A stretch of DNA of 64,000 nucleotides, taken from positions 62,001-126,000 of the forward strand of contig CANMXN010000001.1 in assembly GCA_947501885.1 (NCBI GenBank), given 5' to 3'. Made by a program: the position numbers and the translations under genes. This document shows, piece after piece, positions 1-64,000 of this stretch. Under the pieces are notes generated by a model that was given only the letters and a program-made list of their open reading frames with translations, was not told the DNA's origin and searched no databases. The first letter of the stretch is position 1. Each line of letters begins with the position of its first letter. This stretch comes from an uncultured Sphingorhabdus sp. GTDB taxonomy: Bacteria; Pseudomonadota; Alphaproteobacteria; Sphingomonadales; Sphingomonadaceae.

Positions 1-762
1 CATTTCATATAATTTTTCTAAACGGCCTTGGTTGCGCTTTCGCCGTGCAGTTACCCCGTGCACTAGCCAATGATTTTCTAGTTTAAGTTTCGCATCTAAT
101 CTCTCAGCGGCCTTTGCTTCATCGGCATATATCTTCTCCATCCATGCCTCATAACCGCCAAAGCCAACCTCATTACGGCGCATCGTGCCACGATCAAGCC
201 AAAATGTCTGCTGCGTTAGTCGAGTAAGAAAGGCCCTATCATGGCTAATAACCACAAAAGCGCCATTAAAGCGGGCAAGATGGTTTTCGAGCCATTCGAT
301 AGCGGCCAAATCAAGATGGTTGGTTGGTTCATCTAGCAAGAGTAAATCGGGCTTTGAGGCAAGTGCTAAGCAAATGGCAGTGCGCCGTTTTTCACCACCG
401 CTAGCGGTTTGTGCTGGGCGGTCTAAATCAATACCAATTTGATCGGCAAGAGCACGCACTTCATATTCGGCGGGCGGATTGTTACCTTGTTGGGTGAAAT
501 CGATTAATGTGGCACATTTTGAAAAGTCAGGGTCTTGCTCTAGCATCACAATATGGGTGCCAGGAATGATAGTACGCTTGCCTTTGTCGCAATCGATATC
601 ACCTGCAATTAGACGCATCATCGTGGTTTTGCCAGCACCATTACGTCCGATCAGCGCCAGTCTATCGCGTGGTCCAATATAGAGGTTAATATCTTGAAAT
701 AACCAACCACCGCCCAATTGAAGGCCAAGGTTTTCATAAGCTAGGATAGGAGGTGCGGACAT
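1..762 (-). CDS. uup: ABC-F family ATPase, Uup-like (partial, 3' end outside window)
   Basis: The minus-strand frame starts with ATG at 762 and stays open to the window edge, giving the first 254 residues of a protein usually about 600 long. Visible in order are Walker A GRNGAGKTT, the signature ASGGEKRR, Walker B LLLLDEPTNHLD and the switch histidine in VISHDRAFL. The following segment, with WLVHGVTARRKRNQGR, is the Uup-type linker. There are no membrane segments. ABC-F proteins are soluble tandem ATPases that act on ribosomes, and Uup has also been linked to DNA-branch handling in E. coli. The assignment to Uup rather than another ABC-F branch rests on the linker. It is divergently transcribed from the neighbouring transaminase. 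Confidence 0.9.
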   Translation of the reverse strand, partial: MSAPPILAYENLGLQLGGGWLFQDINLYIGPRDRLALIGRNGAGKTTMMRLIAGDIDCDKGKRTIIPGTHIVMLEQDPDFSKCATLIDFTQQGNNPPAEYEVRALADQIGIDLDRPAQTASGGEKRRTAICLALASKPDLLLLDEPTNHLDLAAIEWLENHLARFNGAFVVISHDRAFLTRLTQQTFWLDRGTMRRNEVGFGGYEAWMEKIYADEAKAAERLDAKLKLENHWLVHGVTARRKRNQGRLEKLYEM

Positions 763-786
763 CTATCGGCCCCTAATCTTTATCGC

Positions 787-812
787 TATGATAAGCAAGC
801 ATTGCTATCATA
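787..812. other. Hairpin in the uup/transaminase divergent intergenic region
   Basis: TATGAT then AGCAA, a 3-base loop, then TTGCT and ATCATA form an 11-bp stem with one bulged A. It lies 25 bases upstream of the uup start codon between two divergent genes. There is no adjacent U-tract on either strand, so a simple terminator is unlikely. It could be an operator or a structured uup leader. Function is unknown. Confidence 0.35.
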
Positions 813-917
813 AGAGTATCAATGCATTAATTATACACATTGAGAGTAGTCATAAACTGTGGTTGATTTTTTTGCCGATCATTTTAAAGCAAAATGCAGT
901 TATGAACGAGGACGAGT

Positions 918-1775
918 ATGAAACGAACAGTCTATTTAAATGGGCAATATATCTCTGAAAATGAAGCAAAAATCTCTATTTTTGATCGTTCCGTACAATT
1001 TGCGGACTCTGTTTATGAGGTTTTATCAATTTTAGATGGGAAGATTGTTGATTTTAATGGACATTTATTAAGGTTAGACCGCTCTCTTAACGAACTCAAT
1101 ATGAAAGATGCGCCTTCACATGATGAATGGCTCATTATTTTTCGAAAACTCATATCTGTAAATAGTCTGCGCGAAGGAATTATATATTTGCAAATAACGC
1201 GCGGAGAATCAGATCGTGATTTTCATTACCCCAAATCAACTAATCCGCTGACAGTCATTGCTTTTACGCAAGAGAAAAATCTTATTGATCACCCAAAAAT
1301 TGCTACGGGTATATCTGTTATTACAGTAGCAGATGGGCGCTGGGGACGATGCGATATTAAAACTACACAGCTATTATATGCATCGATGATGAAGATGAAA
1401 GCGAGAGCACAAGGTGCCGATGATGCATGGATGATGCGTGATAATATCATAACTGAAGGTACATCGAATAATGCTGCCATCATTACTCATGATAATGAAT
1501 TAATAACGCATAATATATCGACCGCAATATTAGCAGGCACTACCCGAAATATAATGTTGGATCTGGCGGGTGAGCAATCATTGGAGGTTACTCAGCGTGC
1601 TTTTACTTTGGACGAAGCGTTACATGCCAGAGAAGCATTTGTATCGGCGGCTTCTTTGTTCGTTATGCCTGTAACTCAGATTGATGGAAATAAAGTTGGT
1701 GATGGATGTAATGGACACACCACATTGATGCTGAGACAAAAATATATTGAATGGGCCTGTAAAACTGCCATATAA
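918..1775 (+). CDS. D-amino-acid transaminase-like PLP enzyme (fold type IV)
   Basis: 285 residues, the usual length for class IV aminotransferases. The N-terminal motif VYLNGQYISENEAKISIFDR is typical of the family. Lys148 in GRWGRCDIKTTQLL matches the Schiff-base lysine of Bacillus D-amino-acid transaminase, and TEGTSNNAAII and LAGTTRNIMLDLA match the PLP-phosphate binding segments. The expected reaction is reversible transfer of the amino group between D-amino acids (for example D-alanine) and 2-oxo acids, supplying D-Glu or D-Ala for the wall. A branched-chain or aminodeoxychorismate lyase role is less likely given the RxxRCDIK signature. The ATG at 918 follows a GAGGACGAG ribosome site. 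It stands alone, divergent from uup. Confidence 0.82.
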   Translation: MKRTVYLNGQYISENEAKISIFDRSVQFADSVYEVLSILDGKIVDFNGHLLRLDRSLNELNMKDAPSHDEWLIIFRKLISVNSLREGIIYLQITRGESDRDFHYPKSTNPLTVIAFTQEKNLIDHPKIATGISVITVADGRWGRCDIKTTQLLYASMMKMKARAQGADDAWMMRDNIITEGTSNNAAIITHDNELITHNISTAILAGTTRNIMLDLAGEQSLEVTQRAFTLDEALHAREAFVSAASLFVMPVTQIDGNKVGDGCNGHTTLMLRQKYIEWACKTAI

Positions 1776-1849
1776 GTTAAATACTTGTTTTTAGTTAACT
1801 GACGAACATATTCACATATTGTTCAAACTTTGGGGGGTAAAAGCGAATC

Positions 1850-2170
1850 ATGATGAAACGATATTCTGTGTTCTTTGCATTTGTTGCTATCACTTCGCTT
1901 ATGGCCTTGCCTGTGAATGCGGATATTAGGCGCACCGACCAAGAAGCTGCTCGTGCGCAGATGAAATCTGGAAAAAGTAAATCCTCTACTGAGATTATTA
2001 GAAATGTCCGTAGCCGAATGAAGGGTATGGAATATCTTGGGTTTAAATTTGATCAACGCAGTAACACTTATCAATTGCGTTTCCTTGAACGCAATAAGTC
2101 CACTAAAAAAAGCCGTGTGGTGTTAGTGAACGTCGATGCCCGCAGCGGTGCGATTCTCAGCCGTCGCTGA
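1850..2170 (+). CDS. Secreted PepSY-like small protein
   Basis: 106 residues with a signal peptide (MMKRYSVFFAFVAITSLMALPVNA) and a predicted cut near residue 24. The mature part is basic. Its C-terminal half, roughly residues 50-106 (EIIRNVRSRMKGMEYLGF...YQLRFL...VVLVNVDARSGAILSRR), has the helix-then-strands pattern and the 'V.VDA.SG.I' ending of PepSY domains. It would act in the periplasm. It lies about 160 bases upstream of an OmpR-type regulator and histidine kinase. PepSY proteins often sit beside such two-component systems and may modulate the sensor, which is an inference here. A strong GGGGGG ribosome site precedes the start. Confidence 0.65.
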   Translation: MMKRYSVFFAFVAITSLMALPVNADIRRTDQEAARAQMKSGKSKSSTEIIRNVRSRMKGMEYLGFKFDQRSNTYQLRFLERNKSTKKSRVVLVNVDARSGAILSRR

Positions 2171-2330
2171 TAATTTCTAATTTCATTTCATAGCCAGTAA
2201 TTATTGCTAGATATATTTTTTAATTGTCAGTCTATGTTCAGGCCATTATTTGCAAATAATAATATACCCCTATCGCTATTATTTTCTATGCGGTAATGGG
2301 AATATGATACAAAAAATAGGGATGAATATA

Positions 2331-2996
2331 ATGCGTATTTTGATCGTAGAAGATGAACCAACCTTAGGTCAGCAACTTAAATCTACCATGGAAGGAGCTG
2401 GCTATGCCGTAGATTTGTCTACCGATGGAGAGGATGGTCATTTCCTGGGTTCTACGGAAAGCTATGATGCAGTTATTTTAGACTTAGGATTACCCGAAAT
2501 TGATGGTCTGACGGTTCTTGACCGCTGGCGTAAAGAGGGATTGAAATTCCCTGTATTGGTCTTGACGGCGCGTGACAGCTGGTCAGATAAAGTGGCTGGA
2601 TTAGATGCTGGAGCCGATGATTATTTGGCAAAGCCGTTCCAAACAGAAGAATTGATTGCGCGTTTGCGTGCGCTTATCCGCCGTGCATCAGGCAATGCTA
2701 GTTCAGAATTAACAGCAGGGGCTGTGCGTTTGGATACACGCTCGGGCAGGGTAACGTTGGATGGATCACCGGTTAAATTAACCGCGCAGGAATATAAGCT
2801 GTTATCTTATTTGATGCATCATAAAGGCAAAGTGGTATCGCGCACTGAATTGATTGAACATATTTATGATCAAGATTTTGATCGCGACTCAAATACGATT
2901 GAGGTTTTTGTTACGCGCATTCGCAAAAAGTTAGGAACAGAAGTCATTTCCACGATAAGAGGTCTTGGTTATAGTCTCGAGGATCCTGAAGCATAA
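2331..2996 (+). CDS. OmpR/PhoB-family response regulator
   Basis: 221 residues from the ATG at 2331, which follows AATAGGGATG. Upstream in-frame codons are poor starts. The receiver domain (1-115) shows acidic residues E7/D8, phospho-acceptor D51 in AVILDLGLPEIDG and lysine in ADDYLAKPF. The C-terminal winged helix (about 125-221) has LTAQEYKLLSYLMHHKGKVVSRTELIEHIY and IEVFVTRIRKKLG. It binds DNA as a phosphorylated dimer. The partner kinase gene follows after 34 bases, so they are probably co-transcribed. The close resemblance to PhoP-type regulators is a general impression, and the stimulus is unknown. Confidence 0.93.
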   Translation: MRILIVEDEPTLGQQLKSTMEGAGYAVDLSTDGEDGHFLGSTESYDAVILDLGLPEIDGLTVLDRWRKEGLKFPVLVLTARDSWSDKVAGLDAGADDYLAKPFQTEELIARLRALIRRASGNASSELTAGAVRLDTRSGRVTLDGSPVKLTAQEYKLLSYLMHHKGKVVSRTELIEHIYDQDFDRDSNTIEVFVTRIRKKLGTEVISTIRGLGYSLEDPEA

Positions 2997-3030
2997 TATA
3001 TGCGAGGCCTTTTCTCATTAGGGTATCAAA

Positions 3031-4479
3031 ATGTTGGGATTTAAAAGCTCTAAATCTCAAGATGAGATGCTGGCATCAGAGGCTGTTAAGGCCCTAGACG
3101 CCAAATCAGAAAATGAGATTGTTGCTGAAAGTTTAGGCAAAGGCTCGCTTAGCGGCCGCATGATATTCATTGCGGCAGCTTGGATATCATTATTACTGCT
3201 TATTGGAGGCGTGGCATTGGACCGTGTTTTGGTAAACACGGTAACAAAAAACTTTGACGATCAGTTGGAATATGTGCTCAATGCGATGATTGCGACTGCT
3301 GAAATTGGCCCTGATGGTGAGGTCAGAATGGATCGAGCATTGGGGGACCAGAGGTTTTTGGAACCCAATAGCGGTTTATATTGGCAAATCAGCGGCAAAG
3401 GTGTGCCTGACTTTCCTTCTTATTCATTATGGGATCGAACCTTGAATCCTTATTTGGATAAAAGTGATTTTGATATTCATATTCGTGAGAGTGGGGAATT
3501 TGTAGAAACGACATTGCGTATCGTCGAACAATCAACATTATTACCCGATTCAGATGTGGAATGGAAATTCATTGTAGCGGAAAGCCGCTCTGGCTTGGAT
3601 GCGCAAATTGCAGAATTGCGCACCACATTAATCATTAGCTTTCTTTTGCTAGCCCTTGGGCTAATCATATTGGCTGCGCTACAAACATTATACGGCCTCT
3701 GGCCTTTGCGATATGTGCGTAAAGCTCTTGCAGAAATGCGTAGTGGGCAGAAAAGACGCGTTACGGCAGAATTGCCTGTAGAAGTTATGCCAATGGTTTC
3801 AGAATTAAATGCATTGTTAGATTATAATGAGAAGCAAGCAGAAGAGGCGAGACGTCATGCTGGTAATTTGGCCCATGCGCTTAAAACACCGCTCACAGTT
3901 ATTATGAACAGTGCAACGTCAAAATCTGATGATCTGGATGAAATTGTTGTAAGAGAATCCAAAACAATGCGCCGTCAAGTAGACCACCATCTTGCCAGAG
4001 CTAGAGCTGTGGGTAGGCGCGTACATAATCAAGGGCGGACTAAAATATGGGACTCCTTGGAGTCGGTGGAACGAGCAGTAAGTAGATTATATACGCATGT
4101 TCGGCTTGATATGACAGGCGATAAAGATTTAGAAGCCTCAGTAGAGCGTCAAGATTTAGATGAGATATTAGGTAACTTAATCGAAAATGCAGCGAAATAT
4201 GGCGGTGGTAGTGTTTTTATAACGATAATGGACGGTGAAAAATTTGCTGAGGTTGAGGTTGAAGATGATGGCAATGGTATTCCTGAAAATGAACGCGAAA
4301 AAATCTTTGATAGGGGCGCAAGGTTAGATACGGGTAAACCTGGCACGGGGTTGGGCCTCGCAATTGTGCGTGATGTCGTTGAAATTTATGGCGGTACAGT
4401 TGCATTAGAAGAAAGCGAAGATATGGGCGGATTATTGGTGAGGTTGAAATTACCGAAACCTATAAAAGCCGCTAAATAG
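3031..4479 (+). CDS. Membrane sensor histidine kinase
   Basis: 482 residues. A cytoplasmic N-terminal stretch of about 43 residues precedes TM1 (about 44-63). A periplasmic sensor of about 135 residues then leads to TM2 (about 199-221), a short HAMP-like linker and the catalytic core. The H-box is NLAHALKTPLTVI with His282. The N-box LGNLIENAAKYGG, G1 EVEDDGNGIP and G2 GTGLGLAIV are all intact, so it should be active. The ALKTPL form of the H-box is typical of the PhoQ-type kinases paired with OmpR-family regulators. It is probably in one operon with the upstream regulator and perhaps the PepSY-like gene. The unusually long N-terminal cytoplasmic tail is acidic and polar and has no recognised domain. 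Confidence 0.93.
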   Translation: MLGFKSSKSQDEMLASEAVKALDAKSENEIVAESLGKGSLSGRMIFIAAAWISLLLLIGGVALDRVLVNTVTKNFDDQLEYVLNAMIATAEIGPDGEVRMDRALGDQRFLEPNSGLYWQISGKGVPDFPSYSLWDRTLNPYLDKSDFDIHIRESGEFVETTLRIVEQSTLLPDSDVEWKFIVAESRSGLDAQIAELRTTLIISFLLLALGLIILAALQTLYGLWPLRYVRKALAEMRSGQKRRVTAELPVEVMPMVSELNALLDYNEKQAEEARRHAGNLAHALKTPLTVIMNSATSKSDDLDEIVVRESKTMRRQVDHHLARARAVGRRVHNQGRTKIWDSLESVERAVSRLYTHVRLDMTGDKDLEASVERQDLDEILGNLIENAAKYGGGSVFITIMDGEKFAEVEVEDDGNGIPENEREKIFDRGARLDTGKPGTGLGLAIVRDVVEIYGGTVALEESEDMGGLLVRLKLPKPIKAAK

Positions 4480-4512
4480 GTCTATTGGATATAATCCATC
4501 TGTTAGATTTAA

Positions 4513-4800
4513 TCATTTGTCATCACGAATTTTTTCATGATGGCGAATAACTTCTTCGATAATGAAGCGTAGGAATTTTTCAGTAAAATCAGGGTCTAAC
4601 TTTGCATCTTTAGCCAACTGTCTTAGCCGTGTAATTTGCATATCTTCGCGGTTTGGGTCGGCTGGTGGCAATTTACTTTGCGCCTTAAATTTGCCTACAG
4701 CTTGTGTAATTTTAAAGCGTTCGGCCAGCATAAAAACAAGGGCTGCATCAATATTATCGATGCTATCGCGGTAGTGGGATAATATATTTTCATCATTCAT
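4513..4800 (-). CDS. aroQ: Chorismate mutase, AroQ class
   Basis: 95 residues, all helical in pattern, as expected for the stand-alone AroQ fold. It converts chorismate to prephenate, the branch point to phenylalanine and tyrosine. The conserved N-terminal pattern SIDNIDAALVFMLAERFKITQAVGKFKAQ carries the active-site Arg/Lys positions. The central PPADPNREDMQITRLRQLAKDAKLDP and C-terminal FLRFIIEEVIRHHEKI match the alphaproteobacterial single-domain form. It is convergent with the histidine kinase and divergent from the polyprenyl synthase gene. The start has only a weak ribosome site. No prephenate dehydratase domain is fused. Confidence 0.9.
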   Translation of the reverse strand: MNDENILSHYRDSIDNIDAALVFMLAERFKITQAVGKFKAQSKLPPADPNREDMQITRLRQLAKDAKLDPDFTEKFLRFIIEEVIRHHEKIRDDK

Positions 4801-4910
4801 AATTTGGTCATGGCGATTTTCACCATAAGCGACAAGTAAAATACAATTACAATATTAACTTTTCGCACTTATTGCTTGCGTTTCGAGCCTATGCTTGCCA
4901 CTAGAACCGC

Positions 4911-5930
4911 ATGAGCGCTACGATTCATAATATCAACAGTGATAAGAAAACACCGCCCTCTCTAGATGATATGATGTCATTGGTTGCGCCAGAGCTTAAC
5001 CGAGTTAATGCGGTGATTTTGGAACGTATGCAGTCCGAAATCCCACTTATTCCGGAACTAGCTGGTCACTTAATAGCAGGCGGTGGTAAAAGATTACGGC
5101 CTATGCTGACTTTGGCATCGGCACGCTTACTTGATTATTCGGGTGACAGACATCATAAATTATCTGCTGCTGTAGAATTTATCCACACTGCAACATTGCT
5201 GCATGATGATGTTGTTGATGGCAGCGATATGAGGCGCGGCAAAACAGCAGCCAATTTGATATTTGGTAACCCAGCGGCTGTTTTGGTCGGTGACTTTCTG
5301 TTCAGCCGTTCATTTGAATTAATGGTTGAAGATGGATCGCTTAAAGTATTGAAAATATTGTCCAATGCTTCTGCTGTTATTGCCGAAGGAGAAGTTAATC
5401 AATTGACTGCTCAGCGCCAAATTTCGACGGGTGAAGAACAATATCTTGAGATTATTAGTGCAAAAACAGCAGTCTTATTTGCTGCTGCTTGTAAGATTTC
5501 TGCTGTTGTTGCCGAAAGCGGCGAAGAAAGTGAAAAAGCATTAGGGGCTTATGGCCGCAACCTTGGTATTGCCTTTCAATTGGTTGACGATGCGATTGAT
5601 TATGTTTCTGATGAGGATACAATGGGCAAAACGGCTGGTGATGATTTTCGTGATGGTAAAATTACGCTCCCAGTAATTTTGGCATATAATCGTGGCAGCG
5701 AAGAAGAAAAGCAATTTTGGAAAGATGCGATGCTGGGCCATCGTACAAGCGATGATGATTTGAAGCACGCAAAACATTTGCTTACAAAACATAATACGAT
5801 TGATGATACTATTGCGCGTGCGCGTCATTATGGCCGTATTGCCATTGATAGCATATCATCATTTCCCGATAGCAAGGCGAAATCTGCTATGATTGAAGCT
5901 GTAGAATTTGCCATCGCAAGGGCTTATTAA
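4911..5930 (+). CDS. ispB: Long-chain polyprenyl diphosphate synthase (ubiquinone side chain)
   Basis: 339 residues, typical of trans-isoprenyl diphosphate synthases. The first aspartate-rich motif is LLHDDVVDGSDMRRG and the second is QLVDDAIDYVSD. GGGKRLRPML carries the substrate-binding lysine and arginine. The enzyme extends farnesyl diphosphate with isopentenyl diphosphate to make the quinone tail. In Sphingomonadales this is usually decaprenyl (Q10), so product length is an inference from taxonomy. The first 15 residues are a polar extension. hrpB starts 9 bases downstream, so the two are probably co-transcribed. Confidence 0.92.
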   Translation: MSATIHNINSDKKTPPSLDDMMSLVAPELNRVNAVILERMQSEIPLIPELAGHLIAGGGKRLRPMLTLASARLLDYSGDRHHKLSAAVEFIHTATLLHDDVVDGSDMRRGKTAANLIFGNPAAVLVGDFLFSRSFELMVEDGSLKVLKILSNASAVIAEGEVNQLTAQRQISTGEEQYLEIISAKTAVLFAAACKISAVVAESGEESEKALGAYGRNLGIAFQLVDDAIDYVSDEDTMGKTAGDDFRDGKITLPVILAYNRGSEEEKQFWKDAMLGHRTSDDDLKHAKHLLTKHNTIDDTIARARHYGRIAIDSISSFPDSKAKSAMIEAVEFAIARAY

Positions 5931-5939
5931 GGCGGCGCT

Positions 5940-8384
5940 ATGCCCCTTCCAATTACGGCAATATTAGATGATCTCCTTGCTTCGTTAAATATTAATCACA
6001 ATGCAGTTTTGATTGCACCGCCTGGTGCTGGTAAAACAACCATGGTTGCACCTGCATTAATGGCGCAACCTTGGAATAAAGGTCAAATATTGCTGCTTTC
6101 TCCACGTAGACTGGCCGCACGTATGGCCGCTACCTATATGGCACAAAATTTGGGTGAGGATGTTGGCGAAACAATAGGTTATACAACCCGTAGCGATTCC
6201 AAACTAAGTGCCGAAAATAAAATCATTGTGATGACCGAGGGTATATTTCGTAATAAGATTATCGCGGACCCTATGCTTGAGGGTATCTCTACTATATTAT
6301 TTGATGAAGTGCATGAGCGCAGTCTCAATAGTGATTTTGGTTTAGCATTAGCATTAGAGGCGCAAAAGGCATTTCGGCCTGAGTTGCGCCTCATTGCAAT
6401 GTCAGCAACTTTGGATGGAGATCGTTTCACTCATATTATGAATGATGCGTCTCTGTTTCAAAGCGAAGGAAAATCTTATCCGCTGAATTTACATTATATA
6501 GGCCGACGTGCGGAAAAGAATATCGAAGAAGATTTGGCCTTAGCGCTACGCGATATTGTTAGAGAAGATAAATATAGCGGTGATATATTGGTGTTTCTTC
6601 CAGGCTTACGAGAAATTGACCTGCTGGCTGACATTGTGTCACTGGGTGATGCCGTGGTTATTCATAAGCTGCATGGCTCAATGGAGCCTCAAGCACAGCG
6701 TGATGCACTAAAGCCTGATAAACAAGGTCGCCGAAAGATAATCTTAGCAACCAATATTGCGGAAACTAGCTTGACCATTGATGGTGTGCGCATTGTTGTT
6801 GATAGCGGGTTAGTGCGGCGCGCGCGTTATGATAGGCAAGCCAATGTAAACCGTCTTGTTACGGAGAAATCAAGCCTAGCATCAGCAACGCAACGTGCAG
6901 GACGTGCTGCGAGGCAAGGTCAGGGACATGCTTTCAGGTTGTGGCAAGAGGCGGCTAATGGCGGGCTTATTCCTTTTGATCCACCTGAAATAATAGAGAG
7001 TGATTTAACAGGCTTGGTTTTGGATTGTGCTTTATGGGGAGAGTATGAACCACAAAAATTATCATGGTTAGATGCGCCGCCTCTTGCTGGTTTAAAACAG
7101 GCCCGAAAACAATTAGAAGACTTGTCACTATTGGATAGTTCTGGTCATATTACGCAGTATGGCAAGTGCGCCGCGCAATTGCCACTGCCACCTCATCTTG
7201 CTAATATGTTATTGCGTGCAAAAGATAAAGTAATGGCTGCAAAACTAGCGATATTGCTGCAAGACCATAATCTAGGCGGGCGTAACATTGATCTTGCAAC
7301 ACGGTTTTCTCGCTTTAATTCCGACAAAAATATTAAGTCCAAAACAGCGCATAAGATAGCGGAAAGATGGGCTGACCTTGGCCGTAAAAGTGCATCAGAT
7401 ATTGATCATAAAGCTCTTATTACGGATGGTGAGATAGGAGCATTGTTAGCAATGGCTTATCCTGAGAGATTAGCAAAACGGCAAGATCAGAAAGGTGAGA
7501 TATGGCTCTCGGCTGGTGGACGCCGCTATTATTTGGATAGTAGTAAAGAAACAAGCCTGTCGCAATCAGATTGGCTTGCAATAGCAAATGTACAGGGCAG
7601 TGCGAACCGAGCGCGCATCATGAGCGCAGCGATGATTGATTATGATAGTATAGAAAATATTATGGCGGATCATATCCATGAAAATGTGAGTGTCATGCAT
7701 GATGCAAAAACGGACCGCATAGAGGCAGGCTATGTTAGAACATTAGGGGCAATTACTCTTGCAAAGGGGCATAGTGATACCATTGATGATGATATGATTG
7801 CGCAGGCGCTTTTGGCCTCTGTAATGGAGCATGGTTTGGACTTGCTACCGTGGAAAAAAGCTTCTGAGAACTTAAGAAAACGTGCACAATATGCTGGGTT
7901 GGAAGAACTGAGTGATGATGCTCTCAAGGCTGCACTCAATATATGGCTGTTACCAATTATGACTGGTAAGAGACGATTGGCCCATATTGAAGCTGATGAT
8001 TTGCATCAAGCGCTTGAATTGCGGCTTGGTTGGGACCAAATGCAGCATATCAAAAAGATAGCACCCACATATTTCCTAAGCCCAGATGGTAGCAAATATA
8101 ATATTGATTATGATAATGATCCGATGGTAGAATGCCGTGTGCAGGCCTTATTTGGCCTGTCGCAGCACCCAACAATAGGTATGGTACATGTACCATTACT
8201 GTTAAGTTTAACGTCTCCTGCAGGTAGACCAATACAGACTACACGTAATTTGCCTGAGTTCTGGCAAGGTAGTTGGCATGATGTTGCTAAAGAGATGCGC
8301 GGACGTTATCCAAAACATCATTGGCCTGATGATCCAGCATCTGCACGGGCAAGTTTAAAGACTAAAAAACGGCAAAATTTATAA
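5940..8384 (+). CDS. hrpB: ATP-dependent helicase HrpB (DEAH-box)
   Basis: 814 residues, the standard length. RecA domain 1 has Walker A PPGAGKTT (about 27-34), DEVHER (about 123) and the SAT motif. Domain 2 has ILATNIAETSLTIDGVR and QRAGRAARQGQG. The C-terminal HrpB-specific region ends in ...GSWHDVAKEMRGRYPKHHWPDDP, the usual HrpB end. It is a cytoplasmic DEAH/RHA-type helicase. Its exact cellular substrate is not well defined, and mRNA processing has been shown for some homologues. It follows the polyprenyl synthase gene closely, which looks like positional coupling rather than a functional link. Confidence 0.95.
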   Translation: MPLPITAILDDLLASLNINHNAVLIAPPGAGKTTMVAPALMAQPWNKGQILLLSPRRLAARMAATYMAQNLGEDVGETIGYTTRSDSKLSAENKIIVMTEGIFRNKIIADPMLEGISTILFDEVHERSLNSDFGLALALEAQKAFRPELRLIAMSATLDGDRFTHIMNDASLFQSEGKSYPLNLHYIGRRAEKNIEEDLALALRDIVREDKYSGDILVFLPGLREIDLLADIVSLGDAVVIHKLHGSMEPQAQRDALKPDKQGRRKIILATNIAETSLTIDGVRIVVDSGLVRRARYDRQANVNRLVTEKSSLASATQRAGRAARQGQGHAFRLWQEAANGGLIPFDPPEIIESDLTGLVLDCALWGEYEPQKLSWLDAPPLAGLKQARKQLEDLSLLDSSGHITQYGKCAAQLPLPPHLANMLLRAKDKVMAAKLAILLQDHNLGGRNIDLATRFSRFNSDKNIKSKTAHKIAERWADLGRKSASDIDHKALITDGEIGALLAMAYPERLAKRQDQKGEIWLSAGGRRYYLDSSKETSLSQSDWLAIANVQGSANRARIMSAAMIDYDSIENIMADHIHENVSVMHDAKTDRIEAGYVRTLGAITLAKGHSDTIDDDMIAQALLASVMEHGLDLLPWKKASENLRKRAQYAGLEELSDDALKAALNIWLLPIMTGKRRLAHIEADDLHQALELRLGWDQMQHIKKIAPTYFLSPDGSKYNIDYDNDPMVECRVQALFGLSQHPTIGMVHVPLLLSLTSPAGRPIQTTRNLPEFWQGSWHDVAKEMRGRYPKHHWPDDPASARASLKTKKRQNL

Positions 8385-8470
8385 GATTATATCCGTGCAT
8401 TGCTCTAAATACTTGACCATCCTTGCTACTATCGGGCAAGGGGAGTGCAATTATATCAGAGGAATTTGCG

Positions 8471-8749
8471 ATGAGCGCACATATTTATCAAGAACCCAAA
8501 AACGCTATGCAATCGGGCAAAGCACGCATGGATGGCTGGGTCTTGGAATATGCGTCATTGGATAAAAAAGTTGCCGATCCTCTGACAGGATGGGCAGGAT
8601 CTAGTGATACGATGCAACAGCTAAAATTGAAATTTGATAGTTTGGGTGCGGCGAAAGCATATTGTGAAGCTCGTGATATCGCTTATAAGGTGATAGCAAC
8701 GCCGCCCAAAACTCTGAAGATTCAATCATATTCTGATAATTTTGGCTAG
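8471..8749 (+). CDS. Complex I accessory subunit, NDUFS4-like (ETC complex I subunit)
   Basis: 92 residues from the ATG at 8471, which has GAGGA upstream. An in-frame codon at 8423 adds a weak, non-conserved extension. The pattern AHIYQEPKNAMQSGKARMDGWVLEYA, then DPLTGWAGSSDTMQQLKLKFDSLGAAKAYCEARDIAY, is the NDUFS4 (18-kDa) family, restricted to alphaproteobacteria and mitochondria. It is a peripheral subunit on the NADH-oxidising arm that stabilises complex I. As is usual in this class, it is encoded away from the nuo operon. It is convergent with the Nudix gene. Confidence 0.93.
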   Translation: MSAHIYQEPKNAMQSGKARMDGWVLEYASLDKKVADPLTGWAGSSDTMQQLKLKFDSLGAAKAYCEARDIAYKVIATPPKTLKIQSYSDNFG

Positions 8750-8782
8750 TTATACTAAGGCTTCGTCTAAGAATGTTTAGTA

Positions 8783-9304
8783 TCACTCACTTTTGAGAAA
8801 TTCAGCACATAACAACATATAGATTTTACCGTCTATTGCCACGTCATCAGCCTGTTTAGTCGAGATGAAATTCTGTACCTGATCCAATTTTATGCGGTGC
8901 ACGGTGATATTTTCATCATCAACGCCGCCTCCATCAGAAACCTTGGTAAGCCCATGCGCGCGTACTAAATTAAAAGATTCGCTAACCATTCCAGGCGATG
9001 AATAATATTCACCAAGATTTACCAATCGCTCGGCTTTATATCCCGTTTCTTCTTCTAATTCTCTTCCAGCGGCAATTAATATGTCTTCACTCGCGTCTAT
9101 ATCACCGACCAAACCAGCAGGCAATTCAATGCAATTTTTGCCAATCGGCACGCGATATTGTTCCACCAAAAGGATATACCCATTATCGATAGCGATAATG
9201 ACGGCTGCGCTGATATTATTGGGTCGTGATACATATTCCCATCGCCCATCTTTTATGGCTTGGATATATTTTCCAGACCACATGATTTGGGCGGTATTTT
9301 TCAT
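8783..9304 (-). CDS. Nudix hydrolase, ADP-ribose pyrophosphatase-like
   Basis: 173 residues. The Nudix box runs from GLVGDIDASEDILIAAGREL to EEETGY. It has two extra residues between the glycine and first glutamate compared with the strict GX5EX7REUXEEXGU, but the REL-EEE-G core is intact. A proline-containing ELPAG strand precedes it, and the S-P-G-M motif about 15 residues after the box is typical of ADP-ribose and sugar-nucleotide hydrolases. It is cytoplasmic and would cut ADP-ribose to AMP and ribose 5-phosphate. Its start codon overlaps the stop of the upstream TPM gene (TAATG), so translation is coupled and it is the last gene of the LemA-TPM-TPM-Nudix unit. Confidence 0.85.
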   Translation of the reverse strand: MKNTAQIMWSGKYIQAIKDGRWEYVSRPNNISAAVIIAIDNGYILLVEQYRVPIGKNCIELPAGLVGDIDASEDILIAAGRELEEETGYKAERLVNLGEYYSSPGMVSESFNLVRAHGLTKVSDGGGVDDENITVHRIKLDQVQNFISTKQADDVAIDGKIYMLLCAEFLKSE

Positions 9305-9993
9305 TATAATTCGATCAATTTGTCGGGTAGCTCATTGGGGTTCGCTTCACTTTTTGGGAAAAACTCTGTTAATATGATGCCAATTTGTGCAACGGCCTCT
9401 GCCATGCCTTTACCCGCTTCACCCTGTTTTATTTGTGTGATCAGCGCGGCCATAGCATCACCCCATTTTTCAGCACCGACTTTGCTTGCAATGGCTTCAT
9501 CTGCGACAATTTCAGCACGATGTTCTTCCATAGATAAATATATTAAAACACCAGTTTGTCCAACGGTTTTACTCTGCGTTCCAACACGAAACAGATCAAC
9601 TGCACGTTCTCTAACACGTTCGGATTTTATCCAAGAAGGCGTCAGAAGCATAAGCAAAGGACGATATTTTAAGAGGAACCAAACACCCAAAAACTTAAGC
9701 GCGCCGATTGTCGTTATCAGCCATGCAAATTCACCGTAGCCAACAATATTATCCCAATTGCCGAATAGATATATCAGTAAGTCTAAATAGAGGCTAGGAA
9801 AGAAAGCAGTGAAACTCATGGCGATGAAAGCAGCAATAGTAGCCCAAATCAGCGCAATATCGCTATAATTATCAGATTGTGTTGCTGCGATTGTTACAAT
9901 CTCGCCATCGGTGGTTTCTTCAGCTTTGCCAACAGCTTCGCTAACCAATTTATGATCTGCTTCGTTTAAGTTTTTCACTTTGCGCAATGCCAT
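9304..9993 (-). CDS. TPM-domain membrane protein
   Basis: 229 residues. The N-terminal region (about 10-60) resembles the start of a TPM domain (LNEADHKLVSEAVGKAEETTDGEIVTIAA). Two hydrophobic segments at roughly 47-70 and 90-112 follow, and then a C-terminal TPM-like stretch with RAVDLFRVGTQSKTVGQTGVLIYLSMEEHRAEIVADEAI. The fold is thus interrupted by a membrane hairpin. Family members are found next to LemA and a second TPM protein. The biochemical role is unsettled; phosphatase activity and photosystem assembly have been reported for distant members. It lies 9 bases after the upstream TPM gene. Confidence 0.8.
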   Translation of the reverse strand: MALRKVKNLNEADHKLVSEAVGKAEETTDGEIVTIAATQSDNYSDIALIWATIAAFIAMSFTAFFPSLYLDLLIYLFGNWDNIVGYGEFAWLITTIGALKFLGVWFLLKYRPLLMLLTPSWIKSERVRERAVDLFRVGTQSKTVGQTGVLIYLSMEEHRAEIVADEAIASKVGAEKWGDAMAALITQIKQGEAGKGMAEAVAQIGIILTEFFPKSEANPNELPDKLIEL

Positions 9994-10002
9994 ATTATGT
10001 CC

Positions 10003-10851
10003 TTACCATCCGCCCGATGCACCGCCGCCGCCGAAGCCACCACCGCCGAAGCCGCCAAAACCTCCGCCTCCGCCGAAGCCTCCTCCAAAACCGCCGCTGC
10101 CAAATCCGCTACCATGATGATTATCATCATAACGATCATTGAAACCGCCGCCCCAAATTACAATGGGTAAACCGCTATCATCATATCTGCTGCCTCGGCG
10201 TGTATTACGAATAATGGGTAAGATAACAAAAATTATGATGATTAACCAGAATATCAAATTCCATACACGGCCAGATTTTTTGCTTTTATTTGCGTTTTTA
10301 CTCACCTCTTGCGCAATTTTTGCGGCCTCTTCTGGAGGCAATGCCAATTGCTTGCTCAGCGCATCGACACCTGCGTTAATACCGCCTGTCATATCGCCGC
10401 TTTTGAAGAATGGCGTAATATCGTTACGAATTATTTGTCCTGATAGACCATCGGTAACAATGCCTTCGAGGCCATATCCGACTTCGATACGCATCTTACG
10501 TTCATTGGGTGCAATGATAAGCAAAATGCCGTCATCTTTGCTTTCATTGCCAACACCCCAAGCACGACCAAGCTGATAGCCATATTCAGCAATATCATAA
10601 CCTTCTAAATCTGCGATGGTTGCAACCGCCAATTCCCGGCCTGATTGGGCTTTAAGTGCGTCAAGCTTTTGCGTTATAGCAGCCTCTGCACTAGCATCCA
10701 ATATATTGGCTTGATCAACAACACGCCCTGTTGGTTCGGGGAATGTTTGAGCAATTGCATTAGGTAATGACAATATAAGCGCTACCAATAAGATGATAGC
10801 GGTGAATATCGATGATAGATTATAGCGGTTTGATGGGCTGGTTATCACCAT
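10003..10851 (-). CDS. TPM-domain protein with glycine-rich tail (YgcG-like)
   Basis: 282 residues. It has a signal or anchor segment (about 15-34), then an exported TPM domain (about 38-165: TGRVVDQANILDASAEAAITQKLDALKAQSGRELAVATI...GNESKDDGILLIIAPNERKMRIEVGYGLEG). A transmembrane helix follows (about 197-215), and the tail is almost pure Gly/Phe (about 245-282) ending GGGGASGGW. Such low-complexity tails are typical of the YgcG group. It is separated from lemA by a single base, so the genes form one operon with the second TPM gene and the Nudix gene. Function is not established; an envelope role together with LemA is inferred. Confidence 0.87.
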   Translation of the reverse strand: MVITSPSNRYNLSSIFTAIILLVALILSLPNAIAQTFPEPTGRVVDQANILDASAEAAITQKLDALKAQSGRELAVATIADLEGYDIAEYGYQLGRAWGVGNESKDDGILLIIAPNERKMRIEVGYGLEGIVTDGLSGQIIRNDITPFFKSGDMTGGINAGVDALSKQLALPPEEAAKIAQEVSKNANKSKKSGRVWNLIFWLIIIIFVILPIIRNTRRGSRYDDSGLPIVIWGGGFNDRYDDNHHGSGFGSGGFGGGFGGGGGFGGFGGGGFGGGGASGGW

Positions 10852-10852
10852 A

Positions 10853-11455
10853 TTAACTGGTCAGATCAATCTTAGGCGCTTCTTCAGCATTTTCTGTTGT
10901 CGCTTTAAAGGGCACCATAGGCTGCGCACCATGAATTACTTTTGCACCAATTGCATCGGGAAAGGTGCGAATAGTGGTGTTATATTGTTGTACGGCCTGA
11001 TTATAATCACGTCTTGCCACGGCTATGCGGTTTTCTGTGCCTTCCAGTTGGTTTTGTAATTGCAAGAAGTTCTCATTAGAGCGTAATTCAGGGTAACGTT
11101 CTGAAATAACGCGCATACCAGATAATGCTTTTGAAATGCCATCTTGGGCTTGTTGGAACTGCTGCACTTTAGAAGCATCAGTGAGATCAATGCCGCTAGC
11201 ATCAATATTAACAGAAGTCGCTTTTGCTCTGGCTTCGGTTACACTGGTAAGCACATCTTCTTCTTGCTGAGCAAAACCTTTTACGGTTTCTACTAAATTA
11301 GGGATCAGATCGGCCCGACGTTGATATTGGTTTTCAACATCTGCCCAAGCAGCTTTGACGGCTTCTTCTTCGGTTGGGACACTATTTATACCGCAAGCTG
11401 ATAGCGATAGTGCGGCCATTCCAACAAAAAGAATTTTTGTAAAATGATATTTCAT
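10853..11455 (-). CDS. lemA: LemA family lipoprotein
   Basis: 200 residues from the ATG at 11455, which has GGGGATACAC just upstream. The frame opens further upstream but that part is not signal-like. The N-terminus has a lipoprotein signal ending in LSLSACGIN. The LemA fold follows: helical AAWADVENQYQRRADLIPNLVETVKGFAQQE...LTSVTEARA...QFQQAQDGISKALSGMRVISERYPELRSNENFLQLQNQLEGTENRIAVARRDYNQAVQQYN. It is an envelope protein of unclear molecular function that is widely co-encoded with TPM proteins. It is the first gene of this four-gene minus-strand unit. Confidence 0.93.
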   Translation of the reverse strand: MKYHFTKILFVGMAALSLSACGINSVPTEEEAVKAAWADVENQYQRRADLIPNLVETVKGFAQQEEDVLTSVTEARAKATSVNIDASGIDLTDASKVQQFQQAQDGISKALSGMRVISERYPELRSNENFLQLQNQLEGTENRIAVARRDYNQAVQQYNTTIRTFPDAIGAKVIHGAQPMVPFKATTENAEEAPKIDLTS

Positions 11456-11580
11456 TGTGTATCCCCTGTAGTCATATGTATTTTTTGCTGTATTATATAG
11501 ATAAGATAGCATATCGCTATTTTCAATATGGCAGGATAAATTTATTGGCCATGGGGACATAAAAATACTGGGGAGCAATT

Positions 11581-11997
11581 ATGTTAAGCGACTTTAAAGA
11601 CTTCATATTAAAAGGCAATGTATTGGATTTGGCTGTAGCCGTAATCATTGGTGCGGCTTTTGCAACTATAACAACATCATTAACGGGTGATATTATTATG
11701 CCATTAGTGGCGGCCATATTTGGCACTGCCGATTTCAATAATATGTTTATCCTATTGGGTGAAGTACCAGAAGGTATTGATGCTGCTAATTATGCTGCAC
11801 TAAAAGAAGCTGGTGTGCCTATGCTAGGTTGGGGTGCATTTCTAACCGTGGTAATTAATTTCATCATCTTGGCTTTCGCCATTTTCTTGATCGTGCGCTA
11901 TGCTGCTAAAGCGATGGCTGCGAAAGAAGAAGAAGAAGCAGCTGGACCAAGTGAAGTGGACCTTCTTACGGAAATCCGTGATAGCTTGAAAAAATAA
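11581..11997 (+). CDS. mscL: Large-conductance mechanosensitive channel MscL
   Basis: 138 residues, the normal size. The N-terminus MLSDFKDFILKGNVLDLAVAVIIGAAFATITTSLTGDIIMPL is the gating helix and TM1. TM2 is around 80-103 (FLTVVINFIILAFAIFLIVRYAAKA), followed by the charged C-terminal helix with LLTEIRDSLKK. It is a homopentameric inner-membrane channel that opens at near-lytic tension after hypo-osmotic shock. A good GGGGAG ribosome site lies upstream. It is divergent from lemA. Confidence 0.97.
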   Translation: MLSDFKDFILKGNVLDLAVAVIIGAAFATITTSLTGDIIMPLVAAIFGTADFNNMFILLGEVPEGIDAANYAALKEAGVPMLGWGAFLTVVINFIILAFAIFLIVRYAAKAMAAKEEEEAAGPSEVDLLTEIRDSLKK

Positions 11998-12066
11998 ATA
12001 ATAGCGAAATGAATTTTCAAATATTAGGTGATTGCGAAGTTAAGCACTCTATAGCATAGAGGTTTT

Positions 12067-13368
12067 ATGAACGCATCGAACCAATCTTCAAACCATCAGT
12101 TTGATTCTCAAGATAAAGCCCAGGGCCAATCTTTAGATCATTCTGATGGTTTTTTTATGCGCATTGCTAACCTCTTTTTATGTCGCATAGGTGAACGATT
12201 TCTTGGCAAAATGGATGCGGGCTTGGAAGTTGGAACGGTAGAGGGGCATTTGCCCGATGGTAGTGTGCGCATGCTTGGTGGACGTCAATCTGGTCCCTAT
12301 GTTAGCGTAGATTTGAACAATTGGTATGCATTGGTAAGAATAGGCCGTGATGGTTCGATCGGCTTATTCGAAAGCTGGCGTCGCGGCGAATGGGCAAGCA
12401 ATCATCCCGAGATATTATTTGAACTTTTCACTCGAAACCGCAAGGCAATGGGTGATACAGCTCGTGCATCAGGTTTTAATAGGCTGTTAGCTAAGTTATT
12501 ACATTTTTTTCGGCGCAACAGCAAAAATGGGTCACGCCGCAATATTGAATTTCATTATGATCTAGGCAATGATTTTTATAAGCTCTGGCTTGATGAGAAT
12601 ATGAATTATTCGTCTGCAGACTTTGCGGGTTTAAAAGCCAATAAGGATAATTTAGCAAAAGCACAAAATCAGAAAATAGATCGATTGCTTGACCGGCTCG
12701 ATTTGCAAGACGGCCAAAATCTATTAGAGGTCGGATGCGGTTGGGGCGCACTTGCAGTTCGTGCTTTAGGACAAAAGGCAATTGCTTATCATGGCATAAC
12801 ATTATCGTATGAGCAAAAATCATTATGTGATGAAATATTAGCGAAAACGTCAGAGATTTCAGATCGTGCGGATGTCACGATTACTGATTATCGTGAAGTG
12901 ACTGGTCAATATGATGCGATCGCTAGTGTGGAAATGGTGGAAGCGGTTGGGGAGCAATATTGGCCCGATTATTGTAATATGATTGCACAGAGTCTAAAAC
13001 CAAATGGAAAAGCTGCTATTCAATATATTCGGATAGAGGATGATATATTCGAAGCGTATCGCGATAGTGCTGATTTCATCCAGCATTACATATTTCCAGG
13101 CGGTATGTTGATTTCGGAAAGTCGTTTTCGAGCTTTAGCAGAGAAACGCGGTTTATCTTGGGTTGATCAATATGATTTTGGTCTTGATTATGCCGATACG
13201 CTGAAAATTTGGCGAATAAAATTTGAAGAGGTTGTAAAACAAGGTTTGCTGCCAAAACAGTTTGATGAAAGATTTATTCATATGTGGCGTTTCTATTTGC
13301 TATATTGTGAAGGTGGATTTCGTGGGGGCGCTATTAACGTATCGCAAGTAACGCTCATGAAAGCATGA
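12067..13368 (+). CDS. cfa: Cyclopropane-fatty-acyl-phospholipid synthase
   Basis: 433 residues. The N-terminal domain (about 30-150) is followed by the catalytic SAM methyltransferase fold with IEFHYDLGNDFYKLWLDENMNYSSADF, the SAM-binding LLEVGCGWGALA (about 218-229) and the C-terminal EGGFRGGAINVSQVTLMKA. It transfers a methylene from SAM to the cis double bond of membrane phospholipids, protecting against acid and other stress. The first 25 residues are polar and vary in the family. The ATG has only a short AGAGG site. It appears monocistronic. Confidence 0.92.
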   Translation: MNASNQSSNHQFDSQDKAQGQSLDHSDGFFMRIANLFLCRIGERFLGKMDAGLEVGTVEGHLPDGSVRMLGGRQSGPYVSVDLNNWYALVRIGRDGSIGLFESWRRGEWASNHPEILFELFTRNRKAMGDTARASGFNRLLAKLLHFFRRNSKNGSRRNIEFHYDLGNDFYKLWLDENMNYSSADFAGLKANKDNLAKAQNQKIDRLLDRLDLQDGQNLLEVGCGWGALAVRALGQKAIAYHGITLSYEQKSLCDEILAKTSEISDRADVTITDYREVTGQYDAIASVEMVEAVGEQYWPDYCNMIAQSLKPNGKAAIQYIRIEDDIFEAYRDSADFIQHYIFPGGMLISESRFRALAEKRGLSWVDQYDFGLDYADTLKIWRIKFEEVVKQGLLPKQFDERFIHMWRFYLLYCEGGFRGGAINVSQVTLMKA

Positions 13369-13422
13369 CTTTTATCATAGTGTGAGATTGACGGCTAAGA
13401 GGTTTGAGGAGACCAAAAGATC

Positions 13423-14610
13423 ATGAAAGCAAGCAAATTATGGCTAGCAGGCACTATGCTATTAGCGCCCTTATTATTGGTGAGCTGTGATAGTGATACT
13501 CGCAACTTAATTGCTAATCTACCAAAGGATCAGAATGTGTTATTTTGGACTATAGAACAGCGTGATGCCGCCTTTAGAGCGATGGAGAAATTGGTTGATT
13601 ATAATGAGATCAAGGCCAGCGATAATCCAGTAGCTTTGACTCAGGGTGATCCCATCACGCTTGATATGGATATTGATAACTATATGAAAGAACAGCGTAC
13701 GGCTGGTCTATTGATTATCCAAGATGGTAAAATCCGAATGGAAAAATATGGACTGGATTACAGCAAAGAAGGCCGTTGGACGAGCTTTTCTGTGGCTAAG
13801 TCCTTTACATCAACGCTTGTTGGAGCAGCGATAAAAGATGGTTATATCAAAAGTATAAATGACAAAGTGTCCGATTATATAGCAGGTTTAAAAGGCTCTG
13901 TTTATGATGATGTTACGGTAGAGCAATTGCTGACTATGACATCAGGTGTTGCTTGGAATGAGGATTATGAAGACCCGAAATCGGACGTCGCGGTGTTCAT
14001 TAATCATGAAGCAGAAGATGATTTGGATGTTACTGTCAGCTATATGCGTAATTTGAAACGTGAGGCTCCTGCTGGTGAGAAATGGGTTTATAAAACAGGT
14101 GAAACCAATTTGATCGGTGTGTTGGTGAGCGAGGCTACTGGCAAAACTTTATCGAATTACCTTACCGAAAAAGTCTGGCAACCTTATGGTATGGAAAGCG
14201 AAGCCGTCTGGATGACAGGGTCTACAGGGCATGAAATTGCAGGATGTTGTATCTCTGCGACATTACATGATTATGCACGTTTTGGCATGTTCGTGATGAA
14301 TGGTGCGCTGGTAGATGGCAAAGCTATTGTTCCTGATGATTGGATTGCAAATGCAACAACCAAGCGTGCCGATATCAATATTGAAGGCCGCGGTTATGGT
14401 TATCAATGGTGGACCAATGATGATGGTAGCTATGCGGCACAAGGGATTTTTGGGCAGGGTATATTTATCGACCCGAAACGCAATTTAATTATTGCATCGA
14501 ATAGCAATTGGCCACGAGCTGCTGCGGCTGATGGTGGCGGTGAAGCGCGTGAGAAGTTTTATAAAACCGTGCAAACAGCAATTGATACGGAAAGCCAGTC
14601 ATCTAGCTAA
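13423..14610 (+). CDS. Serine hydrolase of the class C beta-lactamase fold, lipoprotein
   Basis: 395 residues. The signal ends in LLLVSCDSD, so it is a lipoprotein, probably facing the periplasm. The SxxK motif is FSVAK in WTSFSVAKSFTSTLVG, the tyrosine motif is in WVYKTGETNLIG, and a C-terminal GIFGQGIFIDPKRNL replaces the KTG box region. This arrangement resembles 6-aminohexanoate-dimer hydrolase and esterase members more than true beta-lactamases. The substrate cannot be read from the sequence. It has a strong GAGGAG ribosome site and is followed by a long hairpin. Confidence 0.85.
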   Translation: MKASKLWLAGTMLLAPLLLVSCDSDTRNLIANLPKDQNVLFWTIEQRDAAFRAMEKLVDYNEIKASDNPVALTQGDPITLDMDIDNYMKEQRTAGLLIIQDGKIRMEKYGLDYSKEGRWTSFSVAKSFTSTLVGAAIKDGYIKSINDKVSDYIAGLKGSVYDDVTVEQLLTMTSGVAWNEDYEDPKSDVAVFINHEAEDDLDVTVSYMRNLKREAPAGEKWVYKTGETNLIGVLVSEATGKTLSNYLTEKVWQPYGMESEAVWMTGSTGHEIAGCCISATLHDYARFGMFVMNGALVDGKAIVPDDWIANATTKRADINIEGRGYGYQWWTNDDGSYAAQGIFGQGIFIDPKRNLIIASNSNWPRAAAADGGGEAREKFYKTVQTAIDTESQSSS

Positions 14611-14640
14611 GATAGGCTTAAAATTAGGGTTGAATGAAAA

Positions 14641-14697
14641 ATGCATCCAGCTGCACCTGCATAAGTGGGCTTTTATATCAGGTGATGCTGGATGCAT
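14641..14697. repeat. 57-nt long hairpin after the serine hydrolase gene
   Basis: ATGCATCCAGC at the left end is perfectly complementary to GCTGGATGCAT at the right end (11 bp). Inside, after two mismatches, CACCTG pairs with CAGGTG (6 bp), leaving a loop of about 19 bases. No U-tract follows directly. It could be a 3' stabilising structure, a factor-dependent termination aid or a solitary palindromic element. Confidence 0.6.
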
Positions 14698-14763
14698 GAT
14701 GCGCGATAAGAACTGATTTTTCAGGCTATCCTTTAGGGTATGAATAGCAATATAATATTGGGA

Positions 14764-15120
14764 CTAAATATTATATTGTGTCGGTTCCGTATATCGCGCT
14801 ACCAAGGCATCCAGCACCACTTGGTTAAGTAGGTTGTGAAATGAGCATCCAACAATGATGCCATCATTCCATACTACTTCTGCTTGCATGCTTTCTAATC
14901 CTGGCATTGTCAGCCAACAGCGTGCACCTTGGGGCATAGAGGTGACCGCTTCGCAGGCAAAACCAGATAATGATAAATCTTTTATCATGACACTAAATGC
15001 TGGTGAATTGCTGGGACGCAATTTAGCGGGTAAAGATAAAATAACGCGTGGTGCGCTTCTGTCTTCAAACTCTCCCATGGGTAATAGGGTTTGTTTTGCG
15101 TCTTTCAGTATCAATGTCAT
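14764..15120 (-). CDS. PilZ-domain protein (probable c-di-GMP receptor)
   Basis: 118 residues, a single PilZ domain. The c-di-GMP motifs are complete: RSAPR (R21 and R25, RxxxR) and DLSLSG (D48 to G53, DxSxxG), followed by the beta-barrel segment WLTMPGLESMQAEVVWNDGIIVGCSFHNLLNQVVLDALV. It is cytoplasmic and would bind cyclic di-GMP and signal to a partner, unknown here. The ATG at 15120 follows GGAGGATC. It stands alone on the minus strand. No diguanylate cyclase is nearby, though a Tad pilus locus lies 22 kb away. Confidence 0.88.
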   Translation of the reverse strand: MTLILKDAKQTLLPMGEFEDRSAPRVILSLPAKLRPSNSPAFSVMIKDLSLSGFACEAVTSMPQGARCWLTMPGLESMQAEVVWNDGIIVGCSFHNLLNQVVLDALVARYTEPTQYNI

Positions 15121-15473
15121 GTTTTGATCCTCCGTATCTGATATGGGTAATTCTCACTCAATGGAGTTAATCTAGGGTTTCCAAATATGGATAATATTTG
15201 ATGTGTTTTTAATAAACATAGAGCATGTTATTTTTATTGAGATAATTTTATAAAATACCAAAAATTAAATGAAAATAGAGTTTTTCAAAGGTTATATTCC
15301 ATATGATGGATGGTATATTCAAACCAATTACAGATAATATTTCATGCAAATCTGAGACATGATATGCTTATCATTTGCAGCTATGGCCATTATAGTGATT
15401 ATTTTAAGTAGGAATATTAACCATCAATAATGATCTAACAGGCTTGCAATTATGATAATTGATCGGCATATCG
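15121..15473. other. AT-rich intergenic region between the PilZ gene and SRP RNA
   Basis: About 350 bases with no convincing coding frame. It must hold the PilZ promoter (minus) and the SRP RNA promoter (plus). One TTAACCAT octamer, the half-site bound by CtrA in Caulobacter, lies at 15417-15424, about 55 bases upstream of the SRP RNA; its relevance is uncertain. Nothing else stands out. Confidence 0.5.
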
Positions 15474-15570
15474 CCCGTGGGAGTCGGGTGGACGATATGT
15501 TCGCCAACCCGGTCAGATCCGGAAGGAAGCAGCCGTAACGATTTTTTATCGGGTCGCCCGTCTCCTACTT
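15474..15570 (+). ncRNA. ffs: Signal recognition particle RNA, small bacterial type (4.5S)
   Basis: The universally conserved apical domain is present as GGTCAGATCCGGAAGGAAGC at 15511-15530, followed by AGCC. The flanks pair: GTGGGAG at 15477-15483 with CTCCTAC at 15562-15568, then further CG-rich pairing inward, giving a single long hairpin of about 95 nt. It binds Ffh and directs ribosomes to the membrane. Placement directly upstream of dnaX is common in alphaproteobacteria. Exact ends are uncertain by a few bases; the TTTCTTC after the stem may serve as terminator. Confidence 0.96.
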
Positions 15571-15677
15571 TCTTCAAAATATGAATATATCACAGTGTTT
15601 ATGCTGTCTTCACAGCAATTTTTTAATTATGGATGTTTCGCTTCGACAATCGGAGATAGAGAGACTAAACTCGCCCT

Positions 15678-17669
15678 ATGTCCGATTCACCTGATTCAGA
15701 ATTACCCGAACGCGAACCCGATATGCCCGATGATGCGTTGGGCCTTGGCTTGTCAGAGCCCATTCAAAAACCTCTTGAAGAACTAGCGCCTGAGCAAAAA
15801 AAATTGTCTGAACCAAAAGAGCCAGAAAATAGCAATATGGGTCAAGTTGTTAATAATCCAGCCTATCGGGTGCTTGCACGCAAATATCGGCCGCAAAACT
15901 TCAAAGAGCTTATCGGGCAAGATGCTATGGTGCAAACTCTTGGCAATGCCATAAAACGCGGACGGCTTGCTCATGCATTCCTTATGACAGGTGTTCGCGG
16001 TGTGGGCAAAACATCGACTGCGCGCCTAATAGCCAAAGCATTAAATTGCATTGGCGAAGATGGGCAGGGTGCAGCCACTATTGATCCTTGCGGCAAATGT
16101 GAACCATGCCAGGCTATTGCGGAAGGCCGTCATATCGATGTGATCGAGATGGATGCGGCCAGTCATACAGGTGTTGATGATGTACGCGAGATTATTGAAG
16201 CTGTACGTTATGCTAGTGTTTCCGCACGTTATAAAATCTATATTATAGATGAAGTTCATATGCTTTCGAAAAATGCATTTAATGCATTGCTCAAAACACT
16301 TGAAGAGCCGCCAGCGCATGTGAAATTTTTATTTGCGACCACAGAAGTCAATAAGGTTCCTATTACAGTGCTTTCCCGTTGCCAAAGATTTGATCTAAAG
16401 CGCATATCAGTGCAGGAATTAGCCGACCATTTTGCTCATATTACAGCGCTTGAAAATGTAAAAGCAGAAGAGGAAGCGCTAGCTTTAATCGCCCGCTCTG
16501 CCGAGGGTTCTGTGCGTGACGGTCTTTCTATTTTGGACCAAGCCATTGCCCATGCTGATTGGTCGAATGAAGCAAATGATGCAAATGACCTGCATGTTAC
16601 AGCTCTGCAAGTACGTGATATGCTTGGTCTTTCAGACCGCAGCGCTATCAGAACATTATTATCGAAGCTGCTGCAGGGTGATGTTGAACAGGTCATGGAT
16701 ATTGCGCGGTCACAATATCAATTGGGGATTGAACCCAATGCAATTTTATCAGGCCTATTGCGCGAAGTGCATATGATAACGCTTGCAAAGCTTAATATAT
16801 TGCATGATCCTGCTATGGCTGCTGAAGCCAAGGAGATATTATCTGATTGGGGTGATAGGCTATCCTTTCCTCAATTACACCGATTATGGCAACTCATGCT
16901 TAAAGGGCATGAGGAGGTCCAAAAAGCGGCTATGCCATCGGAAGCTTGTGATATGGCTTTGCTCAGAATTATGCATGCTTCGCAAATGCCCGATCCGACG
17001 GAATTAATGGAATTGATTAAAGATGGCGCAAATGGCGGAGCGCAAACGCCGAGTGCCTCATCTGCCTCATCCGCCTCATCTGATGCTATTGCGTCAGAAA
17101 ATATAGTGAAAAATGATAGCGAAACGCAGCTGAATGAGACAAAAGTTTCGGAAATGCCCACAACTGCCGAAGAAGCTTTACATTCACAGGTTGAGCAATC
17201 TAATCATTTCAGTAATGGTATAGATTCCAGCATAACCAATGACTCTTATGAAGCGTCAAATAATATTGAAACTGTTAGTGATAAGGAACAAAAGGTTCCC
17301 GCAACATTTAATGAGTTAATTGATAAAATTGCTGAGACGAAACATATGCTTGGCTCTGAACTGCATGATAATGTCCGCTTGGTAAAATATGACCCGCCCT
17401 ATATTGAATATCAATTGGTAGAGCGATCTTCTGCAAAGTTTTTGAATGACTTTAAACAAGCACTGTTGAATGAAATGGGAATGCGGTGGACGCTGACATT
17501 GAACGAAGACGCACAAGCGCAGCCGTCACGATATGAACAAGAAAAATTAGATAAAGCCGCCGCAAGACAGCTTATATTAGATACACCAATGGTAAAAGCG
17601 GCTATTGCTGCTTTCCCAGATGCTAAATTGGCACAAGATATGATGAATAATGAACGGAGCATCGGTTGA
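15678..17669 (+). CDS. dnaX: DNA polymerase III subunit tau/gamma
   Basis: 663 residues. A divergent acidic N-terminal tail of about 60 residues precedes YRVLARKYRPQNFKELIGQ. Walker A is GVRGVGKTS (about 104-112), the zinc cluster is CIGEDGQG...DPCGKCEPC, Walker B is YIIDEVHML, and the sensor segment is TTEVNKVPITVLSRCQRFDL. The C-terminal third (about 450-663) carries a low-complexity Ala/Ser linker and the domain that contacts the polymerase. It is the clamp-loader ATPase of the replisome. The start ATG overlaps no other gene and has AGAGAG upstream. ybaB follows with TGATG overlap, the usual dnaX-ybaB pairing. I see no convincing programmed frameshift site for a short gamma form. Confidence 0.95.
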   Translation: MSDSPDSELPEREPDMPDDALGLGLSEPIQKPLEELAPEQKKLSEPKEPENSNMGQVVNNPAYRVLARKYRPQNFKELIGQDAMVQTLGNAIKRGRLAHAFLMTGVRGVGKTSTARLIAKALNCIGEDGQGAATIDPCGKCEPCQAIAEGRHIDVIEMDAASHTGVDDVREIIEAVRYASVSARYKIYIIDEVHMLSKNAFNALLKTLEEPPAHVKFLFATTEVNKVPITVLSRCQRFDLKRISVQELADHFAHITALENVKAEEEALALIARSAEGSVRDGLSILDQAIAHADWSNEANDANDLHVTALQVRDMLGLSDRSAIRTLLSKLLQGDVEQVMDIARSQYQLGIEPNAILSGLLREVHMITLAKLNILHDPAMAAEAKEILSDWGDRLSFPQLHRLWQLMLKGHEEVQKAAMPSEACDMALLRIMHASQMPDPTELMELIKDGANGGAQTPSASSASSASSDAIASENIVKNDSETQLNETKVSEMPTTAEEALHSQVEQSNHFSNGIDSSITNDSYEASNNIETVSDKEQKVPATFNELIDKIAETKHMLGSELHDNVRLVKYDPPYIEYQLVERSSAKFLNDFKQALLNEMGMRWTLTLNEDAQAQPSRYEQEKLDKAAARQLILDTPMVKAAIAAFPDAKLAQDMMNNERSIG

Positions 17670-18004
17670 TGAAAAATATGGAAGAAATGATAAAGGCTGC
17701 GCAAGAGGCGGCTGGAAATATTCAAAAACAGATGGAAGCAGCCCAGAGCAAGCTTGACTTAATCCATGTTGAAGGCGTTTCTGGTGGTGGTTTGGTTAAG
17801 GTGAAAGCCACAGCGAAGGGGCGTATTATTGGTGTGGATTTGGATGATAGCCTTATGGTGGCGAGCGAGAAGCAAATGTTGGAAGATTTGATTACAGCGG
17901 CATTTAATGATGCGCGTGAAAAGGCAGATCAAGCCAGCAAAGAAGAAATGGGCAAAATGACGGACGGTATGCCGCTACCGGCTGGTTTCAATTTGCCATT
18001 TTAA
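17669..18004 (+). CDS. YbaB/EbfC family nucleoid-associated protein
   Basis: 111 residues from the ATG at 17669 (one in-frame TTG lies just upstream). The helical N-terminus MKNMEEMIKAAQEAAGNIQKQMEAAQSKL, the central EGVSGGGLVKVKATAKGRIIGVDLDD and the C-terminal MGKMTDGMPLPAGFNLPF are typical. It is a small dimeric DNA-binding protein of the nucleoid. Its start overlaps the dnaX stop codon, so it is translationally coupled. In many bacteria recR follows, but here lon does. Confidence 0.94.
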   Translation: MKNMEEMIKAAQEAAGNIQKQMEAAQSKLDLIHVEGVSGGGLVKVKATAKGRIIGVDLDDSLMVASEKQMLEDLITAAFNDAREKADQASKEEMGKMTDGMPLPAGFNLPF

Positions 18005-18054
18005 TAAAAAAGTCAGTGAAGTCGGTGTTCGACGTAAAATAAGCTTTTTGTCTA

Positions 18055-18083
18055 TTGAAACATAGGCGGCATAGTCACATATA
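18055..18083 (+). promoter_or_regulatory. Candidate lon promoter (possibly heat-shock type)
   Basis: TTGAAA at 18055-18060, then a 15-base spacer, then CACATATA at 18076-18083. The right element resembles the CCCATNT-type -10 of sigma32, and the left resembles CTTGAA. It can also be read as a weak sigma70 promoter (TTGAAA, 17 bases, CATATA). It lies about 50-75 bases upstream of the lon start. Lon is classically heat-shock induced, which is the reason to consider sigma32. Confidence 0.3.
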
Positions 18084-18131
18084 TAAGATTATAGACAGAA
18101 CCAACGCTATTTGGTGTTACATGGAGTTTGT

Positions 18132-20531
18132 ATGGAACAATTATTCCCCCTATTGCCGTTAAGAGATATTGTCGTTTTTCCAGGCATGATCGTGCCATTG
18201 TTCGTGGGTCGTGACAAATCTGTTCTTGCGCTTGAAAAGGCTATGGAAGGGAATAAGGAGATATTCCTTGTTGCTCAATTAGACCCTGCTGAAGATGATC
18301 CTGACATGGATGATCTATATGATATTGGTGTGACGGCCAATATTATGCAACTTTTGAAATTGCCTGATGGTACTGTAAGGGTTCTGGTAGAAGGCAAACA
18401 GCGTAGTAGATTGCAAGCCCTTAAAAAAGCTGATGAAGATCATGTCGATGCATCGGTCACGCCTGTTGAATCTGAGACTGTTGATAAAACAGAATCTTCT
18501 GCTCTCATGCGTTCTATTGTTGAACAGTTTGAGCAATACTCGAAATTAAACAAGAAAATGCCTTCGGAAACATCGGTTCAATTAAATGAAATTGAAGATG
18601 CATCTGCACTTGCTGATGCTGTGTCGGGTAATATCAATGTTAAGGTTTCAGATAAGCAATCATTATTGGTTGAGCTCAATCCACTGCGCCGACTTGAGAT
18701 GGTATTTGCCTTTATGGAAGGTGAACTTGGTGTTTTGAAAGTTGAGAAGAAAATTCGCGGGCGGGTGAAACGGCAAATGGAAAAGACGCAGCGCGAATAT
18801 TATCTGAATGAACAGATGAAGGCCATTCAGAAAGAATTGGGCAATGGTAGTGATGATGGTGCTGATGAGCTAACGGAATTACAAACCAAAATAGATACGC
18901 TCAAAATGTCCAAAGAAGCGAAAGGCAAGGCACAAACTGAGCTTAAAAAACTTCGCAACATGGCGCCTATGTCTGCTGAAGCAACGGTTGTGCGTAATTA
19001 TTTGGATAATTTACTGGGCATCCCTTGGGGTAAAAAGACCAAAATCAAGAAAGATATTACCAAAGCACAAGATATATTAGATGCTGATCATTTCGCATTA
19101 GAGAAAGTCAAAGATCGGATTATTGAATATCTAGCCGTGCAAGCGCGGACAAATAAGCTCAAAGGTCCCATCTTATGTCTCGTTGGCCCTCCTGGTGTGG
19201 GCAAAACATCATTGGGTCGTTCCATAGCAAAAGCATGTGGGCGCGAATTTATTCGTCAGTCTTTAGGCGGCGTGCATGATGAATCTGAAATTCGGGGGCA
19301 TCGCAGAACCTACATTGGTTCTATGCCAGGCAAAATAGCGAGCAATTTGAAAAAAGCAGGATCAATGAATCCTTTATTTTTGCTCGATGAAATTGATAAG
19401 CTTGGACAAGATTTTAGAGGCGATCCAGCATCAGCCCTTCTAGAAGTGCTAGATCCTGAACAAAATAGTAATTTCAACGATCATTATTTGGAAGTTGATC
19501 TGGATTTATCTGACATCATGTTTGTCACCACAGCGAATAGCATGAATTTACCGCAGCCATTGCTTGACCGAATGGAGATTATTCGTCTTGAAGGCTATAC
19601 AGAAGATGAGAAGTTAGAAATCGCTAAACGCCATTTGTTACAAGAACAAATTGATGCACACGGCCTTAAAAAAGAAGAGTTTTCTCTATCCGATGAAGCC
19701 TTGCTTGATGTCATTCGCTATTATACCCGCGAAGCTGGTGTGCGCACATTAAAACGTGAAATTGCCAAAATTGCGCGCAAATCACTGCGTAGTATATTAG
19801 AAGGCAAAATGAAATCAGTTGATGTTACATCTGATAATCTTGTTGATTATTTAGGTGTCCGTAAATTCCGAGTTGGTCTGAGCGAAGAAGAAAACCAAAT
19901 TGGCGCTGTTACGGGTCTTGCATGGACTGAAGTAGGCGGTGAACTGCTTACGATTGAAGCAATTACGGCCTATGGTAAAGGGCAAATCAAAACGACAGGA
20001 AAATTGGGTGATGTAATGGGTGAATCTATCCAAACAGCGCTGAGTTTTGTGAAAGCGCGTGCTCCATCTTATGGTATAAAACCAAGTTTATTTGGTAATA
20101 AAGATATCCATATTCACTTGCCTGAGGGTGCGGTCCCAAAAGATGGACCATCGGCTGGCGTTGGTATGGTAACAGCGATGATCTCTACGCTGACAGGCAC
20201 AGCTGTTAGGCGCGATATTGCCATGACAGGTGAAGTTACATTACGCGGCCGTGTTTTGCCTATTGGCGGTTTAAAGGAGAAATTATTGGCGGCGCTTCGC
20301 GGTGGTATTAAAACCGTATTGATACCGAAAGATAATGAAAAAGATTTAACAGAAATTCCTTCTAAAATTACCGATGGGCTTGAAATCATTCCTGTTGATC
20401 ATGTTGATCAAGTTTTGGTGCATGCATTAACGCAGACATTGACGGCTATCGAATGGAGCGAAGCCGATGAATTAGCGGTTTTATCATCCGTTACGGTGAA
20501 TAAAGATCAAGGCGGTGCTGTTAAGCATTAA
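18132..20531 (+). CDS. lon: ATP-dependent protease Lon
   Basis: 799 residues from the ATG at 18132, which has TGGAGT upstream. A longer reading from a TTG at 18111 is less likely. The order is the N-terminal substrate-binding domain (LFPLLPLRDIVVFPGMIVPLFVGRDKS), a coiled linker with LNEQMKAIQKELG, the AAA+ module with GPPGVGKTSLG (about 350) and LDEIDKLGQD, and the C-terminal serine protease with PKDGPSAGVGM (Ser near 670) and the lysine in GGLKEKLLAALRGG. It degrades misfolded and regulatory proteins in the cytoplasm. In alphaproteobacteria Lon degrades CcrM and DnaA, and ccrM is encoded nearby, although physical proximity need not imply regulation. Confidence 0.97.
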   Translation: MEQLFPLLPLRDIVVFPGMIVPLFVGRDKSVLALEKAMEGNKEIFLVAQLDPAEDDPDMDDLYDIGVTANIMQLLKLPDGTVRVLVEGKQRSRLQALKKADEDHVDASVTPVESETVDKTESSALMRSIVEQFEQYSKLNKKMPSETSVQLNEIEDASALADAVSGNINVKVSDKQSLLVELNPLRRLEMVFAFMEGELGVLKVEKKIRGRVKRQMEKTQREYYLNEQMKAIQKELGNGSDDGADELTELQTKIDTLKMSKEAKGKAQTELKKLRNMAPMSAEATVVRNYLDNLLGIPWGKKTKIKKDITKAQDILDADHFALEKVKDRIIEYLAVQARTNKLKGPILCLVGPPGVGKTSLGRSIAKACGREFIRQSLGGVHDESEIRGHRRTYIGSMPGKIASNLKKAGSMNPLFLLDEIDKLGQDFRGDPASALLEVLDPEQNSNFNDHYLEVDLDLSDIMFVTTANSMNLPQPLLDRMEIIRLEGYTEDEKLEIAKRHLLQEQIDAHGLKKEEFSLSDEALLDVIRYYTREAGVRTLKREIAKIARKSLRSILEGKMKSVDVTSDNLVDYLGVRKFRVGLSEEENQIGAVTGLAWTEVGGELLTIEAITAYGKGQIKTTGKLGDVMGESIQTALSFVKARAPSYGIKPSLFGNKDIHIHLPEGAVPKDGPSAGVGMVTAMISTLTGTAVRRDIAMTGEVTLRGRVLPIGGLKEKLLAALRGGIKTVLIPKDNEKDLTEIPSKITDGLEIIPVDHVDQVLVHALTQTLTAIEWSEADELAVLSSVTVNKDQGGAVKH

Positions 20532-20627
20532 ATTGCGCGGGAAAGCTGTAAATATTGTTCAAAAGCTACTTTTTTTGTTAAAAAAAAATAATTTAGCGTA
20601 AAATGGTACTTTTTCGGGATTTTTCTT

Positions 20628-20656
20628 TTGACATAATCGCTATTTTACTTCTTATT
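20628..20656 (+). promoter_or_regulatory. hupB: Likely hupB promoter
   Basis: A perfect -35 TTGACA at 20628-20633, a 17-base spacer and a -10-like CTTATT at 20651-20656, about 80 bases upstream of the hupB start. The surroundings are very AT-rich, with runs of T and A, as expected for a highly expressed gene. The -10 is weak by the E. coli standard, but sphingomonad -10 elements are loose. Confidence 0.5.
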
Positions 20657-20735
20657 CCCTTACAGTATTTGTTGATTCTCAATGAGTCTATAAGCACTAA
20701 GTTATAATTTTTTTTGGAGAGGGGGTATTTATACC

Positions 20736-21008
20736 ATGAATAAACAAGATCTCGTTTCTGCAGTTGCCGACTCAGCAGGACTAAGCAAAGCTGATGCGGC
20801 AAAGGCTGTTGAAGGTGTATTTGACGCTGTAACTGGTGAATTGAAAAAAGGTGGTGAAGTTCGTTTGGTTGGTTTTGGGACATTCTCTGTTTCACGCCGC
20901 AAAGAGTCTACAGGCCGCAACCCACGCACTGGCGAACCAATGACGATTAAGGCATCTAACGTACCTAAATTTAAAGCAGGTAAAGCGCTTAAAGATGCTG
21001 TAAATTAA
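20736..21008 (+). CDS. hupB: DNA-binding protein HU
   Basis: 90 residues, the standard HU size. MNKQDLVSAVADSAGLSKADAAKAVEGVFDAVTGELKKG forms the helical body. The DNA-binding arm is GFGTFSVSRRKESTGRNPRTGEPMTI, with the conserved RNPRTG. The end KFKAGKALKDAVN is canonical. It is an abundant nucleoid protein that bends DNA without sequence preference. A very strong TTGGAGAGGGGG ribosome site, a clean promoter and a strong terminator make it a self-contained transcription unit. Confidence 0.97.
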   Translation: MNKQDLVSAVADSAGLSKADAAKAVEGVFDAVTGELKKGGEVRLVGFGTFSVSRRKESTGRNPRTGEPMTIKASNVPKFKAGKALKDAVN

Positions 21009-21032
21009 TATTCGTCTTTAAGAATTATATAG

Positions 21033-21060
21033 AAAAGGCTCTTTTTAGAGCCTTTTTTTA
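21033..21060 (+). terminator. Intrinsic terminator of hupB
   Basis: AAAAGGCTCT, TTTT loop, AGAGCCTTTT: a perfect 10-bp stem followed by a T-run (seven T in total on the right side). It lies 25 bases after the hupB stop codon. Confidence 0.92.
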
Positions 21061-22478
<1,418 letters not shown>

Positions 22479-22512
22479 TCAATATAATATTATCTGGCTA
22501 CAGCTCTACATT

Positions 22513-23613
22513 ATGAGCATCTATTTAAAACCTGTCCATTTTATTGAAAGCCCGCAGCAATATGCTGGCAAAAGTGAGCGTTTGGCAGGGTCTTTGATAT
22601 GGTTTGCTAGACTTGAAATTATCCACCGTGAAGGCGCTATTATTAAGCGCGAGATAATTGCATTAGAGGATTGGGATAATTATGTTGGGCAATTGAGCGT
22701 AACTGATGCCGCTCGTCTTCAAAGCCAATATATGAATATAATATCGCCAAAAAATACATTAGAATTGGGTTCGGATGAATCTCCCAAAACACTTAGATTT
22801 GATCAACCTATTGTCATGGGCATATTAAATGTAACGCCTGATAGTTTTTCCGATGGCGGAGAATATAGCAGTGATATTGAAAAAGCCGTTGAGGCAGGTT
22901 TTTCTATGGCTAGTGCTGGGGCTACGATTATCGATATTGGCGGCGAGTCGACACGTCCAGGGGCTAAAATTATATGGGAAGGTGATGAGGCTGAACGCAT
23001 ATTACCCAGCGTAAAGCGCTTAGCTGAATATATGGTTGTTTCTGTAGATACACGCAAGGCATTGGTTATGGAGCAAGGCTTAAGTGCAGGTGCTGATATT
23101 ATCAATGACATATCGGCTCTTGGATATGACAAAAGATCTATCGAAGTTGTGCGTGATAATCAGGTGCCAATTATAGTGATGCACGCTCCATCACAAGGGG
23201 ATAACCCGCATGATAATGCTGATTATGATGATGTTCTTTTTGACGTATATGATTGGCTAGAAAACCGCGTGAATGAGATCGAAGCATCAGGCATATCGCG
23301 TGAAAAAATCATGGTCGACCCAGGTATTGGTTTTGGTAAAAATTTAAATGAAAACCTGCATATCATCAATAACCTGTCAATATTTCATGCAATTGGTTGT
23401 CCCATTGTTTTTGGTGCAAGTCGTAAGCGGTTAATCGGAGCTTTGTCAAAAGAAGAGAGTGCTGATAAAAGACTGAGTGGATCGCTATATCTTGCTATGA
23501 AAGCTGTTGAGCAAGGTGTCCATATCGTGCGTGTGCATGATGTTGTGGAAACGGTTCAGGCGCTGCGGGTGTGGCGCGGCCTACGTGATGCGGCGCTAAC
23601 CTCACCTGCTTAA
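22513..23613 (+). CDS. folP: Dihydropteroate synthase
   Basis: 366 residues, longer than the roughly 280 of E. coli because of an N-terminal extension of about 95 residues (IYLKPVHFIESPQQYAGKSERLAGSLIWFARLEI...) that is common in alphaproteobacteria. The catalytic barrel has GILNVTPDSFSDGGEY (about 102), the pterin and pABA motif IIDIGGESTRPGA, VSVDTRKA, IINDISAL and GASRKRLIG. It joins p-aminobenzoate to the pterin diphosphate in folate synthesis and is the target of sulfonamides. It is probably co-transcribed with ccrM. It is convergent with the NtrC-like regulator, with only about 15 bases between stops. Confidence 0.95.
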   Translation: MSIYLKPVHFIESPQQYAGKSERLAGSLIWFARLEIIHREGAIIKREIIALEDWDNYVGQLSVTDAARLQSQYMNIISPKNTLELGSDESPKTLRFDQPIVMGILNVTPDSFSDGGEYSSDIEKAVEAGFSMASAGATIIDIGGESTRPGAKIIWEGDEAERILPSVKRLAEYMVVSVDTRKALVMEQGLSAGADIINDISALGYDKRSIEVVRDNQVPIIVMHAPSQGDNPHDNADYDDVLFDVYDWLENRVNEIEASGISREKIMVDPGIGFGKNLNENLHIINNLSIFHAIGCPIVFGASRKRLIGALSKEESADKRLSGSLYLAMKAVEQGVHIVRVHDVVETVQALRVWRGLRDAALTSPA

Positions 23614-23627
23614 TTTTAAATACTGTT

Positions 23628-25055
23628 CTAAGCAGCGCTATCAATACCGAGGTCAGATAGTTTGCGATAGAGAGTGGAGCGACCAATACCGAGTCGTCTG
23701 GCAACTTCGGTCATGCGCCCACGATAATGTCCAATAGCAAGGCGTATCACATCGGCTTCAATCTCTTCTAAACGACGTAAATTTCCGTCATCTTCAAACA
23801 ATGTAACGCCAATACCGCCGGATGTTTCTGCAATATCAACGAGTTCAGTGTTATTTTTACTCAGCAAAGAAGCTATTTGCGGAAATTCACCCTCCGTGAG
23901 TGCATCACGCTCGCATAATACGGCGGCTCGGAATAATGCGCTTTGAAGCTGACGTACATTTCCTGGCCAATCATAACCATTGAGCATGGACAATGCGCCG
24001 TCGGTAATACCAAGGCTACGCAATCCAGGTTGAGAAGCCATTCTCGATAGAAAATGCCGTGCTAATGCAGGCAAATCACTTTTGCGATCGCGTAACGGCG
24101 GTATGGTCAATTGTACTACATTTAATCGATAATAGAGATCTTCACGAAAAGAACCATTTTCAATCTTATCGGGCAAATTGCTGTTAGACGCAGAAAGTAC
24201 CCGTACATCAATTTGATAGCTATGATTACAGCCTATGGGTTGAATCTCATTTTTGGTAAGAAGCCTTACCAAACGAATTTGTGTTTCAGTAGGCAGATGA
24301 TCAACTTCATCCAAGAAGATAGTACCACCTTCAGCTTGTTGGATAATGCCAATACGGCGATCAAAAGCGCCAGCAAATGCATTTTTTTCATGACCGAATA
24401 AAACTGAGTCCAATAAATTAGGAGCTAGTGCTCCGCAATTTACTTTTAAATAAGGCTGCTTTGATCTTGGACTTGCTGCTTGAATAGCATCGGCGATGAC
24501 TTCTTTGCCAACGCCGCTTTCGCCTTGGATTAAAATCGGCACACGTGATCTCGCGGCTTTAGCAGCAACAGCCAAGGCTGCTCTAAATGGAGGGGCTGAA
24601 CCAATAATATCTTCAAAATCTAATGCTTGGCTAATTTTTTCGGTAAGAGGCTGTAATTCACCATAATTTTTACTATTATCTGATGCTAGATCAAGGGCTG
24701 CAATCATACGTTCTGCAGCTACTGGCTTGATAAGATAATCGGATGCCCCTGCGCGCATTGCTTCTATTGCACTCTCATTTGACCCAATAGATGTCATGAG
24801 CATAATCGGTAGAGCAGGTCTGCGTGATTTTAATTCTGCAATGAGGCTTGAACAATCTGAGCCAGGTACGGCTTGATCTAATATGATAGCATCGAGCATC
24901 ATACCATCTTGTGTACCCAGCATAGCAATAGCCATTTCAGCATCATTTGCCACAATAGTGCGCCATCCAGCGCGTGCAGCAATGCTTGAAACCAAGCGAC
25001 ATTGCGCTGGTTCGTCATCAACAAGCATTAATAGTCTAGTTTTTTCTTCGTTCAT
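23628..25055 (-). CDS. NtrC-family response regulator with altered GAFTGA loop
   Basis: 475 residues from the ATG at 25055, placed 5 bases after CAGGA. The receiver domain (1-125) has D13/D14-type acids, phospho-acceptor D60 in AIILDQAVPGSD and K110. The AAA+ domain has Walker A GESGVGKE (178-185), Walker B GGTIFLDE (243-250) and the arginine-finger region SFREDLYYRLNVV. The C-terminal Fis-type helix-turn-helix is MTEVARRLGIGRSTLYRKL. The sigma54 contact loop, normally GAFTGA, reads NAFAGA at 225-230: both the first glycine and the critical threonine are replaced. It may therefore not use sigma54 in the usual way. No histidine kinase gene is adjacent. Confidence 0.9.
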   Translation of the reverse strand: MNEEKTRLLMLVDDEPAQCRLVSSIAARAGWRTIVANDAEMAIAMLGTQDGMMLDAIILDQAVPGSDCSSLIAELKSRRPALPIMLMTSIGSNESAIEAMRAGASDYLIKPVAAERMIAALDLASDNSKNYGELQPLTEKISQALDFEDIIGSAPPFRAALAVAAKAARSRVPILIQGESGVGKEVIADAIQAASPRSKQPYLKVNCGALAPNLLDSVLFGHEKNAFAGAFDRRIGIIQQAEGGTIFLDEVDHLPTETQIRLVRLLTKNEIQPIGCNHSYQIDVRVLSASNSNLPDKIENGSFREDLYYRLNVVQLTIPPLRDRKSDLPALARHFLSRMASQPGLRSLGITDGALSMLNGYDWPGNVRQLQSALFRAAVLCERDALTEGEFPQIASLLSKNNTELVDIAETSGGIGVTLFEDDGNLRRLEEIEADVIRLAIGHYRGRMTEVARRLGIGRSTLYRKLSDLGIDSAA

Positions 25056-25285
25056 ATGCATCCTGCATTTCTGATGGTGCAAGAGAATTAGCAGAAAGAT
25101 GTAAAGAGCTGATTAACGTTAAGGTTAATAAACTTTAATAAATAAAACATGAGTTTATTGTTTTGATTATGCCAGCAACCAAATTACGATATAATTATTG
25201 TGTAAAATAATGATGGCTTTTCTAATCAGGTTGAGAATTGCGAAATATCTGTTTAGGGTAAGAAGAAAAAATAAAGGAGAATCAA
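25056..25285. other. Divergent intergenic region, AT-rich, with TTAA repeats
   Basis: The 230 bases between the NtrC-like gene (minus) and the cox/pnt operon (plus) contain a run of TTAA units at 25113-25136 (TTAACGTTAAGGTTAA, then TTTAATAA) near the regulator start. The TTAA spacing is not the exact N7 of a CtrA site. Promoters for both directions must lie here but I cannot place them. Confidence 0.35.
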
Positions 25286-25408
25286 ATGGCAGGTAATCAC
25301 AATATTAAAGATGCTTCCGCAACCTATGGTAGCTTTCTAAATATGCTTAAATGGGGATGTATTGCGACAGCAATTGTTACATCATTTGTTGTATTAATCA
25401 TATCATAA
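25286..25408 (+). CDS. aa3-type cytochrome c oxidase subunit IV, 40-residue protein
   Basis: A 40-residue frame with an excellent AAAGGAGAATCAAATG start. The sequence begins MAGNHNIKDASATYGSFLNM and continues into LKWGCIATAIVTSFVVLIIS, so it is a short soluble head and one transmembrane helix. The 'ATY..FL..LKWG' pattern is the bacterial aa3-oxidase subunit IV family found in alphaproteobacteria. It packs at the edge of the oxidase and is dispensable in some species. It lies 13 bases upstream of pntAA, a conserved neighbourhood in this class. Confidence 0.88.
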   Translation: MAGNHNIKDASATYGSFLNMLKWGCIATAIVTSFVVLIIS

Positions 25409-25421
25409 TATCGGTATTTCC

Positions 25422-26549
25422 ATGAAAATCACTATCCTTAAAGAAGCGCTTACGGGTGAGAATCGCGTTGCTGCTACGCCTGAAACGGTTAAAAAATTTG
25501 TTGCATTGGGCGCGAGTATCACGGTTGAAAAAGGGGCAGGGCTTAATGCTTCTATCGCGGATAGTGATTATAAGGATGCTGGTGCTACTGTCAGTGCGCG
25601 ATCCGCGGCAATCAAGGATGCCGATATCGTTATGGGCGTGAATGGGCCTACGCCTGCTAGCCTTAAAGATATGAAGAAGGGAGCTTGGCTTATTGCGGGG
25701 CTTAATCCCTTTGGCGAACGCAAGCGCGTTGATGCTTATGCCAAATTGGGCATAGAGGCTCTAGCGATGGAATTTATGCCGCGCATTACGCGCGCGCAAA
25801 GCATGGATATCCTCTCATCGCAATCCAATCTATCGGGCTATAAAGCCGTGTTAGAAGCAGCATCGCATTATGGCCGCGCTTTCCCGATGATGATGACGGC
25901 GGCAGGAACGGTTTCGGCTGCGAAATGTTTTGTCATGGGGGTTGGGGTTGCGGGCCTGCAAGCCATAGCAACCGCGCGGCGCTTAGGCGCGCAAGTATCC
26001 GCAACCGATGTGCGCGCTGCCACCAAAGAGCAAATCCTATCATTGGGGGCTAAACCAATTTTTGTTGAGAGCGTCGAAGGTATCGAAGGTGAAGGCAGCG
26101 GCGGTTATGCCACCGAAATGAGCGAAGAATATCAAAAAGCACAAGCGCAATTGGTATCATCGCACATTGCAAAGCAAGATATAGTCATTACCACTGCGCT
26201 TATACCTGGACGTCCTGCGCCCAAGCTGATTACTGATGCACAGATTAAAACGATGCGTAGCGGCAGTGTGATTGTAGATTTGGCTGCGGAACAAGGCGGC
26301 AATGTCGCTGGTGCTAAATCGGGTGAAGTGGTCGAGAAACACGGCGTTAAAATTGTGGGTGCTAGCAACATGCCGTCCCTATTGGCGGCCGATAGCAGCG
26401 CATTATTTGCGCGCAATCTCTATAACTTCCTATCCGCTTATTGGGATAAGGATGCAGGTGCGCCTGTGCTGCCCGATGATGATGAAGTGACGATAGGTAT
26501 TCGTCTAACCAAGGACGGTAAAGTTGTGAATGAGAGGTTGTTGGGTTGA
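25422..26549 (+). CDS. pntAA: NAD(P) transhydrogenase subunit alpha, part 1 (NAD-binding)
   Basis: 375 residues covering domain I only, as in the split-alpha transhydrogenases of alphaproteobacteria. MKITILKEALTGENRVAATPETVKKFVALGA is the canonical start. The NAD fold has VMGVGVAGLQAIATARRLGAQVSATD (about 170-196), and DLAAEQGGNVAGAKSGEVVEKHGVKIVG is conserved. The complex moves a hydride from NADH to NADP+ driven by the proton gradient, supplying NADPH. Base composition of this gene is visibly richer in GC (GCGCGC-type codons) than its neighbours. Downstream the operon is interrupted by a small membrane frame and a DUF559 gene before pntAB. Confidence 0.96.
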   Translation: MKITILKEALTGENRVAATPETVKKFVALGASITVEKGAGLNASIADSDYKDAGATVSARSAAIKDADIVMGVNGPTPASLKDMKKGAWLIAGLNPFGERKRVDAYAKLGIEALAMEFMPRITRAQSMDILSSQSNLSGYKAVLEAASHYGRAFPMMMTAAGTVSAAKCFVMGVGVAGLQAIATARRLGAQVSATDVRAATKEQILSLGAKPIFVESVEGIEGEGSGGYATEMSEEYQKAQAQLVSSHIAKQDIVITTALIPGRPAPKLITDAQIKTMRSGSVIVDLAAEQGGNVAGAKSGEVVEKHGVKIVGASNMPSLLAADSSALFARNLYNFLSAYWDKDAGAPVLPDDDEVTIGIRLTKDGKVVNERLLG

Positions 26550-26695
26550 ATTACGAGCATATTAAAACATATATATTCGCAAATAAATTTTGGTTGGCCT
26601 TAATCCTTATCATTATTGCAGGTTATTCAGCCGGAAAAGACACAGCGCAACGAGAGAATTTGCATGATGAATTGGTTAGAACGGGAATAAAATAA
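26546..26695 (+). CDS. Putative small single-pass membrane protein
   Basis: A 49-residue frame beginning at a TTG that overlaps the pntAA stop (TTGA). It reads L/M-NYEHIKTYIFANK, then a hydrophobic helix FWLALILIIIAGYSAG, then a charged tail KDTAQRENLHDELVRTGIK. The single helix, charge balance and stop-start overlap suggest a translated gene, but no family is recognised and no ribosome site other than GAGAGG is visible. The non-ATG start is uncertain. It could instead be intergenic space. Confidence 0.42.
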   Translation: MNYEHIKTYIFANKFWLALILIIIAGYSAGKDTAQRENLHDELVRTGIK

Positions 26696-26728
26696 TGCAT
26701 CCACTATCAATATATCGCTTTCAAATTC

Positions 26729-26772
26729 CTCCCCTGCAAGGGGAGGGGGACCGCGCAGCGGTGGTGGGGTGT
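26729..26772 (+). repeat. Palindromic GC-rich repeat, left copy of inverted pair
   Basis: It starts with the perfect hairpin CTCCCCTGCAAGGGGAG (26729-26745). A second small hairpin ACCGC-GCA-GCGGT (26750-26762) follows, and it ends in GGTGGGGTGT. It matches the reverse complement of the right copy at 26807-26854 over nearly its whole length. Composition is far above the AT-rich surroundings. Confidence 0.9.
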
Positions 26773-26806
26773 CAATATTGATCTCACTGTCTAATCTTGT
26801 GAGGCT

Positions 26807-26854
26807 ACACCCCTCCGACAGCCTTACAGGCTGCCACCTCCCCTTAAAGGGGAG
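26807..26854 (-). repeat. Palindromic GC-rich repeat, right copy in inverted orientation
   Basis: It starts ACACCCCTCCG, carries the hairpin CAGCCT-TAC-AGGCTG (26819-26833), and ends in the perfect hairpin CTCCCCTTAAAGGGGAG (26838-26854). With the left copy it forms a head-to-head pair separated by 34 bases of AT-rich sequence, like the two halves of a REPIN. Its terminal GGGGAG lies 9 bases before the DUF559 start codon and probably acts as the ribosome site. I see no other copy in this window. Confidence 0.9.
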
Positions 26855-26863
26855 AATGTAACT

Positions 26864-27232
26864 ATGTTGCAATGGGACGTTGGTGTTGCTCCTCGAGCAA
26901 AGCGGCTCAGAAAAGAGATGACGATGCCAGAGAATATGCTTTGGAAATGTCTTAAGGGCAGTCCCAGTGGAATTAAGTTTCGCAGACAGCATCCATCTGG
27001 ACCTTATATTGCTGATTTTTATTGTCACCAAGCCAGATTGATTGTTGAAGTTGACGGAATAGCGCATGATTTGGGTGATAATCCAGCAAGAGATGCAAAG
27101 CGAGATGCATGGTTTACAGAACGAAATATAGAAGTGATAAGAGTGAAAGCAGCGGATATTTTGAAAGATTCCATGAATATAGGTCAATCAATTATAGACT
27201 ATGCCAAAGATAAGATAGCTAAGGAAAAATAA
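26864..27232 (+). CDS. DUF559 (Vsr/PD-(D/E)XK-like) endonuclease-domain protein
   Basis: 122 residues. The N-terminus RAKRLRKEMTMPENMLWKCLKG, the central GIKFRRQHPSGPYIADFYCHQARLI followed by VEVDGIAHD, and the end RDAWFTERNIEVIRVKAADIL are the DUF559 family. The candidate catalytic residues are E23, D51, E62, D64 and H68, which fit a Vsr-like nuclease fold; activity is unproven. The gene is inside the pnt operon: its stop overlaps the pntAB start (TAATG), and its last codons supply the pntAB ribosome site (AAGGA). An inverted pair of palindromic repeats lies directly upstream. An insertion origin is likely. Confidence 0.9.
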   Translation: MLQWDVGVAPRAKRLRKEMTMPENMLWKCLKGSPSGIKFRRQHPSGPYIADFYCHQARLIVEVDGIAHDLGDNPARDAKRDAWFTERNIEVIRVKAADILKDSMNIGQSIIDYAKDKIAKEK

Positions 27233-27516
27233 TGGACTTTATATCAATATTATCAATTTTTGTGATGGCCTGTTTCGTTGGTTATTATGTGGTTTGGTCC
27301 GTAACGCCAGCGCTCCATACGCCGCTCATGGCGGTGACCAATGCGATTAGCTCTGTTATCATTGTGGGCGCATTAATTGCGGCCGCAGCAGCGGGTAGTC
27401 CAACAGCCAAATGGCTAGGCCTTATTGGTGTTGTCCTTGCGAGTGTGAATATTTTTGGTGGTTTTGCTGTCACAGAACGTATGCTGGCCATGTATAAGAA
27501 GAAGGAGAAGAAATAA
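27232..27516 (+). CDS. pntAB: NAD(P) transhydrogenase subunit alpha, part 2 (membrane)
   Basis: 94 residues with three hydrophobic segments: about 5-20 (ILSIFVMACFVGYYVVW), 35-55 and 59-82. The conserved GYYVVWSVTPALHTPLMAVTNAISSVIIVGAL and GLIGVVLASVNIFGGFAVTERMLAMY mark the first part of the proton channel of transhydrogenase. It starts inside the stop of the DUF559 gene and ends inside the start of pntB (TAATG), so it is tightly coupled on both sides. Confidence 0.95.
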   Translation: MDFISILSIFVMACFVGYYVVWSVTPALHTPLMAVTNAISSVIIVGALIAAAAAGSPTAKWLGLIGVVLASVNIFGGFAVTERMLAMYKKKEKK

Positions 27517-29051
27517 TGCGCTTTTCCTCTGTTATTAATAAGTTTTCGGCCATGTCGCTATTAACAAAATTGCTATTATTCGTTGCTGTTTTACTAGGTT
27601 CCGCTTTGGTGCCTGCTTATGCAGCGAGCGGTGGTGAAACATCGGTGAATCCCTATGTGGCTGTGGCCTACCTGATATCAGGTATTTTGTTTATATTGGC
27701 ATTGCGCGGATTATCATCCCCAGAAACGAGCCGCGCTGGTAATCGCTATGGTATGATCGGCATGCTCATCGCGGTGGTTACGACGCTAATCACTCATGAT
27801 GTAGCGAGTCTTCCTGAAATATTAGCCGCAATTGCTATTGGCGGTGTGATTGGTTTTGTCACAGCGCGTAAGATTGCGATGACGGATATGCCGCAATTGG
27901 TTGCTGCATTCCACTCATTGGTGGGTATGGCTGCTGTATTAGTGGCCTTGGCAGCATGGCTAAACCCTGAGGCTTTTGACATTACAGATGCTGCTGGTCA
28001 GATATTTATGGTTAGCCGTATTGAGATGGGACTTGGCGTAGCTATCGGTGCGATTACATTTAGTGGTAGCGTTATCGCTTTCCTTAAACTGAACGGTAAT
28101 ATGTCAGGTGCGCCGATTATGCTTCCTGGACGCCATTTGATCAATCTGGGTGTGTTGGGTGCGATTATCTTTATGGTAGCAGCCTATGCAGTATCTGGCG
28201 CTGGTGGTGCTGGTGAAGGGCAATTATTCATCTGGATTACTGTTGCTGCTTTTATCATAGGTTTCTTGCTCATCATTCCAATTGGCGGTGCGGATATGCC
28301 CGTTGTCGTATCGATGCTCAATAGCTATTCGGGTTGGGCTGCGGCCGCCATGGGCTTTACGCTTGGCAATACAGCCATGATTATTACAGGGGCTTTGGTG
28401 GGGTCTTCGGGAGCTATTCTATCTTACATTATGTGTAAGGCTATGAATCGTAGCTTTATCAGCGTGATAGCTGGCGGTTTTGGTGCAGATGATGGGGGAG
28501 CAGAGAAGGGCGAGAAGATTGATCGTCCTTGGAAGCGTGGAAGCGCCGAAGATGCAGCTTATATGATGAAACAAGCTGAGAATATCATCATAGTTCCTGG
28601 CTATGGTATGGCTGTGGCGCAAGCGCAGCATGTGTTGCGTGAGATGTGTGAAGCCCTGAAAGAAGAAGGCGTGGGCATTAAATTTGCCATTCACCCTGTT
28701 GCGGGCCGTATGCCAGGGCATATGAATGTTTTGCTTGCTGAAGCCAATGTCCCTTATGATGAAGTATTTGAACTTGAAGATATTAACAGCGAGTTTTCTC
28801 AAGCGGATGTAGCCTTTATCATTGGTGCGAATGATGTTGTAAATCCTGCTGCTAAGACAGATAAAGGTTCGCCAATATATGGTATGCCTGTTTTTGATGT
28901 TGATAAGGCCAAGCAGATATTTTTTATCAAGCGTTCTATGGGTGGTGTCGGCTATGCAGGCGTTGATAATGAGGTCTTCTATATGGATCAAACCATGATG
29001 CTTCTCTCTGATGCTAAAAAAATGTGCGAAGAGATTACCAAAGCGCTTTGA
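27516..29051 (+). CDS. pntB: NAD(P) transhydrogenase subunit beta
   Basis: 511 residues, about 45 more than E. coli PntB. The extra part is N-terminal: MRFSSVINKFSAMSLLTKLL then LFVAVLLGSALVPAYAASGG, which looks like a signal peptide with an AYA cleavage site. The usual PntB start corresponds to NPYVAVAYLISGILFILALRGLSSPETSRAGN. Several transmembrane helices follow, and then the NADP-binding domain with VPGYGMAVAQAQHVLREM and KFAIHPVAGRMPGHMNVLLAEANVPYDEVFELEDIN. It completes the proton-pumping complex. It ends the operon. Confidence 0.96.
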   Translation: MRFSSVINKFSAMSLLTKLLLFVAVLLGSALVPAYAASGGETSVNPYVAVAYLISGILFILALRGLSSPETSRAGNRYGMIGMLIAVVTTLITHDVASLPEILAAIAIGGVIGFVTARKIAMTDMPQLVAAFHSLVGMAAVLVALAAWLNPEAFDITDAAGQIFMVSRIEMGLGVAIGAITFSGSVIAFLKLNGNMSGAPIMLPGRHLINLGVLGAIIFMVAAYAVSGAGGAGEGQLFIWITVAAFIIGFLLIIPIGGADMPVVVSMLNSYSGWAAAAMGFTLGNTAMIITGALVGSSGAILSYIMCKAMNRSFISVIAGGFGADDGGAEKGEKIDRPWKRGSAEDAAYMMKQAENIIIVPGYGMAVAQAQHVLREMCEALKEEGVGIKFAIHPVAGRMPGHMNVLLAEANVPYDEVFELEDINSEFSQADVAFIIGANDVVNPAAKTDKGSPIYGMPVFDVDKAKQIFFIKRSMGGVGYAGVDNEVFYMDQTMMLLSDAKKMCEEITKAL

Positions 29052-29140
29052 TAGTGGCTATATCTAATTAGAATTTATGATTCATCTTCTATCAAGATGA
29101 GAGCGATTATAGAAATGTCTCTATATAATCAGGGGATGAC

Positions 29141-29839
29141 ATGCAAAAAATTGGTTTAATTGGCGGAATGAGCTGGACGTCTACCGAGCTTTATTATCGT
29201 TATATCAACAAAAAAATACAGCGAGAGATGGGCGGTATGTGTAGTGCACCTATCTTACTGGAAAGCCATAACTTTTGTGACCTATCGCGTGCGCAAAGTG
29301 AAGAGGAGTGGGAGCGTATATATAAACAGCTCTCTCTTTCTGCCAAAAGGTTGGAACGGGCAGGGGCCAGAGCTATTGCCATCTGCGCCAATAGCATGCA
29401 CCACGTTGCGGATCGCATTGCAGAAGATATTGATGCCCCACTTATTCACATTGCTGATGTTGTGGGAGACCGATTAAAACAAGATGGCATCGCAAAGGCC
29501 GCACTTATGGGGACACGAAATGTTACCACCGAAAATTGGTATCGCCAGCGTTTGGTGAAAAAAGGTATATCCTTATTACCCGCCGATAGCGATCGTGCTA
29601 CCGAAGTCGACCGTATCATCTATGATGAATTGATGATTGGCAAAGTTCGTCGAGATTCTGAACGTACGCTCAAAACATTTATTACCAATATCGATAAACA
29701 AAATGTCGAAGCTATTATTTTGGGCTGCACAGAATTAAATATGGTGGTTGATACAAAGGCCAATATTTTGCCTATTTATGATAGTATGGAAATCCACAGT
29801 GATGCGATTGTTAGCCTTATTTTATCGGATACTAAGTGA
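29141..29839 (+). CDS. Aspartate/glutamate racemase family protein
   Basis: 232 residues. The family start KIGLIGGMSWTSTELYYRYIN is present. The two catalytic cysteines are C82 in AICANSMHHVA and C196 in IILGCTELN, both intact, so a two-base racemase mechanism is possible. The aspartate racemase (YgeA/RacD-type) branch is favoured by the GGMSW motif. It would make D-aspartate or D-glutamate in the cytoplasm. It is a single gene with GGGGATGACATG start context. Confidence 0.88.
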   Translation: MQKIGLIGGMSWTSTELYYRYINKKIQREMGGMCSAPILLESHNFCDLSRAQSEEEWERIYKQLSLSAKRLERAGARAIAICANSMHHVADRIAEDIDAPLIHIADVVGDRLKQDGIAKAALMGTRNVTTENWYRQRLVKKGISLLPADSDRATEVDRIIYDELMIGKVRRDSERTLKTFITNIDKQNVEAIILGCTELNMVVDTKANILPIYDSMEIHSDAIVSLILSDTK

Positions 29840-29929
29840 CGGATATATAAGATATTGATAATGTTAAATAAATAATGGTTGCAAATTGAAATCACTTCTT
29901 ACATTCTACTACTAAGGAGTGAAACAATC

Positions 29930-31159
29930 ATGAAATATATCGTCAGCGCTGCCTTGATCAGCGGTTTAGTTTTGAGCGCGACCAGCGCTTATGCGAAAAC
30001 TATAAATGTGGCCCCAGGTCCAAATGCCCAAGAAGAACTTCAAGAAGCATTAATCCTAGCCGAAAAAGGCGATGTGGTTGAACTGGCTGCTGGTAAATAT
30101 GTCTTAACCGATGGTCTTTCTTTAGATGTTGATGGGGTAACCATCAAAGGGCAAGGTGATGATAAATCTATATTAGATTTCAGCAATCAACAAGCATCTG
30201 GTGATGGTTTATTGGTGACATCGGATGACGTTTTTTTAACGGGTTTTGCTGTTGAAAATAGCAAAGGTGATGGCATTAAAGCTAAAGGTGCAGACCAGAT
30301 TATCTTTTCTAAAATCAGGGTGGAATGGACAGCTGGTCCCGATGAGAAAAACGGTGCTTATGGTATATATCCCGTGGAGAGCAAAAATGTGCTGGTTGAT
30401 AGTGTCCAAGTCTATGGTGCATCAGATGCGGGTATCTATGTAGGACAATCGCAAAATATCATTGTTCGATATTCAATAGTGAAAAATAATGTGGCGGGAA
30501 TTGAAATAGAAAATAGCTATGGTGCCGATGTTTATTTTAATGTCGCAACCGAAAATACAGGTGGTATATTGGTATTTGATCTGCCTGATATTCCGCAACA
30601 AGGCGGCAAAGATGTGCGGGTCTTTAACAATTATGTTATCAATAATAATACCAAAAACTTTGCGCCTGAGGGCAATATAGTCGGAACGGTTCCAGCAGGA
30701 ACTGGCGTGATGGTAATGTCTAGCCGCAATGTTGAAGTATTTGAAAATATTTTAGACGATAATGCGACTTCCAACATATTGGTGGTGGGTTACCCTAATC
30801 AAACCAAAGATAAAAATTATAATCCAAGACCGATTGATGTTCGGATATTTAGCAATCGCCATGGCAATGCGGGTTATAAAGGCGATTTCCCAGGTAGTGA
30901 TGCATTGGCGCAAGCACTTGGCGGTTCGCTTCCCCCAATCCTTTATGATGGTACGGGAGAGAATATTCAAATTAGTGATAATGTGCCTGCTATAACGCTT
31001 AATATTTCAGAGGCTGGTAGACCATTAACAGAAGCAATGCCATCCCCATTTGCTAGTGATAGTGAATTTGAAGGACAGAAGTTGAAAGCCATCATCATGC
31101 CAACACAAATGGAGGATAAGGTGGCTTCAACATTGAGCTTGAAAGAAAAAGCACAATAA
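29930..31159 (+). CDS. Exported parallel beta-helix repeat protein (paired with diheme cytochrome)
   Basis: 409 residues from the ATG at 29930 (AAGGAG ribosome site). The signal peptide ends in SATSAYAKT. The body is a right-handed beta-helix with repeated short strands (VDGVTIKGQG, SDDVFLTGFAVENS, SKNVLVDSVQVYGASDAGIYVGQSQNIIVRYSIVKNN, SYGADVYFNVATENTGGILVF), of the NosD/pectate-lyase-like superfamily. I recall families TIGR03805 (this beta-helix type) and TIGR03806 (the downstream cytochrome type) as regular neighbours. The substrate is unknown. Its stop overlaps the start of the cytochrome gene (TAATG), so they work together. Confidence 0.85.
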   Translation: MKYIVSAALISGLVLSATSAYAKTINVAPGPNAQEELQEALILAEKGDVVELAAGKYVLTDGLSLDVDGVTIKGQGDDKSILDFSNQQASGDGLLVTSDDVFLTGFAVENSKGDGIKAKGADQIIFSKIRVEWTAGPDEKNGAYGIYPVESKNVLVDSVQVYGASDAGIYVGQSQNIIVRYSIVKNNVAGIEIENSYGADVYFNVATENTGGILVFDLPDIPQQGGKDVRVFNNYVINNNTKNFAPEGNIVGTVPAGTGVMVMSSRNVEVFENILDDNATSNILVVGYPNQTKDKNYNPRPIDVRIFSNRHGNAGYKGDFPGSDALAQALGGSLPPILYDGTGENIQISDNVPAITLNISEAGRPLTEAMPSPFASDSEFEGQKLKAIIMPTQMEDKVASTLSLKEKAQ

Positions 31160-32181
31160 TGTTGGAGCGATTTTCCGCGATAATGATAATAGGGTCATTA
31201 TTGATAGGCGCGGTGGAGTTATCCCGAACAGCCGATGATAAAATAACATCAGAAGCTTTTCCTCGCACCTTATCGGAATTTGGTTTTTTTGAGAATGGCA
31301 ATGGCTTAAAACCTAATGACCAACTGATCTCTTATGATCTAAAGTCACCCTTATTTTCAGATTATTCCGAAAAACTGCGTTATATCTATATTGCCGATGG
31401 AAAGTTTGCTCGCGCTAATGGTGATGGCTTGATAGACTTTCCAGTGGGAAGTGCGATTATCAAAACTTTTGCATATCCGCAAAATGGCAACATGAAATTA
31501 ATTGAAACGCGCGTATTATTGCGCCGAGAAGAGGAATGGGTTGCCCTTCCTTATGTTTGGAATGATACGCAGGATGAGGCGGTACTTAAACTAGCGGGTA
31601 AAAGGCTCAAAACACACTATGTTGATGATGGAGGTAAAACGCACAATATTAATTATGCTGTTCCTAATAAAAATCAATGTAAAGAATGTCATGGCTTGAA
31701 TAATGTGGTTACGCCCATTGGCCCGAAAATCCGTAACTTAGCCCCCGAGAGTTTGGAACATCTGCTTTCTTCTGGTAAGTTAAAATTAGAAGGCAAAGAT
31801 ATTCACCCGAAATGGGATGATAGCCTCACCAGTGACTTGGATCGAGATGCGCGGGCGTATCTTGATATCAATTGCGCGCATTGCCATAATAGGCAGGGCT
31901 CTGCCAGCAACTCTGGTTTATTCTTAAATTATGAAGAGAGTGATCCAGTGGCTTATGGTATATATAAACGCCCTGTTGCTGCTGGGCGGGGCAGTGGGGG
32001 ACTGAAATTTTCAATTGATCCTGCTAAGCCAAATGAGTCAATCATAATCCATCGTATGAAGAGCGCTGAAGCAGGCGTTGCTATGCCACAAATTGGACGT
32101 TCTATTGTACATGATGAAGGCGTAGCTCTGATTAGCAATTGGATTGAGCAGATGGATGCCGATAAATATTCCGCCCAATAG
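31159..32181 (+). CDS. SO2930-family diheme c-type cytochrome
   Basis: 340 residues. An N-terminal hydrophobic export segment (about 5-20) has no clear cleavage site. The heme motifs are CKECH at 174-178 and CAHCH at 239-243. The family pattern FPRTLSEFGFF...LISYDLKSPLFSDYSEKLRYIYI, NKNQCKECHGLN...IGPKIRNL and DINCAHCHNRQG..S.SGLFLN is clear. It is presumably periplasmic and electron-carrying, partnered with the beta-helix protein encoded just upstream. The process served by this pair is, to my knowledge, undescribed. Confidence 0.85.
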   Translation: MLERFSAIMIIGSLLIGAVELSRTADDKITSEAFPRTLSEFGFFENGNGLKPNDQLISYDLKSPLFSDYSEKLRYIYIADGKFARANGDGLIDFPVGSAIIKTFAYPQNGNMKLIETRVLLRREEEWVALPYVWNDTQDEAVLKLAGKRLKTHYVDDGGKTHNINYAVPNKNQCKECHGLNNVVTPIGPKIRNLAPESLEHLLSSGKLKLEGKDIHPKWDDSLTSDLDRDARAYLDINCAHCHNRQGSASNSGLFLNYEESDPVAYGIYKRPVAAGRGSGGLKFSIDPAKPNESIIIHRMKSAEAGVAMPQIGRSIVHDEGVALISNWIEQMDADKYSAQ

Positions 32182-32243
32182 CCGAGATGAGGCTTAAAAT
32201 TTAAATGATACTGCCGTTCTGATTATTGTAATTGGAGGTGAAA

Positions 32244-32513
32244 ATGGCAATATCAACAAAGTTACATGGAAAATTATTGGTGCATCGCGGGCATTTGGAA
32301 TATTGTATGCGCCGCGATGATATAGAGACAATATATGCTGCCTATTGCCGCTTCAGAGATACTATTGTTGAGGTTGGCCATCATGACCATTGGAAGAAGA
32401 ACCCTGAAGATCTGCGCAAATATATGAACTTACTCAATGATTGTGAGAGTAAGATGCGAATATTTGGAGCAAAAATGACGGGAGTGGCACCTTCGCTAAG
32501 AATGGCGAGTTAG
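32244..32513 (+). CDS. Small uncharacterised protein
   Basis: 89 residues from the ATG at 32244, with TTGGAGGTG immediately upstream. It is predicted helical, soluble and rich in basic residues, His and Cys (three Cys, and GHHDHW near the middle). No family is recognised. It lies between the cytochrome gene and a convergent DUF2147 gene (1 base between stops). The strong ribosome site and intact frame support a real gene. Confidence 0.7.
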   Translation: MAISTKLHGKLLVHRGHLEYCMRRDDIETIYAAYCRFRDTIVEVGHHDHWKKNPEDLRKYMNLLNDCESKMRIFGAKMTGVAPSLRMAS

Positions 32514-32514
32514 T

Positions 32515-32940
32515 TTAATTGGCCGCAGTCCATTTTTGTGTTTGGCAGAAAATAGCGATACAACCCTTTACTACCAAACGGCCATTTTTGTCTTTGTATA
32601 ATACAGATTTATAGCTTTTTCCGCTCTTAGGGTCGTAAACACGGCCTTTCCATTTTTTTCCGTCCGCCTTGAAATCTGTTAGAAAGTTAAGGCCTAATAA
32701 TTTACGTGAACGCAGTTTTTCATTGGGGTTTTTAGTATCTCTCTGGTTGACACCATTAGGAGGTGGAATCAAAAACTTTGTAATCCGCCCACATAATGTT
32801 GCGCCGCAATTTCCTATTGTTACAATAGCATCTTTATCTTGAGTTTTCCATTTACCGCTAATTGATGCAGGCGCAGCAATCGCCGTTGTTGACACAGAAA
32901 GTGCAGATAAAGCAATGAGGTAGGAAATAGAATTACGCAT
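32515..32940 (-). CDS. DUF2147 family exported protein
   Basis: 141 residues from the ATG at 32940 (CGGAGT upstream). The signal peptide is MRNSISYLIALSALSVSTTAIAA. The mature domain SGKWKTQDKDAIVTIGNCGATLCGRI...LLGLNFLTDFKADGKKWKGRVYDPKSGKSYKSVLYK...LVVKGCIAIFCQTQKW is the compact beta DUF2147 fold. The four cysteines (GNCGATLC and GCIAIFC) can form two disulfides. It is periplasmic with unknown function. It is convergent with the small upstream gene. Confidence 0.88.
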   Translation of the reverse strand: MRNSISYLIALSALSVSTTAIAAPASISGKWKTQDKDAIVTIGNCGATLCGRITKFLIPPPNGVNQRDTKNPNEKLRSRKLLGLNFLTDFKADGKKWKGRVYDPKSGKSYKSVLYKDKNGRLVVKGCIAIFCQTQKWTAAN

Positions 32941-33121
32941 ATATATACTCCGAATAGACAAATGATTATTCGCTTGTTTCGTTATTACGGTTACATAATA
33001 TATCCGAGGAAACTAAGATAGGGTAATTATATATTCTTTACATTATATAGTGCCTTTTCTTAATCTTCTAATATTGATTTATAGGGTTTTTATTCGCCAT
33101 TAGCCCTGCTATCGCGTGATT

Positions 33122-33751
33122 ATGAATGATGTGATTTTATATGATTATTGGCGTAGTTCTGCTGCTTATCGCGTTCGTATCGCGCTTAATTTAAAAAATA
33201 TTAGCTATCAATCCACTGTGATTGACATTGCGGCGGGTGATCAAAAATCAACCGATTATATATCGAAAAATCCGCAAGGCTTGGTGCCTATGCTTTCCAT
33301 TGATGGGCATAATTTAACGCAATCAATGGCGATCATTGAGTATTTGGATAGGCGCGATAATGTTAATGCTTTTTATCCGACAGATCCTATTCAACGCGCA
33401 CATAGCATAGCGCAGGCGATGATTATTGCTTGTGATATTCATCCGCTCAATAATTTACGAATATTGAAATATTTGCGCGGTGAATTGCAGCAAGATGATC
33501 AAGGTGTAAAGGATTGGTATCATAAATGGATTGTCGATGGCTTTCAGGCATTAGAAAAAACTGCCCCTGAGGATGGGTTTTTCGGCGGGGTTAATCCTGA
33601 TATAGTTGATATCTGCCTCGTTCCACAAATGTATAATGCACGAAGGTTTGATACGCCTTTGGGTGATTTCCCAAAGTTAGTGGCTCTTGATGCACGCTGC
33701 AATGGGCTTGATGCTTTTCAAAAAGCTATCCCAGAGAATGTTAAGTCCTAA
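33122..33751 (+). CDS. maiA: Maleylacetoacetate isomerase (zeta-class GST)
   Basis: 209 residues from the ATG at 33122. The zeta-class signature is LYDYWRSSAAYRVRIALNLK (catalytic serine in SSAAYR), with the glutathione-site QGLVPML and QSMAIIEYLD. It isomerises maleylacetoacetate to fumarylacetoacetate in tyrosine breakdown, or acts on similar substrates with glutathione. No other tyrosine-degradation gene is adjacent, so the exact substrate is uncertain. A GFA-type gene follows after 32 bases. Confidence 0.9.
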   Translation: MNDVILYDYWRSSAAYRVRIALNLKNISYQSTVIDIAAGDQKSTDYISKNPQGLVPMLSIDGHNLTQSMAIIEYLDRRDNVNAFYPTDPIQRAHSIAQAMIIACDIHPLNNLRILKYLRGELQQDDQGVKDWYHKWIVDGFQALEKTAPEDGFFGGVNPDIVDICLVPQMYNARRFDTPLGDFPKLVALDARCNGLDAFQKAIPENVKS

Positions 33752-33783
33752 CTATTTGCTTTAGTATAATTAAAGGTATTCAT

Positions 33784-34188
33784 ATGCGTATTAAAGGCGG
33801 TTGTTATTGTGGTGCAGTGCGTTACGAAGCTGAGAATAAAATATTAATGAAAACGGAGTGCTTTTGTCGGCAATGTCGATATTTGACGGGTGGTAATTCA
33901 TTATTGGCTATGGCGGTACCAAGTGATGGCTTTACAATAACTGGGACAGTAAAAACCTATACTAACCCTAATATAGAAAATGCTGTTAACCGGGATTTCT
34001 GTCCAGAATGCGGAACACATTTATGGACAAGGGCATTAGGGTTTCCTCAAGGCATGATCTTAAAAGTAGGAACGCTGGACACGCCCGGTATTTTTGAAAA
34101 AGCAGAAAGCGCGAATTATGTGTGCGATGCCGAACCTTATCATCGCTTGCCAGATGATATGCCAATTTACCAGAAATGGATGAAATAG
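33784..34188 (+). CDS. GFA-family (CENP-V/GFA domain) zinc enzyme
   Basis: 134 residues. It has the zinc ligands of the family: GGCYCGAVRYE, ECFCRQCR and FCPECGTHLW. The fold is all-beta. Named after glutathione-dependent formaldehyde-activating enzyme, but most members have no proven reaction. It lies between maiA and a TonB receptor whose ATG is 3 bases after its stop, so it may be co-transcribed with both. Confidence 0.9.
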   Translation: MRIKGGCYCGAVRYEAENKILMKTECFCRQCRYLTGGNSLLAMAVPSDGFTITGTVKTYTNPNIENAVNRDFCPECGTHLWTRALGFPQGMILKVGTLDTPGIFEKAESANYVCDAEPYHRLPDDMPIYQKWMK

Positions 34189-34191
34189 TTT

Positions 34192-36321
34192 ATGTTTAAA
34201 AGTCTCTTAATTACCTCTTCATTTGTAGCGGTGTCTTTTGCTAACCCTGTCTATGCACAGGCGGTAACAGAATTAGTGTCGGTAAACCCTCCATGTGATG
34301 AAGGCGAAGATTGTATATTGACTGAGACAACAAAGGAGATTGTCGTTATTGGCGGTGCTCTTGAAGATCCAATTGGTGATCGCGCCTATAATATTACTAC
34401 TATTACGCCTGACCCCCAATTCCGTCTTGAAAATGAATTGCGAAAAGTTGCTGGCTTACAACAATTTAGAACCAGTGATGCCCGTAGTGCTAACCCTACA
34501 AGCCAAGGGATAACATTGCGTGGTCTAAATGCGAATGCGGCTTCGAGAGCATTGTTATTTTTGGATGGTGTTCCGCAGTCCGATCCTTTCGGTGGTTTCG
34601 TTTCTTGGCCAGGCTATGATGCGTTGCCAATAGCAGAAGCGCGCGTTAAACGCGGTGGTGGTAGCGGTGCGGATGGGCAAGGGGCTCTCGCTGGTACGAT
34701 TGAACTTTTCAGCGATAATGTAGGCAATCAATTTAATCTTAATGCAGCCTATGGCAGCCGTGATACAGTAGAAAGCAAATTGGTCTTTGGCCGTGAGTTA
34801 GGGGCAGGGCAGCTTACGTTATCTGCAAGTTATGCACGCGGTGATGGTTTTATCCCTATTGTAGAGGGGCAACGCGGAGCAATTGATAGACCAGCGGCCT
34901 ATGAACAAGCAGGCGTGGCACTGCGGTTTGTAGTGCCTTTGTCAGATAATACCGAACTACAGAGTAGCATCAGGGCTTTTACCGATGATCGTGAGCGCGG
35001 TTTTGAATTTAGTGAAAACCATAATGATGGTGCTGATGCGAGCATTAGAATTGTGAATCGCAATGATAGTGGTTGGCAATATTCTGCTTTGGCTTATGTA
35101 CAAATTCGTAACTTTGATGTCAGCTTTGGTGGGCAGATTCCAGCGGACCGCGGCACAGTAAATCAAGTGTTTGAACAATTTAATGTGCCATCAACGGGAT
35201 TAGGGGCGCGTTTCGAAGTCAGACCTTATCTGGGTGATAACACCCAAATTCGTCTTGGAGGAGATTGGCGTAGAACTGTTGGCGAGACTAATGAAAACTT
35301 CTTTTTTCAAAATGCTGTTCCAACGAGAGGGCGTAACGCAGGCGGTAACAGTGATACCTATGGGATATTTTCTGAAATTACATTAAACCCAAGTGAGGCC
35401 CTGATAATTACAGGTGGTGCGCGTATAGACTTTTGGAATATTAGTGATGGTTTTCGGCGTGAATTTGAGCTGATAAACCCATTTCCTGGCGCGCCGCGTT
35501 CTGATGATGTGTTTGATGATCGCAGCGGTACAGAATTTACAGGACGTATTGGTTTGGCTTATGAGATTGCCTCTAATATTAGCTTTAATAGCGCAGCATA
35601 TCTCGGCTGGCGATTGCCAACTTTAAATGAATTATTTCGCCCATTTCGTGTTGGTCCCAATGCGACAGCAGCAAATGAATTGTTAGAACCCGAGCGCTCT
35701 CAAGGGTTTGAGGCGGGCATTAGCTATAATAATGAGATTATCAACTTTGGAGGAACATTATTTTATAACCGCTTGGAAGATGCAATTGCCAATGTATCAC
35801 TTGATAGCGGGCCTGGATTATTTCCAGGGGTTGGTTTTGTGTCTGGTGCGGGTATCTTCTCACAAAGGCAAAATATTGATGCAGTCGTATCGCAAGGTAT
35901 CGAAATTGATGCTGGCGTAGATTTTAATGATAAAATATCAGCAAGAGTATCCTACAGCTATATTGATGCTGATATTCGTTCTAGCGGTGTCTCGGCATCA
36001 ATTAATGGGTTTAGGCCAGAGCAATTGGCCAACCATTATGCAGGTGGCTCTATTGATTATAATGATAGCGTTGGAAATTCATTCTCTGTATCTGGTAATT
36101 ATATTGGTACACAGTTTGAAAATGATATCAATACATTGGCGCTGTCAGATTCCATAAAGTTTGATGCATCGGGAGTCTTAAGAATAAATAATAATCTGTT
36201 TTTAAATGCGCGTATTTCTAATATTTTCGATGCTCAAATAGAGGCAGCTATATCTTCAACAGGAGTTATTGAACGCGCACAGCCTAGAACAATATTGGTT
36301 GGTTTACAGATAAAGCTGTAA
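34192..36321 (+). CDS. TonB-dependent outer-membrane receptor
   Basis: 709 residues with a signal peptide (to about residue 23, PVYA). A possible TonB box is KEIVVIGG (about 48-55). The plug domain has LRKVAGLQQFR...NPTSQGITLRGLNANAASRALLFLDGVPQSDPFGGFVSW. The rest is a 22-strand barrel ending in RTILVGLQIKL with the terminal hydrophobic signature. It would import a large or scarce ligand using TonB energy. The ligand cannot be told. It is close behind the GFA gene and followed by a MarR regulator on the same strand. Confidence 0.92.
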   Translation: MFKSLLITSSFVAVSFANPVYAQAVTELVSVNPPCDEGEDCILTETTKEIVVIGGALEDPIGDRAYNITTITPDPQFRLENELRKVAGLQQFRTSDARSANPTSQGITLRGLNANAASRALLFLDGVPQSDPFGGFVSWPGYDALPIAEARVKRGGGSGADGQGALAGTIELFSDNVGNQFNLNAAYGSRDTVESKLVFGRELGAGQLTLSASYARGDGFIPIVEGQRGAIDRPAAYEQAGVALRFVVPLSDNTELQSSIRAFTDDRERGFEFSENHNDGADASIRIVNRNDSGWQYSALAYVQIRNFDVSFGGQIPADRGTVNQVFEQFNVPSTGLGARFEVRPYLGDNTQIRLGGDWRRTVGETNENFFFQNAVPTRGRNAGGNSDTYGIFSEITLNPSEALIITGGARIDFWNISDGFRREFELINPFPGAPRSDDVFDDRSGTEFTGRIGLAYEIASNISFNSAAYLGWRLPTLNELFRPFRVGPNATAANELLEPERSQGFEAGISYNNEIINFGGTLFYNRLEDAIANVSLDSGPGLFPGVGFVSGAGIFSQRQNIDAVVSQGIEIDAGVDFNDKISARVSYSYIDADIRSSGVSASINGFRPEQLANHYAGGSIDYNDSVGNSFSVSGNYIGTQFENDINTLALSDSIKFDASGVLRINNNLFLNARISNIFDAQIEAAISSTGVIERAQPRTILVGLQIKL

Positions 36322-36373
36322 TTCTATATGCTTCCTTGATTATATTTCTTAATTTTATTATGCATTATTTACC

Positions 36374-36811
36374 ATGCAAGATTTGAAACTAGAAACATTC
36401 GTGCCGTATCAACTGTCGGTTACTTCTAATGCCATCAGTGCTCTTATTGAGAGTCAATATAGTAGAGAATTTGATCTGCGTATGTCTGAGTGGCGTCTTA
36501 TGGCTATTTTAGGCGAGATCGATCATGCAACGCAAAGCATATTGGTAGAACTCACACAAATGGACAAGGTCACTATAAATCGAGCGACCAAAGCTTTGTC
36601 AGAACGTAAGTTGATAGTGCGCTCTCCTAATTATGCTGATGGTAGATCTCATTTACTGGCTTTATCGGAAACGGGTAAAGAGCTTTATGTGAAGATTGTG
36701 CCAATGGCTATACGAATAGAGAGCAAAATTCTGAAAAGTCTGGATGAAGGTGAGAGAGACCAGCTGATGAATATTTTGGCAAAGCTAAAGAAGGCTGTTC
36801 CGCCTGTATAA
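36374..36811 (+). CDS. MarR-family transcriptional regulator
   Basis: 145 residues. The winged helix-turn-helix is at about 45-105 (MSEWRLMAILGEIDHATQSILVELTQMDKVTINRATKALSERKLIVRSPNYADGRSHLLALSETG), with the D-x-R-S wing typical of MarR. Flanking helices form the dimer. It would bind DNA as a dimer and respond to a small ligand. It is 52 bases after the TonB receptor, and the two may be functionally linked. A bidirectional terminator separates it from tadC. Confidence 0.93.
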   Translation: MQDLKLETFVPYQLSVTSNAISALIESQYSREFDLRMSEWRLMAILGEIDHATQSILVELTQMDKVTINRATKALSERKLIVRSPNYADGRSHLLALSETGKELYVKIVPMAIRIESKILKSLDEGERDQLMNILAKLKKAVPPV

Positions 36812-36851
36812 TCTATAATCAAGTTAGATATTTAAAATTGTTTTTATAATA

Positions 36852-36880
36852 AAAAAGCGGCCCAGAATGAGCCGCTTTTT
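36852..36880. terminator. Bidirectional terminator between marR and tadC
   Basis: AAAAAGCGGC pairs perfectly with GCCGCTTTTT around a 9-base loop. T-runs on both strands allow it to end transcription of the MarR gene (plus) and the Tad operon (minus), whose last stop codon is 19 bases away. Confidence 0.9.
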
Positions 36881-36898
36881 CTATTTCTATATACCGCT

Positions 36899-37888
36899 TT
36901 AGAGCAATACGTCTGAGATTGAACATGCTGCCGGTCCCAAGATCACAATGAATAGGGTTGGTAGAATGAACAAAATAAGGGGAACCGTCATAATAGCAGG
37001 AAGCCTTGCTGCTTTTTCTTCGGCCTTCATCATACGATCATTTCTAAACTCTGCCGATAGAACGCGTAATGCAGAAGCAAGAGGGGTACCATATTTTTCT
37101 GTCTGAATCATGGTGGTTACAACGCCTTTGATGGAATCCAAATTAACACGATAGGCAAGGTTTTCAAAAGCAAGACGGCGCTCTGTTAAAAAGCCCAACT
37201 CAATTGCAGTAAGGGCAAATTCATCACCCAATTCAGGGTATCCGCGGCCTAATTCTTTGGCAACACGGTTAAATGATGTATCAACTGTTAAGCCAGCTTC
37301 AGCACAAATAACGAGTAAATCTAAAGCATCGGGTAAACCTTTGCGAATTAAGTCGGTGCGTTTTTTAATGAGATTATCTAGATATAAATCAGCGCCTTTA
37401 TAGCTAATAAAACCAATGATAGCGAAGGTCCCTAATTTTTTCATTGGTGTAGTTGGGTCCATAACGCCAAGTAGATATATAGCAATGGCAGCACCACCAC
37501 CAATTACTATTGGTAATACCAAGCGGCTAAAAATTACAATAACAGCCAATTCTTTTCGTCTAATACCAGCTTGAAATAGTTTTTGCTGGGCATCTTTTAG
37601 TTGGTCATCCTGAAGAACTTTCAACTTAGAAAGCATAGAACGCATAGAGTCGGTTGTTTCGTTATTACGAACTATTTTAGCCCGTTTTTTGGCGGTTGAT
37701 GCTGTTATCCCCGCTTTTAATTGTTCTCGCCTATCATTTAGCGATTTTACACGCTTTGCCATAGGGTCTTTAACTGTAACGGCTGCATATATTGCTGTCA
37801 TGACAGCAAAAGTAGCAACTGCAGTTAAGATGGTCGCAACGTAAAATACGTCTATGCCTAATAATGTTGGGCCTGCCTCTATGCTCAT
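36899..37888 (-). CDS. tadC: Tad pilus inner-membrane protein TadC
   Basis: 329 residues. It is a type II/IV secretion F-domain protein with N-terminal TM (about 11-33), a basic cytoplasmic part (DPMAKRVKSLNDRREQLKAGI...), two central TM helices and a C-terminal TM (about 303-322). The GADLYLDNLIKKRTDLIRKGLPDALDLLVICAEAGLTVDTSFNRVAKELG motif is standard for TadC. With TadB it forms the platform for Flp pilus assembly. It is the last gene of the operon, 21 bases after tadB. Confidence 0.93.
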   Translation of the reverse strand: MSIEAGPTLLGIDVFYVATILTAVATFAVMTAIYAAVTVKDPMAKRVKSLNDRREQLKAGITASTAKKRAKIVRNNETTDSMRSMLSKLKVLQDDQLKDAQQKLFQAGIRRKELAVIVIFSRLVLPIVIGGGAAIAIYLLGVMDPTTPMKKLGTFAIIGFISYKGADLYLDNLIKKRTDLIRKGLPDALDLLVICAEAGLTVDTSFNRVAKELGRGYPELGDEFALTAIELGFLTERRLAFENLAYRVNLDSIKGVVTTMIQTEKYGTPLASALRVLSAEFRNDRMMKAEEKAARLPAIMTVPLILFILPTLFIVILGPAACSISDVLL

Positions 37889-37909
37889 GGCTTTACTCGC
37901 ATCCTTAAC

Positions 37910-38878
37910 TTAAATTTCGAAACTGATCATTTTGGACATGATGAATACACCAATACCCATCCAACAGGCTGCGCCTAATCCAGCAATAATCAACCTTTCA
38001 TCAGAAAAGAAACCAGCCAAATAATCAGGATTTACAAAATGGATCATCCCAAAGACCATGAATGGTAAAGCGCCCACAATATATGCCGATGCTTTAGATT
38101 CTGATGACATCGCTTTAATTTTTAATTTCATTTGCGCACGATTACGCAAAACATTGGCGAGGTTACCCAGCGTCTCGGCTAGGTTACCACCTGTCTCACG
38201 CTGAATCGCAAGAGTTATCGTGAAAAATTGAAATTCTGCTGTACCCATGCGATCCGCTGCTTCTTGCAATGCATCTTCCATGGTTTTACCGATTTTAATT
38301 TTCTCGGTTACAAATTGAAACTCTTCTCCAACAGGGCCAGGTATCTCTCTTGCAATAACACCTAATGTCTCACTAACTGGTAGGCCAGATTTAAGACCAC
38401 GCACAAGCAATTCAATGGCATCTGGGAAATTATTCGTGAATGTTGTAATGCGTTTTTTAATTAGAAAACCGACTACAAAATGTGGAATACCCAAACCAAT
38501 GAATAGGCCGATACATAATGCTAATAATGGAGGTGCTCCATTGAATAATAGAGCAAGAAATAGAAAGAGGAAAAGTCCTCCAGAAACGGTAAGATAAGAT
38601 TTTAAAGTCCAACTTTTCCCAGTTTGAGCTAAACGTAGGCGCAATTTATCAGAACGACTAATATTTACGCCTTCGCCTTGTAGGATTGGCTTTCTTGCAG
38701 CAATAGCGCGTTTCATTTGCGCTTCAACTTTTGTTTCATCACTATCAGAATGACGACCTTTAACGGCGCTTAAGCGCCGTGTGGTTGCTTTACCCGATGA
38801 TGGACCAATAAATGCAAATCCGAGCAAGGCTATGACGCCAAAAACTCCGATAATTAGGATGAAAAATTGCATATCCAT
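37910..38878 (-). CDS. tadB: Tad pilus inner-membrane protein TadB
   Basis: 322 residues. It has an N-terminal TM (about 5-24), two TM helices at about 95-135, an F-domain with NNFPDAIELLVRGLKSGLPVSETLGVIARE and AIQRETGGNLAETLGNLANVLRNRAQM, and C-terminal TM segments. It partners TadC. In known Tad loci the gene just before it encodes the motor ATPase CpaF/TadA; here cpaE lies 49 bases upstream and no ATPase gene is present. Confidence 0.93.
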   Translation of the reverse strand: MDMQFFILIIGVFGVIALLGFAFIGPSSGKATTRRLSAVKGRHSDSDETKVEAQMKRAIAARKPILQGEGVNISRSDKLRLRLAQTGKSWTLKSYLTVSGGLFLFLFLALLFNGAPPLLALCIGLFIGLGIPHFVVGFLIKKRITTFTNNFPDAIELLVRGLKSGLPVSETLGVIAREIPGPVGEEFQFVTEKIKIGKTMEDALQEAADRMGTAEFQFFTITLAIQRETGGNLAETLGNLANVLRNRAQMKLKIKAMSSESKASAYIVGALPFMVFGMIHFVNPDYLAGFFSDERLIIAGLGAACWMGIGVFIMSKMISFEI

Positions 38879-38927
38879 ATGTTAAGCCTTTATGGTCTTG
38901 ATTAATTCAAGGTCTACCTTGAACTGA

Positions 38928-40196
38928 TTATTTCTCTTTTTTTGATAAAATTGACTTAAAGCCGCTCAATTTATTCATCATTGACTTTTTGCCGCCAGCA
39001 TCTTGATCGCTCTCTTCTTCTGCATCAACACTGCCCAAAATTGCCTCAGCAATTTTATTGATCATATTTGATGCTTTGCTGTTAGGTGCAGCAGCAATAA
39101 GCGTTTGACCTAATTTAGAAGCTTGAGTGGCAGCTTTGGGGTCCGCAGGAACTATAAAGTCAATTGTATTATCAATTGAGCTTTCAAATTCTTTACGTGA
39201 TATTTCATTAGTAGAAGAGTTAACTTTATTAGCTACAATAATGACCTTAGCTTGCATAGCGTTTGTGCTGAGCCATGCTAATATCCTAATCGTATCGCGT
39301 GCAGCTGCTAATGTTAATTCTGTATTGATGATAACGACGTTTAAATCATGCGCTAAATGTGGATAATCAATCAACATATTGCGAGGAGCATCAATAATAC
39401 TATTATCAAAAGCGCTACGAAATTCTTCTTGTAGTTGGAAAAATGCACTACCATCGCTCATGATTGGAGCGTTCATAGGTGCTTCCGCCGAGAGAATAGA
39501 AAGATTGTCATTTGCCTTAATCAATGCACGTTCGATAAATAAGCCATCAATACGACTTGGATTATCGATCGCATCGATAAGACCACGACCAGGTTCTAAA
39601 TCTAGGGTTAGCGCTCCTGTTCCAAAGTGGACATCAAGGTCTAAATAGCCCGTTGAATATTCCATTTTCTCACTTAAGATCCAAGCAAGTGAAGTTGCTA
39701 AAGTAGATGCTCCAGACCCGCCTCTTGTTCCTACAATAGCTGTAGAAATGTGAGTACGCTCAGTACCATTTTCTTCTTGCTTTGCAGTCGTTAGGCTGAT
39801 TTGTGCATTATTTATCGCATCACGCAATGTATCTGGATTAAGTGGTTTTAACAAATAATCTTGCAGACCAGAGATGATTAAATCACGATATAAGCGAACA
39901 TCATTCACTTGTCCCATAGCAATCACCACTGTGCCAGGTTCGCATACTTCTGCTAGTGAATTGATATCATTAATAGGATCGCCAGATTCTGACAAATCTA
40001 CCAATAATATTTGTGGACTTGCAGCCACAGATAGTGATTGAATAGCATTACGAAGACCGCCTTTATTGGCTTTTTCTTCGGACCAGCCCATTTCACTACA
40101 AACAGAGCGTGTCACATCTAATGTGGCTTCATCGCACACAAATGCCATAAAAGGGTCACGTGAACCGGCTTGACCAGCTTTCCAAGGTGCATTCAT
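38928..40196 (-). CDS. cpaE: Tad pilus localisation ATPase CpaE (TadZ)
   Basis: 422 residues from the ATG at 40196, which follows GGAGGA. A longer in-frame start inside cpaD is less likely. The N-terminal domain (about 15-140) is a degenerate receiver fold (ILLVDLSES...GLQDYLLKPLNPDTLRDA). The C-terminal domain is a MinD/ParA ATPase with the deviant Walker A GTRGGSGASTLA. It positions the pilus machine at the pole. The gene starts one base after the cpaD stop. Confidence 0.92.
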   Translation of the reverse strand: MNAPWKAGQAGSRDPFMAFVCDEATLDVTRSVCSEMGWSEEKANKGGLRNAIQSLSVAASPQILLVDLSESGDPINDINSLAEVCEPGTVVIAMGQVNDVRLYRDLIISGLQDYLLKPLNPDTLRDAINNAQISLTTAKQEENGTERTHISTAIVGTRGGSGASTLATSLAWILSEKMEYSTGYLDLDVHFGTGALTLDLEPGRGLIDAIDNPSRIDGLFIERALIKANDNLSILSAEAPMNAPIMSDGSAFFQLQEEFRSAFDNSIIDAPRNMLIDYPHLAHDLNVVIINTELTLAAARDTIRILAWLSTNAMQAKVIIVANKVNSSTNEISRKEFESSIDNTIDFIVPADPKAATQASKLGQTLIAAAPNSKASNMINKIAEAILGSVDAEEESDQDAGGKKSMMNKLSGFKSILSKKEK

Positions 40197-40197
40197 T

Positions 40198-40839
40198 TTA
40201 TTGTCCTCCTCCGCCAGCGGTTGTACTTCCAACTTCTCCAGCTACACTTGGTTTCGCATTATAAGCATCAATAGCTTTTTTACCATTTGTGGGATCTGAA
40301 GAGCTTTTATTTACGCCGCGTACCAGATCTTCTGGATCAGCGATCATAGCTGCTAAATTACTATTGTTGGCACAACCATAATTACTGTGATTAGAGCTAT
40401 TAAAGTTTGAAGATGATGATCCTTCCCAATTTGGGCAAGAAGGAACAGACGCTGAAGAACGTGTTACAATTATACGGATAGAACCAGAAGGAATTTGACC
40501 TTCAGTTAAAGGAGCTTGTTCCTGCAATAATAGACCTCTATTAGCGGCTAGATTTGTAACAGTCTGTGTTGCTAGAGCATTTGAAAAGCTTGAACCGTAG
40601 TCAATAGAAACTCGATCTCCATATCCAATGTTTAATGCATCCATCCATTCAGATAATCTTTTTTGTTCGAAAGCAGCAATACCTTCATCATTTGATAGGT
40701 TAACATCTATGGCAAAATTGTTACGTTCAACAACGGGTTGATGAACCGAGTATAAGCCTTTATTGTCGCCTAAGCTGCCAGCGCATGCTGATAATGATAA
40801 GCCAATAAGGACGGTTGCTAAAATATGTATTTTTTTCAT
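40198..40839 (-). CDS. cpaD: Tad pilus lipoprotein CpaD
   Basis: 213 residues from the ATG at 40839 (GCGGAGAATTC upstream). The lipoprotein signal is MKKIHILATVLIGLSLSACAGS. CpaD-family features include a middle part EKRLSEWMDALNIGYGDRVSIDYG and the C-terminal SVPSCPNWEGSSSSNFNSSNHSNYGCANNSNLAAMIADPEDLVRG motif, with the conserved paired cysteines. It is an outer-membrane-associated partner of the CpaC secretin. It lies 22 bases after cpaC. Confidence 0.93.
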   Translation of the reverse strand: MKKIHILATVLIGLSLSACAGSLGDNKGLYSVHQPVVERNNFAIDVNLSNDEGIAAFEQKRLSEWMDALNIGYGDRVSIDYGSSFSNALATQTVTNLAANRGLLLQEQAPLTEGQIPSGSIRIIVTRSSASVPSCPNWEGSSSSNFNSSNHSNYGCANNSNLAAMIADPEDLVRGVNKSSSDPTNGKKAIDAYNAKPSVAGEVGSTTAGGGGQ

Positions 40840-40861
40840 TTGAATTCTCCGCAATTATTGA

Positions 40862-42382
40862 TCATGAACCAAAGCTAAAACCAGGGGCATTTTTACCCTT
40901 AGATTTGCTATCTTGCTTCTTTTTTGCATTACGTTTTGGTTTTGTATTGTTTGACTGACCAGAGCTAATGGATGGAGCAACAGCAACACCCGGTGCAACT
41001 TTGGGGCTTGGCCTTTCATCACCACCTTTACCGTTGGTTTTTCCTAATAAAATACGACTTAAATCACTAGGCGCATTATAACCATCGGTGGGTAATTTGA
41101 TCTCATTAGCATTTACTGGTTTTACCAAATATGGAGTAACAACGATCATTAACTCGGTTTGATTTTTTTGCCAGTTATCGGATTTGAATAAATTGCCTAA
41201 AACTGGAACATCACCAATTCCTGGAATTTTTGATATTGATGAATTTGATGCATTAGAGAGTAAGCCTGCAATCATGAAACTTTCGCCAGAGCCTAATTCT
41301 ACTGTCGTTTCAGCAACACGCTGAGTAATAGCGGGAACTTGGAAACCATTTAAAATCACAGCACCATTGGTAGAGATATCGGAAACTTCAGTACGAAGGC
41401 TAATAGAAATACGACCGTCAGATAATACTGTGGGCGTATAAGATAAGCCTACACCAAATTGTTGAAATTCGACGGAGGTGGCGCCTAATCCAGATGACAC
41501 AGGAACAGGGAATGAACCGCCAGAGTTAAATTCAGCAGTCTGCCCAGAAACAGCGGTTAGGTTTGGACTAGCCAATGTATTGACTAAGCCGACATTTTCG
41601 GATGCATCAAGAGCGCCAATAAAATCTAAACCAAGAAAACTTCCTGCAATATTTAAAGTATTATTATCAATAGGGTTTTGTATATCAAACACAGTTTGTC
41701 CAGTATTAGGATCAACCGATATTGTGCCCGTATTACGTCCTCTTTGTGCACCAAATAACGTACCATTACCCTGTAAATCTTGGCCTTGAAAGTTTGTGCT
41801 TAATGCTTTTGATAAAGAGCGGCTAACTTCAGCAATGCGAACTTGCAAATTTACTTGCAAAGGTGTTGCTGTTCTGAGGCGGCTTACAATTTCAGTGCCT
41901 TCACCAGCGAATGCTGCGACCAAACGTTCTGCTTCTGCTGCATCTTCTGGTTGTGCAACTGTACCAGTAAGCAATGTAATACCGTTTAATGTGGTTACAT
42001 TAATTTTAGCGTGCGGCATTGCCAATAAAAGCATTTGATCAATTGAGTTGATGTTATTGCCAACGCGAATTGTTGTTTTATATACAGTTTTGCCAGAGGC
42101 ATTTGTTGCATAAAAAGTTGTCTCGCCAGGAGATCTACCAAATAGGTAAATTTGCCGTGCTGATTTTACTTCCACATCGGCAATCGCCGGATTAGCAATA
42201 AAAACATCGGTAATAGAAGAATCGAGATTGATTTGCTCACCGCGTCCAATTGATAATGTTAATATTTTTTCAGAAACGCTTTCTTGCGCAGCCAATGGTG
42301 CATATAGAGCGGGGGTTGCTACAGATGCGGTTAGAACCGCTAAAGCTGTTAAGCCTGATTTATTGAATATAATATTTTTCAT
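40862..42382 (-). CDS. cpaC: Tad pilus secretin CpaC (RcpA)
   Basis: 506 residues with a signal peptide (to about 33). The N-terminal pilus-specific domain is LSIGRGEQINLDSSITDVFIANPAIADVEVKSARQIYLFGRSPGETTFYA. A BON-like segment (about 115-160) follows, then the secretin core with EVSRSLSKALSTNF, VELGSGESFMIAGLLSN and KIPGIGDVPVLGNLFKSDNWQKNQTELMIVVTPYLV. It forms the multimeric outer-membrane gate for the pilus. The C-terminal tail of about 80 residues is polar and basic. It lies 3 bases after cpaB. Confidence 0.95.
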   Translation of the reverse strand: MKNIIFNKSGLTALAVLTASVATPALYAPLAAQESVSEKILTLSIGRGEQINLDSSITDVFIANPAIADVEVKSARQIYLFGRSPGETTFYATNASGKTVYKTTIRVGNNINSIDQMLLLAMPHAKINVTTLNGITLLTGTVAQPEDAAEAERLVAAFAGEGTEIVSRLRTATPLQVNLQVRIAEVSRSLSKALSTNFQGQDLQGNGTLFGAQRGRNTGTISVDPNTGQTVFDIQNPIDNNTLNIAGSFLGLDFIGALDASENVGLVNTLASPNLTAVSGQTAEFNSGGSFPVPVSSGLGATSVEFQQFGVGLSYTPTVLSDGRISISLRTEVSDISTNGAVILNGFQVPAITQRVAETTVELGSGESFMIAGLLSNASNSSISKIPGIGDVPVLGNLFKSDNWQKNQTELMIVVTPYLVKPVNANEIKLPTDGYNAPSDLSRILLGKTNGKGGDERPSPKVAPGVAVAPSISSGQSNNTKPKRNAKKKQDSKSKGKNAPGFSFGS

Positions 42383-42385
42383 TAT

Positions 42386-43402
42386 TTATCTCCGACCGAC
42401 AGGAACTTCTGTGGTATTGCCACCACGGCTTACGCGCACTGTAGGTTCATCTTCAGCTTGTTTAGGGGTTTGCGGTGGTACACTGCGGCGCTGAAAACGT
42501 GATACGTCTCCACCAGTTGAAAATGTTGATTTACCGCTTGTGGGTTTAGCAACGGCTGTTCGTAATATGTCTGCTTCTTCTTCTGCACTTGCATCAGAAG
42601 GAATAGATATTTCACCTGATGCAATGGCTTGTTCCAACTCACTTTGATTGTCAGCTAATGCACGCAAGGATAAGCTAATAGTACCAATAGTTTGAGCAAC
42701 AGAAATTTTTTCAGCAATGCTAGGCGTTGCCTCTATAGTAACGAGTTTAAATTTGGCTACTACCGTATTTCCAGCCTCATCAACGCGTTGATTGGCGTTT
42801 TGATCAGTTGCTAATACCCGCAAATTCTTGATGATTGTTTCTGAAACATTGAGCGGAGGCCCTTCAACGCCATTAACTTTTTGCGTGAGAACCAAATCTA
42901 CTCTATCGCCAGGAAAAACAAAACCAGATACACCAGTAAGTGTTGATACAGGGACTGAAACCGCACGCATGCCAGGGGTTAGTGCAGCGGCAAGAAAACC
43001 GCGATCACTTGGTGCAACAAGAGCACCGCGTGTAATAGGTTGTCCAGCCGTAATTGCATTACGGACCACAGTGCCTACTGGGTTAAAATGTGGGGTTACT
43101 TGGCCATCTGCTGTAGCTTCAGGAGCAGCAGGGGCTTCGCCGCCTTCAGATTGAATGAAGTAAGCTTCTTCAACCAATTCTTCAGGCCAAGGCTGATATC
43201 CAAAAGAATCAGCTGTCACAATGGTTCCAATAGGAAGTGCGCGTTTAGCGACCATTACCATCGGACCTGTTGGTACAGGCTCTGGCGCTTGTGCGGTTGC
43301 TTGTGGAGCAGCAGCACCAGTGCGCAGACTATTTGCAAAGAAAGCAGTAACAGCAGCTATGACTAGCGCTGAAACTAGCAAAATAATTTTTTTCTTATCC
43401 AT
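42386..43402 (-). CDS. cpaB: Tad pilus assembly protein CpaB (RcpC)
   Basis: 338 residues. A single N-terminal TM (about 7-25) is followed by a periplasmic SAF domain (about 50-130: MVMVAKRALPIGTIVTADSFGYQPWPEE) and a C-terminal RcpC domain (AVSVPVSTLTGVSGFVFPGDRVDLVLTQ). It links the secretin to the inner-membrane platform. The C-terminal 40 residues are low-complexity and polar. Good family match. Confidence 0.94.
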   Translation of the reverse strand: MDKKKIILLVSALVIAAVTAFFANSLRTGAAAPQATAQAPEPVPTGPMVMVAKRALPIGTIVTADSFGYQPWPEELVEEAYFIQSEGGEAPAAPEATADGQVTPHFNPVGTVVRNAITAGQPITRGALVAPSDRGFLAAALTPGMRAVSVPVSTLTGVSGFVFPGDRVDLVLTQKVNGVEGPPLNVSETIIKNLRVLATDQNANQRVDEAGNTVVAKFKLVTIEATPSIAEKISVAQTIGTISLSLRALADNQSELEQAIASGEISIPSDASAEEEADILRTAVAKPTSGKSTFSTGGDVSRFQRRSVPPQTPKQAEDEPTVRVSRGGNTTEVPVGRR

Positions 43403-43446
43403 GACGAAATTGGCCTCCTGAAGGTCCTAAAATTGGTATTTGCCGC

Positions 43447-43923
43447 TTATCCACTAAAATGGTTAAAAAAACGTTCACCTATGATAGTTAAACCAGCGAA
43501 TGCGATTGCAACGCCATAAGGGACTCGTAATTTATCTTTTTGTTTTAATAGTTTATGGCGTAGCCAAAAAACTATTGTAACAATTGCACCATATATCGCA
43601 GTGTAAAATGCTAGGTTGAAAACCTCTTGAAAACTGAACCATAATGCGATGACACTCAAAAGTTTTACATCACCGCCTCCCATCTGTCCTAAAGCAAAGA
43701 AAATGCAGAAAAACAAAAAGGTAGCTATTGCAATAAGGAAATGAATACCAACAGCTGATAGAGTGAATGTGCCAGTAGCATACCAGAATAAAGGAGCGAG
43801 TATTGCAATTAAGATATTGACTTTATTATAGAGCATACGGCTCTTAAGGTCAGTATATATTGACACAAATAAGCCAAGCGCTAAGCCAGAAAGTGCTATA
43901 AGTTCTAAATCAAGATATTCCAT
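43447..43923 (-). CDS. cpaA: Prepilin peptidase CpaA (TadV)
   Basis: 158 residues, the short form lacking the methylase domain. The catalytic aspartates are D26 in SIYTDLKSRMLYN and the one in LGQMGGGDVKLLSVIALW. About five TM helices are present. It cleaves the leader of Flp pilins at the membrane. It is the first gene of the minus-strand Tad operon. No pilin gene lies beside it, which is unusual because flp is normally adjacent. Confidence 0.93.
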   Translation of the reverse strand: MEYLDLELIALSGLALGLFVSIYTDLKSRMLYNKVNILIAILAPLFWYATGTFTLSAVGIHFLIAIATFLFFCIFFALGQMGGGDVKLLSVIALWFSFQEVFNLAFYTAIYGAIVTIVFWLRHKLLKQKDKLRVPYGVAIAFAGLTIIGERFFNHFSG

Positions 43924-44017
43924 AAGTCATGGTTAACAGATAAGGATTACCAAATAGTAAGCGTGCTTAAACTTTTAGAATATCTATAATAATATTAACT
44001 ATGAGTGACCTAATATC

Positions 44018-44956
44018 ATGAATCGCAGAATAATCCCTTCTATTGCTACTGAGAGTAAGTTTATATTGAGGGATGGTTGGCAATTAAGAAATATTGCATG
44101 GCCACGGAAAAGTCAGAAAGATAAGGGCTTTAATGGTTCTTTGCTCTTTTTACCTGGGCGCGGTGATCATTATGAGAAATATTTAGAAACTCTCTCTCAG
44201 TTAGATAATGAGGGTATGAATGTAACAGCATATGATTGGCGCGGGCAGGGCGGTTCTGGACGCCTTTTGGACGATCCTACTATTGGGCATATTGAGGATT
44301 TTGCTATTTGGATAGCTGATCTGCAAGAAGTTTATGCTGATTGGAAGGCGAATAACCCTGGTCCATATTTTATTATGTCACACAGTATGGGTGGGCATTT
44401 GATAATGAGAGCATTAGCGGAAAAAGCCGTCGATCCTGATGGTGTGATTTTATCAGCCCCCATGTTAGGCTTAGCAGCAGACCCTATTCCATTTTTCATC
44501 CGTCATGGGGTTGTCAGGCTTTTGATAAAATTTGGTTTAGCAGAAAAACATGCATGGAAAGTAAGTGAGAAACCATTTACGCCTGAGAGTCTTAGGGCAA
44601 AAATGCTAACAAGCGATACAGAGCGTTATGAAGATGAAATGTTTTGGTGGAAAGAGCGGCCTGATGTGAAATTAGGGCCAGCAAGTTGGCGTTGGGTAGA
44701 GCAAGCTATGAAGTCTACCAGAGCGTTAGAGCAACCTGATGCAATTGAACATATTCATACACCTATCATTATATTCGCAACAACAGGCGATCAATTGGTT
44801 GATACTGCACGTATAAAAGAAGATGCGGAGCGATTGCCAAATTGTGAATTAATTTTATTCGGTGATGAGGCTGCGCATGAACTCTTGCGTGAGAGTGATG
44901 AAATACGCGATTCCTGTATGAATCATATCTATCGATTTATAGCTGAAAACCAATAA
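44018..44956 (+). CDS. Alpha/beta hydrolase, lysophospholipase/monoglyceride lipase type
   Basis: 312 residues. It has the nucleophile elbow in FIMSHSMGGHL (about 120), oxyanion region FLPGRGDHYEKYLETLSQL and the AYDWRGQGGSGR motif, with acid and histidine expected at FATTGDQLVDT (about 250) and EAAHELLRE (about 288). This is the Hydrolase_4 (lysophospholipase-like) family. It has no signal peptide, so it is cytoplasmic or peripheral. Substrate is likely a lysophospholipid or monoacylglycerol. An FAD oxidoreductase gene follows 24 bases after its stop. Confidence 0.87.
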   Translation: MNRRIIPSIATESKFILRDGWQLRNIAWPRKSQKDKGFNGSLLFLPGRGDHYEKYLETLSQLDNEGMNVTAYDWRGQGGSGRLLDDPTIGHIEDFAIWIADLQEVYADWKANNPGPYFIMSHSMGGHLIMRALAEKAVDPDGVILSAPMLGLAADPIPFFIRHGVVRLLIKFGLAEKHAWKVSEKPFTPESLRAKMLTSDTERYEDEMFWWKERPDVKLGPASWRWVEQAMKSTRALEQPDAIEHIHTPIIIFATTGDQLVDTARIKEDAERLPNCELILFGDEAAHELLRESDEIRDSCMNHIYRFIAENQ

Positions 44957-44980
44957 TATCTTCATTGTTAGCATTATCAC

Positions 44981-46093
44981 ATGAACCATTATGATATCAT
45001 TATTATAGGCGGCGGTATTGCTGGGGCTAGCCTAGCATATGAGCTGTCACCCCAAAAAAATATATTGATATTAGAACAGGAGTTTTCACCTGGTTATCAT
45101 GCAACTGGTCGCTCTGCTGCCTTTTGGTCGCAAACTTATGGTGGGCCTTATATTGAACCGCTGACAAGCGCATCTTCGACTTTTTTGAGAAATCCGCCAA
45201 TGGAATTCCATCATGAGGGTTTCCTAGGGCATCGCGGTGTTATTAATATTGCACATAAAAATCAGAAATCGCTTGTTGATAATATGCTTGATCAATTTGC
45301 GAATAATGATGTTGCACTTGAAAATGTTTCACAAGATTTTGTGTGGCAAAGGGTTCCCGATGTAAAAATTGATTGGTCATATGCGGTTTGGGAACCTGAT
45401 TGCTGCGATATAGATGCGACGGCTTTGCATAATGCTTATCTAAAGGCTGCAAAAAAGAATGGAGTGAAGTTATTATGTTCTGCGCAATATCAAGGTGCCA
45501 CACGAAAAAGTGAGACCTGGTATGTTACAACCAATAAAGGTGAGTTTAGCGGGGACATTATTATTAATGCGGCTGGTGCATGGGCGGATGATGTTGCTGT
45601 GAAGTCAAATGTTGAACCTATTGGCATTACTCCATATCGCCGAACAGTAATAGAATGTCAGATAAAGCAAGACATTCCAGAGACTATGCCTTTGATAGTT
45701 GCCTTAGATGGCAGCTTTTATTTTAAAGCCTTACCCCATAATCATATTTGGCTTAGCCCGCATGATGAAACAAAATCTGAGGCATGCGATGCAGTAGCAG
45801 AGGAAATTGATATTGCGATAGCAATCGACCGTTTACAGAATGTTGTTGGATGGGATATTGTTAAAATATTGAAAAAATGGGCTGGCCTTAGAAGTTTCTC
45901 TCAAGATAGATTACCCGTTATTGGTTTTGATAAAAAAACCGATAATTATTTTTGGTTTGTGGGCCAAGGAGGTTTTGGCATACAAACAGCACCTGCCACT
46001 GCGAAAATAGCATCTCATATGATATTGCAAAATATTTTACCGATAGAGTTCAATAATATTGCATTGGAGAGATATAAAGCAGATCGTTTCTAA
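44981..46093 (+). CDS. FAD-dependent oxidoreductase, DAO family
   Basis: 370 residues. The dinucleotide fold IIIGGGIAGASLAYELSP is at 5-22, followed by ILILEQEFSPGYHATGRSAAFWSQTYG. The C-terminal GLRSFSQDRLPVIGFDKKTDNYFWFVGQGGFGIQTAPATAKIAS is the conserved FAD-binding end of glycine/D-amino-acid oxidase relatives. It would oxidise an amine or amino acid, substrate not inferable. It is probably co-transcribed with the hydrolase. Confidence 0.88.
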   Translation: MNHYDIIIIGGGIAGASLAYELSPQKNILILEQEFSPGYHATGRSAAFWSQTYGGPYIEPLTSASSTFLRNPPMEFHHEGFLGHRGVINIAHKNQKSLVDNMLDQFANNDVALENVSQDFVWQRVPDVKIDWSYAVWEPDCCDIDATALHNAYLKAAKKNGVKLLCSAQYQGATRKSETWYVTTNKGEFSGDIIINAAGAWADDVAVKSNVEPIGITPYRRTVIECQIKQDIPETMPLIVALDGSFYFKALPHNHIWLSPHDETKSEACDAVAEEIDIAIAIDRLQNVVGWDIVKILKKWAGLRSFSQDRLPVIGFDKKTDNYFWFVGQGGFGIQTAPATAKIASHMILQNILPIEFNNIALERYKADRF

Positions 46094-46174
46094 TCTTTGG
46101 TTGAAAAAATATTAATTGACGATTTTAATCCTTACGGCATAATCAGAATTCCCAATCATGCGAAAGGATAAAAA

Positions 46175-46351
46175 ATGGCACATTATTTTGAAATTAAAAA
46201 GAATAAAGGCGGTGAATTTGTCGCTTATTTTAAATATAATAAGGAATCTATTTTTTGGACAGAAGGGTATTCCAGCAAAGCCAGTGCCAAAAATGCTATT
46301 GAGTCTATCAAGAAAAATGGCCCTGAGGCTGAGATACGCGACGAGAGTTAA
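46175..46351 (+). CDS. DUF1508 (YegP-like) small protein
   Basis: 58 residues, with a GAAAGGATAAAAA start context. MAHYFEIKKNKGGEFVAYFK, YNKESIFWTEGYSSKASAKN and AIESIKKNGPEAEIRDES is one DUF1508 repeat, including the F-W-..-EGY-SK-SA-NAI-S pattern. It is a small beta-alpha protein of unknown function, usually duplicated in E. coli YegP but single here. It is convergent with rnhA, with only 6 bases between stops. Confidence 0.9.
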   Translation: MAHYFEIKKNKGGEFVAYFKYNKESIFWTEGYSSKASAKNAIESIKKNGPEAEIRDES

Positions 46352-46357
46352 AGCGTT

Positions 46358-46810
46358 TTAATCTTCTTCTAATTCAGCCATGATGGCGATGGCGGCATCA
46401 CTAGCTAATGTGTCGGCGCGTTCGTTACCAGGGTTGCCGTCATGGCCCTTCACCCAAACCCATTCGATATCATGTTCGCCGCATGAAGCAATTAGCTCAT
46501 GCCATAGATCACTGTTACGGACAGGCTTTTTAGAGGCATTGACCCAGCCATTTCGTTTCCAACCTTCTACCCACTTCGTGATGCCATCAATGACATATTT
46601 GCTATCAGTGAATAATGTTACCTTACAAGGTTCAATTAATAGATTTAAAGCGTTAATGGCAGCCTGCATTTCCATACGATTATTGGTGGTGTCAACATCA
46701 CCGCCAGAAATCTCTTTCTTATGCTTGCCATATTGAATAACTGCACCCCAACCACCAGGGCCAGGGTTACCTTTGCAAGCGCCATCGCTGTAGATATGAA
46801 CTTCTTTCAT
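46358..46810 (-). CDS. rnhA: Ribonuclease HI
   Basis: 150 residues. The four catalytic acids are D9 ([17 protein letters not shown]), E47 ([10 protein letters not shown]), D69 ([12 protein letters not shown]) and D133 ([15 protein letters not shown]). It removes RNA from RNA-DNA hybrids during replication. It is the last gene of the ispH-thrB-rnhA unit, and its start lies 9 bases after the thrB stop. That order is common in alphaproteobacteria. Confidence 0.96.
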
Positions 46811-46819
46811 TTGAATGTA

Positions 46820-47794
46820 TTAGCCTTTGAAATTCAATATATGGTTAATATTTGTATCGTCTTGATAAAATTCAAGTATCTGTAAGAATGTTAAAGGATT
46901 TTTTTTGGTAACCAATGCATCCGCAGGTGTGTTTATCCAATCTACAGTGCGTGATAGCGTGAAACGCAGTGCTGCCCCGCGCAACAAGGTTGAGAAATGT
47001 TTAATGCTCTCATCATTAAGAGGAAGTTTGGCATCATAAGTTTTTAATAAAGCATCGCTTATTGCTGCATCAAACATTTGATCTTTGCTGTTAAAGCACC
47101 ATGCGGCATGGGTTACTGCAATGTCATAATCCCTAATGTCAGTTGCCGCGAAATAAAAATCAATGACGCCAGTTATTGCGCTATCTCTTAGTAAAATATT
47201 ATCTGGAAATAAATCGCCATGTATAACGGATTGCGGCAGTTGATGCGGCCAATGCTTATCTAAATAAGATAATTCATCATAAATGCTTTTATACAGTCTG
47301 CTATCTATCTGCTGTATATCTTTCTCTTTGCAGCTATCAGCCATATGATGCCAATCGCTGAGCGCCATATTATTTGTGCGTGAACCTTGATAATTTTTTA
47401 ATGCGATATGCATATCGGCTAATATGCTGCCCATAGATTTGGCTATATCTACAGTTGGCTTGGCTATAGAAACACCTGATAAAAATTCTATAATGCAAGC
47501 TGGCTTATTGGCAACATTTTGCAATATAATACCCTCTTTATCTGCTATAAATCTGGGTACAGGACATCCTGATTTTTTCAGATGATCGAGCAAATCAAAG
47601 AAAAAAGGTAGGTCATCCTTATTTACGCGATTTTCGAATAGGGTTAAAATATATTTATTGTGATTGGTTTCAATAAAATAATTGCTGTTTTCAACACCCT
47701 CGGCAATACCTTTACAGCTAGTAAGCTCCCCAATATCATAACGTTTGAGAAGCGCATCTAACTCTTGTGTATCAACAATTGTATAAACAGCCAT
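46820..47794 (-). CDS. thrB: Homoserine kinase (ThrB, aminoglycoside-phosphotransferase fold)
   Basis: 324 residues. MAVYTIVDTQELDALLKRYDIGELTSCKGIAEGVENSNYFIET is the typical start. The catalytic loop is VIHGDLFPDNILLRDSAITGVIDFYFA (HGDLFPDN and the DFxxA acid). This is the APH-type homoserine kinase of alphaproteobacteria, unlike the GHMP enzyme of E. coli. It phosphorylates homoserine on the way to threonine. It is 29 bases after ispH. Confidence 0.94.
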   Translation of the reverse strand: MAVYTIVDTQELDALLKRYDIGELTSCKGIAEGVENSNYFIETNHNKYILTLFENRVNKDDLPFFFDLLDHLKKSGCPVPRFIADKEGIILQNVANKPACIIEFLSGVSIAKPTVDIAKSMGSILADMHIALKNYQGSRTNNMALSDWHHMADSCKEKDIQQIDSRLYKSIYDELSYLDKHWPHQLPQSVIHGDLFPDNILLRDSAITGVIDFYFAATDIRDYDIAVTHAAWCFNSKDQMFDAAISDALLKTYDAKLPLNDESIKHFSTLLRGAALRFTLSRTVDWINTPADALVTKKNPLTFLQILEFYQDDTNINHILNFKG

Positions 47795-47823
47795 AAATTA
47801 TGCTCTCATCGATATGAATAACA

Positions 47824-48795
47824 TTATGAGCTAACTTCCATATCGAGCAGAGGTTTTGGTAATTTAAACTCAATATCCTCTGTTGCAACGATAACTTCGT
47901 CTTCGATTATAGTATAGCGTGTTGCTAGCTTATCTATTAACTCGCGCACTAATATCTCTGGAGCAGACGCCCCAGCGGTAACGCCAATTGTTCTGACATT
48001 ATGTAACCAGTTGAAGTCTAAGTCATCGGCGCGTGCTAATAATATCGCGGATGTTCCCATTTTTTCAGCACTTTCAACTAAGCGGACAGAATTAGAACTA
48101 TTTTTTGCACCAATAACAACCATCAGATCGCACTGAGGAGCAAGTGTTTTAACCGCAAGCTGCCTATTTGATGTCGCATAGCATATATCTTCACTTTTGG
48201 GGCTTTGTATGCTGGGAAAGCGCCGTTTTAAGATGGTAATTACTTCTGCTGTATCATCGACTGATAAAGTGGTTTGTGTTAATAATGCTAATTGATCTGG
48301 GGTATCTGTTTGGAATTTTTCTGCGTCGTCGGTGGTTTCTACTAAGCTAATATGACCTTCAGGAACTTGTCCGAATGTACCGATTACTTCTGGATGGCCA
48401 TTATGACCAACAAAAATGATATGATTACCGGCTTTTGACTGTCTTTCGGCTTGGCGATGAACTTTGGAGACCAGAGGGCATGTGGCATCTAAATATTCTA
48501 ATCCTCTAGTTTCAGCCATAGCAGGTACTGATTTGGGAACGCCGTGCGCAGAAAATATTACGGGTGCGTCGTCGGGAACTTGATCTAATTCTTCGACAAA
48601 AATAGCCCCTTTGGATTTTAAATTTTCCACAACATATTTATTATGCACAATTTCGTGACGTACATATACAGGTGGTCCATATTTTTTTAATGCCAATTCC
48701 ACAATATTAATGGCTCTGTCGACACCCGCACAAAAGCCTCTGGGTGCTGCAAGAATAAGCTTTAAATCTGGTTTTTTTGTTTCTTGTTCAGTCAT
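47824..48795 (-). CDS. ispH: 4-hydroxy-3-methylbut-2-enyl diphosphate reductase
   Basis: 323 residues. The three iron-sulfur ligands are C22 in APRGFCAGVDRAI, a cysteine in LDATCPLVSKVH and one in SEDICYATSNRQ. The motifs HEIVHNKYVVENLKSKGAIFVEELDQVP and GVTAGASAPEILV are intact. It is the last step of the MEP pathway, making IPP and DMAPP, which the polyprenyl synthase near 5 kb would use. First gene of the minus-strand ispH-thrB-rnhA unit. Confidence 0.97.
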   Translation of the reverse strand: MTEQETKKPDLKLILAAPRGFCAGVDRAINIVELALKKYGPPVYVRHEIVHNKYVVENLKSKGAIFVEELDQVPDDAPVIFSAHGVPKSVPAMAETRGLEYLDATCPLVSKVHRQAERQSKAGNHIIFVGHNGHPEVIGTFGQVPEGHISLVETTDDAEKFQTDTPDQLALLTQTTLSVDDTAEVITILKRRFPSIQSPKSEDICYATSNRQLAVKTLAPQCDLMVVIGAKNSSNSVRLVESAEKMGTSAILLARADDLDFNWLHNVRTIGVTAGASAPEILVRELIDKLATRYTIIEDEVIVATEDIEFKLPKPLLDMEVSS

Positions 48796-48931
48796 CAGAA
48801 AGGCTGTTTAGATAGATTATCCATCACTGCCAAGACTTTTCCCCTGTTGCCTAGTGAGGAATGGATGGATAAGGGAGGTTATATGCTATGTAATTGCCTA
48901 GTAAATGATAGGTAAAATTGAGGAATGTCTT

Positions 48932-49579
48932 ATGAAAATGAGCAAGTTGTTTTTTTGCGTACCAATGGTTCTAGCCTTTTCGGCGTGCAGCACGGACGGT
49001 GATTTGGATATTTCTAGTGGAGTAGGGGTCAATGTAACCCGAAGTGGTTGTCCAATTGTTGCCATTCCTGATGGTACTGGCGATGTAACAATATTTGATC
49101 CAGTAAATAGCCAAGATTCGCGAGCAATTGATATAACCGCCAATATTACCAACTTACGCAGTGTTTGTAACCCTGATGGTGAGCAAATTTATAGCGAAGC
49201 TAGTTTTGAAGTTAGAGCGCGCCGTGCCAATGTTAGTGGTGCTCGATCAATAACACTTCCTTATTTCTCAACAATTTTACAAGGCGGTAATACTGTAGTT
49301 TCAAAACGCTTGGGAGAAGTAACTCTCAATTTTGCAGATGGTGAAGTTCGTACATCTGCAACAGCGAAAGCATCGGCATTTATCGATACTAATTCTGCTC
49401 GTTTACCCGAAGAGGTTGTTGAAAGACTTACTAAAAAAAGAAAAGCTGGCGATGCTGATGCGGCTTTAGATCCGCTTAGCGACCCTGCAATGAGAGCTGC
49501 GGTCCTGCGTTCAACTTTTGAACTGTTAGTTGGCTTTCAATTAACCGAAGATCAGTTGAAATATAACGCAACGCGCTAA
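48932..49579 (+). CDS. Putative lipoprotein of unknown function
   Basis: 215 residues from the ATG at 48932 (TTGAGGAATG upstream). The signal is MKMSKLFFCVPMVLAFSACS with a lipobox FSAC. The mature part is beta-rich (DVTIFDPVNSQDSRAIDITANITNLRSVC...SEASFEVRARRANVSGARSITLPYFSTILQGGNTVVSKRLGEVTLNFADGE), resembling an extended beta-sandwich. A helical basic stretch lies near 175-190. Its two mature cysteines could pair. I do not recognise the family. It is divergent from ispH and upstream of argS. Confidence 0.8.
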   Translation: MKMSKLFFCVPMVLAFSACSTDGDLDISSGVGVNVTRSGCPIVAIPDGTGDVTIFDPVNSQDSRAIDITANITNLRSVCNPDGEQIYSEASFEVRARRANVSGARSITLPYFSTILQGGNTVVSKRLGEVTLNFADGEVRTSATAKASAFIDTNSARLPEEVVERLTKKRKAGDADAALDPLSDPAMRAAVLRSTFELLVGFQLTEDQLKYNATR

Positions 49580-49691
49580 ACATAATAATATGCATTAGTT
49601 GGCTTAATATTGGGCTACTAATATTTGTGGCTTAGTTGTGATATGCTATGCTCAATATCAAGCGTGCTTTTGCTTATCATAGGAATAATCA

Positions 49692-51416
49692 GTGACAATT
49701 TTTACAAAGTTTGCAGCATATATTGACGATGTATTGGATAGTCTGGTGGATAATAATGTTTTGCCCGCCGATATTGATCGCAGAAATGTAACTATTGAAC
49801 CACCGCGAGATGCATCGCATGGTGATGTGGCGACCAATGCTGCTATGGTATTGTCAAAAGCAGCCAAAACAAATCCGCGTCAATTGGCTGAGGCTATTGC
49901 CGAACAATTGCGTAAATTCGATATTATTCAATCAGTAGAAGTTGCAGGGCCAGGGTTTTTGAATATGCGGCTTGCGTCTCAAATATGGCAAAATGAGATT
50001 GTCGATATCGCTAAATTGGGGGATGATTATGGACGTGCAAACCAAAAGAATGGACAAATAATCAATGTTGAATATGTATCAGCAAACCCTACTGGACCTC
50101 TACATATGGGTCATTGCCGCGGAGCGGTCGTTGGTGATGCACTAGCCACTATATTAGAATATGCAGGTTATGATGTAATCCGAGAATATTATATCAATGA
50201 TGCTGGGGGGCAAGTTGATACCCTCTCTCGCAGCGCCCATTTGCGCTATTTAGAAGCTTTAGGTCATGCAATAGGAGATATACCAGAGGGATTATATCCA
50301 GGGGATTATCTGATCGGTGTAGGTAAAAGATTAGCCGATAAATATGGTGATCAATATGTCAGTAAGCCCGAAGAAGATTGGTTGATATTGTTCCGTGAGG
50401 AAGCCGTGCATGATATGATGGATATGATCCGTGATGATCTTGCATTATTGGGCATCAAGCATGATGTTTTCGCGTCCGAGGCGGCATTGCATATTGATGG
50501 TAAAGCAGAGAAAGCCGAGGCTTGGTTGCGCACTAATGATTTGGTTTATGATGGTGTGCTCGAAAAGCCTAAGGGTAAGACTCTCGACGATTGGGAGCCA
50601 GTAGAGTTGCCATTATTCCGTTCGACCCAATTTGGCGATGATCAAGACCGTCCAATTAAAAAATTAGATGGGAAATGGACCTATTTTGGTGCAGATTTGG
50701 CCTATCATTATCAAAAAAGTGAAAAGGCCGATGCTCTAATTAATATTTGGGGTGCTGACCATGCTGGAACGGTGAAGCGCATCAAAGCAGCTGTTTCTGC
50801 TATGACAAAGGGTGAAACCACTTTTGATATTAAATTGGTTCAGATGGTGCATTTGCTGCGTGATGGTGAACCTGTAAAAATGTCAAAACGTTCAGGTAGT
50901 TTTATAACATTAAAAGATGTTGTTGAGGAAGTTGGTAAAGATGTTGTGCGGTTTACTATGTTAACCCGCAAAGCTGATGCGCAAATGGATTTTGACTTTG
51001 CTAAAGTGGTGGAAGCATCCAAAGATAATCCTGTATTTTATGTACAATATGCCCATGCACGTATTTGTTCTACTATAAGAAAAGCTCAAGAAGAAGGAAT
51101 ATTCCCCTCTTCTGATCGATTAGATTTGCTGGAAAAAGAGGAATATGCGCTCATACGTGAGGCCTCTAATTTCCCCCGTATGGTGGAAGCGGCTGCACGA
51201 AGCAGAGAACCACATAGGATCGCTTTTTATCTCAATGATTTATCTTCTGCACTCCATTCGCATTGGAATTTAGGTAACGATCGACCCGAAAAGCGTTTTA
51301 TATTAGCACAGGACAAAGAAAAGAGCGCTGCTAGGCTTTTCATGGCCGCACAAATAGGGCAGACACTTAAAAATGGCTTAAAGCTTATGGGGGTTGAAGC
51401 TGCAGAAACTATGTAA
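49692..51416 (+). CDS. argS: Arginyl-tRNA synthetase
   Basis: 574 residues with a GTG start after AGGAATAATCA. The N-terminal additional domain ends near 95. The HIGH-type motif is ANPTGPLHMGHCRGA and the KMSKS-type motif is PVKMSKRSGSF. The C-terminal anticodon-binding domain starts near 455 and ends at LKLMGVEAAETM. It charges tRNA-Arg. A SPOR-domain gene follows, and the argS-SPOR-nagZ-scpA-scpB-tat order is widespread in related alphaproteobacteria. Confidence 0.96.
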   Translation: MTIFTKFAAYIDDVLDSLVDNNVLPADIDRRNVTIEPPRDASHGDVATNAAMVLSKAAKTNPRQLAEAIAEQLRKFDIIQSVEVAGPGFLNMRLASQIWQNEIVDIAKLGDDYGRANQKNGQIINVEYVSANPTGPLHMGHCRGAVVGDALATILEYAGYDVIREYYINDAGGQVDTLSRSAHLRYLEALGHAIGDIPEGLYPGDYLIGVGKRLADKYGDQYVSKPEEDWLILFREEAVHDMMDMIRDDLALLGIKHDVFASEAALHIDGKAEKAEAWLRTNDLVYDGVLEKPKGKTLDDWEPVELPLFRSTQFGDDQDRPIKKLDGKWTYFGADLAYHYQKSEKADALINIWGADHAGTVKRIKAAVSAMTKGETTFDIKLVQMVHLLRDGEPVKMSKRSGSFITLKDVVEEVGKDVVRFTMLTRKADAQMDFDFAKVVEASKDNPVFYVQYAHARICSTIRKAQEEGIFPSSDRLDLLEKEEYALIREASNFPRMVEAAARSREPHRIAFYLNDLSSALHSHWNLGNDRPEKRFILAQDKEKSAARLFMAAQIGQTLKNGLKLMGVEAAETM

Positions 51417-51494
51417 TATTTATCGTAACGATTATATTAACCATTTTACTGTATTGAAACCATTTATAGCTATTTGAATTTAAGGGGACGCACT

Positions 51495-52124
51495 TTGGCT
51501 GATACGGATATTGATGGAATGGATATAGATGATCCTGATCACCTGCCGTGGTTAGAAACGGCTGATGATTATGAATATGATAATAGCCCATCTATTTTTA
51601 AAATTATTTTGTTCATATTTATAGCATTATTGGCCATTGCGGCTATTGCTGCATCTTATTATTGGTATAAAAACCGTTCTGAAGAAGGTGTTAAATCTGG
51701 TAATGGAGACCTTATAGTTGCCCAAGAAGGCGATTATAAAGTGCCGCCAGAAGACCGACAAGGTAAGGAGTTCGAAGGCGAGGGTGATGCATCTTTTGCT
51801 GTTACCGAAGGTCAAAAACAATCATCTACTATTGGTACGGGTGAAACTAATGCTCCTGTAAAAACTGATGGACCTGTAGCGGCGGGCTCTGCTGCCATAC
51901 AATTAGGTGCATTTAGTGACACTGGTAGTGCTGCTAATGCTTGGAGTAATCTCTCAAAACGTTTTGGATTCTTGTCTGATGGTCAACGTAAAATTGTTGA
52001 GGGTACTGCAGATGGCGGCCGCAAAATATACCGTTTGCAAGCAGTGACTTCAAATAAAGCGCAAGCTAATGATTTCTGTGCCAAACTCAAAGCGGCTGGA
52101 GAAAATTGTTTGATCGTAAAATAG
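51495..52124 (+). CDS. SPOR-domain membrane protein
   Basis: 209 residues from a TTG at 51495 preceded by AAGGGGACGC. An earlier TTG at 51474 lacks a ribosome site. A cytoplasmic acidic N-terminus (about 1-34) precedes a TM (about 36-58), a low-complexity periplasmic linker (about 60-135) and a C-terminal SPOR domain (about 140-205: AAIQLGAFSDTGSAANAWSNLSKRFGFLSDGQRKIVEG...YRLQAVTSNKAQANDFCAKLKAAGENCLIVK). SPOR domains bind glycan strands lacking stem peptides at the septum, so a division role is likely. The next gene, nagZ, acts on muropeptides. A TTAACCAT octamer lies at 51437-51444 upstream. Confidence 0.9.
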   Translation: MADTDIDGMDIDDPDHLPWLETADDYEYDNSPSIFKIILFIFIALLAIAAIAASYYWYKNRSEEGVKSGNGDLIVAQEGDYKVPPEDRQGKEFEGEGDASFAVTEGQKQSSTIGTGETNAPVKTDGPVAAGSAAIQLGAFSDTGSAANAWSNLSKRFGFLSDGQRKIVEGTADGGRKIYRLQAVTSNKAQANDFCAKLKAAGENCLIVK

Positions 52125-52155
52125 TAATTGATAGTATAATTCATATTTTCAGAAG

Positions 52156-52190
52156 AGGCTGCGTTACTTAAATGTTTCGCAGCCTTTTTC
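52156..52190 (+). terminator. Intrinsic terminator after the SPOR gene
   Basis: AGGCTGCG and CGCAGCCT form a perfect 8-bp stem around a 14-base loop, followed by TTTTTC. It lies 32 bases after the stop, so nagZ probably has its own promoter. Confidence 0.87.
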
Positions 52191-52288
52191 TATGTGACCA
52201 ATATATAGATGCAATCTGCTAAATTACCCTATGGCATAAAGATAATATTCATGCTTTATTGGTGCGAAATATCATAGAGGGGGCCTGT

Positions 52289-53293
52289 TTGAAGCCAGTA
52301 GTTTTTGGAATGTCGGGATTGACACTGACAACCGAGGAAAAGCAATTTTTTGGTGATGCCGATCCGGCAGGTTACATCATATTTGGTCGCAACATTGAGA
52401 ATCGTAATCAGCTTAGAGCGCTTACAGATTCGCTTCGTGACCTACATGGCCGTGATGTTCCTATTTTGATTGATCAAGAAGGTGGGCGCGTTGCACGTAT
52501 GCAAGAGCCTGAATGGCAATATTTTCCTACAGGTAATGCTTTTCATCAACTTTATCAGAAAGCGCCTATTTCTGCGATAGAAGCCATGCGCTTAAATGCG
52601 CGCGCTATTGCACATAATCTGCATGAAGTTGGCATCAATGTGAATTGTGCCCCGCTTCTTGATGTGCGCAATGAAGATACGGTAGATGCCATTGGTGATC
52701 GTGCCTTGGGATATGATCCCTTGCAGGTTGCAGCATTGGGAAAGGCTACAATAGAAGGACTGGAAAGCGGAGGCGTAGCAGCTATTATTAAGCACATCCC
52801 TGGACATGGGCGTGCGACAATTGATAGCCATATGGATTTACCGCATGTTCATGCCAGTCAGCAAGAATTAGAAATGGATATTGCGCCATTTATAAGCCTA
52901 TCGAATAGTAGCATGGCGATGACCGCGCATATAATTTATGAAGCATGGGATAAAGAGAGATGCGCGACAATGTCGTCATTCATTATAGAAGAGATTATTC
53001 GTAAAAAGATTGGTTTTGAAGGATTATTATTTTCCGATGATTTGGATATGAAGGCGCTGAAAGGTGATAAAGCGCAACGTGCTATCGATGTTGTGGCTGC
53101 GGGATGCGATATTGCGCTCAATTGTTGGGGAAGAATGCCCGAAATGGTTGAGATATGTCAGAAATTAGATGATATATCGGATGTGAGTAAAATACGTTTG
53201 GAGCGAGCTTTGAAGGCTATCCCTGCGGCAGATAATGCTGATTTTGATGCACTTACATCCAAACGTGATCAATTATTATCGGTATCGCAATAA
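52289..53293 (+). CDS. nagZ: Beta-N-acetylhexosaminidase NagZ
   Basis: 334 residues from a TTG at 52289 that follows AGAGGGGG. The reading from the earlier TTG at 52259 adds a non-conserved tail. GH3 features: ILIDQEGGRVARM, the KHIPGHGRATIDSHMDLP loop with the catalytic His/Asp pair, and the nucleophile aspartate in LLFSDDLDMKAL. It removes GlcNAc from 1,6-anhydro-muropeptides in the cytoplasm during wall recycling. scpA begins 5 bases after its stop. Confidence 0.95.
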   Translation: MKPVVFGMSGLTLTTEEKQFFGDADPAGYIIFGRNIENRNQLRALTDSLRDLHGRDVPILIDQEGGRVARMQEPEWQYFPTGNAFHQLYQKAPISAIEAMRLNARAIAHNLHEVGINVNCAPLLDVRNEDTVDAIGDRALGYDPLQVAALGKATIEGLESGGVAAIIKHIPGHGRATIDSHMDLPHVHASQQELEMDIAPFISLSNSSMAMTAHIIYEAWDKERCATMSSFIIEEIIRKKIGFEGLLFSDDLDMKALKGDKAQRAIDVVAAGCDIALNCWGRMPEMVEICQKLDDISDVSKIRLERALKAIPAADNADFDALTSKRDQLLSVSQ

Positions 53294-53298
53294 TAGCT

Positions 53299-54138
53299 AT
53301 GGTAGATAATGATCCCATTATTGATGCGCAGGATGAAGTTTCTCTTGATCAATGGGATGATGTAAATGAAACGGCTAATAGCCCAGATTTGCTCAACCTT
53401 AATATTGATGGTTGGGAAGGGCCATTGGATATATTGTTGGTATTGGCGCGCAATCAAAAGGTTGATTTGCGGCAAATATCAATTTTGGAATTGGTGAAAC
53501 AATATCTACAATTTATTGATGATGCGCGCAATTTGAAACTAGAATTGGCTGCTGACTATCTTGTAATGGCGGCATGGTTAACCTATTTAAAATCAGCACT
53601 ATTATTACCGAAAGATCCAGAGGTTGACCCTTCACCAGAAGAATTAGCGCTGCGTTTGCAACTGCGTTTGGAACGCCTTAATGCCATGCGAGAGGCTGGA
53701 GCAAGATTGATGGCGCGTGATCGTCTCGGACGTGATCTGTTCCTACGCGGCGCACCAGAAGGGCTTTATATCAAGAAAAGGCGTAAATATTACTGTAGCT
53801 ATTTTGACCTTATCCAAGCCTATGGCCAAGTAAGCGCACGTACGCAACCTGTTATGCATATGGTCAAAAAACGTGCAGTAATGACATTGGAAGATGCGTT
53901 AGCGCGGGTTTCACAGATGATCGGTATGAGTATTGAATGGACTAGTATTGAAGCATTTTTGCCAACTATGGTCCCTATGGATGGTGATGATGAATTTCAT
54001 TACATGCTTAGGCGATCAGCGCTGGCATCAACATTTATGGCAACGCTAGAATTGGCACGTCATGGCGTATTGGAATTAGAACAGAAAGACAGTTTTGAGC
54101 CATTGATGTTGCGTGCAATGGGAGATGGTGATGGATAA
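53299..54138 (+). CDS. scpA: Segregation and condensation protein A
   Basis: 279 residues. The kleisin motif NIDGWEGPLDILLVLARNQKVDLRQISILELVKQYLQFI is followed by a helical centre and a C-terminal winged-helix part (FLPTMVPMDGDDEFHYMLRRSALASTFMATLELARHGVLELEQKDSFEPLML). With ScpB and Smc it forms the bacterial condensin. The stop overlaps the scpB start by 8 bases. Confidence 0.94.
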   Translation: MVDNDPIIDAQDEVSLDQWDDVNETANSPDLLNLNIDGWEGPLDILLVLARNQKVDLRQISILELVKQYLQFIDDARNLKLELAADYLVMAAWLTYLKSALLLPKDPEVDPSPEELALRLQLRLERLNAMREAGARLMARDRLGRDLFLRGAPEGLYIKKRRKYYCSYFDLIQAYGQVSARTQPVMHMVKKRAVMTLEDALARVSQMIGMSIEWTSIEAFLPTMVPMDGDDEFHYMLRRSALASTFMATLELARHGVLELEQKDSFEPLMLRAMGDGDG

Positions 54139-54748
54139 GCAAGATATCCGTGCTGTTGAGGCAACATTATTTGCATCTGAAAAACCACTCACCATAAGAG
54201 AAATAGAGCAATATGTTGAGAATGACATTGATGTGAAACAAGCTCTGAATGTGCTCCAAGAAGATTATGATGGGCGCGGAATAGAACTAGTGAAGCGAGG
54301 AGATCAATGGCATTTTCAAACGGCTGCAGATCTATCATATTTGCTGCGTAAAGAGAGCGATCAATTGCGCAAATTAAGCCGTGCAGCGATTGAAACATTA
54401 TCTATCATTGCTTATCATGGTCCAGTGAGTAGGGCAGAAATTGAATCTATCCGCGGAGTTCAAATTAGCAAAGGTACGTTGGATGTATTGATGGAAACGG
54501 AATGGGTGAAAGCGGCGGGGCGGCGTGAAGTTCCAGGAAGGCCATTGATTTACATTGTTACCAATGATTTTTTAACACATTTCGGGCTAAATAGCCGTAA
54601 AGATTTACCAGGTATCAGCGATTTAAAAGCCTCTGGTTTATTGGACCCAGTTGATATGGCTATGGAAGAGCTAGACTTATCGGCAGGTGAAAATGAACAA
54701 AATGATGTGGAATTGAATGAAGATAACAGCGAAAGTGATGGCGTTTGA
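54131..54748 (+). CDS. scpB: Segregation and condensation protein B
   Basis: 205 residues from the ATG at 54131 (GGGAG upstream). A start two codons earlier is possible. Two winged-helix domains are visible: DIRAVEATLFASEKPLTIREIEQYV, and LIAYHGPVSRAEIESIRGVQISKGTLDVLMETEWVKAAGRREVPGRPLIYIVTNDFLTHFGL. The C-terminal tail is acidic (ENEQNDVELNEDNSESD). It dimerises and binds ScpA in the condensin complex. It overlaps scpA by 8 bases and precedes tatA. Confidence 0.94.
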   Translation: MDKQDIRAVEATLFASEKPLTIREIEQYVENDIDVKQALNVLQEDYDGRGIELVKRGDQWHFQTAADLSYLLRKESDQLRKLSRAAIETLSIIAYHGPVSRAEIESIRGVQISKGTLDVLMETEWVKAAGRREVPGRPLIYIVTNDFLTHFGLNSRKDLPGISDLKASGLLDPVDMAMEELDLSAGENEQNDVELNEDNSESDGV

Positions 54749-54812
54749 CGATTGTTGCTGGAATTATGCACTGATAGTGCCTAGATAGTATATATATTTT
54801 TGGAGACACATT

Positions 54813-55040
54813 ATGAGTTTTGGTCCTTGGCAGTTATTAATTATTGGAGCATTAGTTTTAGTTCTGTTCGGCCGTGGCCGCATATCAGAGATGATGGGCG
54901 ATGTTGGCAAAGGTATTAAATCTTTCAAAAAAGGTTTGAGCGAAGAAGAGATGGATGAAGGCAAAAAAGATACACCCCCTGCACAGCTTGATAATAACTC
55001 AAATGTAGATATTAAAAGTGCTGAAAAAGATAAGGCCTAA
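54813..55040 (+). CDS. tatA: Sec-independent translocase subunit TatA
   Basis: 75 residues. The N-terminal TM and amphipathic helix [42 protein letters not shown] has the FGRGR hinge. A short acidic tail follows. TatA forms the pore for folded twin-arginine substrates. It begins the tatABC unit, 64 bases after scpB with GGAGACA upstream. Confidence 0.95.
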
Positions 55041-55089
55041 TCTATCAGCGCTTGGGCAAAGATAGCCCTATTATTTAAGAGAAATCACT

Positions 55090-55458
55090 ATGTTTGACCT
55101 ATCAATATGGGAAATTGCTATCGTTGCGGTCGTTGCCATATTGGTGATAGGGCCTCGTGAATTGCCGCGAGCTTTGGTTACGGCTGGTAAATGGATACGC
55201 AAATTTAGATCAATTACGAGTGGTTTTCGTTCTGGTTTGGATAATATGATCCGTGAAACTGAAATGAAAGAATTAGAAGGAAAATGGGCGCAGCAAAATC
55301 AGCAAATTATGGCTGAACACCCTAATGAAATGTTACCTCTTGCGCCCAGTGAACAAAAGGATAGTGGGGCTTCATCTGAGGACATTACCGCAGATACTGT
55401 GGTTAAAGACATAGTCTCTAAAGATACTGAATTAACAGATTCTAAGGGTGATCAGTGA
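55090..55458 (+). CDS. tatB: Sec-independent translocase subunit TatB
   Basis: 122 residues. MFDLSIWEIAIVAVVAILVIGPRELPRALVTAGKWIRKFRSI is the TatB signature (GPRELP hinge), followed by a long amphipathic helix and a disordered acidic tail. It binds signal peptides together with TatC. Its stop overlaps the tatC GTG by four bases. Confidence 0.95.
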   Translation: MFDLSIWEIAIVAVVAILVIGPRELPRALVTAGKWIRKFRSITSGFRSGLDNMIRETEMKELEGKWAQQNQQIMAEHPNEMLPLAPSEQKDSGASSEDITADTVVKDIVSKDTELTDSKGDQ

Positions 55459-56246
55459 GCGATCAAGAGCAGCCTCAAGACACTATAGATACAGGTATAG
55501 ATGCCAGTAAAGCGCCGTTGATGGATCATGTTATCGAGTTGCGTCAGCGGCTTGTATGGTCTGTAGCTGCGCTCATTATCTGCTTTGCTTTTAGCTTTTA
55601 CTATTCAGAATATATATTTGATTTTTTAGTGCAGCCGCTCAAAAAAGCATTCCCAGATGGCGAAACAACGCTTATTTTCACCAAATTATATGAAGCTTTT
55701 TTTGTGGAAATTAAAGTGGCGATGTTTTCATCATTCTTCTTGGCCTTCCCAATTTTGGCTGGCCAATTATATGCCTTTGTTGCGCCGGGCCTATATAGCA
55801 ATGAAAAGAAAGCATTTTTACCATTTTTATTAGCAACGCCGTTGTTATTTTTTGCAGGGGCATCGCTTGCTTATTATATTGTGATGCCAACGGCTTTTGA
55901 GTTTTTTCTTGATTTTCAGAGCAATGATGATGGTATCAAGCAGCAAGCTTTGCCTACTATGGGCGATTATCTCTCATTGGTGATGCAGTTTATTTTGGCA
56001 TTTGGAATATGTTTTCAATTACCGATTTTATTATTGCTGCTTAACCGTGCAGGTATTTTATCGCGCGCGCAGTTAAAAGGATTTCGGCGGTTTATGATTG
56101 TTGGGGCCTTTCTGCTTGCCGCTATATTAACGCCGCCCGATGTTATTTCCCAATTGATGCTGGGTATACCCTTGATATTACTTTATGAAATTTCACTAGT
56201 GATTATATATTTCACTGAGAAAAAGCAAAAGCCGCCCGAAGTATGA
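55455..56246 (+). CDS. tatC: Sec-independent translocase subunit TatC
   Basis: 263 residues with a GTG start overlapping the tatB stop (GTGA). Six TM helices are visible. The conserved LMDHVIELRQRLVWS N-terminal motif and FVAPGLYSNEKKAFLPFL (signal-peptide binding region) are present, as is MQFILAFGICFQLPILLLLLNRAGI. It is the receptor of the Tat system. The inverted repeat just after it overlaps the stop codon. Confidence 0.96.
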   Translation: MSDQEQPQDTIDTGIDASKAPLMDHVIELRQRLVWSVAALIICFAFSFYYSEYIFDFLVQPLKKAFPDGETTLIFTKLYEAFFVEIKVAMFSSFFLAFPILAGQLYAFVAPGLYSNEKKAFLPFLLATPLLFFAGASLAYYIVMPTAFEFFLDFQSNDDGIKQQALPTMGDYLSLVMQFILAFGICFQLPILLLLLNRAGILSRAQLKGFRRFMIVGAFLLAAILTPPDVISQLMLGIPLILLYEISLVIIYFTEKKQKPPEV

Positions 56247-56261
56247 GCTTTGGCTTTTGCT
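56224..56261. terminator. Inverted repeat at the tatC end, terminator-like
   Basis: AGCAAAAGCC at 56224-56233 pairs perfectly with GGCTTTTGCT at 56252-56261 (10 bp, 18-base loop) and spans the tatC stop. There is no long T-run after it, but T4 in the right arm is present. It lies between convergent genes and could act in both directions. Confidence 0.5.
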
Positions 56262-56293
56262 AATTGATTGAGGTAAATTTCTTTTCAGTGAGA

Positions 56294-58474
56294 TTAAAAG
56301 CTGAATTTTGCCGACAACCTAAAATCTCTACCGGCTAATGGTGCAAAATCCTTGGTAAAGCTGGCGGCGCGCCGACCAACTACATCAAAGATGTTATTGG
56401 CAGAAGCAATTAATGTGACGCCTGCTTTATCACCTAGTGGTTTCCACGTTGCACTGGCATTGACCAATGTAAAACCATCCGTCTCGGTTTCAAATGCAGC
56501 GTTACGTTCTTGATCATCAAACCATTCTATTTCAGCGCGCAAGCTTAATACATCGCTCTGCGCTTCTATACCGCCCAATAGACGCAAAGGTGGAATGCGC
56601 GGAACTGGGCCTGCATCATCTAAACCAGCATTGACATAATCGGCAACGCCATCAATGCTGATTGCAAAGTCACCTGCCTTACCAAGAGCTGCTGAACCTT
56701 GTACTTCAAAGCCATAAAAATCAGCGTCATTTTGGATAAATTGGAAAACGGGTAAGCCGTCTTCTTCTTCTCCAGTCGGCAGTTCAATGATGAAGTCATT
56801 AATGATATTCACATAACCAGCAACCGATAATTGCCAATTTGGCTGTTCAATCCGAATATATAATTCGCCGCCATAAGAAGTTTCTGTATCAAAGTTTGGG
56901 TTACCAATCTCAAATGACGCCGTGGCCAAATGTGGCCCATCAGAGAATAACTCTTCGGGAGAGGGAGCGCGTTCTGCACGCGTTAGGTTAAGGCCGAACT
57001 TTGTGTTTTCTTCAATATTATAGCCAATTCCCGCTGCGGCTGAAAAGCTTGTGAAGCTACGGTCTATACCAATAGTTTGAGACTCACTATCGGTAAAATC
57101 TAGGCGAAGGGAGCCTTCTAAATCAACCTTACCTGTTTTGATTTCTTGGAGTGTGAAAATACCAAATTGGTTTGTGGTATTGGGAGGGACAAAGGCCTCT
57201 GCACCAATTGCAGAAAAATCACGATAACTATATTGTATACCGCTTGCTCCGCGCCAGCCATTTTTTTCACTTTGAACCAATTCTACACGGGCTTCTACAC
57301 CTTGATTGTCAAAAACAGTGCCAGGCTCTCCAGGTGCTTCAAACTCGGTTTGTTGGAAATCAGCATAGGCTGCTCTAATTCTTAACTTCTCAAAAGCTCC
57401 AGACAGGTCAATCTCACCGCGAAAATCGATTTTAAGTTGATCAAGAGCAATGGTTACACCTTCACCTTCTTCCTCTCCACCTTCTTCTTCTTCCTCTTCT
57501 TCTTCGGAGACATTAGGGTTGTTCGGAACACCATAATCGCTGTTTAAATATCCTATTGATGCTCCTAATGTGATGCCATCGCCGAACCAGCTGACGCCGC
57601 CGCCAAAATTATAAGTCTCGGTTTGTGTATTAGGAATGCTATCGCTTAATTCTGCAAATTCGAGTGCTTCTTCGGCTCCTTCCAAATTGCCATCGGCCGT
57701 TTCTTGTGCGGCTAGGGCGATTTGCTGCGCTTGTAATGCAGGTGTTAATACTGGTCCACCAATGGATAAATTGCCGCTATCGCGGTAGCTGCCATCAATA
57801 TGAGCAACAAAATTGGGGGTTAATGGAACATCTAGGCTGCCCGATATGCCAAATTCATTAGCTGCTGTTGCATATGATGTAAGGGCATCGAAATGAAAGG
57901 CTTCTTCTGGTACGGCACGTGGAATACGTTTATCAATGGCGTTAACCGCACCGCCAATTGCACCACCACCAAATAAAAGCACTGCAGCACCGCGAAGTAC
58001 TTCAATACGGTCAAGCAATAATGGCTCTACTGTGACTCCATGGTCGGCTGATGTGGTTGAGACATCGATAGTACCAAGTCCATCATTTAGGACAAGAATA
58101 CGTGCGCCTTGCAGGCCGCGTAGTACAGGGCGTGATGCGCCTGGGGCAAAGCTGGTTGTTGATACGCCAGGTAATTTGGTCAAAACATCGCCAATTTGTG
58201 GGCGTAATGCATTGGTTAGTCTGTCGCCTGATAGAGAAGATGTACCCGCTAATATGTTAAGCTCTTCGAGGAAAGGAGCGGTTACGACTATAGGTTTATC
58301 TGTGTGAAAGTCGTCAGAGGCCCTGTCACCACTATCTACCGTGGTTTCTTCGCTGTCTCTAGATTTTTCGCTATTTTCTTGCGCATGGAGTGTTGAGGTG
58401 ATTGCGCAAATGCTTATCGCTAAGGCAGAAACAGTTAGAAATTGTTTTTGTAATAGAGAATGAGGGCGTTTCAT
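56294..58474 (-). CDS. TonB-dependent receptor with poly-Glu loop, probable zinc uptake (ZnuD-like)
   Basis: 726 residues with a signal peptide (about 1-30). The TonB box is KPIVVTAPF. The plug is RLTNALRPQIGDVLTKLPGVSTTSFAPGASRPVLRGLQGARILVLNDGLGTIDVSTTSADHG. An acidic run of glutamates and glycines lies near residues 324-341 (NVSEEEEEEEEGG...). Related receptors of the ZnuD type carry a His/Asp/Glu-rich loop for zinc; here it is almost pure Glu with no His. The barrel ends in FRLSAKFSF. A Zur-like operator lies about 76 bases upstream. It is convergent with tatC. Confidence 0.9.
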   Translation of the reverse strand: MKRPHSLLQKQFLTVSALAISICAITSTLHAQENSEKSRDSEETTVDSGDRASDDFHTDKPIVVTAPFLEELNILAGTSSLSGDRLTNALRPQIGDVLTKLPGVSTTSFAPGASRPVLRGLQGARILVLNDGLGTIDVSTTSADHGVTVEPLLLDRIEVLRGAAVLLFGGGAIGGAVNAIDKRIPRAVPEEAFHFDALTSYATAANEFGISGSLDVPLTPNFVAHIDGSYRDSGNLSIGGPVLTPALQAQQIALAAQETADGNLEGAEEALEFAELSDSIPNTQTETYNFGGGVSWFGDGITLGASIGYLNSDYGVPNNPNVSEEEEEEEEGGEEEGEGVTIALDQLKIDFRGEIDLSGAFEKLRIRAAYADFQQTEFEAPGEPGTVFDNQGVEARVELVQSEKNGWRGASGIQYSYRDFSAIGAEAFVPPNTTNQFGIFTLQEIKTGKVDLEGSLRLDFTDSESQTIGIDRSFTSFSAAAGIGYNIEENTKFGLNLTRAERAPSPEELFSDGPHLATASFEIGNPNFDTETSYGGELYIRIEQPNWQLSVAGYVNIINDFIIELPTGEEEDGLPVFQFIQNDADFYGFEVQGSAALGKAGDFAISIDGVADYVNAGLDDAGPVPRIPPLRLLGGIEAQSDVLSLRAEIEWFDDQERNAAFETETDGFTLVNASATWKPLGDKAGVTLIASANNIFDVVGRRAASFTKDFAPLAGRDFRLSAKFSF

Positions 58475-58549
58475 AATTTTCTCATATAAGTTTGATCGTT
58501 AATGGAAATGAGTTGAGTGATTCAAATGTGATTTCGCCTCTAAAGTATA

Positions 58550-58564
58550 TGTTATACTATATCA
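58550..58564 (-). promoter_or_regulatory. Zur-like operator upstream of the TonB receptor
   Basis: The 15-base element TGTTATACTATATCA differs at one position from the enteric Zur consensus TGTTATANTATAACA. The half-sites are TGTTATA and TGATATA (the latter as reverse complement). It sits about 76 bases upstream of the receptor start, where a promoter is expected. No zur gene is in the window. This is an inference from motif and context. Confidence 0.5.
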
Positions 58565-58649
58565 ATACTTTTTTATGTATATCATAAATTATGGTTATGG
58601 GCTGCAAATTACGCTTGTTTGTATGCGCCTTGGTCCCTAAACTGAACAT

Positions 58650-59639
58650 ATGAATATATATAAGAACAGTTTAGAATTAATAGGCAACACGCCTTTGGTA
58701 CGTCTGAATGGGCCAAGTGAAGAAAGCGGTTGCGAAATTTATGGTAAGTGTGAATTTGTCAATCCTGGTGCTTCGGTGAAAGATCGAGCTGCCCTTTATA
58801 TTATCCGCGATGCAGAAGCGCAGGGATATTTAAAACCCGGTGGTACTATTGTGGAAGGAACTGCTGGAAATACTGGTATTGGCATAGCATTGGTTGCAAA
58901 TGCGTTAGGCTATAAAAGCGTGATAGTTATGCCTGAGACTCAGTCCAAAGAGAAAATGGATACGCTGCGAGCTTTGGGCGCAAAATTGGTTCTCGTTCCA
59001 GCTGCACCTTATGCCAATCCTGGCCATTTTGTTCATACATCGCGGCGAATTGCTGAAGAGACGGATAATGCGATCTGGGCTAATCAATTTGATAATATCG
59101 CCAATCGTAGAGCGCATATTGAAACCACTGCACCTGAAATTTGGGAGCAAAGTGGTGGCAAAATTGATGGCTTTTGCTGCGCTGCTGGAACAGGCGGAAC
59201 CATTGCTGGAGTTGGCCTTGGCCTGAAAGAAAAAAATGAAAATATCAAAATAGCTTTGGCTGACCCACATGGCGCGGCGCTCTATCATTATTTTGCTCAT
59301 GGAGAACTACAATCAGAAGGCTCTTCGGTTGCAGAAGGAATTGGACAAGGAAGAATTACCGCTAATTTAGAAGGTGCTCCCATTGATACACAATATAGAA
59401 TTTCTGATGAAGAAGGCATGCTCTGGGTGCGCAGATTATTAATGGAAGAGGGTCTTTGCCTTGGACTTTCATCGGGAATAAATGTTGCAGGTGCTGTAGC
59501 TTTAGCCAGAGAAATTGGCCCTGGTAGCCGCGTTGCAACGATTTTATGTGATACGGGACTTCGTTATCTCTCAACACTTTATAATGCGGAATGGATGTGC
59601 GGTAAAGGTTTAGAACCACTGCCTTGGTTGTCAGAATGA
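58650..59639 (+). CDS. cysK: Cysteine synthase A
   Basis: 329 residues. The PLP lysine is K44 in PGASVKDRAALYIIRDAE. Substrate loops TAGNTGIGIALVA and PLP-phosphate loop AGTGGTIAGVGLGLKEK are intact, as is SSGINVAGAVALARE. It makes cysteine from O-acetylserine and sulfide. The length and the SVKDRAA form indicate the alphaproteobacterial CysK type rather than cystathionine beta-synthase. It is divergent from the TonB receptor. Confidence 0.94.
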   Translation: MNIYKNSLELIGNTPLVRLNGPSEESGCEIYGKCEFVNPGASVKDRAALYIIRDAEAQGYLKPGGTIVEGTAGNTGIGIALVANALGYKSVIVMPETQSKEKMDTLRALGAKLVLVPAAPYANPGHFVHTSRRIAEETDNAIWANQFDNIANRRAHIETTAPEIWEQSGGKIDGFCCAAGTGGTIAGVGLGLKEKNENIKIALADPHGAALYHYFAHGELQSEGSSVAEGIGQGRITANLEGAPIDTQYRISDEEGMLWVRRLLMEEGLCLGLSSGINVAGAVALAREIGPGSRVATILCDTGLRYLSTLYNAEWMCGKGLEPLPWLSE

Positions 59640-59676
59640 CAATATTTGACTATTCTTGGACTGAGGAAGGTGGATT

Positions 59677-60021
59677 ATGACGACCAATCATAAGGCAGCT
59701 ATTTGGAAACGTTTACAAGTTGCTATTGTTGGGCTTGCTATTGTTTCTACCTCTATTTTTGGAGCTAATATATTTATTGAGCAGGTTGTTGATGATCAAG
59801 ACCTTGCCAATGCTAATTTGCAGCAAGATATAGCTGAAACAGGTGATATTGAAGCAGCAGAAGAAGCGCCAACAGAGCCATTAGCTGAACTAGGTGTAAC
59901 GCCAGTACCAAAAGATGAAGATGAAGCACCTCCTGCTGAAGTTGCTGAACCTGGCGCTAACCCTGTTTCAGAAGATAATATTATAACCGAAGATGAAATT
60001 TTGGACAGTGAAGAGCCGTAA
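59677..60021 (+). CDS. Uncharacterised single-pass acidic protein
   Basis: 114 residues. It has an N-terminal TM or signal-anchor (about 12-30: LQVAIVGLAIVSTSIFGANIF), then a very acidic Pro/Ala/Glu tail of about 80 residues without predicted structure (EEAPTEPLAELGVTPVPKDEDEAPPAEVAEPGANPVS), containing a degenerate repeat (LGVTPVPKDEDEAPPAE and PGANPVSEDNIITEDE). No family is recognised. GAGGAAGGTGG provides a good ribosome site. It precedes an uncharacterised lipoprotein gene on the same strand. Confidence 0.75.
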   Translation: MTTNHKAAIWKRLQVAIVGLAIVSTSIFGANIFIEQVVDDQDLANANLQQDIAETGDIEAAEEAPTEPLAELGVTPVPKDEDEAPPAEVAEPGANPVSEDNIITEDEILDSEEP

Positions 60022-60044
60022 TTGGCATAGTGATAATGGCCATT

Positions 60045-60779
60045 ATGAAATATATAGCATCAATCATTATATGGCCAATTCTGGTAATTGGCTTGTTGAT
60101 GCTAGGTGGGTGCGATGATACGCCAAAACCTAAATTAGCCATAATGACGTCGCTACCGCTTATATTTGGAGAGGCCAGCGTAGAGCAAGTGGTAAGGGGC
60201 GAAAATCAGCCTGCTCCAATATATGAGATATTAAAAGATAATTATGATGTTACACCTCTCGATAATATTGATAGCAGATTAGAGCAGTTTGATACATTAT
60301 TGTTGGCGCAAGTACGTGCTTTAACAGCGCAAGAATTTGTTGATTTGGATAAATGGGTACGCTCCGGTGGGAAGGTGGTCATTCTCTCTGATGCTGCTTT
60401 ACAATGGCATAGTGACTATTCATTGGGGGATAAAAGAAGGCCATTATTCACTTCTTTATTATCACCACTTTTTGCATATTGGGGGATAGAGCAGATATTA
60501 TTAATTGAAGACCCTGAGGAACAAGTCATTACCGTGGATGGTTATGATATTAATACCGTTACGCCTGGGGAATGGGTGATTGGTGATAATGATAGTGGCG
60601 ATATTATGTGTCAATTGAGCGACAATAGTTTTGAAGCTGATTGTAATGTGGGGCAAGGGCGCGCTATTTTAATTGCTGATAGTGATTTTATCCATGAGGA
60701 GCTATGGCAAGGCTTTGGTATCAGCCATAATATCACTTATTTGTTAAATAGGCTGGAAGCTATCAATAGGCAGCCATAA
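60045..60779 (+). CDS. Uncharacterised lipoprotein, DUF4350/GldG-like fold
   Basis: 244 residues from the ATG at 60045. ATG at 60036 and GTG at 60030 are in frame and possible. The signal is MKYIASIIIWPILVIGLLML followed by GGCDD, a lipobox. The mature part, with YDVTPLDNIDSRLEQFDTLLLAQVRALTAQEFVDLDKWVRSGGKVVILSDA, resembles the Gly-rich amidotransferase-like domain of DUF4350 and GldG proteins, and ...GRAILIADSDFIHEELW fits its end. It is therefore a possible component of a gliding-like ABC transport system, but no such partner is here. It lies just before the division/cell-wall cluster. Confidence 0.6.
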   Translation: MKYIASIIIWPILVIGLLMLGGCDDTPKPKLAIMTSLPLIFGEASVEQVVRGENQPAPIYEILKDNYDVTPLDNIDSRLEQFDTLLLAQVRALTAQEFVDLDKWVRSGGKVVILSDAALQWHSDYSLGDKRRPLFTSLLSPLFAYWGIEQILLIEDPEEQVITVDGYDINTVTPGEWVIGDNDSGDIMCQLSDNSFEADCNVGQGRAILIADSDFIHEELWQGFGISHNITYLLNRLEAINRQP

Positions 60780-61184
60780 TCATCTTATAACTATATCAAA
60801 TATAATATGAGTATATTGTGCGATACAGTAATTTGGGTGTGATGGGATAAGCTTTGGGATTGTATGGAATTATATAAGATTTTACCAAAATTATAACAAA
60901 ATAAAGAGCTATTAGTGCCTACAGGAGCATAAATAAGGATGAAAGTGGTAAGATAATAAAAAAATTTAAAATAATAAAAATTTATTCTATTTATAAATCA
61001 ATAATTTAACCTAACTAGACTAGACTGTCCCATAAAATCCCCCTTTTCAACCATGAAATCCCTTGATATGACGATATCATAATCGGGGTGGTTTTCATTC
61101 ATTTAACGTTTTTACGTTTTGATGGGCAGTATGGCTGTTCGTCTATGGGGGAGGCTTGCCCGTGCTTTGAGGAGAGTTGGGGAA
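60780..61184 (+). other. AT-rich leader upstream of mraZ
   Basis: About 400 bases without a convincing gene. It includes very AT-rich runs (60950-61010) and a perfect 6-bp inverted repeat TGATAT-GACG-ATATCA at 61064-61079. A GC-richer segment from 61120 to 61184 includes TGGG-like words, but these do not form regularly spaced MraZ boxes. It must hold the promoter of the division/cell-wall cluster. Confidence 0.5.
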
Positions 61185-61682
61185 GTGAGTAAGTCTATTG
61201 TTTATGGTGGATCGGGGCTGTCGAATGTCGACGGCAAAGGTCGCATGACAATACCTGCTGAAATCCGTAAAAGCGTAGAAATAAGTAGTGCTGGCAATAC
61301 GGTTTGTATTTCGCGTCACCCTGATCCTGAGATCAAATGTCTGATTGGTTTTGGCGGAGCAGAGCGTAGTCAAATTCGCAGTGATATTGAAAAAGAATGG
61401 GAAAGCGCGCTTGGGCGCGGTGAATCATTTAATCGTGAAACAGCTGGAACGCGCGCTTCATCAACCTTTGAAACCGTATTTGAACCAAGTGGCCGTTTTG
61501 TACTTCAGCCGATGTTGCGGCATTTTGGTAAGATTGAAAACCAAATATTTATTTTTGGGGCAACAACGCATTTCATGCTCTGGAACCCAGAGATATTCAT
61601 GAATGATGCGCCGCCGCAATTCGACCATGTTCGTGAAGAACTTGATTATTGGCTTAATATTCATGGGAAGGGTGGTAAATGA
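61185..61682 (+). CDS. mraZ: Transcriptional regulator MraZ
   Basis: 165 residues from a GTG at 61185, with GGAG and GGGGA upstream. Longer in-frame starts (ATG at 61122 or 61131) would add a basic tail not typical of MraZ. Two AbrB/MazE-like SpoVT folds are visible: VYGGSGLSNVDGKGRMTIPAEIRKSVE, and RASSTFETVFEPSGRFVLQPMLRHFGKIENQIFIFGATTHFMLWNPE. It binds its own promoter as a large ring in other bacteria. Its stop overlaps rsmH (ATGA). It is the first gene of the dcw cluster. Confidence 0.9.
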   Translation: MSKSIVYGGSGLSNVDGKGRMTIPAEIRKSVEISSAGNTVCISRHPDPEIKCLIGFGGAERSQIRSDIEKEWESALGRGESFNRETAGTRASSTFETVFEPSGRFVLQPMLRHFGKIENQIFIFGATTHFMLWNPEIFMNDAPPQFDHVREELDYWLNIHGKGGK

Positions 61683-62641
61683 ACGAGCCGCCACATATTC
61701 CCGTTATGATTGAAGAGATCATCCATGCTCTTGCCATCACCCCTGGCAATGATGTTGTGGACGGTACCTTTGGAGCAGGAGGTTATAGTCAGAGATTTCT
61801 GGCTGCGGGAGCGCGAGTGTATGCGTTTGACCGCGATCCCGATGCATTTGCTAAAGGTTCTGAACTCACAGGCAGGTATGAAGGTATGTTTAGCTTTCAT
61901 CCTGCCTGCTTTTCTTCAATGGATAGTGAATTAAGGGCGTATGGCGTTGAGAGCGTTGATGCCGTAGTTTTGGACATTGGTGTATCATCAATGCAGCTTG
62001 ATCAAGCTGAGCGCGGCTTTTCTTTTCAAGCTGATGGCCCGCTGGATATGCGTATGTCACAAGATGGCGCCAGCGCAGCAGATTTTTTAAATGAAGCCAG
62101 CGAAGAAATGATTGCCGATATTATCTATAAATATGGAGATGAGCGCAGGTCGCGTCGTATCGCAAAGTTCATCGTATCAAACCGTCCGATTGAGCGTACA
62201 GCGCAGCTTGCTTCAATCGTGCGTAAGGCTGTTGGTTATCACGCGGGGGCGCCCAAAGACCCAGCAACCAGAACATTTCAAGCCATCCGTATTCATATCA
62301 ATCAAGAATTGGATGAACTTTCTAATGCTCTAGAAGCTGCAGAAAGAATATTAAAGCCAGGCGGTAAATTGATTGTGGTAACATTCCACAGCCTAGAAGA
62401 CCGCATTGTGAAGCAATTTTTACGCGAACGTAGCGGTAATAACGCTTCCGCATCACGCCATATGCCCGTTGCGCAGGCGCAGGTTTCTTCAACCTTTGAG
62501 CGTCCTGCCAAGCCGATGAAGGCATCGCAGCAGGAAATTGATCAAAATCCACGTTCTCGCAGCGCTACTATGCGTTTTGCAGTGCGAAACTCTTCTCCAT
62601 CATGGGATGAAAACTCTCAAGCAAAGGCCATAATGTCATGA
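61679..62641 (+). CDS. rsmH: 16S rRNA m4C1402 methyltransferase RsmH
   Basis: 320 residues. HIPVMIEEIIHALAITPGNDVVDGTFGAGGYSQRFLAAGARVYAFDRDPDA carries the SAM motif. VVLDIGVSSMQLDQAERGFSFQADGPLDMRMS and VVTFHSLEDRIVKQFLRER are signature segments. It methylates N4 of C1402 in 16S rRNA. It overlaps mraZ and ftsL (ATGA) at both ends, the normal dcw order. Confidence 0.97.
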   Translation: MNEPPHIPVMIEEIIHALAITPGNDVVDGTFGAGGYSQRFLAAGARVYAFDRDPDAFAKGSELTGRYEGMFSFHPACFSSMDSELRAYGVESVDAVVLDIGVSSMQLDQAERGFSFQADGPLDMRMSQDGASAADFLNEASEEMIADIIYKYGDERRSRRIAKFIVSNRPIERTAQLASIVRKAVGYHAGAPKDPATRTFQAIRIHINQELDELSNALEAAERILKPGGKLIVVTFHSLEDRIVKQFLRERSGNNASASRHMPVAQAQVSSTFERPAKPMKASQQEIDQNPRSRSATMRFAVRNSSPSWDENSQAKAIMS

Positions 62642-63192
62642 GCAGCAGCATGAATCCGATGAAAAATTTTGGTTGGTTTGCAATCATATTTTTGGTTGTA
62701 ATTTTACTATATCCACTATCGTTAAATGTAGCGTCTTTGCGTGGTGATTTGATAAAAGTTGATCGTGATATTCTAACCACGCAAAAAGAAATTAATTACC
62801 TACAAGCAGAATTAAAAGCGCGTGCTAGCCTGCAACAATTAGAAGAATGGAATGAATTGCTTTATGGGTTTAAGTCTCCAACAGCAGCACAATTTGCTAA
62901 TGGTGAAAAAGCATTGGCAAATTTGGGCCGTTCTCCCGTTAAAATTAGACCTGTTCTTGTTTCTGTTAACGATCTTGCAAATGGTGAAAAGCCAACAGGT
63001 GTGATTGGATCGCCTTTTGCGCCGCTTGAGACAGCAGAGCCAAAAGACACAGTCAAGGTAGCAGAGAATAAGGGAGAAGATGCTTCTTCCAATGTACCAA
63101 ATCGCGCGGCTTCAATCGATGAATTATTAGATTCTATCGAAAATGTAAAAGTTGCACAAAATGATGATCAAGATATTGGGGAGCGTCCATGA
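62638..63192 (+). CDS. ftsL: Cell division protein FtsL-like
   Basis: 184 residues. A TM (about 9-31: FGWFAIIFLVVILLYPLSLNVA) is followed by a short coiled coil (about 40-70: DRDILTTQKEINYLQAELKARASLQQLEEWNEL) and a long polar periplasmic tail. Position between rsmH and ftsI identifies it. The tail of about 100 residues is longer than that of E. coli FtsL (121 in all), and the alphaproteobacterial form is commonly extended. It recruits FtsI with FtsB. It overlaps ftsI by 4 bases. Confidence 0.85.
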   Translation: MSSSMNPMKNFGWFAIIFLVVILLYPLSLNVASLRGDLIKVDRDILTTQKEINYLQAELKARASLQQLEEWNELLYGFKSPTAAQFANGEKALANLGRSPVKIRPVLVSVNDLANGEKPTGVIGSPFAPLETAEPKDTVKVAENKGEDASSNVPNRAASIDELLDSIENVKVAQNDDQDIGERP

Positions 63193-64000
63193 CAACATTA
63201 GTAGCAAGCTCAAGCCGGCTTAATCTCATCCGTCAAACACAGGCGGCAAGTTCAAAAGCGTTTTGGCGATTGCTTGTTATTATGTTTTTATTTTCGTTAT
63301 TTGTTTTGTTAATCGTTGGTAGGTTGGCAAGTTTTGCTGTTTTTGATGGAGCTCATGCTTACGATTCTGTCTCATCAACTTATATTCCAAAGCGTGGTGA
63401 TATTGTAGACCGCAATGGTGCACCACTGGCGCGTACGATTGATGCCTATGCAATTTGGGTAAACCCTAATAAAATCTTTGGCGATAAGAAGGATTTAGCG
63501 CAAAAATTAGCGGAAATTTTCCCAGATACTGATGCTGATAAATTTTACGGCAAATTAATGGCTGAGCGTGCAACCTATCTCAGAAAACGGGCCTTGCCAT
63601 CACAGGTGAAGCAAGTGCATGCATTGGGTGAAATTGCTATTGAATTTCCAAGAGAGGCTGAACGTCTTTACCCGCAGCATGATTTGGCGGCGCATATTCT
63701 GGGCTTTGTTAATCAAGAAGGCACTGGCGTATTGGGCATGGAAAATGTTTTGAACGAGCATCTTTCCAATCCAGAAACACGAGCGAATCCAGTAGCCTTG
63801 TCTATTGATTCGCGGGTGCAAGCTGCTTTGGAAAGCGAGCTATTACGCGGTATTAAATCTACTGGAGCTAAAGGTGGTGCTGGCATTGTTTTGGATGCAA
63901 ATAATGGCGAAATAATTGCTATGTCTACATTGCCATCCTTTAATCCAAATACACCAAAATTCTTTGATATACCAGAGGATTACTCGCTTAGCACATCGGG
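63189..64000 (+). CDS. ftsI: Peptidoglycan transpeptidase FtsI / PBP3 (partial, runs off window)
   Basis: The first 270 residues. The ATG overlaps the ftsL stop. A basic N-terminus precedes a TM (about 28-50). Then comes the PBP dimerisation domain with YIPKRGDIVDRNGAPLARTIDAYAIWVNP, HILGFVNQEGTGVLGMENVLNEHL, and the start of the transpeptidase domain (LSIDSRVQAALESELLRG, GGAGIVLDANNGEIIAMSTLPSFNPN). The SxxK motif lies beyond the edge. It crosslinks septal wall in the divisome. Confidence 0.95.
   Translation, partial: MTTLVASSSRLNLIRQTQAASSKAFWRLLVIMFLFSLFVLLIVGRLASFAVFDGAHAYDSVSSTYIPKRGDIVDRNGAPLARTIDAYAIWVNPNKIFGDKKDLAQKLAEIFPDTDADKFYGKLMAERATYLRKRALPSQVKQVHALGEIAIEFPREAERLYPQHDLAAHILGFVNQEGTGVLGMENVLNEHLSNPETRANPVALSIDSRVQAALESELLRGIKSTGAKGGAGIVLDANNGEIIAMSTLPSFNPNTPKFFDIPEDYSLSTS

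Follow-up and report, generated by a model that had tools for sequence, protein, structure and literature searches.

The window, a 64,000-nt stretch of DNA analysed as a whole, carries the transhydrogenase genes pntAA and pntAB, separated by a small nuclease gene and a pair of palindromes. The first-pass annotation had described a DUF559 gene with a palindrome pair at this position, and both the sequence and the Pfam matches agree with it. The features of the locus are as follows.

25422..26549, + strand: pntAA (transhydrogenase alpha, part 1), the left neighbour, with Pfam matches to AlaDh_PNT_N and _C
26546..26695, + strand: small ORF of 49 codons with a TTG start, between pntAA and the unit (sequence; tblastn)
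26689..26724, + strand: left copy in a degenerate direct duplication covering the start of pntAB (alignment; right copy at about 27226-27261)
26724..26772, + strand: palindromic arm 1, AATT-CCTCCCC-TGCAA-GGGGAGG-GGGACCGC-gca-GCGGTGG-TGGGGTGT
26807..26858, − strand: palindromic arm 2, inverted, with an outer hairpin at 26838-26854 and an inner hairpin at 26819-26833 (sequence and fold)
26864..27232, + strand: DUF559 (PF04480) nuclease gene, 122 aa (Pfam), with E23, D51, E62, D64, H68 and D77 present
27232..27516, + strand: pntAB, the right neighbour (Pfam), without a right palindromic arm before it here

Window hairpin 1 reads CCTCCCC-TGCAA-GGGGAGG (26728-26746) and hairpin 2 CTCCCC-TTAAA-GGGGAG (26838-26854). 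Outer stems of the form CTCCCC-N5-GGGGAG, a head-to-head orientation and a small inner hairpin in each repeat, all proposed at first inspection, were found in the sequence; the inverted match of about 44 bases proposed with them shrinks to stretches of 21 nt at 86% identity and 10 nt at 90%. The two inner hairpins are unlike in sequence and match two forms of a single arm type, both of which recur in other genomes. Folded as single-stranded DNA, the 136-nt dimer has a z-score of -6.35, whereas two nearby stretches of the same length score +1.31 and -0.09; it is therefore not a chance structure. The pattern CTCCCCTNNNAGGGGAG, with up to one mismatch, occurs only at the two window places in the 2.65-Mb genome; a looser motif with two mismatches, expected 0.42 times within the window alone, was seen there twice. 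A search of the same genome for a further copy of the whole dimer returned none, and a high-copy repeat in the window's own genome is thereby ruled out. Nor do the repeats belong to a known RNA family, the one Rfam match lying far below its cut-off. The same genome holds a second DUF559 gene (L001:1492-2045), behind which lies another, different palindrome pair, CCTTCTCCC..GGGAGAAGG and CCCTCTCCC..GGGAGAGGG.

Two further features flank the palindromes on the pntAA side. The small ORF at 26546-26695 has relatives at the same place in genomes G012, G026 and G007 (31-37% identity, tblastn); it looks membrane-like by eye, and its relatives sit in unit-bearing genomes. The roughly 35 nt preceding hairpin 1 resemble the pntAB start, and in three genomes this duplication gives alignment scores of 16, 28 and 21, reached by 3, 0 and 0 of 1000 shuffles. 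Within the window's clade the duplication of about 35 nt at pnt is in a decayed form.

The protein itself belongs by profile to the DUF559 family (YcjD, COG2852), matching PF04480 with E 1e-25 and 90.1 bits (curated Pfam cut-off 20.6); the NCBIfam equivalog PRK09767 is matched below its cut-off (66.8 vs 218). Across 138 aligned sequences, E15, D43, E54, D56 and G57 (alignment numbering) are conserved in 100%, and H60 in 99%, of those with a letter at the position; their equivalents in the window protein are E23, D51, E62, D64, G65 and H68. An AlphaFold2 model built from 44 sequences has a pLDDT of 87.8, low at residues 68-71. Searched with Foldseek, this predicted fold matches best the gonococcal DUF559-type structure 3hrl (E 1.7e-5) and, second among PDB entries, the catalytic domain of the homing endonuclease I-Bth0305I (3r3p, E 5.9e-4). 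Toxoplasma mitochondrial ribosome proteins follow at E 9.3e-4 and weaker, and Vsr (1cw0) matches weakly at E 0.053. The PD-(D/E)XK, Vsr-like assignment originally made from motifs is thus backed by the predicted fold and the conserved residues. YcjD had been put in the PD-(D/E)XK superfamily by 2005, according to an excerpt of PMC1189080. The DUF559 protein VsrA of Caulobacter, studied in vivo, is described in an extract of PMC12907096 as responsible for the SOS response that arises in the absence of a cytosine methyltransferase; its proposed role there is that of a Vsr-type repair enzyme. Assignment to a defence system was tried and rejected, PADLOC giving only weak partial matches to nucleases.

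The association of DUF559 genes with palindromes extends far beyond the window. An even draw of 240 genomes from the window's class included 77 with PF04480, and 95 strong matches (E up to 1.5e-25), all from genomes other than the window's, were taken with at most 3 kb on each side, weaker, partial and fused matches being left out. Hairpins with a perfect stem of at least 8 and a C/T-rich 5' arm were counted within 300 bp of the edges of the HMM match. Such a hairpin accompanies 77 of the 95 genes, compared with 39 of 1900 random 310-bp control intervals drawn from the same loci at a distance of 900 bp or more. Earlier class counts measured downstream hairpins from the ORF stop and for that reason missed arms inside the reading frame. 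Any strong hairpin was present at 83/95 loci; under the perfect-stem rule 18 loci have no C/T hairpin and 12 no strong hairpin at all. Density reaches 4.3 per kb upstream and 5.0 per kb downstream at 0-150 bp, falling to 0.09 per kb or less beyond 300 bp. The expectation that the repeats would be enriched at DUF559 genes of other genomes is therefore borne out; as for the more specific idea that they cluster upstream, C/T hairpins do lie upstream of 58 genes, but an upstream pair is just one form of the arrangement, with hairpins downstream of 62 genes and on both sides of 43.

Wider samples agree in kind. Among other Pseudomonadota outside the class, 15 of 20 near-full-length matches (partial ones left out) have a C/T hairpin and 19 some strong hairpin. 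A scan of named genomes, in which the best 80 of 231 relatives were kept, mostly Sphingomonadales, and stems of at least 7 with loops up to 12 were accepted, found a C/T hairpin at 55/80 loci and hairpins on both sides at 39/80; some of the other named loci (L196 and L208, for example) carry longer loops that escape the rule. Both Deinococcus plasmid loci examined, out of five Deinococcus records, carry C-rich palindromes of the same kind, one of these genes sitting between paaD and paaZ, and a Photobacterium locus likewise has such palindromes beside its DUF559 gene. On a Picosynechococcus plasmid (L341), a DUF559 gene lies amid CCCC..GGGG palindromes with TAGGGG-like tails and may represent a cyanobacterial version.

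Chance, or ordinary transcription terminators, would be the simplest source of these hairpins, GC-rich hairpins being common near gene ends. This explanation retains almost no probability in the face of the excess over control intervals, the occurrence upstream as well as downstream of the genes, and a second control: among the genus's small GIY-YIG genes, only 5/28 loci show a strong hairpin no more than 300 bp away and none a CT-type arm, in a count that placed the gene start at base 1501 of each locus, wrongly for two short-flank loci. The association of GIY-YIG nucleases with palindromes is weak only (5/28 loci, 0.65 vs 0.12 per kb), and they were rejected as a parallel palindrome-linked system. 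Individual cases do occur: a GIY-YIG nuclease gene in G002 (L330) has GCCCCGCAC..GTGCGGGGC-type hairpins on both sides, and REP-like hairpins lie near the GIY-YIG genes at L313 and L329. We consider it very likely that DUF559 nucleases and the palindrome families around them form cognate pairs.

The architecture of the arms is well defined in Sphingomonadales. Aligned over 52 upstream and 48 downstream arms of the named loci, the consensus is AAAT-CCTCCCC-loop-GGGGAGG-(TGGC or GGGACC)-inner hairpin-(GACGG or GGTGG)AGGGG, with conservation fading some 4-5 nt outside the stem; a GTAG-type tag was sought in these arms and is absent. Upstream and downstream arms are alike once one of them is inverted, which gives the arm-gene-arm unit terminal inverted repeats. 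Three pnt copies, those of G026, G025 and G036, are built in this way and that of G007 similarly; in G066 a downstream arm accompanies an upstream dimer, and in the window copy and its close relatives G012 and G035 the upstream dimer stands without a downstream arm. As only 43/95 genes are armed on both sides under the strict rule, we infer rather than observe that the window copy is a derived or damaged unit, with one arm missing or displaced and its conserved nuclease residues present.

Comparison of related genomes reveals occupied and empty sites. PntB is encoded in 42 of 45 genomes of the genus, and the pnt junction is readable in 39 (in G022 on the right side only), those of G018, G029 and G062 being left out. 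Nine of the 39 contain a DUF559 gene, 27 an ordinary spacer of 14-23 bp, and three other inserts of 61, 363 and 794 bp; in G028 a further pnt copy contains 456 bp of other sequence. The empty-site allele on which the mobile-unit idea depended is thus the most common state. The DUF559 proteins at this junction are only about half identical to one another, and seven of them do not form one clade on the tree. Since a single clade is unrejected (AU p 0.296), an old insertion followed by losses may have occurred at pnt and would explain part of the pattern.

A second site is glyQ-glyS. Among 30 loci, two hold a unit, 18 have 0-5 bp between the genes, one has a 46-bp solo hairpin and nine have 121-208 bp of other palindromes; a third unit at this site, in G025, was identified from coordinates. 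The GlyQ proteins of G063, with the unit, and G023, without it, are 99.3% identical, and in G023 the sequence runs straight through the junction. The G063 insert, of about 470 bp, is bordered on either side by GCATGA, perhaps a consequence of overlapping stop and start codons. The solo hairpin, in G016 (L289), looks like the footprint of a lost unit. In six of the nine junctions with other palindromes (L276, L278, L279, L282, L285 and L287) the outer end of a DUF559-type repeat, AAATCCTCCCC, opens the intervening sequence, and a CGTC-like palindrome dimer comes next, apparently a nested insertion of two families.

Palindromes also occur in pairs without a gene. A dimer lies in frame within glyS of G063 (L275) and, partly as N, at the same place in G013 (L282); among eight other aligned loci this site holds an unrelated dimer in five and none in three, and longer glyS frames in other genomes suggest further in-frame inserts. 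Nine dimers with TTCAG loops, from five genomes, have a hairpin at each end in inverted orientation, spaced 71-78 nt from start to start. Average identity is 0.87 over the first 34 nt of the cores and 0.29 in the 16-nt flanks outside them. Gene-less dimers sit at unrelated sites, and sites that otherwise correspond either have or lack a unit or a dimer. The proposal that a nuclease-linked palindrome family behaves as a mobile unit is in this way supported, by enrichment and by empty sites, far beyond the window from which it arose. A constant target-site duplication was sought and none emerged: with 6 nt at glyQ-glyS and about 35 nt at pnt there is no single length, and none was discernible by eye in the nine dimers. 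Plasmid searches for an empty allele of the Azospirillum or Sinorhizobium units found none.

A homing-like process could also account for occupied and empty sites: the nuclease would break a chromosomal site or a homologue's palindrome, the unit would be copied in by recombination, and the palindromes would protect or mark its ends without being excised. The second-best PDB match of the predicted fold is a homing endonuclease domain, several viral matches are annotated as homing endonucleases, and a single junction, pnt, holds nucleases of only about half mutual identity. Gene-less dimers with the same arms at many unrelated sites, however, are unexpected from homing alone, and we regard this explanation as unlikely, though it is the strongest of the alternatives.

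Palindrome type follows the nuclease. A tree of 138 non-redundant DUF559 proteins included 99 with one clear stem class (44 TCTCCC, 55 CTCCCC), the remaining 39 being dropped and labels coming from the set in which downstream hairpins were measured from the ORF stop. Stem class changes 14 times on this tree, whereas 300 shuffles average 32.6 changes and never fall below 25; with the window's divergent clade removed the figures are 13 changes against 28.3, minimum 20. Nuclease and palindrome types are co-inherited.

Copy number within the genus tells a similar story. Over the 37 genomes with both kinds of data (eight others dropped; G004 with only a partial PF04480 match in a long frame), the 25 with PF04480 have a mean of 11.2 CCTCCCC hairpins (range 0-64) and the 12 without it 0.9 (0-4), a difference with a Mann-Whitney p of 0.002 in a statistic that ignores phylogeny. 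G036 has 25 CCTCCCC-type hairpins, six of them beside its three DUF559 genes, and by hand count 16 of the 19 dispersed ones share their loop with one of the genome's own unit arms. The TTCAG loop shows the same correspondence: G028, G036, G026 and G025 each combine dispersed copies with a DUF559 gene flanked by that loop. G020 has one TTCAG copy and G007 none, and in G002 (72% complete), with ten copies, a search for a matching DUF559 unit found none. Most dispersed hairpins in the genomes examined match unit arms of their own genome.

Two further explanations are weighed against these data. The palindromes could be regulatory or target sites of a Vsr-like repair or defence nuclease, gene and sites moving together by recombination; such a role would suit the SOS response ascribed to VsrA without the cytosine methyltransferase (extract of PMC12907096) and the weak PADLOC matches to nucleases. 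It predicts neither matching inverted arms at both ends nor gene-less dimers of near-constant size, and likewise neither an in-frame dimer within glyS nor a hairpin number that tracks DUF559 presence, and is accordingly judged improbable. Alternatively, a RAYT (Y1_Tnp) or other transposase might move the palindromes in trans, with DUF559 as a passenger, as similarly built REPIN doublets are linked to RAYTs (excerpt of PMC3116915). The RAYT profile PF01797, the one transposase family covered, was sought in all 45 genomes of the genus and is absent from 41, including G000; it is present in G022, G029, G061 and G025. A weak match (E 3.4e-9) in copy-rich G025, with 34 hairpins, would fit a RAYT; PF01797 was not found in G026, G028, G036, G020 and G063, with 62, 64, 25, 24 and 5 hairpin copies, of which the first four are copy-rich. 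A passenger would moreover not be expected to track stem class. A RAYT as mover is thus disfavoured in this genus at the level of PF01797, and mobilisation by any such transposase appears very improbable.

A system of this kind appears to exist in Escherichia coli too. The DUF559 gene of K-12 MG1655, annotated as encoding a DUF559 protein, is ycjD, located between sapF and fabI; behind it come an imperfect CCCTCTCCC palindrome and CCCCTCGCCCC..GGGGAGAGGGTTAGGGTGAGGGG. The strict perfect-stem rule returns no hairpin at ycjD because these palindromes are imperfect. The 41-nt repeat beside the gene (CCCCTCGCCCC..GGGGAGAGGGTTAGGGTGAGGGG) has matches in 5377 of 5426 E. coli genomes, at a median of 19 places, and the ycjD query is covered to at least 80% in 3363. 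A comparison of 59 chromosomes, taken at even steps with one small record dropped, found 15-30 repeat places in the 37 with ycjD; of those without it, ten have 12-24 and twelve only 3-5, one of the twelve being labelled ST131. The association with ycjD has a p of 4.5e-7 in a statistic that ignores phylogeny. Amplification where ycjD is or was present fits this distribution; lineage alone could give the same pattern. The ycjD-type repeats presumably correspond to the historical box C elements, and rhizobial RIME elements probably resemble them. Some E. coli strains without ycjD carry few of these repeats.

No clean insertion could be documented in E. coli. Strains Nissle (L184) and UTI89 (L185), which lack ycjD, have an efflux operon beside sapF in the sapF-fabI region, so that a clean empty site is ruled out there. 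This agrees with an independent 2026 paper, an excerpt of which states that ycjD in phylogroups A, B1 and C replaces the eef efflux operon (PMC12817139). Clean dimer insertions at two other sites are likewise ruled out: strains differ by the ygfF gene at gcvP-ygfF, and other repeats lie at flgJ-flgK in other strains. The E. coli repeats share with the window family a DUF559 gene with adjoining repeats and differ from it in stem sequence and in having imperfect stems.

The best explanation of these observations, to which we assign a probability of roughly 0.6, is a REPIN-like minimal mobile unit comprising the gene of a PD-(D/E)XK nuclease, Vsr- or homing-endonuclease-like, and its own C/T-stemmed double-hairpin palindromes. 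An intact unit would carry one palindrome at each end as a terminal inverted repeat, and two palindromes without the gene would constitute a non-autonomous dimer, as in REPINs. Judging from sequence comparisons, the nuclease itself probably moves the palindromes. It may recognise its own hairpins in extruded form, as could occur on the lagging-strand template, and nick near the hairpin base, whereupon host replication or repair could copy the released or exposed DNA to a new location. Taken further, and with only slightly better than even odds on the same kind of comparison, DUF559/YcjD genes may represent undescribed minimal mobile elements spanning phyla, whose sole protein is a PD-(D/E)XK nuclease recognising double-hairpin terminal inverted repeats and whose dimers are spread in trans.

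In many bacteria the intergenic regions are filled with short palindromic repeats. If the proposed reading is true, a second, unrelated enzyme would have its matching palindrome family, in Pseudomonadota, at two Deinococcus loci and perhaps in Cyanobacteriota, and the widespread unknown-function protein DUF559 would gain a testable job. Nucleases without a transposase fold, paired with cognate palindromes, may then explain other orphan palindrome families, and E. coli ycjD with its roughly 19 dispersed repeats would be a laboratory version of such an element. As K-12 holds both ycjD and the repeats, the question is testable there. Among the REP families treated in PMC3733652, only the RAYT-linked ones have a proposed mover.

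In the open-licence literature, where absence is not proof, no description of DUF559-linked palindromic repeats was found, nor, among the papers listed, any joining DUF559 with REPIN, RAYT or "REP sequences", which is in keeping with the initial impression that such a system had no prior description. Several known systems invite comparison. The catalytic fold predicted for the DUF559 protein resembles those of I-Bth0305I and Vsr (Foldseek E 5.9e-4 and 0.053 for the model). As regards terminal inverted repeats of the IS-element or MITE kind, palindromes lie on both sides of 43/95 and 39/80 DUF559 loci; the other loci, the window copy included, are armed on one side or on none under the rule used. 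The CGTC REPs of Alphaproteobacteria are likewise palindromes that often form dimers; they differ in their CGTC tag and in A/T at the stem start and, according to Di Nocera et al. 2013 (PMC3733652), are not associated with transposase genes. CGTC-like dimers adjoin remains of DUF559-type repeats in Sphingorhabdus relatives, so both families coexist. The closest parallel is REPIN/RAYT, with which the DUF559 system shares short palindromes, inverted dimers of about 90 nt, the same palindromes beside a nuclease gene, co-inherited types, and few nuclease genes alongside more numerous dispersed copies. REPIN-like dispersal of inverted dimers holds in five relatives; the window's own genome has a single copy. 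The enzyme of REPIN/RAYT is an HUH tyrosine (Y1) transposase, whereas that of DUF559 is a PD-(D/E)XK-type nuclease, and unlike REPINs the DUF559 palindromes are C/T-rich, without a GTAG tag, and stand on each side of the gene in about half of the cases. Since the system has neither the enzyme class nor the tag of REPIN/RAYT, it works like REPIN/RAYT but is no member of it.
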